From assembly GCA_028689055.1 (NCBI GenBank), contig JAQTWZ010000011.1, positions 1 to 42,577 on the forward strand: DNA of 42,577 nucleotides, written 5' to 3'. The stretch comes from Sulfurimonas sp. (GTDB lineage: Bacteria; Campylobacterota; Campylobacteria; Campylobacterales; Sulfurimonadaceae). A model generated the notes under the pieces. It did not search any database. It worked only from the letters and a program-made list of their open reading frames with translations, and had not been told where the DNA came from. The translations under genes and the position numbers were made by a program. Within the stretch, counting starts at the first letter, position 1. Each line of letters starts with the position of its first letter. Positions 1 to 42,577 of this stretch are shown in pieces.

Positions 1-23
1 ACGCCACAAGCGGTATGAAAAGA

Positions 24-587
24 GTTATAGCCCCCTTTCTCACTCGGATACGCTATAATAAAAAGTGGTTTTTAAATCTTTTGGAATGAGTTATAGCCCC
101 CTTTCTCACTCGGATACGCTATAATTTTTTGTGTGAAGATAATGTTGGTCGTCACGTTATAGCCCCCTTTCTCACTCGGATACGCTATAATTCATTTTTT
201 AACCTAAACCCGACCGCGGAAGTTATAGCCCCCTTTCTCACTCGGATACGCTATAATTAATCTTTTAGCAACTTATGACATTCTTGAGTTATAGCCCCCT
301 TTCTCACTCGGATACGCTATAATCATGCGAGATTCTATCCTATCAACAATATTGTTATAGCCCCCTTTCTCACTCGGATACGCTATAATTGAGATAGAGA
401 TTTAACTGCTTGAGAAAATGTTATAGCCCCCTTTCTCACTCGGATACGCTATAATTAATCTTTTAACAACTTCTGTCTTTCTTGAGTTATAGCCCCCTTT
501 CTCACTCGGATACGCTATAATCATGCGAGATTCTATCCTATCAACAATATTGTTATAGCCCCCTTTCTCACTCGGATACGCTATAAT
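24..587 (+). CRISPR. Type II-C CRISPR array, nine repeats, open at the left edge
   Basis: Nine identical 36-bp repeats start at 24, 90, 156, 222, 288, 354, 420, 486 and 552. All eight complete spacers are 30 nt. Bases 1-23 are the end of another spacer or of a leader, so the array may continue outside the window. The repeat begins GTTATAGCCCCC and ends GCTATAAT, with inverted ends TTATAGC/GCTATAA. This resembles the Neisseria type II-C repeat, which carries a -10 box at its 3' end. The perfect TATAAT closing each repeat suggests that every spacer-repeat unit has its own promoter reading rightwards. crRNA polarity (+) also follows from the anti-repeat in the tracrRNA at 4973-5001. The cas genes run in the opposite direction. 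Spacer 324-353 is identical to spacer 522-551. Confidence 0.98.
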
Positions 588-754
588 ACGACTCTCCAAA
601 CCCCTCTGGGGCGTGGTTTTCTTGGGTATTTTTACCAAAAAAATCTCTTCTTTTTTATGCAAAAAATTACTCTTTTGCTGAGTTTTTTTCTCTTCTTATC
701 TAAAATATTCTTTTTTTTGATAGAATATTTTGTTTCTTTTCTACCCAAACGCAA
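588..754. other. AT-rich spacer between array and cas2
   Basis: No repeat or gene follows the last repeat. A small hairpin (CCCC-TCT-GGGG, 601-611) followed by TTTT at 617-620 could end array transcripts on the plus strand. A second hairpin (GGTA/TACC near 626-635), flanked by A on the plus strand, would place a T-run after the cas operon on the minus strand. Both are weak calls. The rest is T-rich and could be the leader or trailer of the array. Confidence 0.35.
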
Positions 755-1078
755 CTAAAAAAGCAAAAGTTGTTTCTTTTCAAGTTTCTCTTCTTCTTTT
801 TTTTCACCTACTAATGTTTCCATCTTCGAGTATTGCAGATCCGTGATAGAAACCATGCGTATATTTCCCTTTGAGGGTAGATGCTCTTTGACTCTTTTTT
901 TGTGCGTTTCTATACTGTCATCGCCCTTGCAGATACGCACATAGACCGAAAACTGCATCATGATAAACCCATCTTTGAGTAGAAATTTTCTAAAGTCTGT
1001 ATATTTTCTTTTATCTTTTTTGGTTTTTGTAGGCAGATCAAAAAATACAAATATCCACATAAACTTAGAATCGCTCAT
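755..1078 (-). CDS. cas2: CRISPR-associated protein Cas2
   Basis: The 107-residue protein has the small ferredoxin-like Cas2 fold signature, with the first strand reading MWIFVFFDLPTKTKKDKR (the acidic D after FF is the conserved Cas2 aspartate) and a following FLLKDGFIMMQFSVY segment. Cas2 dimerises and bridges two Cas1 dimers in the spacer integration complex. I chose the ATG at 1078 because it overlaps the cas1 stop (ATGA), as is usual within a cas operon. An upstream ATG at 1117 would add 13 residues unlike Cas2. The C-terminal tail is very rich in Lys and Glu. It is the last gene of the cas9-cas1-cas2 operon and points at the array. Confidence 0.95.
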   Translation of the reverse strand: MSDSKFMWIFVFFDLPTKTKKDKRKYTDFRKFLLKDGFIMMQFSVYVRICKGDDSIETHKKRVKEHLPSKGNIRMVSITDLQYSKMETLVGEKKEEEKLEKKQLLLF

Positions 1079-1968
1079 GAGAGTGAGGGCAGTTTGAGTC
1101 TTGAAACATCGTTGCATTTCATCGCGTTTACAAAACTCTGCGCCATCACATCACATAGATGCAAAAGTGTCACATCCTCACCATCAAGTCGCATCTGCAT
1201 GACAAGGACATTGATAAGTGCGGATTTGACTCCATTGCCCATGTTCGCATCTAGTTCATCTTCTTGTTCCAAGCGTTTGACGACGATATCTACCATAGGT
1301 CGCAGAGGTTCTATCATATCATCTGCAAGATTGTAGGCATTGAGTTCTGAGTGATGAAATACTCCAAAGGTAGGCAACAAACCATACGAAACCAAAGAAC
1401 GCGCAACAGCCCCGCGCACTATCGCATAACCGTAGTTAAGTGCGATATTTCTAGGGTCAAGTTTTTTTTGGTCACGGGTAAAATCATCAAAAAGCAAACC
1501 CCAATATCTTCTAGCTGCAAGCGCCTCAAGATTTTCGCTATCACCTGATTTGACTTTGTCTGTGAGAAGCTCAAGCTGGATATTGTCTATCTCAAAATAT
1601 TGGAGAGCCAAAGACTGATTGGCAATCTTCTGTGTGATGATTTTTTGCCATATCTGTTTTTTGAGAGGGAGCTTCATCGCTATCTGGATATGTGCTATCT
1701 GAGAAAGGCGTGAGTGCTGGTGAAAGGGGATAAAAGAGCCGTTTGGTATGTGATAATTATCGCAACTAAAAAGAGCGATATTTTTCTCCGCACACATACT
1801 CAAAAGTGCAGTTGTCATCGTGGCTTGGTTATTCTCAAGCACGATGACGGTGATATCTTCAAGAGCCACCGTGATACGCTCTGCATCTTTTGGCTCATAA
1901 ACAAGCTGCAAATCTTTCATGCTCAACCGACAAGGTTTTGTGACTAAGATAGTTCTCCATCCGCTCAT
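1075..1968 (-). CDS. cas1: CRISPR-associated endonuclease Cas1
   Basis: This is the 297-residue integrase that inserts new spacers at the leader-repeat junction. The type II-style N-terminus (MSGWRTILVTKPCRL) is followed by a beta domain. The alpha-helical catalytic domain has the conserved segment around EALAARRYWGLLF (metal-binding Glu), then YGYAIVRGAVARSLVSYGLLPTFGVFH with the catalytic His of the FHHSELN motif, and NLADDMIEPLRPMVD with the last acidic ligand. Length is normal for the family. It starts 9 bp after the cas9 stop and overlaps cas2 by 4 bp. There is no csn2 or cas4, which fits subtype II-C. Confidence 0.97.
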   Translation of the reverse strand: MSGWRTILVTKPCRLSMKDLQLVYEPKDAERITVALEDITVIVLENNQATMTTALLSMCAEKNIALFSCDNYHIPNGSFIPFHQHSRLSQIAHIQIAMKLPLKKQIWQKIITQKIANQSLALQYFEIDNIQLELLTDKVKSGDSENLEALAARRYWGLLFDDFTRDQKKLDPRNIALNYGYAIVRGAVARSLVSYGLLPTFGVFHHSELNAYNLADDMIEPLRPMVDIVVKRLEQEDELDANMGNGVKSALINVLVMQMRLDGEDVTLLHLCDVMAQSFVNAMKCNDVSRLKLPSLS

Positions 1969-1977
1969 GTAGCACTC

Positions 1978-4926
1978 CTAGATTTTGTTTTTTCTCGCTG
2001 CTTTTGTCTCTTTGATACTTCCTTGGCGTTTTTCGTTTTTGACTTCTACATAGTTGCCAAGAGCATCGACTTGATATTTTTTGATGAAGACTAGATTTTG
2101 AGAGCCAAGTAAAAATTCTTCGTCTCCTTTATGATTTTTGAATAAGATTTGTCCTGTTCCACTATGCGCACTATCAAAATATCCCAAAACCTGCACAGAC
2201 TCTTTCGTAGCCGTCTTTTTTGTCTTCACTTCTATCAAGTCACTTTTATAAAATGAAAACTTAAACGCATATTCTGCATCCATCTCCAACCATGGCTTAT
2301 TTCCAGCGACTATAGCTTTATTTGGGAGTTTTTCTTGCACAAAGTCACTGACATAGATAGGAACGAGATAGTATTTTTTGGTTTTGATATGCTCAAAAAG
2401 ATCAACCCTTGGCATAGAATCATTTTTTGCCAAACCGTGTTTGAGTTTGACATGGTTGGTAACACTGCCTCCTTTGAGATAGTCAATCTTTCCTTTTTCT
2501 TTTTTGACACCCAAAGTCACGGGACTAAATACTGTCGCTTCATGAGCGGCTCCGCCGACTTTGCGTCGCGGCATTTGTGAGACAAATATCTTTGCTACAC
2601 TCTCTTTGACTTGTGTGCCAAACTCTTCAAGAGGCGTTTCAAATCTGAGAAACTTTGCCTTTTCCTCTTTTGATTTGTAGATATATGCTTCGCGTTGGGC
2701 AGAAACGCTGGAGAGCTTTTGCACCTGAGATTGTGTTGCAAACGCAAGGATGATAGCATCTTCCGCATGATGGAGGTGGTTGTCTCTGTTTTTATCTCCT
2801 ACTCCCCATTTGTAACGCAGTTGCGTTGTGAGCATACCATTCATTGTAAAAATATGGCGTTTCATTTTAGACTCTTTAAACGCGATATGCGCTTCCATAT
2901 AATTTTTGACAAACTTTGATATATAGGAAGTGTCGTTTTTATTTCTCTCACGAAAAGCTATTTCACTACTCTCATCAAAGTTTGTTTTGAGAAGTCTGTT
3001 TTGTTTTGCCTGTTTGATATTTTTGTAGGACTTTACTCTTTGTACAAATACATCAAATCTCTCTTTGCTCATATACTCAAAAGGTGTTTTATTGCCCTTG
3101 TTTTGATTTTCTTTTGTAAAACAAAGAACTTTATTGTTGAGTGAATCATCAAGAGAACGGCTATATGGCAAGATATGATCCACTTGTGTAGCCAAATCAT
3201 CCATCAGATGATGCGGTCGTATCTCCTCGCCGCTATAGATACAAAATCCTCCCTGCTCACTCCATAATCTGAACTTCAAAAGCTCTTTTGCGTTTGGCTC
3301 ATGTCCCAAAATCTCTTCTGCATGAACTTTTGCTTCTTCTTTGATATCCCGAAACTTATCCTGCTCTTTTTTGATTTTGGCTCTGTCGTCATGAGACTTT
3401 TTGATATCTCTCGTAAATTCTATATGTATGGCATCCAATGCTCCATACTTTCGGGCTATAGCGTTATAAACAAGTCGCATTTGTGCCACTGCGCGTTTGA
3501 CAACTGGATTTGTCATCTCTATATTTTCCTGCTCATTTAGTGGTGGTAATTGGAGCGTTTTTTCACCCTGAAACATCGCCTGAAAATCATAACCAACATT
3601 TTTGCAAGCTTTATCGTAGTCGTAACCTTTTTGAAGTTCAGGAATGATTTTTTGTAGAGCTTTTGTACTTAAATGTCCAAAACCTGAAAAAGAAAGCCCT
3701 AAAAGTGTATGAGCTGCTTTTTCGCTCTGTACTACTTTAGTAAGCTGTTTCAAACTCTCTTTGTCGTCTTTTTCTGTACTCAAAATCCTAGCAATCTCAT
3801 CCAAAATCTCATAATCATTTTCTATATTTTGCCAATAAAGATTGTCCGCTTCTTGGACTGCTTTTTGTATCTTTTGATATGCACTAAAATCTACTAAGAT
3901 AGCACCCTCAGGGTCTTTTATCTCACCTGTTTTATGATCATGATACGTCAAACCTTTTATCTTCATCTCTTTATATTGAGGGAAAAGCTTTTTAAATGAT
4001 TTGTATGTAAACTTACTTGTAGTTTTGGCTTTATGAAATATTTGCTCGATTTGCTCAAAGGTAAGAGGCATATCATCGCCATCATCAGTATTAACTCTGA
4101 GATTTTTAAGTTTTTGCAGAGCACGAAATATCTCATAAGTATAAGAACTTTTAGCGGCTCTTTTTTCTCCTACTTCAAAAGGACAATTTGCGACCATACC
4201 AGCTACAGATTTTAAACTTCTCTGCTCAAACGCAATCGTTTTAAAGTTTTCCAACATATCTTCGCTTACCAAAGTGCTACCAAACTCTTTTTGTTTGGAA
4301 AAAATAATTTTTATCTCATCAATAAGCATACTTCTGGCTACGGAATTTTCATAATTTAGATTGCCTTCACTATCTTTTCCATTGCGTTTTTTATTTTTAT
4401 TAGAGATATATTCTCCGATTGTTGCGTACTTTTTACTTTCCAATATCTCTTTATTATGACTGATACCAGATAAAACTGCTTTGCCTTCACTATCAGTAGG
4501 CTCTTCACTTTTTCTGTTTGAAGCATAACCTCTATGCTTGGTCAAATGAATCATCACTCTTGAGAGTTCTTGATTATTCAAAAGCCGATAAAGAGCATCG
4601 CGTCTCAACTGCCAAACATCAAGTCGTTTGCTATTGCCTACAAAAAGGTTTTCAAGCTCATCTTTTGTAATGATATTATTTTGAATCAAAAGTCTTTTTA
4701 CAGCCCGAAGTTTTTGCGCTTTTCTTTTAATAGTCCTTCTCGCACTTCGTGCTTCACGCCTTGGCAATGCCAAAGATTTTCCATCTTTTGGATGTTCTGC
4801 TATCGTAAAAATTCTAACGCCACTCTCTATTATTTTACTATTTTGGATGTTTTCATCATCAACATTGACCAGTGCCCAACCGATAGAAGTAATCCCTAAA
4901 TCTAAACCCAATATTATTTTTGACAT
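1978..4926 (-). CDS. cas9: Compact type II-C Cas9 endonuclease
   Basis: The 982-residue protein matches the size of the small C. jejuni enzyme (984 residues). The domains read in order. RuvC-I is GLDLGITSIGWA with catalytic D9. The arginine-rich bridge helix is at about 53-82. A helical recognition lobe spans roughly 90-470. RuvC-II has HIEFTRD with E503. HNH spans about 550-625, with QVDHILP (D583, H584) and KENQNKGN (N607). RuvC-III is HLHHAEDA with H719/H720 and D723. A wedge and PAM-interacting C-terminus follows from about 770. All nuclease residues are present, so it should cut both strands. The PAM cannot be predicted from sequence alone. A Shine-Dalgarno AAAGGA lies 8-9 nt before the ATG. 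Confidence 0.98.
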   Translation of the reverse strand: MSKIILGLDLGITSIGWALVNVDDENIQNSKIIESGVRIFTIAEHPKDGKSLALPRREARSARRTIKRKAQKLRAVKRLLIQNNIITKDELENLFVGNSKRLDVWQLRRDALYRLLNNQELSRVMIHLTKHRGYASNRKSEEPTDSEGKAVLSGISHNKEILESKKYATIGEYISNKNKKRNGKDSEGNLNYENSVARSMLIDEIKIIFSKQKEFGSTLVSEDMLENFKTIAFEQRSLKSVAGMVANCPFEVGEKRAAKSSYTYEIFRALQKLKNLRVNTDDGDDMPLTFEQIEQIFHKAKTTSKFTYKSFKKLFPQYKEMKIKGLTYHDHKTGEIKDPEGAILVDFSAYQKIQKAVQEADNLYWQNIENDYEILDEIARILSTEKDDKESLKQLTKVVQSEKAAHTLLGLSFSGFGHLSTKALQKIIPELQKGYDYDKACKNVGYDFQAMFQGEKTLQLPPLNEQENIEMTNPVVKRAVAQMRLVYNAIARKYGALDAIHIEFTRDIKKSHDDRAKIKKEQDKFRDIKEEAKVHAEEILGHEPNAKELLKFRLWSEQGGFCIYSGEEIRPHHLMDDLATQVDHILPYSRSLDDSLNNKVLCFTKENQNKGNKTPFEYMSKERFDVFVQRVKSYKNIKQAKQNRLLKTNFDESSEIAFRERNKNDTSYISKFVKNYMEAHIAFKESKMKRHIFTMNGMLTTQLRYKWGVGDKNRDNHLHHAEDAIILAFATQSQVQKLSSVSAQREAYIYKSKEEKAKFLRFETPLEEFGTQVKESVAKIFVSQMPRRKVGGAAHEATVFSPVTLGVKKEKGKIDYLKGGSVTNHVKLKHGLAKNDSMPRVDLFEHIKTKKYYLVPIYVSDFVQEKLPNKAIVAGNKPWLEMDAEYAFKFSFYKSDLIEVKTKKTATKESVQVLGYFDSAHSGTGQILFKNHKGDEEFLLGSQNLVFIKKYQVDALGNYVEVKNEKRQGSIKETKAARKNKI

Positions 4927-4949
4927 TTCAATTTCCTTTAATGGAAAAA

Positions 4950-4955
4950 ATTATA
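4950..4955 (-). promoter_or_regulatory. Extended -10 box of the cas9 operon
   Basis: Read on the minus strand the sequence is TGATATAAT, an extended -10 element with a perfect TATAAT about 24 bp before the cas9 ATG. No good -35 is seen. It overlaps the likely -10 region of the divergent tracrRNA. Confidence 0.55.
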
Positions 4956-4965
4956 TCATAACAAT

Positions 4966-5074
4966 GATAGTTTATCCGAGTGAGAAACGAATGGGCTATA
5001 ATAAACAGGTTGCGGTTCCTGTGCAAGGCTCTGACTCTAAGTCATCCTCAATCCACCGCACTCTTTCTTTTTTT
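4966..5074 (+). ncRNA. tracrRNA
   Basis: The anti-repeat is visible directly. TATCCGAGTGAGAAA (4973-4987) is the exact complement of repeat bases 13-27, and GGGCTATAA (4993-5001) is the complement of repeat bases 2-10. They are separated by a bulge (CGAAT in the tracrRNA against CC in the repeat). The tail has a hairpin ACAGG/CCTGT (5005-5009/5018-5022) whose loop holds TGCGG (5011-5015). That loop can pair with CCGCA at 5056-5060. A further TGACT-CTA-AGTCA hairpin lies at 5032-5044. This loop-to-3'-end pairing mirrors the C. jejuni tracrRNA fold. A T-rich tract at 5064-5074 is the likely terminator. The 5' end is estimated from a TATCAT box at 4954-4959. The RNA diverges from cas9. Confidence 0.88.
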
Positions 5075-5294
5075 CATCTACCATCAAGCATAATACTTTT
5101 TCAGACTTATCATTTCTACATTGCAAAAAATTTTTATCGAAAAAAAAGAACATAAAAGCTAAAAAGCAAAAAGAGTTGAATATAAAGATAATTTTAGGAT
5201 ATTAACACTGCGTTTAGTAAAATATTTGATTATTTTGTATGAAGGTTATGCGAAAAAAGCTTACCCCATAAATCTTGATTATGCGTACAAAAGC

Positions 5295-5310
5295 GTGTAT
5301 AATCATACAC
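5295..5310 (+). promoter_or_regulatory. Promoter and palindromic operator of the toxin-antitoxin pair
   Basis: The inverted repeat GTGTAT-AATC-ATACAC overlaps an extended -10 box (TATAAT, 5298-5303) about 25 bp before the antitoxin ATG. A palindrome on the -10 box is what autorepression by a RHH antitoxin needs. That the antitoxin binds it is inference. Confidence 0.6.
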
Positions 5311-5328
5311 ATAAAAGGAAGTGACACT

Positions 5329-5547
5329 ATGAATACTGTAAGATTAAACATAACCCTGCCATCTGCTGTAAATGATGATATAAATCGTTACGCTGAAGAA
5401 CTACATGAGAAAAAAAGCCATATTATAGCTTCTGCTCTAGCTATGTATTTTGATTATCTTGATTTAAAAGTAGCTGAAAAAAGATTATCTGAAGATGATG
5501 GAGTAAGATATTCTATAGATGAAGTATTTGAAGATTTAGGTTTATAG
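5329..5547 (+). CDS. RHH (CopG-like) antitoxin
   Basis: The 72-residue protein opens with a ribbon-helix-helix motif: a beta strand with alternating residues (NTVRLNITLPSAVNDD), helix A (INRYAEEL) and helix B (KKSHIIASALAMYFDYL). It ends with an acidic tail that would bind the toxin. RHH antitoxins bind DNA as dimers and repress their own promoter. The start at 5329 follows AAGGAAG at a good distance. An earlier ATG at 5275 would read through the promoter and operator. The toxin gene begins 1 nt after its stop codon, so the two are translationally coupled. Confidence 0.82.
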   Translation: MNTVRLNITLPSAVNDDINRYAEELHEKKSHIIASALAMYFDYLDLKVAEKRLSEDDGVRYSIDEVFEDLGL

Positions 5548-5548
5548 T

Positions 5549-5833
5549 TTGTTTATTCTAAGTTTTACAAATCCATCAAAAAAAGATTTAAAAAAAATCG
5601 ATAAATCTAATCAGCTTTTTATCAAAAATTCTTTAATTGAATTTATTACAAATTTCGATAACGATTATGAAATATCACTTATACAAAACGGCACTATCAA
5701 AAAACTCAAAGGACAAAGTGAAGATATATATCGTTTAAAACTTCGCTCTTATAGAGTTATTTATAAAAAAGAAAATGGTTTTTTGATAATTTTAGTTTTA
5801 AGCATAACTACTCGTGAGGGTGCATACAGATAG
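5549..5833 (+). CDS. RelE/ParE-family toxin
   Basis: The 94-residue basic protein has the family pattern: an N-terminal strand (FILSFTNPSKKDLKKI), two helices, a central loop with KLKGQSEDIYRLKLRSYRVIYK and a C-terminal strand ending in TTREGAYR. The LRSYRVIY motif carries the Arg/Tyr residues typical of ribosome-dependent RelE RNases and ParE gyrase toxins. Sequence alone does not separate these two activities. Translation appears to start at TTG 5549, just after the antitoxin stop, with no AUG nearby. A weak start would keep toxin below antitoxin. Confidence 0.8.
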   Translation: MFILSFTNPSKKDLKKIDKSNQLFIKNSLIEFITNFDNDYEISLIQNGTIKKLKGQSEDIYRLKLRSYRVIYKKENGFLIILVLSITTREGAYR

Positions 5834-5866
5834 GTTCTAAAAAAACTTATGCTAAAAATGATAATT

Positions 5867-5895
5867 TTGACATATTATTTTTACTTTGATATACT
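5867..5895 (+). promoter_or_regulatory. Near-consensus sigma-70 promoter
   Basis: TTGACA (5867-5872), a 17-bp spacer and TATACT (5890-5895) form an almost perfect housekeeping promoter. No start codon with a ribosome site follows, which points to a non-coding transcript starting near 5902. Confidence 0.65.
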
Positions 5896-5901
5896 TCTTT
5901 T

Positions 5902-5985
5902 GTTATTCAAATTATCCCCTTTCTGACTAACTACCAGATGTAAGAGAGATTAGGCTAAGGCTTTCGGGTCTTAGCCTTTTTTTTT
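5902..5985 (+). ncRNA. Candidate small RNA of about 84 nt
   Basis: The segment lies between the strong promoter at 5867-5895 and the intrinsic terminator at 5952-5985 and has no reading frame worth naming. Near its 5' end the bases TTAT..CCCCTTTCT.ACT (5912-5928) resemble bases 2-20 of the CRISPR repeat, with a three-base gap and one mismatch. I do not recognise the family. It could be a regulatory RNA, possibly one that pairs with the tracrRNA, or a leader whose gene has been lost. Confidence 0.45.
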
Positions 5986-6048
5986 GCCTTTTTTTTGGCT
6001 TAGGTTGGGGTGGGAGTGGACTCTCTTATATTTGGAGATAATTTGAAT
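5905..6048. repeat. Imperfect inverted repeat around the small RNA
   Basis: ATTCAAATTATC (5905-5916) is the exact inverse complement of 6037-6048, and the match extends to CC/GG with one mismatch. A second inverted word, TAAGAGAG/CTCTCTTA, lies at 5941-5948 and 6021-6028. The spacing between the words differs on the two sides, so this is either two diverged opposing copies or a bulged long hairpin. Confidence 0.6.
5952..5985 (+). terminator. Strong intrinsic terminator
   Basis: The stem AGGCTAAG/CTTAGCCT (5952-5959/5970-5977) continues through a G-T and a C-G pair to a TTCG-type loop and is followed by a run of nine T from 5977. It would stop plus-strand transcription from the promoter at 5867 and read-through from the toxin gene. 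Confidence 0.8.
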
Positions 6049-6317
6049 CAACGCCTTATAGTAGTCTTTTTAATTTTGATGGTGTTCGCACCCGCTCTTT
6101 ATTAATCAAAACAGAGGGATTAGTTACCCCTCTGGCTACTATTATACTTCCATAGGTATGCAAATACTCAAATGGTCTTTGATGTGTATGTAAATTATAT
6201 AGAAAATTTCAATAGTAATTTTGATAGAAGTATTGAGATTTATATCTAGTTCGGGGGTGTGCTAGAATTTTTGTAATTTTTGAAAAGGTGCTTGAAAGTG
6301 CCTAAAATAGGTCTTCG

Positions 6318-6407
6318 TGGTGGACGAGGAGAGGTTCGAACTCTCGGTACCGTTACCAGTACGCATCCTTAGCAGGGATGTGGTTTCAGCCGCTCACCCA
6401 CTCGTCC
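6318..6407 (-). tRNA. tRNA-Ser (anticodon GCU)
   Basis: Read on the minus strand it folds as a class II tRNA. The acceptor GGACGAG pairs with CTCGTCC. The anticodon stem CATCC/GGATG encloses the loop CTGCTAA with anticodon GCT. A long variable arm follows, then the T stem GAGAG/CTCTC with TTCGAAC. CCA is encoded at 6320-6318. Its 3' end faces the CRISPR and toxin-antitoxin segment, the side where integrative elements usually sit. The discriminator base reads A rather than the usual G of serine tRNAs. Confidence 0.96.
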
Positions 6408-6519
6408 ATTTGAAGACCGTGATTATATTAGAGTTATCATAATATAAAGCTTAAAAAAGTAAAGATAGCGAACTTTAATATCTTTACGATAATATTTTCA
6501 ATTCATACAAGGAAATGAC

Positions 6520-7140
6520 ATCAAAAAATTTCTTCTGCTTTGTTACGCTTTTGCTGCGTTTGCAAATAACTATCCTTATTTTACGCCCGAAGAGTTGTCT
6601 CTTGTAGAAAAAAAATATGGTAATACATCTATAAATAGAATCGCTGATTATCAGAAAAATATAGAAGTTTTTCAAGCATTCTCAAAAGATGTTCAACTTT
6701 CAAAAGTGAACTTGTATCTCAACCAGCTTTTACCTCAGTACGATAATATCATTCAAAAACAAGAAGATTATTGGGCAACACCAAAAGAGTTTCTCTCTCA
6801 GGGTTATGGGGATTGTGAAGATTATGTCATTATCAAATATTTCACACTTTTAGCGCTTGGATTTGATGAAAAAAATCTCTTTATTACTGTTGTACACGAG
6901 AGATTTAGAGGGGGCACGCATATGGTTTTGAGCTACTTTCAAACGCAAGATACAACACCTCTAGTCCTTGACAACCTGAGTTTTAGGATACTCCCTCTTG
7001 AACAAAGAGAAGACCTTATAGCGGATATTTTTATCAACTCAGGCGGTGTTTATAAATACCAAAACAAAAAGCTTGTAAAAGCCGCTTCAAAACATACCAA
7101 ATACCAAGAACTGCTCACAAAAATCAAAAAAGGTCTTTAG
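6520..7140 (+). CDS. LapG-like transglutaminase-like cysteine protease
   Basis: Transglutaminase-like cysteine protease of the BTLCP/LapG family, which cleaves large surface adhesins in the periplasm. Catalytic residues are seen in GYGDCEDYVIIKY (Cys), GGTHMVL (His) and VLDNL (Asp). The frame is open upstream of the first TTG (6595) and encodes KKFLLLCYAFAAFA, a clear signal peptide, so the gene must start near 6515-6520. AAGGA at 6509-6513 sits 6 nt before an ATC codon at 6520. The ATG at 6515 is in another frame and one extra A in the A6 run would bring it in phase. I therefore give 6520 as the start with reservation. No lapD or adhesin gene is next to it. Its stop overlaps that of pyrF by 4 bp. 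Confidence 0.75.
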   Translation: MKKFLLLCYAFAAFANNYPYFTPEELSLVEKKYGNTSINRIADYQKNIEVFQAFSKDVQLSKVNLYLNQLLPQYDNIIQKQEDYWATPKEFLSQGYGDCEDYVIIKYFTLLALGFDEKNLFITVVHERFRGGTHMVLSYFQTQDTTPLVLDNLSFRILPLEQREDLIADIFINSGGVYKYQNKKLVKAASKHTKYQELLTKIKKGL

Positions 7141-7820
7141 AAAGAGTCTAAAATCTTTTTGACAACTGCAGCAGGATCTTGCGCTTCATAGATAGGACGG
7201 CCGACGACGATAAAATCTACATGAGCGGCTTTAGCAAACGCAACATCTGCTACGCGTTGCTGATCTGCGGCATCTTCTCCAAAAGGACGGATCCCCGGAG
7301 TAAGTGTCATGAACTCGGCTGAAGTGATGGCCTTGATAGATGCGCTCTCATGAGCAGAACAAACAACTCCATCAAGCCCGCTCTCTAGTGCATCTTTGGC
7401 AAACTGATCCGCTTTTGCTGCGATAGATGCCTCATAAACGGCTCCAAACTCCTCTTCACTAAAAGAAGTAAGCGCTGTCACGGCAAGAACAATCGGGCGT
7501 TTTGGATACTTTGCAAGTCTTTGCATCACTTCGCTCATGGCGCGTTTGCCTGCACTTGCGTGGACGTTGAACATATCTACACCAAGCCCCATAATAGACT
7601 CCGCCGCATCTGCCATAGTGTTTGGAATATCATAGAGTTTGAGATCTAAAAATATTTTAAAATCAGGATTGATTTTTTTGATCTCTTTTAAAAAATCCTC
7701 ACCATCACGAATATAAGTACGAAGTCCTACTTTGAGCCAAACATCATAGGCTTCAATACGACGGATAAGTTCGAGGTTTTCTTCTTTTGTGGGTAAATCA
7801 AGTGCTACACAAAGTTCCAT
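7137..7820 (-). CDS. pyrF: Orotidine 5'-phosphate decarboxylase
   Basis: Catalyses the last step of UMP synthesis, OMP to UMP plus CO2, in the cytoplasm. The 227-residue protein has the TIM-barrel signature: D8 in CVALDLPT, K30 in WLKVG, the catalytic set D59-L-K61-LYD64-IPNT, and the phosphate-binding end TPGIRP followed by IVVGRPIYEA. Length is normal for the short bacterial type. It is convergent with the LapG-like gene and shows no other pyrimidine gene nearby. Confidence 0.97.
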   Translation of the reverse strand: MELCVALDLPTKEENLELIRRIEAYDVWLKVGLRTYIRDGEDFLKEIKKINPDFKIFLDLKLYDIPNTMADAAESIMGLGVDMFNVHASAGKRAMSEVMQRLAKYPKRPIVLAVTALTSFSEEEFGAVYEASIAAKADQFAKDALESGLDGVVCSAHESASIKAITSAEFMTLTPGIRPFGEDAADQQRVADVAFAKAAHVDFIVVGRPIYEAQDPAAVVKKILDSF

Positions 7821-7937
7821 TATTTCTCTTTTTATTTAAGTGGCGCAATTATAACATTTGAGAGTTTTGGAAATTGTTAAATGAGGAGTGATTCTAAATC
7901 AAGTTCCGAATGACGACATGAGAGAGTGAAATGACCG

Positions 7938-7964
7938 ATACAAAGGGGCTTTGCTCCTTTGTAT
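7938..7964 (-). terminator. Hairpin after acs
   Basis: ATACAAAGG/CCTTTGTAT forms a stem of 9 to 11 bp with a 5-nt loop, 8 nt past the acs stop. No good T-run follows on the minus strand, so it may protect the mRNA end rather than terminate by itself. Confidence 0.45.
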
Positions 7965-7971
7965 GTTCAAA

Positions 7972-9942
7972 TTATAAAGCGCAGCTTTGTACTGTGCTTT
8001 GTATTTTAGCCACGACGCTTGGATCTTCAAGAGTCGAGATATCTTGAGTAATCGCCTCACCTTTTGCAATAGAACGCAGAATACGTCTCATGATTTTTCC
8101 TGAGCGTGTTTTTGGAAGTCCTGATACAAACACCATATCATCACATAAAGCGATATTTCCTATCTCTTTTTTGATAACATTGTTGATAGCTTTGACCTCT
8201 TCAACTTCATCTGCGATACCTTTGTCAGATTTGAGTACGATATAAGCAAAGATACCCTCACCTTTGAGCTCATGTGGTTTTCCTACAACTGCCACTTCTG
8301 CTACGTTTGCGTGTTTTTTGATAGCTGCTTCAACTTCTGCAGTTCCCATTCTGTGACCTGAAACATTGATAACATCATCCGTACGACCTGTGATAGTGAT
8401 ATAACCTTCATCATCGTAGTTTGCGCCGTCTCCTGTGAAATAAACAGCTTTGCCGTCTTTTTTTACATCACCGAAATATGATTTGACAAATCTTTCGTTA
8501 TCACCCCAAACGCCCCGAATCATCGAAGGCCAAGGACGTGTTACACACATATAACCGCTCTCTCCTGCTCCGACTTTCTCACCCGTTTGCGGATCTAAGA
8601 TCTCAGCCATGATACCCGGAAGCGGGAATGTAGCACAAGCAGGCTTGATATGTGTCGCACCCGGAAGAGGCGATACGATATGTCCGCCCGTCTCCGTCTG
8701 CCAGTAAGTATCCACGATAGCACATCTGCTTTGACCTACTTCTTCATAGTACCATTTCCATGCCGGTGGATCTATAGGTTCACCGACCGTTCCAAGGACT
8801 TTGAGACTTGAGAGGTCATATTTTGAAGGCTCATCTTTGCCCTCTTTGTGCAGTACACGGATAGCAGTCGGTGCTGTATAAAACTGGTTGATTTTATGTT
8901 CTTCTACCATTTTCCAAGGACGACCTGCATCAGGATGTGTGATAACACCTTCAAACATGACCGTTGTTGCACCCATGGCAAGTGGACCATATACGATATA
9001 AGTATGTCCGGTGATCCAGCCAACATCGGCTGTACACCAATAAGTATCATTCTCTTTTACATCAAATACCCATTCCATAGTCATCTGCGCCCAAAGGATA
9101 TATCCTGCTGAGTTGTGTTGTACGCCCTTTGGTTTGCCAGTTGAGCCTGATGTGTAGAGTAAGAAAAGTGGGTCTTCAGCGTCCATCACTTCTGGTTCAC
9201 ATTTACCTGACTTGCTTTTGATAAGTTCGTTGTATGAATAATCTCTTCCTGCTACCCATGTTACTTCTTCGTTGTTTCGCTCAACAACGAGAACTTTTTC
9301 TACAGGAGTTTTGCCAGAGAGTGCTTCATCAACTACAGGTTTGAGCATATACGGTTTTGTTTTTCTAAAGGCTCCGTCTGCTGTGATGACCACTTTTGCT
9401 TCTGCATCATCGATACGGTCTTTGAGTGCTTCTGCTGAAAATCCGCCAAATACGATACTATGAATTGCTCCGATACGCGCACAAGCAAGCATCGCGTATG
9501 CAGCTTCTGGGATCATCGGCATATAGATAACAACTCTATCGCCTTTTTGTACGCCGAAATCTTCTTTCAAAAGGTTGGCAAATTTGTTTACATTTTTATA
9601 AAGATCGAGGTAAGTAATCGTCTGAACATCTCCTCTGTCGCCTTCAAAGATAATAGCCGCTTTATTTTTTCTGCACTCTAGGTGTCTGTCTATACATTGT
9701 GCAGACACGTTGAGTTTTCCGCCGTCAAACCACTTTACAAATGGAAAATTGCTCTCATCCATAGTTGTAGTAAACGGCTCAATCCAATCAATCTTCTCTT
9801 TGGCAAAACTTGCCCAAAACCCTTCATAATCCTCAGTAGCCCACTCTTGAAGTGCATTGTACTCACACATATTTTTTATTCTAGCAGTTTTACTAAACTC
9901 TCTATTTGGCTTAAAGACTGGTTTTGTTTGTATTTCTGACAT
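7972..9942 (-). CDS. acs: Acetyl-CoA synthetase
   Basis: Converts acetate, ATP and CoA to acetyl-CoA through acetyl-AMP. The 656-residue protein is full length. The adenylate-forming core motif [12 protein letters not shown] is at 263-274, with [11 protein letters not shown] and YFTGDGA motifs downstream. The C-terminal [16 protein letters not shown] carries K616, the lysine that is acetylated to switch the enzyme off in other bacteria. It is the last gene of the acetate group. Its ATG shares one base with the stop of the exonuclease gene upstream, so the two are coupled. With actP and the porin nearby it gives a complete route for scavenging acetate. Confidence 0.98.
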
Positions 9943-10559
9943 TATTTTTTCTCCTTGGTTAGTTTTAGATATATCATTGCGGTCATGATAGCGTCATTGA
10001 CTGCGTTATGGACTCCCATATTGGGAATGTTACAATTTCGTAGGATTGTATCGAAGCGTAAATCAATATTGCCTTGAGGGATCAAAGTAATTTTCTTCTC
10101 AAAATATATCTCAGAAACTTCGATCATTTTATTTGGCAAAGTAATGCCAAGCATCGGTCTTAGGTACTTGTTTATCATCTCTACATCAAACTCTAAATAG
10201 TACCCAATTAAGGCTCTTGAACCGATAAAACGCAAGAACTCTTTGATAGCTTCGTCACTATTTTTCGCACTCTGCAAATCACAGGGACGGATTCGATGGA
10301 TTTGAATACTTTTGGCATTAATTGCCTTTAAATTTTTGATATATACCTCAAAAGTTTCTGAAGTAATTATCTTATTGTCTTTTATCTTTACTGCGCCGAT
10401 AGAGAGTATCTCATCCTCTTTTGGATTCAGTCCTGTCGTCTCTGTGTCAAACACGACATATTCGTCATCCAAAGCGGTATCAAACAAAAACGCAAAGCTT
10501 TCATCTTTGAGTTTTGCACGATTTGCTCTGCGTTTGTACTCTCTAAAAAACGCAAACAT
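9942..10559 (-). CDS. DnaQ-like 3'-5' exonuclease
   Basis: The 205-residue protein is of the DEDDh exonuclease family, like DNA polymerase III epsilon. ExoI is [10 protein letters not shown] (D38, E40) and ExoIII is VHNAVNDA (H184, D189). It lacks the rest of a PolC protein. A similar exonuclease sits beside a DUF294 nucleotidyltransferase and acs or actP in many proteobacteria. Its role there is not settled, but the linkage suggests nucleotide-based control of acetate use rather than replication. It overlaps its two neighbours by one base on each side (TAATG junctions). Confidence 0.88.
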
Positions 10560-12370
10560 TAGCTCACCATCTCTAAATGGAAATGAAACTTCATAAACTT
10601 TTTAAACTTATTGACAATTTTAAAACTGTCTTTGAGTAGATCTCTTTGATTTTTTTCTAGCTCTTTTGGATTGATATAGTTGCTCTCTTGGATACTTAAA
10701 GATTCAAGCATGCCATGAAGACGGATGGACGAAAGGGTGTCAAAACTCTCTATGAGTTCTGTTGCAAACTCTTTGTCTATACTGCCTCTGTTATTGAGTG
10801 CTTTTATCCTCTCTATAGTGTTTGTGGCTTTGATACCGTACTGCAAACTTAAAACTCTCACCCCATGTACTAGGGCAAAAATGCCCCCTTTTTTGAGGTC
10901 AAGTTTGTTGTTATGGCTCTTCTCCAAAACAAAACTTGAAAACATGGAAAGCGGTGTCTCAAAACTCAAAACCGCCTTTGCCATATGCGCCAAAACATCA
11001 TCTCTGGCACTAAAGTTTTTTTGCAGATATTCTTGGACTTCATCAAGCAAAGCTGCGTTTCCGCATACATATTTTGCATCCAAAAAGATGCTCATGGATT
11101 GGAGACTCTCTTCACTCAAACTGCCGCTCCAAGTATCAATCAAACTCTTATAGCCTTTGACATCTCTTCTCCAAAACGCAGAACTTACCATCACATCTCC
11201 GCTGCATTTTGGATAACCTATCTCCAAAAGTGCTGCGTTTAGCTGCATCATCGGAGCAACAAAAAGCTCCACATCTACACCATCTTCGATGATAAGTGCG
11301 TTATCTTGATCTGTTTTGATAGCCTGTTCGCCTCTTCCTTCACTTCCCATAACAATCAAAGCACATTTATCTCTCAAAACTTCATCCACACACAACTCAA
11401 AAACTTTTTTATAGATTTTTTCGTTGAGGGTTGCCACAAGTTTGGTGATGTATCTTACCTTGACACCTTTTGTATGCAAAATAAGTATCAGATTTCTCAA
11501 GTCATCCTGAATCTCTTTGAGCTCATCGACGCTGTTTGCTTTATCTATCTGCACAACAACAAGATGTGAATGATTTGCAAAATAACTGAGCATATCCAAC
11601 TGTTCAAGCACGCCGACTATCGCACCTTCTTTCATAACAACGACTCTTTTGATAGAGTTGTGTGTCATGAGCAAAAGCGCGTTAAAAAGAAAATCATTTA
11701 TATCAATCCAAATAAGGGACTTTGCGTCTAGTAAACTGATAGGATCAGAAGCCTCTTTTTTACCCAGTACCACTTTGTCGATGATGTCACTTTCTGTAAT
11801 GATCTTATACTCTTCGCCTTTGATAATAATCACTTTGGCCTTGAGACTTCTCATTTTTTTGAGCGTATCGTAGATATTCTCTTCTTTTTCTACGATACAA
11901 GCTTTATGCAGATAGATATCAGAGACTTTTGACATTAAAAAAGGAGTCAGATCACTCTGCGCTTCATACGCTTTGAGGTGCTGATGGCGGGAGACAAAAT
12001 TTTGGAGAAAATAGCTCTGAACACGTTTGTCCTGCATCAAATCCAAAAAATCTTCTTTTTTTATCTCATAACAGATAAGGTCTTCATCCACGATAAACTT
12101 CGCTTCCGTTTTAGCATATATAAGTGCGTCTGCATCAAAACTATCACCTTCTCCATAAACATTATGCAGTTCATTATCGATGTATTCGTTTACGGAGCCT
12201 TTGATGATGATATAAAATGCAATGGAGGGAAGATTTTTTGAGAGCAGGAGAGTATCTTTTGGGTAGTAGGCTATGTCAATTTTTTTCATAAGATTGCCCA
12301 GCGTCGTTTGACTCAAAAGCTCAAAAGGATGGATAGACTCAATAAGTTTTTTTTGGTCTAATATACTCAT
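10559..12370 (-). CDS. cNMP-binding / CBS / DUF294 nucleotidyltransferase protein
   Basis: The 603-residue multidomain signalling protein starts with a cyclic-nucleotide-binding domain at about 15-125. Two CBS repeats (about 150-265) follow. A GlnD-type nucleotidyltransferase domain has MGSEGRGEQ at 341-349 and acidic D354/D356 in TDQDNA. The C-terminal DUF294 helical part is at about 450-603. Proteins of this architecture are thought to sense adenine nucleotides and modify a partner, but the target is unknown. It heads the cluster with the exonuclease and acs. The first gene pair is coupled by a TAATG overlap. Confidence 0.9.
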   Translation of the reverse strand: MSILDQKKLIESIHPFELLSQTTLGNLMKKIDIAYYPKDTLLLSKNLPSIAFYIIIKGSVNEYIDNELHNVYGEGDSFDADALIYAKTEAKFIVDEDLICYEIKKEDFLDLMQDKRVQSYFLQNFVSRHQHLKAYEAQSDLTPFLMSKVSDIYLHKACIVEKEENIYDTLKKMRSLKAKVIIIKGEEYKIITESDIIDKVVLGKKEASDPISLLDAKSLIWIDINDFLFNALLLMTHNSIKRVVVMKEGAIVGVLEQLDMLSYFANHSHLVVVQIDKANSVDELKEIQDDLRNLILILHTKGVKVRYITKLVATLNEKIYKKVFELCVDEVLRDKCALIVMGSEGRGEQAIKTDQDNALIIEDGVDVELFVAPMMQLNAALLEIGYPKCSGDVMVSSAFWRRDVKGYKSLIDTWSGSLSEESLQSMSIFLDAKYVCGNAALLDEVQEYLQKNFSARDDVLAHMAKAVLSFETPLSMFSSFVLEKSHNNKLDLKKGGIFALVHGVRVLSLQYGIKATNTIERIKALNNRGSIDKEFATELIESFDTLSSIRLHGMLESLSIQESNYINPKELEKNQRDLLKDSFKIVNKFKKFMKFHFHLEMVS

Positions 12371-12398
12371 AATAAATTTTGCAAGCCTCTTTTTATGT

Positions 12399-12457
12399 GT
12401 GCCTCAAAGAGGCACTGTTTTTGTTTTTGCACAAGAAAATACACTCTTGTACAAAAA
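12399..12457. other. Two hairpins between actP and the nucleotidyltransferase gene
   Basis: GTGCCTC-AAA-GAGGCAC (12399-12415) and TTTTTGCACAAGA/TCTTGTACAAAAA (12424-12436/12445-12457, one mismatch, which is a wobble pair in minus-strand RNA) fill the 91-bp spacer. Genes on both sides run on the minus strand, but the T-rich tail lies on the plus strand. They may therefore be mRNA processing or stability elements rather than a terminator for actP. Confidence 0.5.
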
Positions 12458-12461
12458 CACT

Positions 12462-14135
12462 CTAATGATCTACCGCGCCATCCGCGCCGATACCGGTTTG
12501 TGCTCTTATGAATTGAGCCTCAAACGCAGCCTCTTCATCTTTTGCACTTTGTGATTTATCTGTGATCGAGAAGAACCAGATACCAATAAACGCAGCAACT
12601 ACAGAGAAAAGTGCCGGATATTTGTATGGGAAAATTGCTACTTCATTTTTAAGTAAATCCACCCAAACAGTCGGTCCTAAGATAACAAGAATAACCGCCG
12701 TCGCAAGTCCGATAGAACCACCGTACAATGCACCGCGAGTCGTGAGTTTTCTCCAATACATAGAAAGGAATAAAATCGGGAAGTTTGCAGATGCAGCAAT
12801 AGCAAAGGCAAGACCGACAACAAACGCAATGTTTTGTTTCTCAAACATGATCCCCATGATGATAGCAACGATACCCAAAACAACCGTAGCGATTTTAGAA
12901 ACTTGCATCTCTTTCATCGAATCAACATTGCCTTTTTTGATTACAGAAGCATACAAGTCATGAGAGATCGCCGAAGCACCCGCAAGTGTAAGCCCTGAAA
13001 CAACGGCCAAGATAGTAGCAAACGCAACCGCAGAGATAAATCCTAAGAAGAAGTCACCGCCGACTGCATGTGATAAGTGAACAGCTGCCATATTACTTCC
13101 GCCAAGAAGAGGCTGTCCGCCTTCAATTGCTTGTTTTGCAACATCAAGATACTGAGGATTTCCAAGAACCATAATGATAGCACCAAAACCGATGATGAAA
13201 GTAAGGATATAGAAATACCCGATAAAACCCGTTGCATAGAAAACTGATTTGCGCGCTTCTTTTGCATCGCTTACCGTAAAAAATCTCATAAGGATATGTG
13301 GCAGACCCGCAACACCAAACATAAGAGCAATAGCAAGTGATATAGCTGAAATAGGATCAGATACCAATCCGCCCGGACTCATAATCGATGCGCCTTTAAG
13401 CTCTGTTGCATGCGCAAAGAGTGAACCAAAACTAAAATCATAATGTGCCATAACAGCTACAGCCATAAATGTCGCACCTGCAAGGAGTAAGAATGCTTTG
13501 ATAATCTGAACCCATGTTGTAGCAAGCATACCGCCAAATGTGACATATAAAATCATAAGCACACCGACAAGTACAACCGCTACTTCATACTGAAGACCAA
13601 AAAGAAGCATGATAAGTTGACCTGAACCAACCATCTGCGCGATAAGGTACAAAATAACCGTAGCGATAGAACCAAACGCAGCCAAGATACGGATAGGCGT
13701 TTGACGAAGTCTGTATGAAGCAACGTCAGCAAATGTATATTTGCCAAGGTTACGAAGAGGCTCAGCAATCATAAAAAGGATAATCGGCCAACCGACTAGG
13801 AAACCTATAGAGTAGATAAGACCATCATATCCTTTCATATAAACAAGACCGGAAATCCCAAGAAATGACGCTGCTGACATATAGTCACCCGCAATTGCCA
13901 TACCGTTTTGAAAACCTGTGATACCACCACCTGCAGTATAAAAATCTTTTGCAGACTTTGTGCGTTTTGCAGCCCAATAAGTGATACCTAATGTAGCACC
14001 TACGAAGATTACGAACATCACGATAGCAGGAATATTAAGTGCCTGTTTCGTGACTTCACCTTCTATCGCACCTGATGCGAAAACCGCAATCGAGCCGAGA
14101 ATTAAAAATAAAAATATTCTATTTATATTCATCAT
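12462..14135 (-). CDS. actP: Acetate permease, sodium:solute symporter family
   Basis: Cation-coupled acetate uptake protein of the inner membrane. The 557-residue protein has about 13 membrane segments. The SSS-family pattern includes [30 protein letters not shown] near residues 65-95, with a sodium-site [11 protein letters not shown], and [12 protein letters not shown] further on. Length fits ActP. A DUF485 gene ends one base before its start, the standard yjcH-actP pairing. The C-terminus is a short charged tail. Confidence 0.95.
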
Positions 14136-14450
14136 TTAGTGTTCCTTTACCGCATCTTTGATTTTGTTTGTCAGGTCGTCAAACTCACTGTTTGCTCTTT
14201 TAGTATAAATACCCGTAACCACAAACGCAAAAACGATAACTGCCATCCCAACAGGGATACCTACAGTAGTCACAGAACCCTCAGAAAGAGGTGTTCCTAA
14301 AAGTGAAGGATCAAACGCTATCGTCAAGATAAACGCAAAATAAACCACCAACATAGCGATAGTGAGCTTTAATGAAAAGCTGCTTCTTTTTGACACTAAC
14401 TCTTGATAGTTAGGATCGTTTTTTATTTTTTCTACAAGATCTTTATGCAT
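14136..14450 (-). CDS. DUF485 membrane protein (YjcH-like)
   Basis: The 104-residue protein has two membrane helices (about 28-46 and 65-84) flanked by charged ends: NDPNYQELVSKRSSFS before helix one and YTKRANSEFDDLTNKI after helix two. This is the DUF485 layout. The family is almost always encoded directly before actP or a related sodium:solute symporter and is thought to be an accessory subunit. Here it is directly adjacent to actP and 16 bp after the porin gene on the same strand. Confidence 0.9.
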   Translation of the reverse strand: MHKDLVEKIKNDPNYQELVSKRSSFSLKLTIAMLVVYFAFILTIAFDPSLLGTPLSEGSVTTVGIPVGMAVIVFAFVVTGIYTKRANSEFDDLTNKIKDAVKEH

Positions 14451-14466
14451 TGCAAATCCTTTAATT

Positions 14467-15786
14467 TTAGAAGTTATAGTTCGCTATAAATCTGTACTCG
14501 TCCCAATCTCTATTTTCTGCAAATTCTGTCGGGAAATTTCCACGGAAACGTAACTCAAGATTTTTTACTGCCTCAGGGTTGTAAATAACATCAAAGCCTG
14601 GTTCTTTAGTAACTCTATCAGTACTATAGCCACTATTTTCATCCATATCAAATGTTGCATAGTAAGCAGTTGCTTTTACATTCGCTCCCATGTTTTTAAA
14701 ATCATAAGTTGCAGCGACTTTTGTAGCTTTTGTTCCGGCCAAGAACATATGGCGCGTAACCATACCCTGTGTAAACGCTGGCATACCACCCCATGGTGAC
14801 ACTGTTGATTTTTGAAGACTCTCACCTGCATCAGCTTTACTTTGCTCAGAGTATGCAATAGATGCAGTTAAATCAGAAATTTTTACACTAAACTGCGCCG
14901 CTGCATAAAGAGAGTCAATATCATCTACGCCTAGTTTGTCGCCTACACCATTCTCTTTGATGATTTGTGCAGATAAAGACGGTTTCATCGCATCAGTTAT
15001 AAGACATTTCCAAGAAAAATCAGCTTGTCCATAAACGGCATTTAAAATATTGTGTGCATAATAATCCCACGCTTGAATTTTTAAATTTTCAATTCCAGTA
15101 TATGTTGCAGAAACGACAGAAACGCCCGCAGTACGCTCACCGACTGCCCATGTTCCCATATTCGTGAAATCACCTTGATATGTAGCTGTATTTCCTGGAA
15201 CTGCCGTATAACCAGCTGTTGCACCAAGAACATCTCCATTATATGCATTAGCAAAGGTACCTGGTGCAAAGCTCGTTACATGACCACCAATAAGTGTTGT
15301 ATTTGGCAAGTCTGTATTAATAAGCAAGTAAGCTTCAAAAAGGTTTGGAAGCATTCTTGCATCATCACTGCCCGCAAGCGGCGTGTCTAGTTTTTGGCGT
15401 CCGCCTTTGAAAGTTGTGTTTCCTCTTTTGTATTGAAGATACGCTTCACCTAAAAGTGAATATGATGAACCGTCATTTTTCAGCAGTGTAGTGTTTGGTC
15501 CCATACTATCTGTTTCCAAATCATCTAAAATACGATTTGTGGTATAGAGTGCAGCACCTACACTCAAGCCCTCATAAGCTGCAGTTTCAAACTTTAAATG
15601 ACCGCCAACAGCCGTTGCTATTTGTTTATCATCTTTAGTTGTATCATCACGATTGATGTAAAAGGTTCTTATCTGTCCGCTTGTTTTCCCCTCAGAAAAC
15701 ATCGAGCTCAAATCTTCCGCTGCGTTTGCACTTAAAGCGCTTAAAACACCTACGGCTATAATGCTAAGTTTCATCTGTTTTTTCAT
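14467..15786 (-). CDS. OprD-family outer membrane porin
   Basis: The 439-residue protein has a cleavable signal peptide (KLSIIAVGVLSALSANA) and ends with Phe in FIANYNF, as outer membrane barrels do. Repeated amphipathic strands and the phrases KGGRQKLDTPLAGSDDARM and LFEAYLLINTDLPNTTL are typical of the Campylobacterota OprD-like porins. I start at the ATG at 15786 because AGGGG lies 7 nt before it. An earlier ATG (15846) adds a hydrophobic, non-signal stretch. As first gene of the acetate group, it probably lets acetate or other small organic acids through the outer membrane, which is inference from position. Confidence 0.88.
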   Translation of the reverse strand: MKKQMKLSIIAVGVLSALSANAAEDLSSMFSEGKTSGQIRTFYINRDDTTKDDKQIATAVGGHLKFETAAYEGLSVGAALYTTNRILDDLETDSMGPNTTLLKNDGSSYSLLGEAYLQYKRGNTTFKGGRQKLDTPLAGSDDARMLPNLFEAYLLINTDLPNTTLIGGHVTSFAPGTFANAYNGDVLGATAGYTAVPGNTATYQGDFTNMGTWAVGERTAGVSVVSATYTGIENLKIQAWDYYAHNILNAVYGQADFSWKCLITDAMKPSLSAQIIKENGVGDKLGVDDIDSLYAAAQFSVKISDLTASIAYSEQSKADAGESLQKSTVSPWGGMPAFTQGMVTRHMFLAGTKATKVAATYDFKNMGANVKATAYYATFDMDENSGYSTDRVTKEPGFDVIYNPEAVKNLELRFRGNFPTEFAENRDWDEYRFIANYNF

Positions 15787-16037
15787 TCTCATTCCCCTGT
15801 TTTGTTTATACAGCCTAAGTGTAAAAAAGAAAAATAGCGCGAACATAGCAAAGAGAGTATTTAGGAGTTAAAAAATATTTAATGCGTCATTTGAGAAGAT
15901 TTGTAACACATCACGGTTTGTCTATCATTTTCCGAGTTTACACACCTTGTCTCAATACTCTTCTCTCAGTACCCTTCTCTCAAAACCAAAATAGTCCGTC
16001 CAAATTTGATTTGAAAAGTTATGGATGATTTAAGGAT

Positions 16038-16160
16038 ATGTCTATATGCAACACACCTCAAAACTTTTATGGCTATTTATCTCTGCATCAAGCTAAATTT
16101 AACCAAGATTTGGCAAAAATAAAGGATGCTTTGAAACAAAAATATTTCTTAAAAGCATAA
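16038..16160 (+). CDS. Possible small ORF, 40 residues, before the second porin
   Basis: An ATG-started frame encodes a polar peptide beginning MSICNTPQNFYGYLS and ending with a lysine-rich helix (KIKDALKQKYFLKA). AAGGA lies only 2 nt before the ATG, closer than ideal. A hairpin with a T-run begins directly after its stop. It could be a leader peptide, the tail of a lost gene, or chance. I do not recognise a family. Confidence 0.3.
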   Translation: MSICNTPQNFYGYLSLHQAKFNQDLAKIKDALKQKYFLKA

Positions 16161-16182
16161 AAAATAGACGTTTCGTCTTTTT
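16161..16182 (+). terminator. Hairpin in the leader of the second porin
   Basis: AGACG-TTT-CGTCT (16166-16178) is extended by AAAA/TTTT on its outer side and ends in a T-run. It sits between the small ORF stop and the porin ribosome site (AAAGG, 16184-16187). It may terminate or attenuate transcription into the porin gene. Confidence 0.5.
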
Positions 16183-16194
16183 AAAGGTTTCAAG

Positions 16195-17700
16195 ATGCAT
16201 CTTCTCCTGAGTGGCATTCTCATCTTTTTTCTCTCTTTATCCGCTTTTGGAGCAACTACTACAGAGGGCAAACCAAAGAGGGAACTCAAAAACAATATGG
16301 TCGAGGTTTACAACATTCTTCCGCCGAGTACTGATTCATTTACAGAAGTTTTTACAGAAGGTATGCTCTATGGGCGCTTGCGTATGAACTCTTTTGTTTG
16401 GGACTGGAGCAAAGATAATAATAGCGAAAACAAAGATAACTACGCTTTTGGTCTGGGTGGCAGTCTTGTCTATAAAACAGCACCGACAAGCGGACTGAGC
16501 GCTACTGCAGGCGTTTATTACTCAGATAGCCCTTTTGCCGCACTTCGCGCAAATGCTGAGGATATAAGTTATGTCAAAGCCGGCAAAGATACCTTTAGCC
16601 GCAACAGTGTTATCAATGACAATGACTACTCTATGCTCTCTTTGGCACAAGTCTATCTTCAATACCAAGCTAAAAAAACAACACTCAAAGCAGGTCGTCA
16701 AGACTTTGAATCTCTTTTGATAAGTTCCAATGATACAAAAATGATCCCAAACACTTTTGAAGGTTTTAGTGCGCAATCAAGTCTCATCCCAAATACTATT
16801 CTAAAAGGAGCTTACTTTTATGCACAAAAATTGCGTGATCACACTGCGTTTCATGATGTTATCACTTATAATACAGCTTCGGGTAATTCTATGGAAAATC
16901 AGGATGACTCAGCAGTTCACAAAGGACTCTCTTACGCAAACTTCACAGCCGCTGGAGAAACAACAGACCATGCGCTTGTTGTTGTAGATTTGAAGAACAA
17001 ATCCTTTAAAGATGTACAGATTGATTTTAGTTACCACGGTATTCCTCATGTTCTCTCTTCTCTTACGGCGGAAGTCAACTACATCATACAAGTCACAAAT
17101 GAGATTAGTATCACGCCCGGTGTGCGTTATATGCGCCAGATGGACAATGGTGGCGGGGCGATAGGCGGGGCAAGTCTTGATGGCAATTTAGCTTCTTGGC
17201 AAAGTGGTCTCTCTAGCAACGGTTATACAAATCCAAAAAGCTTGGATTCGTCTCTAGCTATGGCGCGTCTGCTTCTAAAAAAAGGACCTTTTGTCACACA
17301 AATAGCCTACTCTCAAGTAGCGGATGAAGCGGATATTGTAGCCCCGTGGAGAGGTTTTCCTACAGGCGGATATACGCGCGCTATTACGCAGTATAACTGG
17401 AATGCAAATACAAAAACTGCAGCAGCAGAGGTTTTTTATGATTTTTCAAAATACGACATTATTCCGGGATTTTCTGCTCTCATACGTTACGCTATACAAG
17501 ATTTTGACGAAAATAAGCAACTAACAAGCGGCGGGGTACAAGCAGATAGTAATGTACTTCATCTTGACTTTCGCCAGCATATCAGCGCCGCACTCAATGC
17601 CAAAGTACGCGTGGGTCTTATGGACGCTGAGAATCGCCTAGATGGAAGAGATATAGACTCTTACAACGAGTACCGCTTTGAGCTCAATTATCTCTTTTAA
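16195..17700 (+). CDS. Second OprD-family outer membrane porin
   Basis: The 501-residue protein has a signal peptide (LLLSGILIFFLSLSAFG) and a barrel ending in FELNYLF, the C-terminal Phe pattern of outer membrane proteins. It shares landmarks with the porin at 14467: YLQYQAKKTTLKAGRQ, SSNDTKMIPNTFEGF and IVAPWRGFPTGGYTRA. It is longer, with an added N-terminal region and larger loops. The substrate is unknown. AAAGG precedes the ATG by 7 nt. The gene is divergent from the acetate group and alone in its direction. Confidence 0.87.
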   Translation: MHLLLSGILIFFLSLSAFGATTTEGKPKRELKNNMVEVYNILPPSTDSFTEVFTEGMLYGRLRMNSFVWDWSKDNNSENKDNYAFGLGGSLVYKTAPTSGLSATAGVYYSDSPFAALRANAEDISYVKAGKDTFSRNSVINDNDYSMLSLAQVYLQYQAKKTTLKAGRQDFESLLISSNDTKMIPNTFEGFSAQSSLIPNTILKGAYFYAQKLRDHTAFHDVITYNTASGNSMENQDDSAVHKGLSYANFTAAGETTDHALVVVDLKNKSFKDVQIDFSYHGIPHVLSSLTAEVNYIIQVTNEISITPGVRYMRQMDNGGGAIGGASLDGNLASWQSGLSSNGYTNPKSLDSSLAMARLLLKKGPFVTQIAYSQVADEADIVAPWRGFPTGGYTRAITQYNWNANTKTAAAEVFYDFSKYDIIPGFSALIRYAIQDFDENKQLTSGGVQADSNVLHLDFRQHISAALNAKVRVGLMDAENRLDGRDIDSYNEYRFELNYLF

Positions 17701-17708
17701 TTAAAGCC

Positions 17709-18086
17709 TTACGCTCTTACAAGTGCGACTGCGTCTATCTCTACGAGAGCGTTTTTTGGCAGGGTTTTCACCGCAACAGTAGAACGCGCCGGTTTGTGTG
17801 CGCCAAAAGCTTCGGCGTAAATCTCATTGACCGCGACAAAATCATCCATAGAATCTAAAAATATCGTCGTTTTGATGACATCTCCCAAAGAACTCCTCGC
17901 TTCTTCCAAAACAGCACTAAGATTTTTAAGAACCTGTTTTGTCTGCATAACGATATCGTTTTCAAGCATCACACCCTCTGGAGTGAGTGCTATCTGTCCT
18001 GAAGTAAATACCATCCCGTTTGCCACGACTGCTTGAGAATAGGGTCCTATTGCTGAAGGTGCTTTATTTGTTTGTACGAATTTCAT
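17709..18086 (-). CDS. ridA: RidA family enamine/imine deaminase
   Basis: Hydrolyses reactive 2-aminoacrylate and related imines made by PLP enzymes. The 125-residue protein has the family core: IGPYSQAVVANGMVFTSGQIA near 13-33, the substrate-binding R101 in KPARSTVAV and E116 in ALVEIDAVA. The start at 18086 gives the usual family length. An upstream ATG (18209) would add 41 residues overlapping the gene before it. It ends a four-gene operon with dapE. Confidence 0.95.
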   Translation of the reverse strand: MKFVQTNKAPSAIGPYSQAVVANGMVFTSGQIALTPEGVMLENDIVMQTKQVLKNLSAVLEEARSSLGDVIKTTIFLDSMDDFVAVNEIYAEAFGAHKPARSTVAVKTLPKNALVEIDAVALVRA

Positions 18087-18087
18087 T

Positions 18088-18510
18088 TTATTTTTCCTTT
18101 TTATTTTTATCTTGTTCTTTTCTTCTTTTATCCACATCTTGCAAGAATGAGACAAAATCTTCACTTGCCCAGTACCCCAAAAACGAGTAGATAATCGTTC
18201 CGTCTTCACGCAAAAAGTAGTGTCTTGGGACTCTTTTTTTCTTGAAATGCTCAGGCATATAATCTTTATCTCTATCTATATGTAAAAAAACGTACTGCGT
18301 TTTGAGCCTTTGCAAAATGGCTTCATCCTGCAGTGTTGTCGCTTCAAACTTTCTACACCATCGGCAATCGGCTGAAGTAATAAACATATAGATATCTTTT
18401 TTTTGCGCCTTGGCTTCTTGAAGCGCTTTATTGTAGTCATTGTTCCAATCCAGATTTGCGCCAAAGAGTGATGAGAGATACATGAGCGCCAAAAACACTA
18501 CTTTAATCAT
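18088..18510 (-). CDS. Secreted thioredoxin-like protein
   Basis: The 140-residue protein begins with a signal peptide (VVFLALMYLSSLFGA), so it should act in the periplasm. A thioredoxin fold follows, with the redox pair C49-R-W-C52 in SADCRWCRKF and the cis-proline loop at KRVPRHYFLREDG. This is the thioredoxin_7/DUF255-like group that reduces or isomerises periplasmic disulfides. The partner is unknown. The highly charged tail (about 14 Lys, Glu, Asp) is notable. It overlaps dapE by 8 bp and lies 1 bp before ridA. Confidence 0.85.
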   Translation of the reverse strand: MIKVVFLALMYLSSLFGANLDWNNDYNKALQEAKAQKKDIYMFITSADCRWCRKFEATTLQDEAILQRLKTQYVFLHIDRDKDYMPEHFKKKRVPRHYFLREDGTIIYSFLGYWASEDFVSFLQDVDKRRKEQDKNKKEK

Positions 18511-19612
18511 TTGTACTCCATCTGCTTATAAGAGTTTGAAAAACTTGATAAAGCTCTTCTACTTCTTTACGCGTAGTGCGTTCATTGACGGAGTGGATAG
18601 TGTCGTTTCTCACGCCAAACTCTATGACTTTGATACCAAGAGGTGCCATAAATCTCGCATCACTGGTCCCGCCTGCCGTGGAGTGTTTGGTTTTTATACC
18701 CGTCACTGCCTCTATAGCTTTGCCGATGTTTTTGACTACTTTTGTATCTGTGTCCGTTCTAAAAGGGTACGAGCCTTGCGTGAGTTTTAATGCATAATCC
18801 AGACCATCAAGATGTTTTGCGACAAAAGCACGGACTTCATCTTGCCCTGTGAGTGTAGTGTTGCGTACATTAAACATCATCTTGAGCTCATTTGGCGTGA
18901 CATTTGTCACCTCCATTCCGGCACGGATATCTGTGATGACAAACTTACTCGGTGCAAAAAACGCATCCCCATTGTCCAGATCCACACCCGCCATGAGCGC
19001 TAATCTTGGAGCTAAAAGATTGATAGGATTGATACCTTTTTCAGGATAAGCGGCGTGCCCTTGCTTGCCTTGTATCGTGATATAGCCGTTGATAGAACCG
19101 CGACGACCAACTTTGATAGCATCACCAAACGCAGCCTCACATGTAGGTTCCGCAACAACAGCATAATCAGGCAACATATTCTCTTTTTCTAAATATTTAA
19201 GTATCTCAACTGTCCCATAATAGGCATCACCCTCTTCGTCTGAAGTAAGAAGAATAGAGAGTGTTCCATCGAAGTTTTGCGCCTCATGAGCGGCCTGCAC
19301 AAACGCAGCTATTCCGCTCTTCATATCCTGCGTACCGCGACCGTAGATATAGCCCTCTTTTTCTACTGCTTCATACGGGTTTGTGTCCCAACCGGCAGAG
19401 CCTGCAGGCACGACATCGACGTGTCCGGCAAAACAAAGATGATCACCTTCACCAAATTTTTTGTAAAGAAAAAGGTTTTTTACATCTTCTACATCAACAC
19501 GAAGGGCAGTAAATTCAGGAAGATATTTTTCTATAAAATCCAAAAGTCCACCATCATCAGGCGTTTGACTTTTGCAAGAAACCATGTATTTAAAAAGTTC
19601 TATAAGTTCCAT
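18503..19612 (-). CDS. dapE: Succinyl-diaminopimelate desuccinylase
   Basis: Removes succinate from N-succinyl-LL-diaminopimelate in lysine and peptidoglycan synthesis. The 369-residue M20-family protein has zinc ligands in CFAGHVDVVPAG and GRGTQDMKSG, the catalytic and metal Glu pair in LLTSDEEGDA, and the C-terminal His in HSVNE. The dimerisation domain spans about 175-290. Its ATG shares a base with the stop of the upstream lipoprotein gene. Confidence 0.95.
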   Translation of the reverse strand: MELIELFKYMVSCKSQTPDDGGLLDFIEKYLPEFTALRVDVEDVKNLFLYKKFGEGDHLCFAGHVDVVPAGSAGWDTNPYEAVEKEGYIYGRGTQDMKSGIAAFVQAAHEAQNFDGTLSILLTSDEEGDAYYGTVEILKYLEKENMLPDYAVVAEPTCEAAFGDAIKVGRRGSINGYITIQGKQGHAAYPEKGINPINLLAPRLALMAGVDLDNGDAFFAPSKFVITDIRAGMEVTNVTPNELKMMFNVRNTTLTGQDEVRAFVAKHLDGLDYALKLTQGSYPFRTDTDTKVVKNIGKAIEAVTGIKTKHSTAGGTSDARFMAPLGIKVIEFGVRNDTIHSVNERTTRKEVEELYQVFQTLISRWSTND

Positions 19613-19962
19613 TATTTGGCTTCACCCGGATTATCGTAAAAGATATACGGAGTCGCATAGTCACTTATCTCAAAATAGAGTTTTTTCTCGCCTTCATCTA
19701 CTTTATAGTTGAAGTTTGTATCCAAAACTCCATAACCATATCGGTAGTTGCGAGACAGATCTCCCTGCGTTGCTACTGCTGTGGAGAGTTTATCTATTTT
19801 GATAAAACGCTGCACAAGTTTCTCTCCCATATAGATATCCAAAACACCGTTTGTTCCCGTCCAGTTTTGGATAGAACGCCCTATTTTGTTTTGTGTTTCT
19901 TGCGTACATGCACTCAACATAAACGCAACTGCTAGTGTAAAAATCAATGATAATATTTTCAA
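19612..19962 (-). CDS. Small lipoprotein of unknown function
   Basis: The 116-residue protein has a lipoprotein signal (LIFTLAVAFMLSAC, lipobox cysteine at about residue 19), so it is anchored to a membrane on the periplasmic side. The mature part contains GTNGVLDIYMGEKLVQRFIKIDK and RNYRYGYGVLD, a pattern of short beta strands. I do not recognise a named family, though similar lipoproteins occur before dapE in related genomes as far as I recall. It leads the dapE operon. Confidence 0.75.
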   Translation of the reverse strand: MKILSLIFTLAVAFMLSACTQETQNKIGRSIQNWTGTNGVLDIYMGEKLVQRFIKIDKLSTAVATQGDLSRNYRYGYGVLDTNFNYKVDEGEKKLYFEISDYATPYIFYDNPGEAK

Positions 19963-20020
19963 ATAACGCTCCTGTGTTAAAAAATAGATTATACAAAACT
20001 AAGACAAAATAGTCTATCTA

Positions 20021-20362
20021 TTAGGCATTATTCCCATGATGTTCTATACTGCGTTTATACTCTTCATAGACTTTTTTGGGTGTATTTCCATGTTCATAGA
20101 GTTTGAGGACTTCTCGTGTGAAGTTTATAGGATATTCGACATGATATCCCTCGTCCCTTTTGATGATTTCGTATAAAACATCATACATTCCGTTATAGAT
20201 TACTTCATCTTCACACTTGAGTTTATCAAGGTTATCCTGTGCTTTAGCAAGAAGCGCATCGTTAAATTCACCGCGCTCGTTTAATGTTTTTCTCACCTCT
20301 ATGTAATGTTTGAGGCTCTTTTTGTTGACGATGTAATCATTAAAGATATTGATAAGTGACAT
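20021..20362 (-). CDS. Conserved hypothetical protein, 113 residues
   Basis: A soluble, mostly helical, charged protein (many Glu, Lys, Tyr; no cysteine pairs beyond a single KCED). It has no signal peptide or membrane segment. GGATAC lies before the ATG. It is 78 bp downstream of mutS7 on the same strand and may share its transcript. I cannot assign a function. Confidence 0.7.
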   Translation of the reverse strand: MSLINIFNDYIVNKKSLKHYIEVRKTLNERGEFNDALLAKAQDNLDKLKCEDEVIYNGMYDVLYEIIKRDEGYHVEYPINFTREVLKLYEHGNTPKKVYEEYKRSIEHHGNNA

Positions 20363-20440
20363 TTGTATCCTTTTTTATGTTGCGTTTGCAAATTATAGAT
20401 TTAAATCATAGCACAGAAATAGCAGAGATAACTATGATTA

Positions 20441-23400
20441 TCACCAATCATCGAGTAAAATTTTGCCGCTTTTTACTTGTTCGGACTCTTCTTTTTCCTC
20501 TATCACATTGATTTGCAACGCTTCTTCTTTGAGATTTTTACTCTTTTGCATCTGCTCTTCAAACTGCAATTCCAAACCTTTTGAAGTCATCACAAAACCT
20601 TCTACTTTTATCTTTCCATCATGTATTAGATTATGGTGTTCCTTACAAAGTGGCACGAGATTGTGTCTGTGGTTTTGATGAAAATGCCCTATAAAACCTG
20701 CAGCATCTGCCAAAGAGCGCTGTGAGATATGATGCACATCTTCGGCTACTGCGCCACAGATGATACACTTCGTCACATACAGGTCTTTGTTGTATTTGCT
20801 TTTTTTCTTCTTGACAAGAAGTTCAAGTTCGTCGTAGTCATTTGCAAGGCGTTTGCGTATTGCGTTGGCAGTTTCCAAAAAGTCACTGTCCATATGCAGC
20901 GACTTCGCAAACTCAAGTCCGTAGATACTGCTTCCGCTTCCTGATTGCAGTACGCGGTTAAAAAGCAGTCTGTCTTTTTCTTCGTCATACTCTACGCTGA
21001 GATGCAAATCCACGACATTATCAAGCTTTTTAACTTCGCTCATGGTGGAGAGCTGATGCAAATGCGTCGCAAACAAAAAGAGTGAGCGGATACTTGCTAG
21101 TTTGATGATAGCAGATGCCACAATTGCCACGCCTGAGAGTGTTTCCATACCGTGGCTTATCTCATCACCAAGGACTAAAGAACGCACAGTCGCACGGTTG
21201 AAAATATTTTTGAGTTCAAGCATCTCCACCGCAAAAGTTGAAAGACCTTTTGCAAGGTTGTCCCGTGAGACTATACGGGTAAAAAGTGAGTCAAAAAGAG
21301 AAAATTTCATCACCGAAGCACTCACAAAAAAGCCCGATTGTGCCATAAGTGTCGCGATGCCTATACTCTTCATGAGCGAGGATTTGCCGCTTGAGTTGAT
21401 ACCGTAAAGCAAAACGCCATTGATGGCATGACCGTCATGCACACTCACATCAAGCATCACCGTTTTTGGATGTGGCAAATCCATATAGTCTCTGTTTCCC
21501 ATCACGATATCATTTGGCACATAGATACCTGAACGCTCTTGTATCTCTATAAGCGGATGACGCAGTGCCATGATCTGCATGAAGTTTTCATCTTTAGGCA
21601 CTTCCACTATCATGGGGCGTGAATGTTTATACATTTGCGCTACTTTAGAAGAGCTCACACCCACATCCAAATCCGCTACATAAGCGATAACTCTATCAAA
21701 AAGAAGTGCGTAACGACGCTCATAAACACTTTGGAGCTGGATAAAACGCTCTTTGACCAAAGAGACTATTTTACGGCGATTTTTCATGATCTGGTCTGAG
21801 AGTTTGTCTGTAAAATCTGAGCTTATTTTGACATTGTTTGTCAGTTTTTTGACACTAAATTTTGTAAACTCTTCATGTTTATAAAAGACACTCTCTATCT
21901 GCGAAAACCTGTTTTTACTCAGAGAAATATAATAGCCCTCTTTTTCCAAAAGTCCCAGACTCACCAAACGCGTACTTGCTGCGTTTGTACTTGCATCATC
22001 AAGGAGTTCTTGAATCTTGCTCATGATATCTTCATACGCGATAAACATCACTGCGTTTTCTTTGACAAGAGTATCGACCGCTTCATCCACACCGCTCATG
22101 AGAAAATTTTCATCGACCGTATTGTTGGTAAAACGACGAGAGACATCAAGGTCGATACTTTTGCCGATATCGCGTAAAAACTCTTCCACTTCACTCTCAT
22201 GAAAAGGGGTCTTTTGGATTTTATGTTTTTTGACATAGAGCATCAGCTCTTTGACGCTCTGCATAGAGTCATAAATATGGTTCATCTCAAAAGGATGTAA
22301 CCTGCCCAAATCAAGTCTGCGCGCGAGTCTCTCTATATCATAAACGCCACGCATCGTCTCATCCAAATGACGCACATGTGAGCCGACTCTCTCTATAAGA
22401 TTGTATCTGCGTTCTAGTTCTTCTTTTTCAAGTATCGGATTGAGCAAACGTTCTTTGAGGAGTCTGCGTCCGATAGCCGTGGCACTCTTATCCATCATCC
22501 TCAGCAGTGTAAACTCTCTGACATCTTTGGAGATAACACCCAACTGCTCAAGTGCGTTGTTGCCAAGATACATAAAACGGCGATTGTCGATGATATGTGG
22601 GCGGTCAAGTTTTTGTACGATATGGATATCGTGTTCTATGACAAAGTGCACCAATATCGCGAGAGCTTCGGTGATCATCGGTGAGCGTTCAAGGTCGAGA
22701 TGTTCTATCGGAGAGAGGAGGGATTGTATCTGATACACTTCACGAAAGAGCTCATTTTGAAACTCTATCTTCGGGCGTTCATTGTTGACGCTGTAGTGAT
22801 AATGTTCGGCGATTTCAAGGTAGCTCATGACATGACGCTGATCTTCTGCACCTTCTAAAAATGTCACAACCACTTCACTTGTCTTGTGGATATTTAAAAG
22901 ATTAAATATTTCATCAAGCGCATACGAAGGATCTTCACTTGTGCCATGCGTCTCATAGAGCCAAGTTTTGCCTGTTGTCACATCAATAGCCGCGTAGCCG
23001 ACATTGTAAATACCGCGATATTTATCCACTAAAAGAGAGACGATATAGTTATCATCATTGTCGATGATATAGTCGAAATTTGTTCCCGGAGAGACTATCT
23101 GTGAGATGTAGCGACTTATATTTGGCGGGTTGCCTTTTTGTTTGACGACGATGACTGTATATTTTTGCTCTTGTATCAAACGACCGAGATAACGCTCAAA
23201 AGATACCGCAGGCACACCTGCAAGCAGAGGATTTCTGTCAGAATTTTCTTCGATATTTTTATTTTTCTTTGTCAGTTGGATGTTGAGAAGTTCCGCTATC
23301 TCTTTGGCTTTTCCTATCTGCTCATCATCGTTATTGACCTCATAGACCTCATAAAAAGTCCCGATTTCCATAAAAACTACGGTATCTCTGCCGTATTTTT

Positions 23401-23488
23401 CTTCAAAAAATCTCTGCAGGTCAAAATATATTTGTGTTAATAATTTGTCTTTATCGTTTAATAAAAAACTTACATCTGATGAACGCAT
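20441..23488 (-). CDS. MutS7-type mismatch-binding ATPase fused to an HNH nuclease
   Basis: The 1015-residue protein has a MutS mismatch-recognition domain with the F45-Y-E47 motif ([10 protein letters not shown]), the connector, core and clamp domains, then the ATPase: Walker [10 protein letters not shown] (696-704), Walker B LVLGDE (D775, E776) and the THLHQ histidine at 809. After about 890 comes an HNH domain with C908-x2-C911, DVHHIS (H919, H920), HRHNLVPL and C948-x2-H951. MutS with a C-terminal HNH is the MutS7 subfamily described from Campylobacterota, octocoral mitochondria and giant viruses. It could recognise a mismatch and nick without MutL. Confidence 0.92.
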
Positions 23489-23797
23489 GAATCACTTTTA
23501 TACGGAATTTTAAATGCTGTGATTATAACACAGATAGTTATTTCTCCGCTCTACGAAGTTGTTTTTTCGTTTCTTTAATCTTCCTAAATAGGTATCAAAC
23601 TTAGTGATTTTTCTACACAAATATTTTCAGAGCTCAAGTGCTAGCCTTAAAAGTCCAAAATTAATATATAAATATTTACTTAAACTAAAATATTAAACCC
23701 TTGACATAAGTCAAAGATTTTAATTCTCCAAAGTGATACCATTTGTGCGTTAATAGAAATACACGGTGTTTAAATAAACGATCAATAAGGAGATAGT
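23489..23797. other. Regulatory region of the nap operon
   Basis: This 309-bp AT-rich spacer between mutS7 and napA is divergent. It holds the TTGAC-N4-GTCAA operator (23701-23714) and an AAGGAG ribosome site (23787-23792) before napA. No gene or RNA is seen in the rest. Confidence 0.6.
23701..23714 (+). promoter_or_regulatory. Crp/Fnr-type operator before napA
   Basis: TTGAC-ATAA-GTCAA is a perfect palindrome of the Crp/Fnr class. TACCAT at 23737-23742 sits where a -10 box would be if the operator is centred at -41.5, the class II activating position. Confidence 0.75.
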
Positions 23798-26617
23798 ATG
23801 TCACTTACAAGAAGAGATTTTCTCAAAAGTTCAGCAGCGGCATCTGCAGCAGCAGCGATGGGTATGAGTGTACCTAGCGATGTTCAAGCAGCGGCACAAA
23901 GTGCTGAGACGAACTGGAGATGGGATAAAGCGGCGTGTCGTTTTTGCGGTACTGGCTGTGGAATTATGATGGCTACAAAAGACGGTAAAATCGTAGCAGT
24001 AAAAGGCGACCCTGCAGCGCCTGTAAATAGAGGTCTAAACTGTATCAAAGGGTACTTTAACGCAAAAATTATGTACGGTGCGGATAGATTGACGCAACCA
24101 CTTCTGAGAGTCGATGCAAAAGGGAACTTTGACAAAAACGGGAAATTTGCTCCTGTATCTTGGAAAAGAGCTTTTGATGAGATGGAACTTAACATCAAAA
24201 AAGCACTCAAATCAGGTGGACCTGAAGCTGTTGGTGTATTTGCATCAGGACAATATACGGTAATGGAAGGTTATGCCGCACAAAAGATGATGAAAGGCGG
24301 TTTCCGTTCAAACGCATTTGATCCAAACGCGCGTCACTGTATGGCTTCTGCTGTTGTTGGTTTTTACCAAACATTTGGTATTGATGAGCCGTCAGGTTGT
24401 TATGATGATATCGAACTTACAGACACTATCGTCTCTTGGGGTTCAAATATGGCAGAGATGCACCCTATTCTCTGGTCTCGTGTCACAGATAGAAAACTCT
24501 CAGATCCAGAACGCGTAAAAGTTATCAATATGTCAACATACAGACATAGAACTTCGGATTTGGCTGATATCGAAATCATTTTCTCACCAAATACAGACCT
24601 TGCACTTTGGAACTATATCGCTCATGAAATCGTTTACAACCATCCAGAATCTATCGACTGGGATTTCGTAAAAAGACATATCGTCTTCGCAGCATCTCCT
24701 GTAAATATGGGTTATGGCATGAGAAGAAGCGATGAAAAATCTGTCAAAGAAGGCAAATATACAGCGCTTGAGATGGAAACAATCTCTAAAGAGATGTCAA
24801 AAGTCGTCTCCGCAAAAGAAGCACCTGCTCTTAAACCGTATGGTTATAAAGAAGGTGATGTTATGACCAACGAAAACGCAGGTCTCAAACACTGGGAAAT
24901 CTCTTTTGATGAATACAAAAAATTCTTAGAGCCATATACACTTGACTATGTAGCAGAGATCTCAAAAGGTAATCCGGATGAAGATATCAACGAGTTCAAG
25001 AAAAAACTTCAGACACTTGCAGATCTCTATATAGAAAAAGATCGAAAAGTTGTAAGTTTCTGGACAATGGGTATGAATCAGCATACGCGTGGAACATGGG
25101 TAAATACACTCTCTTACAATGTTCACTTCTTACTCAATAAACAAGCGAAACCGGGTTCTGGAGCTTTCTCGCTTACAGGACAGCCTTCTGCTTGTGGAAC
25201 AGCTCGTGAAGTTGGAACATTCTGCCACCGTTTACCTGCAGATATGATGGTTGCAAATCCAAAACACAGAAAAATCGTTGAAAATAAATGGATGGTTCCA
25301 GAGGGAACTATCAATCCTATCGGTGTACAGCACATCATGAAAATCCATAGAGATATCGAAGATGGTCTTATCAAATTTGCATGGGTCAATGTATGTAATC
25401 CATATCAAGACACAGCAAGTGCATCACACTGGATTAAAGCGGCAAGAGAGATGGACAACTTTATCGTCACTTCTGATGGTTACCCGGGAATCAGCGCAAA
25501 AGTTTCAGACCTCATCCTTCCTTCAGCGATGATTTATGAGAAATGGGGCGCTTACGGAAACGCAGAACGCCGTACACAACACTGGAGACAACAAGTCCTT
25601 CCTGTAGGTGACGCGATGAGTGATACATGGCAGTGGATTGAGCTTTCAAAAAGATTTACAGTCAAAGATGTGTGGGGCGGTTATGCTCCAAGCGGTCCTA
25701 GAAAAGAGCCACTGCCTGATCTTATCGAAGCGGCAAAAGCACTTGGATATACAGAAAACACAACGATGTACGAGATTCTTTATGCAAATAAAGTAGCAAA
25801 ATCTTACAAACTTGACCAAAAAGATCCTGTACAAAAAGGGTATGACAATACTGAAGGTTTTGGAGATAAAAGAAAAGTAGTAGGAAGTGACGGCAAAGTC
25901 TTTGAAGGCTACGGTTTCTTTGTTCAAAAATATCTTTTTGAAGAGTATGCTGCGTTTGGACGCGGACATGGACATGACCTTGCTCCGTTTGACGTTTACC
26001 ACAAAGTTCGTGGACTTAAATGGCCGGTTGTTGACGGCAAAGAGACACAATGGAGATTTAACGTACAGTACGATCCATACGCTGCAAAAGCAGTAAAAGA
26101 AGCTGGAACGGACAACTCTCACGCGTTTTATGGCACACTTGCAAAAGAGTTGGCTTATGGAGACTTGATGGGTATCCAGAAAAAAGAACCGACGGGACTC
26201 AAAAACAAAGCCAAAATATTTGCGCGTCCGTACATGGATCCACCAGAAATGCCAGATACAGCTTATCCGGTATGGCTAAGTACAGGTCGTGTGCTTGAGC
26301 ACTGGCATTCTGGAACAATGACTATGCGTGTACCTGAACTTTATCGCGCTGTGCCTGAAGCACTCTGTTATATGCACCCAGAAGATGCAAAAACTTATGA
26401 TGTCAAACAGGGTGAACTCTGCTGGGTAGAATCTCGCCGTGGCAAAGTAAAAGCAAGAGTTGAGACAAGAGGAAGAAACAGACCATCACGCGGTCTTGTA
26501 TTTGTGCCTTGGTTTGATGAAAAAGTATTTATCAACAAAGTTTGTTTGGATGCTACTTGTCCTCAATCAGGTCAAACAGACTACAAAAAATGTGCTGTAA
26601 AAATTTATAAAGCGTAA
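23798..26617 (+). CDS. napA: Periplasmic nitrate reductase catalytic subunit
   Basis: Reduces nitrate to nitrite in the periplasm with Mo-bisMGD and one [4Fe-4S] cluster. The 939-residue protein has a Tat signal ([19 protein letters not shown]), cluster cysteines C47, C50, C54 and C82, and the Mo ligand C181 in [12 protein letters not shown]. Long insertions and the total length match NapA from Campylobacterota rather than the shorter enterobacterial form. It is first in a napAGHBFLD operon and starts after AAGGAG. The upstream palindrome suggests control by the Crp/Fnr protein encoded at 33471. Confidence 0.98.
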
Positions 26618-26625
26618 ACAAAACA

Positions 26626-27414
26626 ATGATAAAACAAGTAATGAGTGAGAGAAGAAAATTTATCCTAAGTATGGCAAAAGGCGTAGGTCTGGCTGCTATG
26701 GGAGGTCTTGTGTGGAGTGCGTATGTCGATGAAGTAACTGCTTCTTCGCTCATGTTGCGACCACCGGGTGCACTCAAAGAAGATGACTTTCTTGCTACTT
26801 GTATCAAATGCGGGCTTTGTGTTGAAGCCTGTCCTTATGATACGCTCATGCTTGCAAAACCAGGTGATAACAGACCTCTTGGGACTCCTTATTTTGTTCC
26901 AAGAGATATACCTTGTTATATGTGTCCGGATATTCCTTGTGTTCCTGTTTGTCCGACAGGTGCCTTAAATGAGGCAAGCGTCACAAGGGATGGCAAACTG
27001 GATATCAATAGTGCAGATATGGGTGTAGCCGTAGTCGATATGAAAAACTGTATTGCGTTTTGGGGTATCCAGTGTGATGCCTGCTACAGAGCCTGTCCTC
27101 TTTTAGGACAAGCTATCACTATCGAGTACTCAAAAAACGAGAGAACAGGGAAACATGCTTTTATGAAGCCTGTTGTAGATAGTGATGTATGTACCGGATG
27201 CGGGCTTTGTGAAAAAGCTTGTGTCACGGAAAAAGCTTCTATCTTCATACTTCCAAGAGAAGTTGCTCTTGGACGAGCAGGTGATTATTATATCAAAGGC
27301 TGGGACAAAGAGGATGAAAAGCGTTTTGAAAACGCAACATCCAAAACAACAACGACCGAAATAAGTAAAGAAAAAGCTGTGGACTCTTTAAACAGCAATG
27401 AGGATTTATACTAA
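26626..27414 (+). CDS. napG: Ferredoxin-type quinol dehydrogenase subunit NapG
   Basis: The 262-residue protein carries four [4Fe-4S] clusters and passes electrons from NapH toward NapB/NapA. A Tat-like signal (SERRKFILSMAKG) precedes cysteine groups CIKCGLCVEACP, CYMCPDIPCVPVCP, CIAFWGIQCDACYRACP and CTGCGLCEKAC. The first ATG is used here. The ATG at 26641 would also keep the signal. No strong ribosome site is seen for either. Its stop overlaps the napH start. There is no napC, so NapGH should be the menaquinol oxidase. Confidence 0.96.
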   Translation: MIKQVMSERRKFILSMAKGVGLAAMGGLVWSAYVDEVTASSLMLRPPGALKEDDFLATCIKCGLCVEACPYDTLMLAKPGDNRPLGTPYFVPRDIPCYMCPDIPCVPVCPTGALNEASVTRDGKLDINSADMGVAVVDMKNCIAFWGIQCDACYRACPLLGQAITIEYSKNERTGKHAFMKPVVDSDVCTGCGLCEKACVTEKASIFILPREVALGRAGDYYIKGWDKEDEKRFENATSKTTTTEISKEKAVDSLNSNEDLY

Positions 27415-28259
27415 TGCAAACGCTATGGAATAATTATAGATACCTCATCATGAGAAGAGTGACACAAATTGCTTTGTTGGTTCTGTATTTCGGAGCCAAT
27501 GCTTGGGGCTGGAAAATACTCCAAGGAAACTTAAGTTCGTCACTTGTTTTTGGTTTAGTACCATTGAGTGACCCCTTTGCTGCATTGCAAATGCTTGCGG
27601 CAGGTGCACTTTTGGCGACCAATCTGCTCATCGGCGCAGGGATAATCGCTGCGTTTTATCTCATTGTCGGCGGGCGTGTATTTTGTAGTTGGGTCTGCCC
27701 TATCAATATGATTACGGATGCGGCAAACTATTTAAGAAGAAAACTTCAAATTGATAAACTGCCAAACAGACAGTCAGTCTCTCGTAAAATGCGATACTGG
27801 ATATTGGCACTGAGCCTGATACTCTCTTTTTTTATGGGAGTAACTGCGTTTGAATTTGTATCACCGATATCGATGATGCACAGAGGAATTATATTCGGCC
27901 TAGGTTTTGGCTGGGCTGCGATGCTTATAATTTTTCTTTTTGATCTGTTTGTTCTCAAAAATGGATGGTGTGGACATGTATGTCCTCTTGGCGGGTTTTA
28001 CTCTTTGCTTGGCAGTTTTAGCCTGATTCGAGTAAAACATACGCAAGAGAATTGTACTTTGTGCATGAAGTGTAAACTGGTTTGTCCTGAGCATCAAGTC
28101 CTTCACATGATTGGTAAAGAAAGTTTACCTGTACTCTCAGGGGAGTGTACAAATTGTGCGCGATGTATAGAAGTTTGTGATGATGATGCTCTAGGATTTT
28201 CACTCAGAAAATTAGCTCAGAATAAAAAAATGGGAGAAGAAAATGAAAACAATAACTAA
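27414..28259 (+). CDS. napH: Membrane quinol dehydrogenase subunit NapH
   Basis: The 281-residue protein has four membrane helices, CSWVCPIN and CGHVCPLG motifs facing the cytoplasm, and two C-terminal [4Fe-4S] sites (CTLCMKCKLVCP and CTNCARCIEVC). NapH anchors NapG and oxidises menaquinol. It overlaps both napG (1 base) and napB (17 bases), which shows tight coupling in the operon. Confidence 0.96.
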   Translation: MQTLWNNYRYLIMRRVTQIALLVLYFGANAWGWKILQGNLSSSLVFGLVPLSDPFAALQMLAAGALLATNLLIGAGIIAAFYLIVGGRVFCSWVCPINMITDAANYLRRKLQIDKLPNRQSVSRKMRYWILALSLILSFFMGVTAFEFVSPISMMHRGIIFGLGFGWAAMLIIFLFDLFVLKNGWCGHVCPLGGFYSLLGSFSLIRVKHTQENCTLCMKCKLVCPEHQVLHMIGKESLPVLSGECTNCARCIEVCDDDALGFSLRKLAQNKKMGEENENNN

Positions 28260-28932
28260 GATAACAATTGCCTTTGGTGCTGCAACACTCTTGTTGGTCA
28301 GTTCCATAAACGCAGCAAATACAGTAACTCCAAGCATCAGCGAAGAGTCTTTGGGTCTGCGCAAGACGGATATCAAACAAGAGTCCGATACACTCAGCTC
28401 TAAAACGAACTATGGGACAAAAGCTCCGGGAGAGAGTACAAAAATCAAAAGAGCTTTTCAAGATGCTCCGCCGATGATTCCTCATGATACGGAGGGAATG
28501 CTCCCTGTTACTATCAATGACAACCAATGTGTAAGTTGTCATATGCCTGAAGTTGCCAAAGATATGGGTGCGACACCTATTCCTCAGTCACACTTCACAG
28601 ACTTTAGACCAAAACCAAGTTATGACGGAAAAGAGTTTAAACTTGCGGCAGATACTATGAAAAATGATATCTCAATCAAAAAACTTGAAACACTTTCAGG
28701 TGCAAGATTTAACTGTTCTCAGTGTCATGCGCCTCAGAGTGACGGTCAACTTGTCAAAAACAACTTTACACCTGATTATACTTCCAAAGACGGTGCGGAA
28801 AAATCAAGCTGGAATGGAGCGAAACTCACAGACGGACTTCAAACTATCAAAGGTGACGGTGCAAAAGTCTCAGAAAAAGACTTAGAAAACCTCAACTCAC
28901 CGGCTGGTATTTTAGAGGGTGGAAATCACTAA
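28243..28932 (+). CDS. napB: Diheme cytochrome c subunit NapB
   Basis: The small periplasmic electron donor to NapA. A signal peptide (KITIAFGAATLLLVSSINA) is followed by two heme-binding sites, C96-VS-C99-H100 and C158-SQ-C161-H162, with distal histidines in IPHDT and QSHFTD. At 229 residues it is longer than enterobacterial NapB because of a C-terminal extension after the second heme. A GGAGAAG ribosome site lies inside the napH end. Confidence 0.95.
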   Translation: MKTITKITIAFGAATLLLVSSINAANTVTPSISEESLGLRKTDIKQESDTLSSKTNYGTKAPGESTKIKRAFQDAPPMIPHDTEGMLPVTINDNQCVSCHMPEVAKDMGATPIPQSHFTDFRPKPSYDGKEFKLAADTMKNDISIKKLETLSGARFNCSQCHAPQSDGQLVKNNFTPDYTSKDGAEKSSWNGAKLTDGLQTIKGDGAKVSEKDLENLNSPAGILEGGNH

Positions 28933-28937
28933 ACGCA

Positions 28938-29429
28938 ATGGATAGAAGAGAGCTTTTCGGCTCTCTTGCTGCTGCGTTTAAAACGCCAAAAGAGCAAGAG
29001 ATTTTACCTATCAGACCACCTTATTTTGGTGATAATGCTGCCTTTGATACAGAGTGCCAAAAGTGTGATGGCAAATGTGCCACCTTGTGCCAAGAGAAGA
29101 TTATCGTGATCCGTGCCGACAAAACACCCTCTTTGGATTTTTCCAAAAGTGGCTGTACTTATTGTGATGACTGTGCTCATGCATGTGAGTTTGATGTTTT
29201 AAAACTTGAGAACAAAAAAAGAATACATGCCGATGTAACTATCAACCAAACTACCTGCATGAGCTGGAGCGGTGTGATGTGTTTTTCTTGTAAAGATCCC
29301 TGTTTGGAAGATGCCATAGAGTTCCGTGCTATGTTTATGCCGACCATCGATCTCTCAAAATGTACGGCTTGCGGCTTTTGTGTCAGCAGATGTCCGAGTT
29401 ATGCTATAGATATAAAGGCTCTATCATGA
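28938..29429 (+). CDS. napF: Ferredoxin-type maturation protein NapF
   Basis: The 163-residue cytoplasmic iron-sulfur protein is thought to help NapA mature or load its cluster. It begins MDRRELFGSL, as NapF proteins do, and has cysteine groups CQKCDGKCATLC, CTYCDDCAHAC, CMSWSGVMCFSCKDPC and CTACGFCVSRCP. Its stop overlaps the napL start (ATGA). Confidence 0.93.
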   Translation: MDRRELFGSLAAAFKTPKEQEILPIRPPYFGDNAAFDTECQKCDGKCATLCQEKIIVIRADKTPSLDFSKSGCTYCDDCAHACEFDVLKLENKKRIHADVTINQTTCMSWSGVMCFSCKDPCLEDAIEFRAMFMPTIDLSKCTACGFCVSRCPSYAIDIKALS

Positions 29430-30373
29430 AACTATTTCTACTCTTTTTGTTTGTCGTCTCTCTTTTTGGAGCAGATATTCGCCTGCCCTTTGCTAGTTTC
29501 GCCACAAGCGCAGGAGTGCGCGATGTCGTAGCTTTTGAGGATAAACTCTATGTTGCCACAGAAGCAAGTTGTGTGGATATTTTTGATATTCAATCAAAAG
29601 AGCGTATCTCCAAAATAGAAGTTGCAAAGATTAAGGATTTTATGGGCGATACTATTGATGCCAAAATCTACTCTGTAGATGTGATAAAAGACAAAATTCT
29701 CATTCTTGCACAAGGTGAGGCAGGATTTACCCAACTCTTCATCCACCAAAACGGCAAAACGCAGCTTGTCATTCCTTCAAGCGATATGCTCTCTATCGCC
29801 AAAGCAAAATTCATCGATGAAAATAGTATTCTTTTGGGACTCTTGAGTAATGAGCTCATTTTATACGATACAAAAACGCATGAGCAGAAATATCAAGTGC
29901 CCATATCTGGATCCAAGTTTTCGAGTTTTGCCCTCAATGAAAAAAGAGATGAAGTGGTCGTAGCGGATGAGAGCGGTATCTTAAAGGTTTTACGCGTATC
30001 AGATGCAAAACTGCTACAAACGCTCAAAGGTCAAAACCTTGACAATGTTTTTCAAGTACAAGTTGCAAATGCTATCGTAGTAAGCGCGGGACAAGATAGA
30101 CGGGTGGTCGTTTACAATACAAAGAAAAACGCAGCCTACTACAAAACATCCGGCTTTCTTATCTATACCGTAGGCATTTCACCAAGTGCTGCGTTTGTTG
30201 CCTATTCGAGTGATGAACACAACAATATCACTGTTTTTGAGAGAGAAACGCAAAAAGAGTTGGCACGTTTTGGAGGCATCAAGATGACTCCGACAAATAT
30301 ACTTTTTTTGAATGAAAACGAGTTTTTAGTGAGTAGTGATGACAAAATCATCAATCTTTACAAAATCAAATAG
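29426..30373 (+). CDS. napL: NapL, periplasmic WD40-like protein
   Basis: The 315-residue protein has a signal peptide (KLFLLFLFVVSLFGA) and repeated beta-propeller-like strands (DIQSKERISK, VVVADESGILKVLRV, QDRRVVVYNTKK, TVFERETQKELARFGG). NapL occurs in nap operons of Campylobacterota and affects nitrate reductase activity in Wolinella, but its biochemical role is not known. I start at 29426, where the ATG overlaps the napF stop. An upstream ATG at 29360 lies inside napF. Confidence 0.88.
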   Translation: MKLFLLFLFVVSLFGADIRLPFASFATSAGVRDVVAFEDKLYVATEASCVDIFDIQSKERISKIEVAKIKDFMGDTIDAKIYSVDVIKDKILILAQGEAGFTQLFIHQNGKTQLVIPSSDMLSIAKAKFIDENSILLGLLSNELILYDTKTHEQKYQVPISGSKFSSFALNEKRDEVVVADESGILKVLRVSDAKLLQTLKGQNLDNVFQVQVANAIVVSAGQDRRVVVYNTKKNAAYYKTSGFLIYTVGISPSAAFVAYSSDEHNNITVFERETQKELARFGGIKMTPTNILFLNENEFLVSSDDKIINLYKIK

Positions 30374-30382
30374 AGGGAAAAG

Positions 30383-30826
30383 ATGCAATACAATGAATCG
30401 GAATTTTTGATAGAAACAGTTGTACCGGAGGATGAACTCATCATATCGCGTACCAGTCTTGAGGGTATCATCACTTATGCAAATGAAACTTTTTGTACTA
30501 TCAGCGGCTACCGCGAAGAAGAGCTTTTGGGACATTCACATAATCTTGTACGCCATCCTGATATGCCAAGTTCTGTTTTTAAAGAGTTGTGGCATACTCT
30601 CAAAGAGAAAAAACAGTGGAGCGGTATCGTCAAAAACCTCCGCAAAGACAAAGGTTTTTACTGGGTTCATGCCATCATCTCGGGTGTTTACAAAGATGGT
30701 GTTTTGGTGGAGTACAAATCCCTTAGAACTCCAATCAGCTTTGAGGAAAAACTCAAACATCAGAAACTTTATGACAAAATCCGCCAAAATAACGGCGAAA
30801 AAATTAGAACAATAACTTACCTATAA
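30383..30826 (+). CDS. Stand-alone PAS-domain protein inside the nap operon
   Basis: The 147-residue cytoplasmic protein is one PAS domain of the Aer/CetB type, with LVRHPDMP at 55-62 and W79/W94 in QWSGIVKNLRKDKGFYWV, features of FAD-binding redox-sensing PAS domains. There is no output domain and no membrane segment. It lies 9 bp after napL and 10 bp before napD. Such proteins work with a separate partner in energy taxis. A role in sensing nitrate respiration or redox state is inference from its place in the operon. Confidence 0.85.
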   Translation: MQYNESEFLIETVVPEDELIISRTSLEGIITYANETFCTISGYREEELLGHSHNLVRHPDMPSSVFKELWHTLKEKKQWSGIVKNLRKDKGFYWVHAIISGVYKDGVLVEYKSLRTPISFEEKLKHQKLYDKIRQNNGEKIRTITYL

Positions 30827-30836
30827 GGAATACAAA

Positions 30837-31226
30837 ATGAATATCTCAAGCATAGTCGTGCAAACAGTACCAAAATATATCGACGAGGTCGTAGAGAGTC
30901 TCAAAAATTGTGAAGCGTGTGACTACCATTTTCATGATGAAAAGGGGCGTATCATCATCACTATCGAAGGTGAAGGCGTAGAAGAAGAGCTCAAAAAACT
31001 CAGAGTTATTGAAGGCATAGCTCATGTGATGTCCGCAGATATGCAGATGGCCTATAGTGAAGATGAACTCGATGCACATATGGAAGTCATCAACAATAGT
31101 GATGTCGTACCTAAAATGCTCAATGATGACACAATCCGTGCGGAAGATATCGTTTATAACGGCGACTTAAAGAAAAAAGACCTCGAAGGTTTTGCCAAAA
31201 CTTTTGACCAAACGCATAAAGAGTAG
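30837..31226 (+). CDS. napD: NapD chaperone
   Basis: NapD binds the Tat signal of NapA and delays export until the molybdenum cofactor is in place. The N-terminal 80 residues fit the ferredoxin-like NapD fold (ISSIVVQTVPKYIDEVVESL, GRIIITIEGE, GIAHVMSADMQMAYSED). The C-terminal 45 residues are an extra acidic and lysine-rich tail, making it 129 residues against about 90 in enterobacteria. The start follows AAGGAA. Confidence 0.9.
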   Translation: MNISSIVVQTVPKYIDEVVESLKNCEACDYHFHDEKGRIIITIEGEGVEEELKKLRVIEGIAHVMSADMQMAYSEDELDAHMEVINNSDVVPKMLNDDTIRAEDIVYNGDLKKKDLEGFAKTFDQTHKE

Positions 31227-31228
31227 TC

Positions 31229-31510
31229 ATGAGCGTTGTTTTTGAATCCATCATCAACATAGATGAAAACGGGCAGTGGTTTATAGAGCTCACCGATACT
31301 ATGGACGGCAGAATCGCGATATGCAAAGATTTGGATGAATATTCTCAAAAAGTTGAGGATTTCGGAAGCGACTACGGCGGACATATAGATGAAGTGAGAT
31401 GGAGCAAAAATGAAAATGTTCCTCCGCACATCATAGATGCAATCCGTGTAGAGATGGCGGTACATCAAGCAGAAATAGAAAAAAGAAAAGGCGAATCTCT
31501 TCAGGCTTAA
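31229..31510 (+). CDS. Hypothetical protein after napD
   Basis: The 93-residue soluble protein starts 3 bp after the napD stop and is therefore likely co-transcribed. It is acidic, with an N-terminal strand-rich part (VVFESIINIDENGQWFIELTD) and a C-terminal helix. No cysteines, signal or known motif are seen. Its place suggests a role in nitrate reductase assembly or regulation, without direct evidence. Confidence 0.75.
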   Translation: MSVVFESIINIDENGQWFIELTDTMDGRIAICKDLDEYSQKVEDFGSDYGGHIDEVRWSKNENVPPHIIDAIRVEMAVHQAEIEKRKGESLQA

Positions 31511-31521
31511 TCTCGCTACTG

Positions 31522-31535
31522 TTGATATTTATCAA
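31522..31535 (+). promoter_or_regulatory. Crp/Fnr-type operator before the DUF2249 operon
   Basis: TTGAT-ATTT-ATCAA is an exact Fnr-class palindrome. TATAAA at 31556-31561 puts its centre near -40, an activating position for the gene at 31592. Confidence 0.8.
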
Positions 31536-31591
31536 TGTTTTACATCGTGCTATAGTATAAACTTAGGCAAATGTAAAACAAGGATAAAACA

Positions 31592-31921
31592 ATGAGTACG
31601 ATACAAATAGAGATACAAGGTTCTACGGTTCCTTTTTTTAAAGAAGTGATTGATACGATTACGTATTATACTTTTGATACGAGTGCTACACCGCCGCCTG
31701 AACCGATGATAAATGCGATGCTTGGGCTACAACTGCTTGATGCAAACAGCAAACTTATCATGATAAACCACAAAGCACCCGGCGGACTTTTTCCAAAAAT
31801 CGAAACAGAATTTGATTATGAGGTTACTGACCTCGATGATGGGCGTGTTCAAGTTATCTTTAGCAAAAAACAAAACGCAGCTTCTACGACCGACTTTAGC
31901 CAAAACAGCTGCAAGGGCTAA
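31592..31921 (+). CDS. DUF2249 domain protein
   Basis: The 109-residue protein has the DUF2249 pattern: TPPPEPMINAMLGLQLLDANSKLIMINHKAPGG split over a helix and strand, followed by LFPKI. The family has a SirA-like fold and often sits near hemerythrins and genes for nitric oxide or nitrite metabolism. The tail contains one cysteine (QNSCKG). It starts after AAGG and 6 bp before the membrane protein gene. It is first in an operon with its own Fnr-type site. Confidence 0.78.
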   Translation: MSTIQIEIQGSTVPFFKEVIDTITYYTFDTSATPPPEPMINAMLGLQLLDANSKLIMINHKAPGGLFPKIETEFDYEVTDLDDGRVQVIFSKKQNAASTTDFSQNSCKG

Positions 31922-31926
31922 AGAGA

Positions 31927-33159
31927 ATGAATATCTCCCAGCAGTTTGCTCCGCCTTTTAGACTCATAGCACCTTTTATCGTGAGCGGCGTTGTGATCTA
32001 TTTTTTTGCACTGCTCTTTCTTTTTGGCTTTGACATAGAGACGATAAACTCACAAAACAGTGAGATGCTCTCTTTTGTACATCTTTTTTTATTGGGTTTT
32101 GTGATGATGTCTATCTTTGGAGCTATGGCACAACTCGTGCCTGTTGTTTTGGAAGTTGAGCATTTTGCAGTTGAACTTTACTATGCTATTTTTCCCCTGC
32201 TTTTTGTCGGAACGATGTTAATGGTTTTGGGTTTTTACAGTACGCCTGTTCTTTTATCTTTTGGCGGTGTTATTGTTTTTATCTCTTTTTTGATATTTTT
32301 AGGGGAGACCTTTGCGACTATCGCCAAAGCAAAACGGCTCAACTTCTCTTTTTATAGCGTTCTCTTCGCAAATATTTTTTTACTTTTAGGTGTTATCGTC
32401 GGCTTGCTCATGGCATTTACCTACAGCGGTTTTTTAGATGCAGATGTGAGTAAACTCCTTCATATCCATATCTATCTTGTTTTGTACGGATATGTCGGAT
32501 TTACAATCATCGGCATGAGCTATATTTTAGTGCCGATGTTTTGGCTCTCACACTCTTTTGACAAAAAATATCTCAAATATGCACTCTATTTTCTCGGTAG
32601 CGCTATTACGTTTGTCTGTGCGGGAGAATATTTTTCTACTCTCTTAAGCGATATTGCTTCTGCGTTTTTGTTTATTGCGTTTTCGCTTTATACTTATGAA
32701 CTCTATCTCATCTACAAAACGCGTGCCAGAGTCAAAAAAGATATCTACTATTATTTTATGATATTTTTTACCCTCTCTTTGGTTTTGAGTTTGATTTTGG
32801 GGGCATATTATCTCATGAGCCATCACGACACCTCTATCCTTCTTTTGGGTTTTGTGCTATTTTATGGGGTTCTCAGCTCTTTAATCATCGGACATTTTTA
32901 CAAAATCATCCCTTTTCTTATCTGGTTTGAGAAATTTTCGCCTCTTGTCGGCAAACAAAAAGTCCCGATGCTAGGCGATATGGTGCCGCTAAGAAGTTCT
33001 GCTCTACTCTTTGTATTTCACACACTTGGCTTTTCTATCGTTTTTTTCTCACTTGCGTTTGAAGCGGGAGAACTTTACAAAGCGGGAGCACTCTTTATGC
33101 TTGCCGCTGCGTTTTTACTCATCAAAGACACACTCTTTATGATGCAATTTAAAGGATAA
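31927..33159 (+). CDS. Histidine-rich 12-TM membrane protein, heme-copper/NnrS-like
   Basis: The 410-residue protein has about 12 membrane helices and histidines near helix starts: H52 in SFVHLFLLGF, H179 and H181 in LLHIHIYLVLYGY, H299/H300 in MSHHDTS, H323 in IIGHFYKIIPF and H365 in FVFHTLGF. The phrases GAMAQLVPV and GMSYILVPM look like an internal duplication. This layout recalls heme-copper oxidase subunit I, NorB and NnrS, but I cannot place it in one of them. Position between DUF2249 and MIP18 genes, an Fnr-type site and neighbouring cytochromes suggest a role in N-oxide metabolism. Confidence 0.7.
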   Translation: MNISQQFAPPFRLIAPFIVSGVVIYFFALLFLFGFDIETINSQNSEMLSFVHLFLLGFVMMSIFGAMAQLVPVVLEVEHFAVELYYAIFPLLFVGTMLMVLGFYSTPVLLSFGGVIVFISFLIFLGETFATIAKAKRLNFSFYSVLFANIFLLLGVIVGLLMAFTYSGFLDADVSKLLHIHIYLVLYGYVGFTIIGMSYILVPMFWLSHSFDKKYLKYALYFLGSAITFVCAGEYFSTLLSDIASAFLFIAFSLYTYELYLIYKTRARVKKDIYYYFMIFFTLSLVLSLILGAYYLMSHHDTSILLLGFVLFYGVLSSLIIGHFYKIIPFLIWFEKFSPLVGKQKVPMLGDMVPLRSSALLFVFHTLGFSIVFFSLAFEAGELYKAGALFMLAAAFLLIKDTLFMMQFKG

Positions 33160-33162
33160 ACA

Positions 33163-33474
33163 ATGTACACAAAAGAAGAAATATTCAAAGCAGTTTCAAC
33201 TGTAAACGATCCGGAAGTCGGGTTCAATCTTGTAGAGATGGGACTTATTTATGATGCAAGTTGTGATGAGCATGGCGATGTAAAAGTGACTATGACACTC
33301 AGTACAAAAGCCTGTCCCCTGCATCAGATGATAGTACAATGGGTAGAAGAGGCAGTGCTACGAGAACTGCCAGAAGCACAAAACGCAGCGGTGGAAGTTG
33401 TCTGGGAACCTGAGTGGAACATCACCATGGCAGATGAAGAGGTCAAACAAAAACTCGGTAGCGGTAACTATTAG
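33163..33474 (+). CDS. MIP18/DUF59 family iron-sulfur assembly protein
   Basis: The 103-residue protein has the family N-terminus (VNDPEVGFNLVEMGLIYD) and the reactive cysteine C51 in STKACPLHQMI. Relatives include SufT and PaaD, which help insert iron-sulfur clusters. It lies 3 bp after the membrane protein gene and shares its operon, so it may mature a metal site in that system. Its stop overlaps the convergent regulator stop by 4 bp. Confidence 0.88.
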   Translation: MYTKEEIFKAVSTVNDPEVGFNLVEMGLIYDASCDEHGDVKVTMTLSTKACPLHQMIVQWVEEAVLRELPEAQNAAVEVVWEPEWNITMADEEVKQKLGSGNY

Positions 33475-34106
33475 TCGAGATACTTTTGAAGTTTCTCGCG
33501 ATTTTTGATACTGATTTCTTTGCCTTGAAGTTCTATCGCTCCATCTTTGCTAAGCGTCTGGATTCTGCGAGAGAGAGTTTCGGGGGTCATGTTGAGTATG
33601 GCAGATATCTTGATTCTTGAGTGTTCTGCGAACATTTCAAGAGAGTTTAATAGAAGTGAGGCGACTCTTTGCATAGAATTTTTTGAGATATTGAGATCGA
33701 TACTGTTTTCAAGCATCTTTATCTTCATCCCCATAGAAGTGATGATTTGAAGCCCAAGTGCTGCGTTTGACTCCAACAAAAGCACAAAATCTTCTTTTTT
33801 GATTGTCCATATCTCACATGGGGTTTCTGCGATAGCATTTGCAGGGTAGTTTATACCCTCAAATGTAGCCATCTCACCCAAAAGTGATTGGTTTTTAAAA
33901 TAATGCAAAACAAGCTCGTCAGCGTTTGCATTATGTTTATAAAGTTTTACCGTGCCACGCACGAGTATGTGGAGATATTGAGAACTCTCTCCACTGTAAA
34001 AAATAATACACCCTTTGTCATATCTGCGTTGCATGATTTTTGACTCAAGCTGCGTGATAAACTCCGCAGAGAGATTTTTAAACATATAAAAATCTTTGAC
34101 ATTCAT
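33471..34106 (-). CDS. Crp/Fnr-family transcription regulator
   Basis: The 211-residue protein has an N-terminal cNMP-type beta barrel (YDKGCIIFYSGESSQYLHILVRG), a long dimer helix and a C-terminal winged helix-turn-helix with recognition helix TPETLSRRIQTL. The E-x2-S-R set is the one by which Fnr reads TTGAT/TTGAC. It lacks the N-terminal cysteine cluster of Fnr, so it resembles NssR or Dnr-type sensors of nitric oxide. I start at 34106, 5 bp after the cytochrome stop. An earlier ATG (34154) lies inside that gene. Four matching operators occur in the window. Confidence 0.88.
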   Translation of the reverse strand: MNVKDFYMFKNLSAEFITQLESKIMQRRYDKGCIIFYSGESSQYLHILVRGTVKLYKHNANADELVLHYFKNQSLLGEMATFEGINYPANAIAETPCEIWTIKKEDFVLLLESNAALGLQIITSMGMKIKMLENSIDLNISKNSMQRVASLLLNSLEMFAEHSRIKISAILNMTPETLSRRIQTLSKDGAIELQGKEISIKNREKLQKYLD

Positions 34107-34110
34107 CTGT

Positions 34111-34407
34111 TTATTTTGTGATATGTGTTGCCAAAGCTTCGATCTGTGCTTCATTTAAAGCAGTCACTTGACCTTTCATGATGCCTTTTTTCGCACCGCC
34201 GTATGAACCGTCTTTGTACCCGTTGAGAGCAGCTACAAAATCCGCATGTGACATATCTTTGATGATTTTACTTGCTCCAAGAGCAGCTTTTTCACCTGAG
34301 GGTCCATGACATCCAGCACATTTTTTATAAAGCGCAGCACCATCTTCTGCATGAGCAGAAACAAATAAGCCAAGAACAACAAGTCCAGTTAATACAATCT
34401 TTTTCAT
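34111..34407 (-). CDS. Small class I cytochrome c
   Basis: The 98-residue protein has a signal peptide (KKIVLTGLVVLGLFVSAHA), a heme site C30-AG-C33-H34 and a Met ligand, probably in GIMKGQV. It is a soluble periplasmic electron carrier like cytochrome c553. Its start lies 55 bp from a Fnr-type operator, and the regulator gene follows on the same transcript, so the regulator may control itself. Confidence 0.93.
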   Translation of the reverse strand: MKKIVLTGLVVLGLFVSAHAEDGAALYKKCAGCHGPSGEKAALGASKIIKDMSHADFVAALNGYKDGSYGGAKKGIMKGQVTALNEAQIEALATHITK

Positions 34408-34461
34408 CTTTTTTCCTTAGTTTGAATGGAAATATTTTATACTTATTTGAGGCAAAACACT

Positions 34462-34475
34462 TTGACTTATATCAA
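34462..34475. promoter_or_regulatory. Crp/Fnr-type operator in the divergent spacer
   Basis: TTGAC-TTAT-ATCAA matches the Fnr palindrome with one changed half-site base. For the cytochrome gene, TATAAA on the minus strand at 34441-34436 places it near -40. For the plus-strand gene, TATGAT at 34508-34513 places it near -51. Confidence 0.72.
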
Positions 34476-34539
34476 ACCAAAAACTCTCTTTTTAAAGAAA
34501 GAGTTGCTATGATACAAACCCATTTTACAAAGGATGACC

Positions 34540-34968
34540 ATGCAAGCAAACGCAATAAAAACAGAAAGATATTTTGACAATATAGAGATTTCTCAACATC
34601 TCTTAAATGTAGAATATATCATAATGGTAGCGCCCGCACCTGAAAAATTTAAACAAACGCCCATCCATTTTACACTTTTTTTAAATACTTCCGAGCACTT
34701 GCCTCATGAAGTTCAAGAAGCTGTTTTGGGTAAATTTTTATATGAAAATAAAATAGGCAATCCAGCAGAACTCATGAGCCAGCTTATGCCAGTAGGTTTT
34801 GGTATGAGCACGCAAGAAACGGCGATGCCTATGCTTTTGGTAAAACCGGAAGATCGCGCAACGATCCCTCATGTCCCGATGTTTGTGATGGATTTTTTAG
34901 CAGATTCGGATAATTTTGATGAGGCAAAAATCAAAAACCTTACAGGTTGGAGCTACAGCTACAACTAA
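34540..34968 (+). CDS. Unknown protein in the N-oxide region
   Basis: The 142-residue soluble protein has no signal or cysteines. It has several short motifs rich in Met and Pro (QLMPVGFGMSTQETAMPMLLV) and ends GWSYSYN. I do not recognise a family. I start at 34540, where AAAGGA lies 6 nt upstream. The ATG at 34534 is too close to that site. It is divergent from the cytochrome/regulator operon across a Fnr-type site and converges with the YgbA_NO gene with a 4-bp overlap. Confidence 0.72.
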   Translation: MQANAIKTERYFDNIEISQHLLNVEYIIMVAPAPEKFKQTPIHFTLFLNTSEHLPHEVQEAVLGKFLYENKIGNPAELMSQLMPVGFGMSTQETAMPMLLVKPEDRATIPHVPMFVMDFLADSDNFDEAKIKNLTGWSYSYN

Positions 34969-35309
34969 GTGTTTAGGCTGAAAAAATCTCTGATTTCAAG
35001 TAATTTTGTTTTCGTCCCGCTGTATCGCATGACAGCGGCGACCTGTTTCCACTGCGTTTTATTGTAGCAGGGTTTGGCGCAGGTTCTGCATTTTGGTTTT
35101 TCATCATAAGGGCAAGCTTTGAGCCTCTCAAAAGAGTAAGCGAGTAACTCTGCACACTCCGCGCAAAGAGGAAGTTCAAAACTATATTTTTTGTCTTGAT
35201 AGAAAATATCAAAATGTCTTACATCTGTTGGACGGTGTTTATCTCCGCAGTACAGAGGAAAAAACTTCTTTAAAGTCGCCAACTCTTTTTCAAATTTCTC
35301 ACAAGTCAT
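34965..35309 (-). CDS. YgbA_NO family (nitrous oxide-stimulated promoter) protein
   Basis: The 114-residue cytoplasmic protein has the family cysteines: C21 in PLYCGDKH, C49-x2-C52 in LCAEC, C66, C74-x2-C77 and C81 in CRTCAKPCYN. The E. coli member YgbA is induced by nitric oxide and helps growth after nitrosative stress. Its chemistry is not established. It is the third gene of the cytochrome-hemerythrin operon, 16 bp after the hemerythrin gene. Confidence 0.85.
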   Translation of the reverse strand: MTCEKFEKELATLKKFFPLYCGDKHRPTDVRHFDIFYQDKKYSFELPLCAECAELLAYSFERLKACPYDEKPKCRTCAKPCYNKTQWKQVAAVMRYSGTKTKLLEIRDFFSLNT

Positions 35310-35325
35310 AACTAGCTCACTGCGT

Positions 35326-35766
35326 TTAATGCATAGAACAAGGGCTCATGCCGGATTTGAAAAACATCGCCGTTACCGTATCCATCGACTGGATGTGCTG
35401 GACAAACCACTGCGGCACAACTTGAGTGATATACTGCTTCAACCCCGCAATATCTCCCGTCGTAATAAAATTTCTCAAAACATCGTCCATAAGTGCCAGT
35501 GCTCTATCATGTTCACTTTTGTGTACTGGATAGGGCGGAAACTTTTTCTCCACCATGAGCACCTCTTCACCGTGAAAGTGTTCGATAGTATGCTCAAACC
35601 ACTCTCTGTAGAGTTGAATGAGGCGCTCTTTATGCTCTTCGCTTGGCACTGTTTCATAAGAGAGCAGAGCATCATACAGAGTGTTGATAATCTCTATATC
35701 TTTTGCATGAACATCGTTCATAAAATCCATCGCAACTATCGGCATATCTTTTTTATCGAGTAACAT
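35326..35766 (-). CDS. Hemerythrin-like protein
   Basis: The 146-residue four-helix protein has the diiron ligands in order: H20 (NDVHAKD), H63 and E67 (EHFHGEE), H82 and H86 (VHKSEHD), and H124 plus D129 (FVQHIQSMD). Bacterial single-domain hemerythrins bind oxygen or nitric oxide and can deliver or detoxify them. It lies between a cytochrome c and the YgbA_NO gene, which favours a nitric oxide role. The C-terminal SPCSMH is unusual. Confidence 0.92.
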   Translation of the reverse strand: MLLDKKDMPIVAMDFMNDVHAKDIEIINTLYDALLSYETVPSEEHKERLIQLYREWFEHTIEHFHGEEVLMVEKKFPPYPVHKSEHDRALALMDDVLRNFITTGDIAGLKQYITQVVPQWFVQHIQSMDTVTAMFFKSGMSPCSMH

Positions 35767-35777
35767 TTTTGTCCTTT

Positions 35778-36203
35778 TTACTGAAACTTCACGCCTTCAT
35801 ATCTCTCATATATCCACTCTGCGACGGCATCAATCTCTTCTGCAGAAAGCTTACCCGCCAAAGAAGGCATCACACCAAACTTCTCCAAAGCCATAGGATT
35901 GCACATACTTTTTTCAAGCTTAGGATGCTCTATATAATCTTTGATAAAAAGTTTGACTACATGACGGTGCACATCGTCATCATCGTCAGCTATAACGATA
36001 TTTGTCTTGACCTGATTAGCTACTTCAACCATAGGCGGCGCTTTCATCTTCGCGAAATTTTTCACTACATCCGCTTTGGAAATACTCTCTATATGACAAG
36101 CAGAACACTTTGCTTTATAAACTTCATACCCATCTACGCCAAAAAGATTTGTAAAACCAAACATCGCAAACGCAATAGTTAAAACAATTTTTTTCTTCAT
36201 CAT
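35778..36203 (-). CDS. Monoheme cytochrome c, 141 residues
   Basis: A signal peptide (KIVLTIAFAMFGFTNLFG) is followed by the heme site C33-SA-C36-H37 and a Met ligand, probably in GVMPSLAGKL. It belongs to the cytochrome c family with an added central segment rich in Asp (ADDDDDVHRH). It leads the operon with hemerythrin and YgbA_NO genes, spaced by 11 and 16 bp, downstream of a Fnr-type operator centred at -41.5. Confidence 0.9.
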   Translation of the reverse strand: MMKKKIVLTIAFAMFGFTNLFGVDGYEVYKAKCSACHIESISKADVVKNFAKMKAPPMVEVANQVKTNIVIADDDDDVHRHVVKLFIKDYIEHPKLEKSMCNPMALEKFGVMPSLAGKLSAEEIDAVAEWIYERYEGVKFQ

Positions 36204-36253
36204 AAACCTTTAAAAATATAAAAGCATGCTATCTTGATTTGTCTCTATCTTTA

Positions 36254-36267
36254 TTGACCTGCGTCAA
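36254..36267 (-). promoter_or_regulatory. Crp/Fnr-type operator before the cytochrome-hemerythrin operon
   Basis: TTGAC-CTGC-GTCAA is a perfect palindrome that overlaps the stop codon of the aminopeptidase gene. On the minus strand TAGCAT (36231-36226) lies exactly where the -10 box should be for a centre at -41.5. Confidence 0.78.
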
Positions 36268-37535
36268 CAATTCTCTATTTCTTTGACACTTTTATATATT
36301 TCACGAGAGAGATTTTCATACCCATTTTTCGTCACCAAAATATCATCTTCTATGCGTATGCCGATACCGCGATATTTTTTAGGGACTTTTTTATCATCTT
36401 TGTCTATATATATCCCCGGTTCTATCGTCAAAACCATACCGCTCATGAGAGGAATCTCATCGCCGTTTTCATATTTATAAGGGCATTGGTCATGAACATC
36501 AAGTCCCATCCAGTGCCCTATTCCATGCGGATAATATTTTTTATACTTCTCTTTGTTGATATTCTTTTTCAAAGAACCTTTGAGTATCCCAAGATCATGC
36601 ATTCCCTTAGACAAAAGCTCTACAGCTTTTTTTTGTAGTTCACTGCGTTTTATCTTTGGCTTAATCATCTCTATGATACGCACTTGAACATCCAAAACCA
36701 TCTCATAGAGCTCTTTTTGCGCCTGCGAAAATTTGCCATTTACGGGAATTGTTCGTGTGATATCGCTCGCATAATATTCAAACTCACAACCAGCATCAAT
36801 AAGTATCAACGCACCATCAAGCAAAGGTGCTGCGTTTTCTACATAGTGAAGCGTATTGGCTGCGTTTGCGCAAGCAACGATAGAAGTATAAGCATCACTG
36901 TAAGCGCCGTTTTTTTTAAATATATATTCGATTTCTGCCTGAAGTTCATACTCTTTTTTACCCGTTTTTTTGAGTTGCATAACTTTATGATGCGCTTTTT
37001 TTGTTATTTCCAAAGCATCTTGTATCATCATGATTTCAGCAGGAGATTTTATAAGACGCATATATCCGATAAGGCTCATGATATCTTTATGTGAAGCTAT
37101 TGTTTTTGCGTTGTCTTTGAGGCTGTTTATTCTCTCATCTTTGGATGCAAAATCAAAATAAAGCGTGTTTTTACCTTTGAGAAATTCTGGAAGTTTTTGT
37201 ATAAACATATCACTTGTATAGACTGCATCGACATCAAAAATAGTTTTGGCTTGGATCTCTCCAACTCTTTTGCCGCTCCACAACTCAAGTGCTTCATCTT
37301 TTTTTTGCACAAACAGTATTGTTTTTGTAGAGCCTTTAGATTTGACAAAAAGAAGTGCTGCGTTATCTTCACGAAAACCGCTGAGATAATAAAAATTACT
37401 CTCTTGTCTAAAAGGATATTCTGTATCGTTGGAGCGTGTTTTGTATTTTGCGCTGTATAAAACAGCTACAGAGTTATTCTCAAGCTTTTTTGCGAACTTT
37501 TTTCTGCGTTTGGTATATTCTTTTTGAGAAATCAT
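36264..37535 (-). CDS. pepP: Aminopeptidase P (M24B family)
   Basis: Removes N-terminal residues from peptides with proline in the second position. The 423-residue protein has an N-terminal AMP_N domain (EYTKRRKKFAKKL, SNDTEYPFRQESNFYYLSGF) and a pita-bread metallopeptidase domain with metal ligands in LILIDAGCEFEYYASDITRT (two Asp), HGIGHWMGLDVHD (His), VLTIEPGIY (Glu) and GIRIEDDI (Glu). It overlaps the lipoprotein gene before it by 4 bp, so it ends the Mla operon, an odd partner. Confidence 0.93.
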   Translation of the reverse strand: MISQKEYTKRRKKFAKKLENNSVAVLYSAKYKTRSNDTEYPFRQESNFYYLSGFREDNAALLFVKSKGSTKTILFVQKKDEALELWSGKRVGEIQAKTIFDVDAVYTSDMFIQKLPEFLKGKNTLYFDFASKDERINSLKDNAKTIASHKDIMSLIGYMRLIKSPAEIMMIQDALEITKKAHHKVMQLKKTGKKEYELQAEIEYIFKKNGAYSDAYTSIVACANAANTLHYVENAAPLLDGALILIDAGCEFEYYASDITRTIPVNGKFSQAQKELYEMVLDVQVRIIEMIKPKIKRSELQKKAVELLSKGMHDLGILKGSLKKNINKEKYKKYYPHGIGHWMGLDVHDQCPYKYENGDEIPLMSGMVLTIEPGIYIDKDDKKVPKKYRGIGIRIEDDILVTKNGYENLSREIYKSVKEIENC

Positions 37536-38134
37536 CTGCAGCTCTCATCTAGCCAAACTCCGCTTTGTTCTAGTAAAGTTTTGAGTGCTTCATTTAGTGC
37601 GATTGCCCCACCCTCTGCATCGAGTGTTTTAGAAGGCAGCTCTATAGCCAAACTTTTTGTAGCGACGACACTGTTGTCTTTTGTATCCAGCAAAGAGAAA
37701 GTGAGGGAAGCTTTGACAACAGAACTTTTTTCATCTGCACTAAAATACTGCATAAAATCTTCGATATTTGTTTCAAGAATATAGTCACTTTTGACTCTGG
37801 ACTTTGGTACGCTCACACTCGCAAAAATATCTGCTTTTTGTAAAAAACGCACTATCTCCGAAGTGATAGCTGCGTTTGGTGTTTGTGCCCATTTTGACTG
37901 AGTATAACGGTACTGCGTTTGCTCGCCGATACCGTACATGATGTCGAGGTTCATGAGCGAGGTTTCACTAAAAGCTTGTCCTACTTTGAGTGATTTTTCT
38001 TTGCAACCATGAGATGTGCTCTGGATATTATATGTATTTTGATTTATCCTGTATTCTGATACCGCCGGTACAACTTTGGCACAACCGCCAAACACTAACA
38101 CAAGAAACGCAGCCACTGTAAAATATCTCATCAT
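37532..38134 (-). CDS. ABC transport auxiliary lipoprotein (PqiC-like)
   Basis: The 200-residue protein has a lipoprotein signal (TVAAFLVLVFGGC). The mature part follows the ABC-type transport auxiliary family: an N-terminal strand with AVSEYRINQ and a C-terminal domain with YILETNIEDFMQYF and SSVVKASLTFSLLDTKDNSVVATKSL. Such lipoproteins sit in the outer membrane and receive lipids from MCE proteins. It overlaps mlaD and pepP by 4 bp each. Confidence 0.85.
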   Translation of the reverse strand: MMRYFTVAAFLVLVFGGCAKVVPAVSEYRINQNTYNIQSTSHGCKEKSLKVGQAFSETSLMNLDIMYGIGEQTQYRYTQSKWAQTPNAAITSEIVRFLQKADIFASVSVPKSRVKSDYILETNIEDFMQYFSADEKSSVVKASLTFSLLDTKDNSVVATKSLAIELPSKTLDAEGGAIALNEALKTLLEQSGVWLDESCR

Positions 38135-39093
38135 CTCTCTCCTGGTCCTTTTTTAATCTCTTCGTATTTAAACAGGATATCTCCCGGACTTCTTTCATAT
38201 TTGTATAAAGAGTCTTCTATTTTTATCATTGTATCTTGCATCTGCATGAGCGTATCGTTGAGTGTTGGAAGTACATCGGAGCTGATATCTTTGAGATTGA
38301 ACTGCCCGCTAGAAGCGGCTTTTTTGATCTCATCCATCGCCGCTTGAACGCTGAGATAACTCTTCATGATAGATCCGAGTGAAGTAGAGACACTCTCCTC
38401 CCAACTGATACTTTTTTCTACAAGAGTATGAATATTTGGGATAACTTTATCCACCTTTTCTGTGATTAACGCAAGATTTTCTACACTTGTTTGAAGATTT
38501 TGGATGGTTTTGTCATCTAAGAGTTTTTCCATTTTATCCATAAAACCTGCACTTCTTTGCAAAAGCAAACGTATCTGTTCTTGATTTTTATCATTGAGCA
38601 GTTTTTCAGTTCCAGTGAGTGTTGTCGAGAGTTGCGAAGATATCGACCCCAAAGACTTCTCAAAGTTTTCAAAAAACGAAGGAATAGATTTGATAACAGG
38701 ATAATTGTATCCCTCTTCTTTGAGAAGTGCCGGCGCGTGATTGTCGCCTAAACTCAGGTTGATGTAACTAAGTCCTGTGATACCTTGCGCTGTGAGTTGG
38801 GCTACAGTGTTGGACTTTACAGGGGTTGTACTGAGAATACTGACAAGCACTTCGACCTGTTCTGAGTTTTTCGGATTGACACGTACGCGTACAACTTTTC
38901 CCACACTTATCCCTCTGTATTTTACGGGAGCATCTATGTTGAGTCCCAAAACAGACTCATCAAAATAGACAAGATATTTACTTGTCGCCTCTTCATCTGA
39001 GGGCTTCATGAGCCAATAACTAAAAGCTATCATGAGCGCTATGCCAAAGAGTACGATAAATCCTACGGCGGTATAATTTACTTTGTTATTCAT
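38131..39093 (-). CDS. mlaD: MlaD/MCE-family lipid transport protein
   Basis: The 320-residue protein has one N-terminal membrane helix (AVGFIVLFGIALMIAFSYW), an MCE domain at about 40-120 (YFDESVLGLNIDAPVKYRGISVGKV) and a long helical coiled-coil tail that could form a tunnel through the periplasm. I start at 39093, where the ATG overlaps the end of the ATPase gene by 8 bp. The ATG at 39132 would add residues from inside that gene. It is substrate-binding in the MCE transporter. Confidence 0.9.
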   Translation of the reverse strand: MNNKVNYTAVGFIVLFGIALMIAFSYWLMKPSDEEATSKYLVYFDESVLGLNIDAPVKYRGISVGKVVRVRVNPKNSEQVEVLVSILSTTPVKSNTVAQLTAQGITGLSYINLSLGDNHAPALLKEEGYNYPVIKSIPSFFENFEKSLGSISSQLSTTLTGTEKLLNDKNQEQIRLLLQRSAGFMDKMEKLLDDKTIQNLQTSVENLALITEKVDKVIPNIHTLVEKSISWEESVSTSLGSIMKSYLSVQAAMDEIKKAASSGQFNLKDISSDVLPTLNDTLMQMQDTMIKIEDSLYKYERSPGDILFKYEEIKKGPGER

Positions 39094-39829
39094 TGTATTT
39101 TCCAAAAAAAGTTTTGATAAATTTACTATCAACGGACTTTATATTATCTAAAGTTCCCTCATAGGCTATTTTTTTGTGGTCGATAATAGCAACACGGTCA
39201 AGTGTATCGTAGATGGATTGCAAATCATGTGAAACCATCACGATAGTAAGACCCAAAAGAGAACGAAGCTCCAAGATAAGCGCATCAAAATCTCTAGCTG
39301 AAATAGGGTCAAGTCCGCTTGTCGGTTCGTCGAGAAAAAGTAGTTTCGGATCCATAGCAAGCGCCCGTGCCAAAGCTGCTTTTTTCTTCATACCTCCACT
39401 TATCTGAGAAGGATAAAGATTTGCATCACTTCTTTTAAGCCCCACAAGATTGATCTTAAAACGCACAATCTCTTCTATCATTGTCGCAGAGAGATCGGTG
39501 TATTCCACCAAAGGAAGAGCAATGTTTTCGCGTAGAGTCAAAGAAGAAAACAGTGCTCCAGCCTGAAATAAAACGCCCCACTCTCGTCTGAGTTTTTGCG
39601 CTTCTTCGCTGCCTATAGCGCTCAGGTCATATCCTAAAATGTTGATATTTCCTGAGTGGTATCTCTCAAGCATAACCATCTCTCGCAAAAGTGTTGTTTT
39701 GCCGCATCCACTGGGTCCCAAAAGACCGTAAATCTCTCCTGTGTTGATAGTAAGATTTAAACTTTCATGAACTATTTTTGAGCCAAAAACAGTTTTGAGA
39801 TTTTGAACTTCGATTGCGGCGCCCATCAT
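39086..39829 (-). CDS. mlaF: MlaF-like ABC transporter ATPase
   Basis: The 247-residue ATPase drives lipid transfer with the MlaE permease. Walker A is GPSGCGKT (38-45), the signature is ISGGMKKKAALARAL (143 on) and Walker B with catalytic Glu is LLFLDEPTSGLDP. The GVLFQAGALFSSLTLRENIALPL Q-loop region is typical of the MlaF group. The ATG overlaps the permease stop (ATGA), and a second ATG follows directly. Confidence 0.94.
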   Translation of the reverse strand: MMGAAIEVQNLKTVFGSKIVHESLNLTINTGEIYGLLGPSGCGKTTLLREMVMLERYHSGNINILGYDLSAIGSEEAQKLRREWGVLFQAGALFSSLTLRENIALPLVEYTDLSATMIEEIVRFKINLVGLKRSDANLYPSQISGGMKKKAALARALAMDPKLLFLDEPTSGLDPISARDFDALILELRSLLGLTIVMVSHDLQSIYDTLDRVAIIDHKKIAYEGTLDNIKSVDSKFIKTFFGKYNE

Positions 39830-40950
39830 ATCCCCAGATTTGTAAACGCAATAGAAAAAAGTGCGTCACATATAATAACTGCAAAGATGGCTTCAACGAC
39901 ACTTTTTGTTGTGTTAAATCCTATACTTTGCGTATCGTTTTGAACCATCAAACCCCTATAAATAGCTATACTTGCTATCAAAAATGCAAAAAACGGACCT
40001 TTGAATATCCCTATATAAAAATGCTTTACCGCAATCACATCACTAAATCTCTCTATAAATAGCTCTACTGTTATCTTCAAATCAATATATGCTATGAGCA
40101 TACCCCCAAGTACGCCCGCGATATCTGCAACAAAAATCAAAATAGGCAAAGCAATCATCAAGGCGATAATACGAGGAAGCACTAAAAACATATAAGGATC
40201 AAAACCCATCGTACGCATAGCATCAAGCTCTTCTGTTATTTTCATCGCACCTATTTGTGCCGTAAACGCAGAGCCGCTTCGCCCAGCAATAACGATTGCT
40301 GTCATCATAGGTGCCAGTTCTCTAAGAATCGAAAGCCCCAACATATCCACGATAAAAATATTTGCCCCGTAAATCTTGAGCTGATAAGCCGACTGATACG
40401 CCACAACCACTCCGATAAGAAAACTCGTGAGTGCAATAATCCCCAAAGCTTTGATACCACTCTCATATATCTCAAACGCTATCTCTTTGTAGCGTATATT
40501 TTTACCGGAGCGAAAATAACGCATATTCGCGGAAAACAGTTCGCCTAAAAAACTAATAAAAGATAAAAACGCTCTGTAATGTTTATAGACTGCTTTGCCT
40601 AACTGCTCAACGATATTTTTTTTTGAATGGCGTTTATGTTCTCTGAGTGGTTCTTGTTTTTTTTCTACCAAAGCAAGGGTTCGCAGGATTTCATTATTGT
40701 CACATAAGAGCTGCGTTTGGCAACTATTTGTGATGAAGTGTTTTTCTACTCTTTTGACGAACAGTGCCGCTGCGGTATCGACAAAAGTGACATCATACAA
40801 ATCAATATCCACATGCTTCAGTTTGGAGAGATCAATTTTGTCTATACTTTCTTGATTTTTTGAGAGGTTATAGACGGTCATCTCTCCTGAAAATTTCAAA
40901 GAGAGTGCACCGTCTATTTGGCTTATTTTAAGTGTGGGTCTGTTTTTCAT
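39826..40950 (-). CDS. mlaE: MlaE-like permease with N-terminal STAS domain
   Basis: The 374-residue inner membrane protein joins a STAS-like domain (about 1-95, KISQIDGALSLKFSGEMTVYNL) to an MlaE permease with about five helices. The permease has the family motif LREL.PMMTAIVIAGRSGSAFTAQIG near the middle and GFDPYMFLVLPR after it. In E. coli the STAS domain is a separate protein (MlaB), so the fusion replaces it. The gene starts 11 bp after the cheW stop. Confidence 0.92.
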   Translation of the reverse strand: MKNRPTLKISQIDGALSLKFSGEMTVYNLSKNQESIDKIDLSKLKHVDIDLYDVTFVDTAAALFVKRVEKHFITNSCQTQLLCDNNEILRTLALVEKKQEPLREHKRHSKKNIVEQLGKAVYKHYRAFLSFISFLGELFSANMRYFRSGKNIRYKEIAFEIYESGIKALGIIALTSFLIGVVVAYQSAYQLKIYGANIFIVDMLGLSILRELAPMMTAIVIAGRSGSAFTAQIGAMKITEELDAMRTMGFDPYMFLVLPRIIALMIALPILIFVADIAGVLGGMLIAYIDLKITVELFIERFSDVIAVKHFYIGIFKGPFFAFLIASIAIYRGLMVQNDTQSIGFNTTKSVVEAIFAVIICDALFSIAFTNLGI

Positions 40951-40961
40951 GATGAAAAGTG

Positions 40962-41456
40962 CTAAAAATCTCTCTCTAGTAGTTTATCAACTTTGAGGAT
41001 AGTTATGATGCCATCTTCTTGTTTTCCTACACCGTCTATAAGTGTGTTCTCACCATTGACCGTATCGGGGGCAGGTCCGATTTTGTCTTTTTTGATGCGG
41101 ATAGCCATCGTGAGTCTATCTATCACAAAACCCGCAACATCGTCGCCATGACGCATCACGATAAATCTTGTTTCATCTGTATGTTTTTTAGCCCCGATAC
41201 CAAACTTCGTTCTTAAATCAATAAGAGGAATCACAGCTCCACGAAGGTTAAATACCCCAAGAACATATTTAGGAACTTGCGGGACTCTTGTCCATAAAAA
41301 GGGCTTGATAATCTCTTGAATAGATAGTATAGGCACCGCATACTCTTCATCCCCAATCACAAATCCGACCAATTGAACTATATCATCAAGCTGGCTTAAA
41401 ACGACATTTTGTTTCTCATGTTGCTTGCTTATAATCTCTTTTAATTTGTCACTCAT
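40962..41456 (-). CDS. cheW: Chemotaxis coupling protein CheW
   Basis: Links chemoreceptors to CheA. The 164-residue protein is a single CheW domain with the usual beats: LVGFVIGDEEYAVPILSIQEII, VPQVPKYVLGVFNLRGAVIPLIDLR and GFVIDRL. An N-terminal helix of about 25 residues precedes it. Its start overlaps the cheA stop by 4 bp. Confidence 0.95.
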   Translation of the reverse strand: MSDKLKEIISKQHEKQNVVLSQLDDIVQLVGFVIGDEEYAVPILSIQEIIKPFLWTRVPQVPKYVLGVFNLRGAVIPLIDLRTKFGIGAKKHTDETRFIVMRHGDDVAGFVIDRLTMAIRIKKDKIGPAPDTVNGENTLIDGVGKQEDGIITILKVDKLLERDF

Positions 41457-42577
41457 GATAAGAACTCCGATTTAAAATTAATATTTCTCTGAACCACGCT
41501 TGAGAGATAATCTGATGAGTACGGTTTCGTAATATACTCTACCATTCCCGATTCAACACCTCGCATACGGTCGGATTTTCCACTTCTTGATGTTACTGCT
41601 ATAAGCGGCAAATTTTTGTATCTATTGTATTTTTTGATCTCTGTAGCAAGTGTATATCCATCCATTCTTGGCATCTCTATATCGATGAGCATCGCATCAA
41701 AATTGTAATCACCTTGCTTTAAGATATTGAGTGCTTCTTGACCGTCCACCGCTTCGATCAGTGTGATACCAAGAGGTTCAAGTGATTTTCTCATAATAGT
41801 TCTATCCGTTTTAGAATCATCTACCATCATGACTTTATAATCACTTGCTCTTGATTTATCTTTTGAGATCTGTGCGACTTCGTTGTTTGAAGAAGTAATC
41901 GTAGATTTAATCCCTTTTGCCATCTCCATGAGCGCTACAACATCCACGATAAGTGTCACGCCTCCGTCACCTCTGATAGTTGCACCGGCAATACCTCTAA
42001 TTCCTTTGAGGTATTCGCCCAAAGACTTGATAACTATCTCTTCTTGACCCACAAGTGTGTCAACAATAAGACCCAGTTTTTGCGCACCAAGTCCCAAAAC
42101 AACGACATAAGCATGTTCACTGCCATCAAGTATGCGTTCGACTTCAAATATATCACCGATATGCACCAAAGACAAAACATCTTCACGCAGTCTCATAACC
42201 GAGCGGCTCTCAACCGTATAAATCTCATCTTTAGAGATACGAACAGTCTCTAAAACCGAAGCCAAAGGAATCGCATAATACTCTTCTTGAACACCGACTA
42301 AAAGTGCTTGAATAATTGCAAGCGTCAAAGGAATCTTGAGTTTCATAGAAGTTCCGACACCTACTTGACTCTCGATATCTATAATTCCGTTGAGTTTTTC
42401 GATATTTGTTTTGACAACATCCATACCAACACCACGACCACTTACACTTGTAACGGCTGCTGCTGTTGAAAAACCTGGCTTGAAGATAAGAGCAAAAGCT
42501 TCTTTATCACTCATAGCGTCGGCTTCTTTTTCTGTTATGATGCCTTTTTCTAGGGATTTATTTTTAAGCATAATAGG
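41453..42577 (-). CDS. cheA: Chemotaxis histidine kinase CheA with receiver domain (partial)
   Basis: The gene runs past the window end, and the frame stays open upstream of the ATG at 42571. Visible are the last part of the ATP-binding domain (SVSGRGVGMDVVKTNIEKL, G2 box), the CheW-like P5 domain (VQEEYYAIPLASVLETV to about residue 215) and a C-terminal receiver domain with MVDDSKTDR, the phospho-acceptor Asp in MLIDIEMPRMDGYT and the Lys in YITKPYSS. A CheA with a fused receiver (CheAY) is typical of Campylobacterota, where the receiver may act as a phosphate sink. Confidence 0.94.
   Translation of the reverse strand, partial: PIMLKNKSLEKGIITEKEADAMSDKEAFALIFKPGFSTAAAVTSVSGRGVGMDVVKTNIEKLNGIIDIESQVGVGTSMKLKIPLTLAIIQALLVGVQEEYYAIPLASVLETVRISKDEIYTVESRSVMRLREDVLSLVHIGDIFEVERILDGSEHAYVVVLGLGAQKLGLIVDTLVGQEEIVIKSLGEYLKGIRGIAGATIRGDGGVTLIVDVVALMEMAKGIKSTITSSNNEVAQISKDKSRASDYKVMMVDDSKTDRTIMRKSLEPLGITLIEAVDGQEALNILKQGDYNFDAMLIDIEMPRMDGYTLATEIKKYNRYKNLPLIAVTSRSGKSDRMRGVESGMVEYITKPYSSDYLSSVVQRNINFKSEFLS

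Follow-up and report, generated by a model that had tools for sequence, protein, structure and literature searches.

A DUF2249, 12-transmembrane, and MIP18-like operon of denitrifiers as a possible nitric oxide response module

Gene layout and promoter of the operon

We analyzed a stretch of 42,577 nucleotides from a Sulfurimonas sp. assembly (GCA_028689055.1, contig JAQTWZ010000011.1), referred to here as the window. Three open reading frames follow one another on its plus strand with intergenic gaps of 3 to 5 bp, and they encode a DUF2249 protein, a membrane protein with 12 helices in its structural model (12-TM protein), and an MIP18/SufT-like protein. The original prediction, which was made from the sequence, had proposed such an operon under the control of a perfect Fnr-type site, and both the operon and the site were borne out. 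The genes and features of the locus are as follows.

31522 to 31535, plus strand: Fnr/Crp-type palindrome TTGATATTTATCAA, 56 bp 5' of the DUF2249 start codon
31592 to 31921, plus strand: gene for the DUF2249 protein (109 amino acids), an open reading frame whose match to Pfam DUF2249 is below the cutoff
31927 to 33159, plus strand: gene for the 12-TM membrane protein (410 amino acids), with a model-based heme-copper oxidase (HCO) subunit I fold of the HCO-homology type
33163 to 33474, plus strand: gene for the MIP18/SufT-like protein (FeS_assembly_P, DUF59; 103 amino acids), with a match to PF01883
33471 to 34154, minus strand: Crp/Fnr-family regulator, convergent neighbor of the operon, with Pfam cNMP_binding and HTH_Crp_2 domains
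34965 to 35309, minus strand: neighboring YgbA_NO-family protein (PF11756, E = 6e-16)

The palindrome TTGATATTTATCAA is the sole perfect Fnr-type palindrome within the window, where 0.13 would be expected by chance. In relatives, a Fnr-type site with at most one mismatch was found in 57 of 82 regions upstream of DUF2249 genes, compared to 51 of 644 background upstream regions, and its position was conserved in register, mostly 49 to 60 bp 5' of the DUF2249 start. Judged by this conserved upstream palindrome, the operon is predicted to be under Crp/Fnr-type control. The convergent Crp/Fnr-family gene, which adjoins the operon in several relatives as well, is a candidate for its regulator. The true NnrS of this genome is encoded by a separate gene on another contig, and an identical perfect palindrome lies ∼56 bp 5' of the start of that gene (L031:2711-2724). 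The shared palindrome suggests that the NnrS gene and the operon may be coregulated.

On the 5' side of the operon, the window contains nap genes, among which are napD and, at positions 23798 to 26617, napA. On the 3' side, the opposite strand carries the Crp/Fnr regulator, two small c-type cytochromes, the YgbA_NO-family protein, and a bacteriohemerythrin; a YgbA_NO-like protein also adjoins the operon at two further loci (L002 and L006). Genes for nirS, norCB, and nosZ are found elsewhere in the same genome. The window also encodes a 1,015-amino-acid MutS-like protein (20441 to 23488, minus strand) with a C-terminal HNH-like motif, CIICG...HHI...LVPLCKEHH, which presumably resembles the MutS7 type, as judged by motif.

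Soluble proteins of the operon

The DUF2249 protein scored 25 bits against Pfam DUF2249 (PF10006; E = 1.7e-5), under the gathering score of 29.5, and it appears to be a divergent relative of that family. Its confident model (pLDDT 88) suggests a SirA/TusA-like fold to which a hairpin is added at the N terminus, and its matches to SirA (3hz7; TMt 0.64) and TusA (3lvj; TMt 0.65) were weak, with E values of 0.08 to 0.13. We considered TusA-type persulfide chemistry and judged it unlikely for this protein: the position of the TusA-type Cys, which is Cys in 44 of 85 members of the family, is occupied by Thr33, and the conserved Cys is instead the C-terminal Cys107, kept in 78 of 85.

The MIP18/SufT-like protein gave a clear match to PF01883 (61 bits against a cutoff of 23.5) and contains a Cys-Pro motif whose Cys51 is present in all 78 of the 78 sequences compared and is kept across distant phyla. 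Solved relatives are 1uwd and 2cu6. Against the curated SUF_assoc, SufT, and PaaD equivalogs, it scored under the cutoffs. A literature search for metal-sulfur cluster factors associated with denitrification found none.

Gene neighborhoods and co-occurrence with denitrification genes

A gene neighborhood survey found the order DUF2249-12TM-MIP18 in 100 of the 123 gene copies examined, a set that includes some duplicate genomes. Copies of the three-gene set were seen in Campylobacterota, rhizobia, Paracoccus, and Thermus, with neighbors that include nor, nirK, nnrS, nos, or nar genes, a context that spans phyla. In Ensifer and R. etli, the arrangement is nor genes-hemN-DUF2249-12TM-DUF2249-MIP18-NnrS-nirK; the operon has Crp/Fnr, pseudoazurin, and nor genes as neighbors in Paracoccus and NnrS and nosR-nosZ in Mesorhizobium. 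The nar plasmid of Thermus carries an island with the order nar-drpA-drpB-4TM-protoglobin-12TM-MIP18. Haloferax has 12-TM and DUF2249 genes near an NO reductase-like gene and a multicopper oxidase (nirK-like), with no MIP18 gene listed adjacent to them. Genes of the YgbA_NO, NnrS, or Hcp-like type are neighbors of some operon copies.

Across a sample of 76 relatives that were at least 90% complete, the presence of the module tracked nirS and not nap. The counts for module and nirS were 36/7/4/29 (p = 2.7e-10 in a test that, like all of those given here, ignores phylogeny), with 7 near-complete genomes having the module without nirS and 4 having nirS without the module. Associations with nosZ (p = 1.6e-6) and napA (p = 0.009) were both weaker, phylogeny again being ignored. 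When only napA-positive genomes were considered, the link to nirS stayed (p = 6e-8), whereas nirS-positive genomes alone showed no link between the module and nosZ (p = 1.0), both tests likewise ignoring phylogeny. Because NirS makes NO, the module would follow NO. A role in N-oxide metabolism, as originally proposed, agrees with this co-occurrence and with the nor, nir, nos, and nar neighbors.

The same associations bear on a reading in which the operon encodes an assembly factor that matures one denitrification enzyme by inserting heme, copper, or Fe-S into Nir, Nor, Nos, or Nap. Its strict pairing with an MIP18/SufT-like Fe-S factor, the strong nirS link, and the location of the operon directly after nap genes in the window would all fit such a role. 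However, the neighboring enzyme differs by lineage (nirK, nar, and nos clusters, with nap in the window), the nosZ link within nirS genomes is nil, and the napA link is weak. Furthermore, one genome (G002) has the module without nirS, cNor, or nosZ, and there the module adjoins NnrS and an Hcp-like gene. We consider maturation of a single enzyme unlikely.

The Thermus island brings in another reading, a sensor module in which the membrane heme protein would respond to NO, to nitrate, or to redox state, with the DUF2249 protein relaying the signal to Crp/Fnr regulators. DrpA and DrpB of Thermus are DUF2249 proteins that share the nar island with 12-TM and MIP18 genes. In PMC6282519, they are proposed as nitrate sensors, and deletion of both led to nitrate-independent nar and dnr expression; the published model there is thus one of nitrate sensing, which differs from the NO response that we favor. 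The same study reports that nitrate reductase activity in the drpAB double mutant was down to about one-tenth even though NarG was made, which fits maturation or protection better than sensing. Crp/Fnr genes adjoin many operon copies, but this adjacency is frequent rather than constant, and sensing needs no Fe-S factor in the operon. We regard a sensory role as quite unlikely.

Fold and conserved residues of the membrane protein

The 12-TM protein of the window had no match in Pfam, NCBIfam, or PDB sequence searches, and its closest named relatives, at 82% and 72% identity, come from Sulfurimonas MAGs. An AlphaFold2 model built with 58 homologs (pLDDT 88.8, pTM 0.89) consists of 12 long helices. 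Its best Foldseek match was CcoN (3mk7; E = 7.6e-6), with a VIA-align Z score of 33.3 over 383 residues, and NorB (4xyd) aligned with a Z score of 32.0. This one model supports an HCO subunit I fold for the 12-TM protein and upholds the likeness to heme-copper oxidases and NorB that had been noticed in the sequence. Identity to CcoN and NorB, both of the COX1 family (PF00115), is nevertheless under 15%. Pfam COX1 was weakly matched by 8 of 28 homologs (best E = 1.9e-4), with bit scores of 17 to 20 for two homologs against a cutoff of 34.8, and the window protein itself had no COX1 match.

Membership in NnrS was also considered and was rejected: Pfam NnrS (PF05940) gave no match at an E value of 1 in the window protein or in 27 homologs, the conserved histidines are different, and the genome has its separate true NnrS.

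The 12-TM protein is composed of three homologous four-helix units, which aligned with one another by hhalign at E values of 2e-4 to 5e-7. A duplicated G-x-x-x-L-V-P element had been described, and the repetition is real, but the spacing is G-x4-L-V-P (G65-P72 and G196-P203) and there is a third, looser copy (G322-P329); the copies mark the internal threefold repeat. Full-length hhalign comparisons of the close family (A2) with CcoN, NorB, and NnrS found nothing, and a signal to CcoN and NnrS appeared after distant members had been added and the protein had been split into its units.

In 2014, Pei et al. are reported to have described 12-TM HCO-homology (HCOH) families in which two His may bind a single heme. 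These families resemble the 12-TM protein of the window in having an oxidase fold built of three homologous units, a pair of conserved His, DUF2249 neighbors, and a denitrification context. The model and hhalign give the window protein an HCO fold of three homologous 4-TM units, and its two fully conserved histidines allow for one heme. We read it as an uncharacterized member of the wider HCO-homology/NnrS circle of 12-TM proteins, only distantly related to NnrS itself. An association of DUF2249 with the HCO superfamily is not wholly new (PMC11218638, citing Pei et al. 2014 as its reference 36).

Conservation was assessed in 81 sequences, which included paralogs and members from Thermus, rhizobia, Paracoccus, and Haloferax. 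The codons concerned are as follows.

32080 to 32082, plus strand: H52 (TM2), invariant in 81/81, predicted heme ligand
32161 to 32163, plus strand: H79, predicted cytoplasmic side, 64/81, Campylobacterota clade only
32467 to 32469, plus strand: H181 (TM6), invariant in 81/81, predicted second heme ligand
32551 to 32553, plus strand: H209, predicted cytoplasmic side, 65/81, mainly Campylobacterota clade
32893 to 32904, plus strand: H323 to K326 (TM10) in the motif H-x-Y-K-I-I-P-F, with H323 in 64/81 and K326 in 79/81

The paired histidines listed in the original prediction all exist, but they are of unequal standing. H52 and H181 are the only invariant His among the 81 homologs, and H323 is kept within the Campylobacterota clade, outside of which the position is Met, Gln, Asn, or Thr; in contrast, H179, H299, H300, and H365 are variable. 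That list had missed H79 and H209. Other invariant residues are Q69, M204, F205, R266, F330, and W333. We considered a three-His metal site formed by H79, H209, and H323 as the core of the family and rejected it as a universal feature, because these residues are replaced in Thermus (two of the three), rhizobia, and paralogs; it was kept as a trait of the clade.

These residues weigh heavily on the proposal that the protein is a new type of nitric oxide reductase or oxidase, which would reduce NO (or O2) at a heme-metal center. Its CcoN/NorB fold, its nor and nir neighborhood, the c-type cytochromes nearby as potential donors, and the clade-specific H79, H209, and H323 as a potential second metal site would be in keeping with such an enzyme. 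Heme-copper oxidases and NO reductases, however, carry a six-His set for two hemes and CuB or FeB (TM2, TM6, TM7 HH, and TM10 HxH). The TM7 HH, which binds CuB or FeB, and the two heme ligands of the TM10 HxH, all fully kept in our comparison sets of CcoN (23 sequences) and NorB (11 sequences), have no counterpart in any of the 12-TM homologs, where only two His are universal. Because the TM7 and TM10 ligands are absent, the known chemistry of oxidases and NO reductases does not apply to this protein, and the reductase-like function suggested at first is not supported. In addition, norCB, nirS, and nosZ are already in the genome, and no NorC-like or Cu subunit accompanies the 12-TM gene, making this proposal very improbable. 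The 12 TM helices and the lack of a characterized relative might also point to a transporter or channel, with nitrite, NO, or a metal as examples of what it could carry, but this identity is hardly credible and was rejected, as the oxidase subunit I fold extends along the whole chain (Z score of 33, 383 aligned), the two invariant His lie at heme-ligand registers, and Pfam, NCBIfam, and Foldseek yielded no confident match to a transporter family.

Predicted heme position

In classical oxidases, the low-spin heme is held by the first-type His of unit 1 and the second-type His of unit 3, which lie in TM2 and TM10. Alignment by hhalign of 12-TM unit 1 to CcoN unit 3 (E = 5.7e-6) placed H52 on the second His of the TM10 HxH, and that of unit 2 to CcoN unit 3 (E = 2.5e-5) placed H181 on the first, although each of these E values comes from one comparison against a template of low diversity, and all three units score strongly with CcoN unit 3. 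The CcoN TM2 His aligned, weakly, with the first His of TM10. H181 would then be a first-type His of unit 2 and H52 a second-type His of unit 1, so that the classical pair appears rotated by one unit. From this register, which also underlies the inferred geometry, we predict that units 1 and 2 hold a single bis-His heme between them, where the pore is empty in classical oxidases. In agreement with a one-unit shift, the COX1 match of one homolog ran from residues 140 to 326 along profile positions 3 to 203, laying unit 2 onto classical unit 1. Given how strongly CcoN unit 3 scores for every unit, the permutation itself is only suggested.

The likeness to NnrS seen in the original prediction turned out to be a distant relation at the level of units. 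NnrS is likewise a 12-TM HCO-like protein of NO regulons, and its unit 1 aligned with 12-TM unit 2 (E = 5e-7, again a single comparison), placing H181 on the NnrS TM2 His. The two differ in that the conserved His of NnrS are in TM2 and TM10, the classical pair, whereas those of the window family are in TM2 and TM6. Within the genus Sulfurimonas, H51 and H298 of NnrS are kept in 24 of 25 sequences, and one further His is also kept.

Proposed function

NnrS of Vibrio reportedly shields iron metabolism against NO and does not consume NO itself. Our analysis directly yielded the set of three genes, a predicted fold, the conserved residues and their register, the promoter site, the neighborhoods across phyla, and the co-occurrence, and these are consistent with a conserved NO-response module of denitrifiers, in which a one-heme HCO-fold protein would act with DUF2249 and MIP18 proteins to protect or repair iron and Fe-S centers from NO. 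We infer the chemistry, and we give this proposal an even chance of being right. Metal-nitrosyl repair had been raised from the start as a possible function; repair of metal-nitrosyl or iron-sulfur centers by the operon is possible and is our leading reading, for which the heme, the contact between partners, and the NO and Fe-S chemistry are all presumed.

According to this NO-response reading, Fnr-type control would cause the complex to be made during the reduction of nitrite to NO. The 12-TM protein would hold one b-type bis-His heme near the periplasmic side, with H52 (TM2) and H181 (TM6) as ligands, and by way of this heme the complex would either bind NO or transfer an electron. Toward the cytoplasm, a patch of Q69, M204-F205, R266, and K326-x2-PF-x2-W333, joined in the Campylobacterota clade by H79, H209, and H323, may serve as a docking or metal site for the two cytosolic partners, the DUF2249 and MIP18/SufT-like proteins. 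These partners might then shield nitrosylated iron or Fe-S centers, release them, or build them anew. The overall job would be that thought for NnrS, carried out by a related yet distinct route. A fuller version is tentative, and we would sooner expect parts of it to fail than the whole to hold: the 12-TM protein would be a rotated or circularly permuted oxidase with its sole heme between units 1 and 2 (TM2 and TM6 ligands), in a pore that classical oxidases and NO reductases leave empty, and its complex with the SirA/TusA-like and MIP18 proteins would sense NO on one side and repair or protect Fe-S on the other.

We take COG4309 to be DUF2249, and genes of this family have been listed next to NO reductase since 2005, without a known function. 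Rodionov 2005 (PMC1274295) assigned COG4309, together with nor, to NnrR/NsrR regulons and suggested that it is connected with NO reductase; more recently, four DUF2249 genes were induced in denitrifying Haloferax mediterranei (PMC11218638). DUF2249 is now tied to a three-gene module that occurs in Campylobacterota, Alphaproteobacteria, and Deinococcota and that Haloferax has in part, and its membrane partner has a predicted fold and two candidate heme ligands. If our reading is true, the oxidase fold can hold a heme in a third position, and denitrifiers would have a testable NO-protection system that bears on N2O emission and on rhizobia in nodules.

Other members of the family

Several related genes lie in other settings. 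A paralogous 12-TM subfamily with 21 to 24% identity (L179, L180, L183, L184, and L185) occurs with hemerythrin, DUF2249, DUF1858+DUF2249, or FmdE-like genes, and another paralog group with ∼33% identity (L173 to L175) lies beside thioredoxin genes. On the Thermus island, a 144-amino-acid protein encoded between drpB and protoglobin (L114:6563-6994) matches the last part of COX1 only (E = 4e-5) and appears to be a single-unit COX1/oxidase-like protein. On an Aliarcobacter butzleri plasmid (L207), a hypothetical gene, a 12-TM gene, and an MIP18 gene are found between transposon and IS21 genes, a setting that points to mobility.
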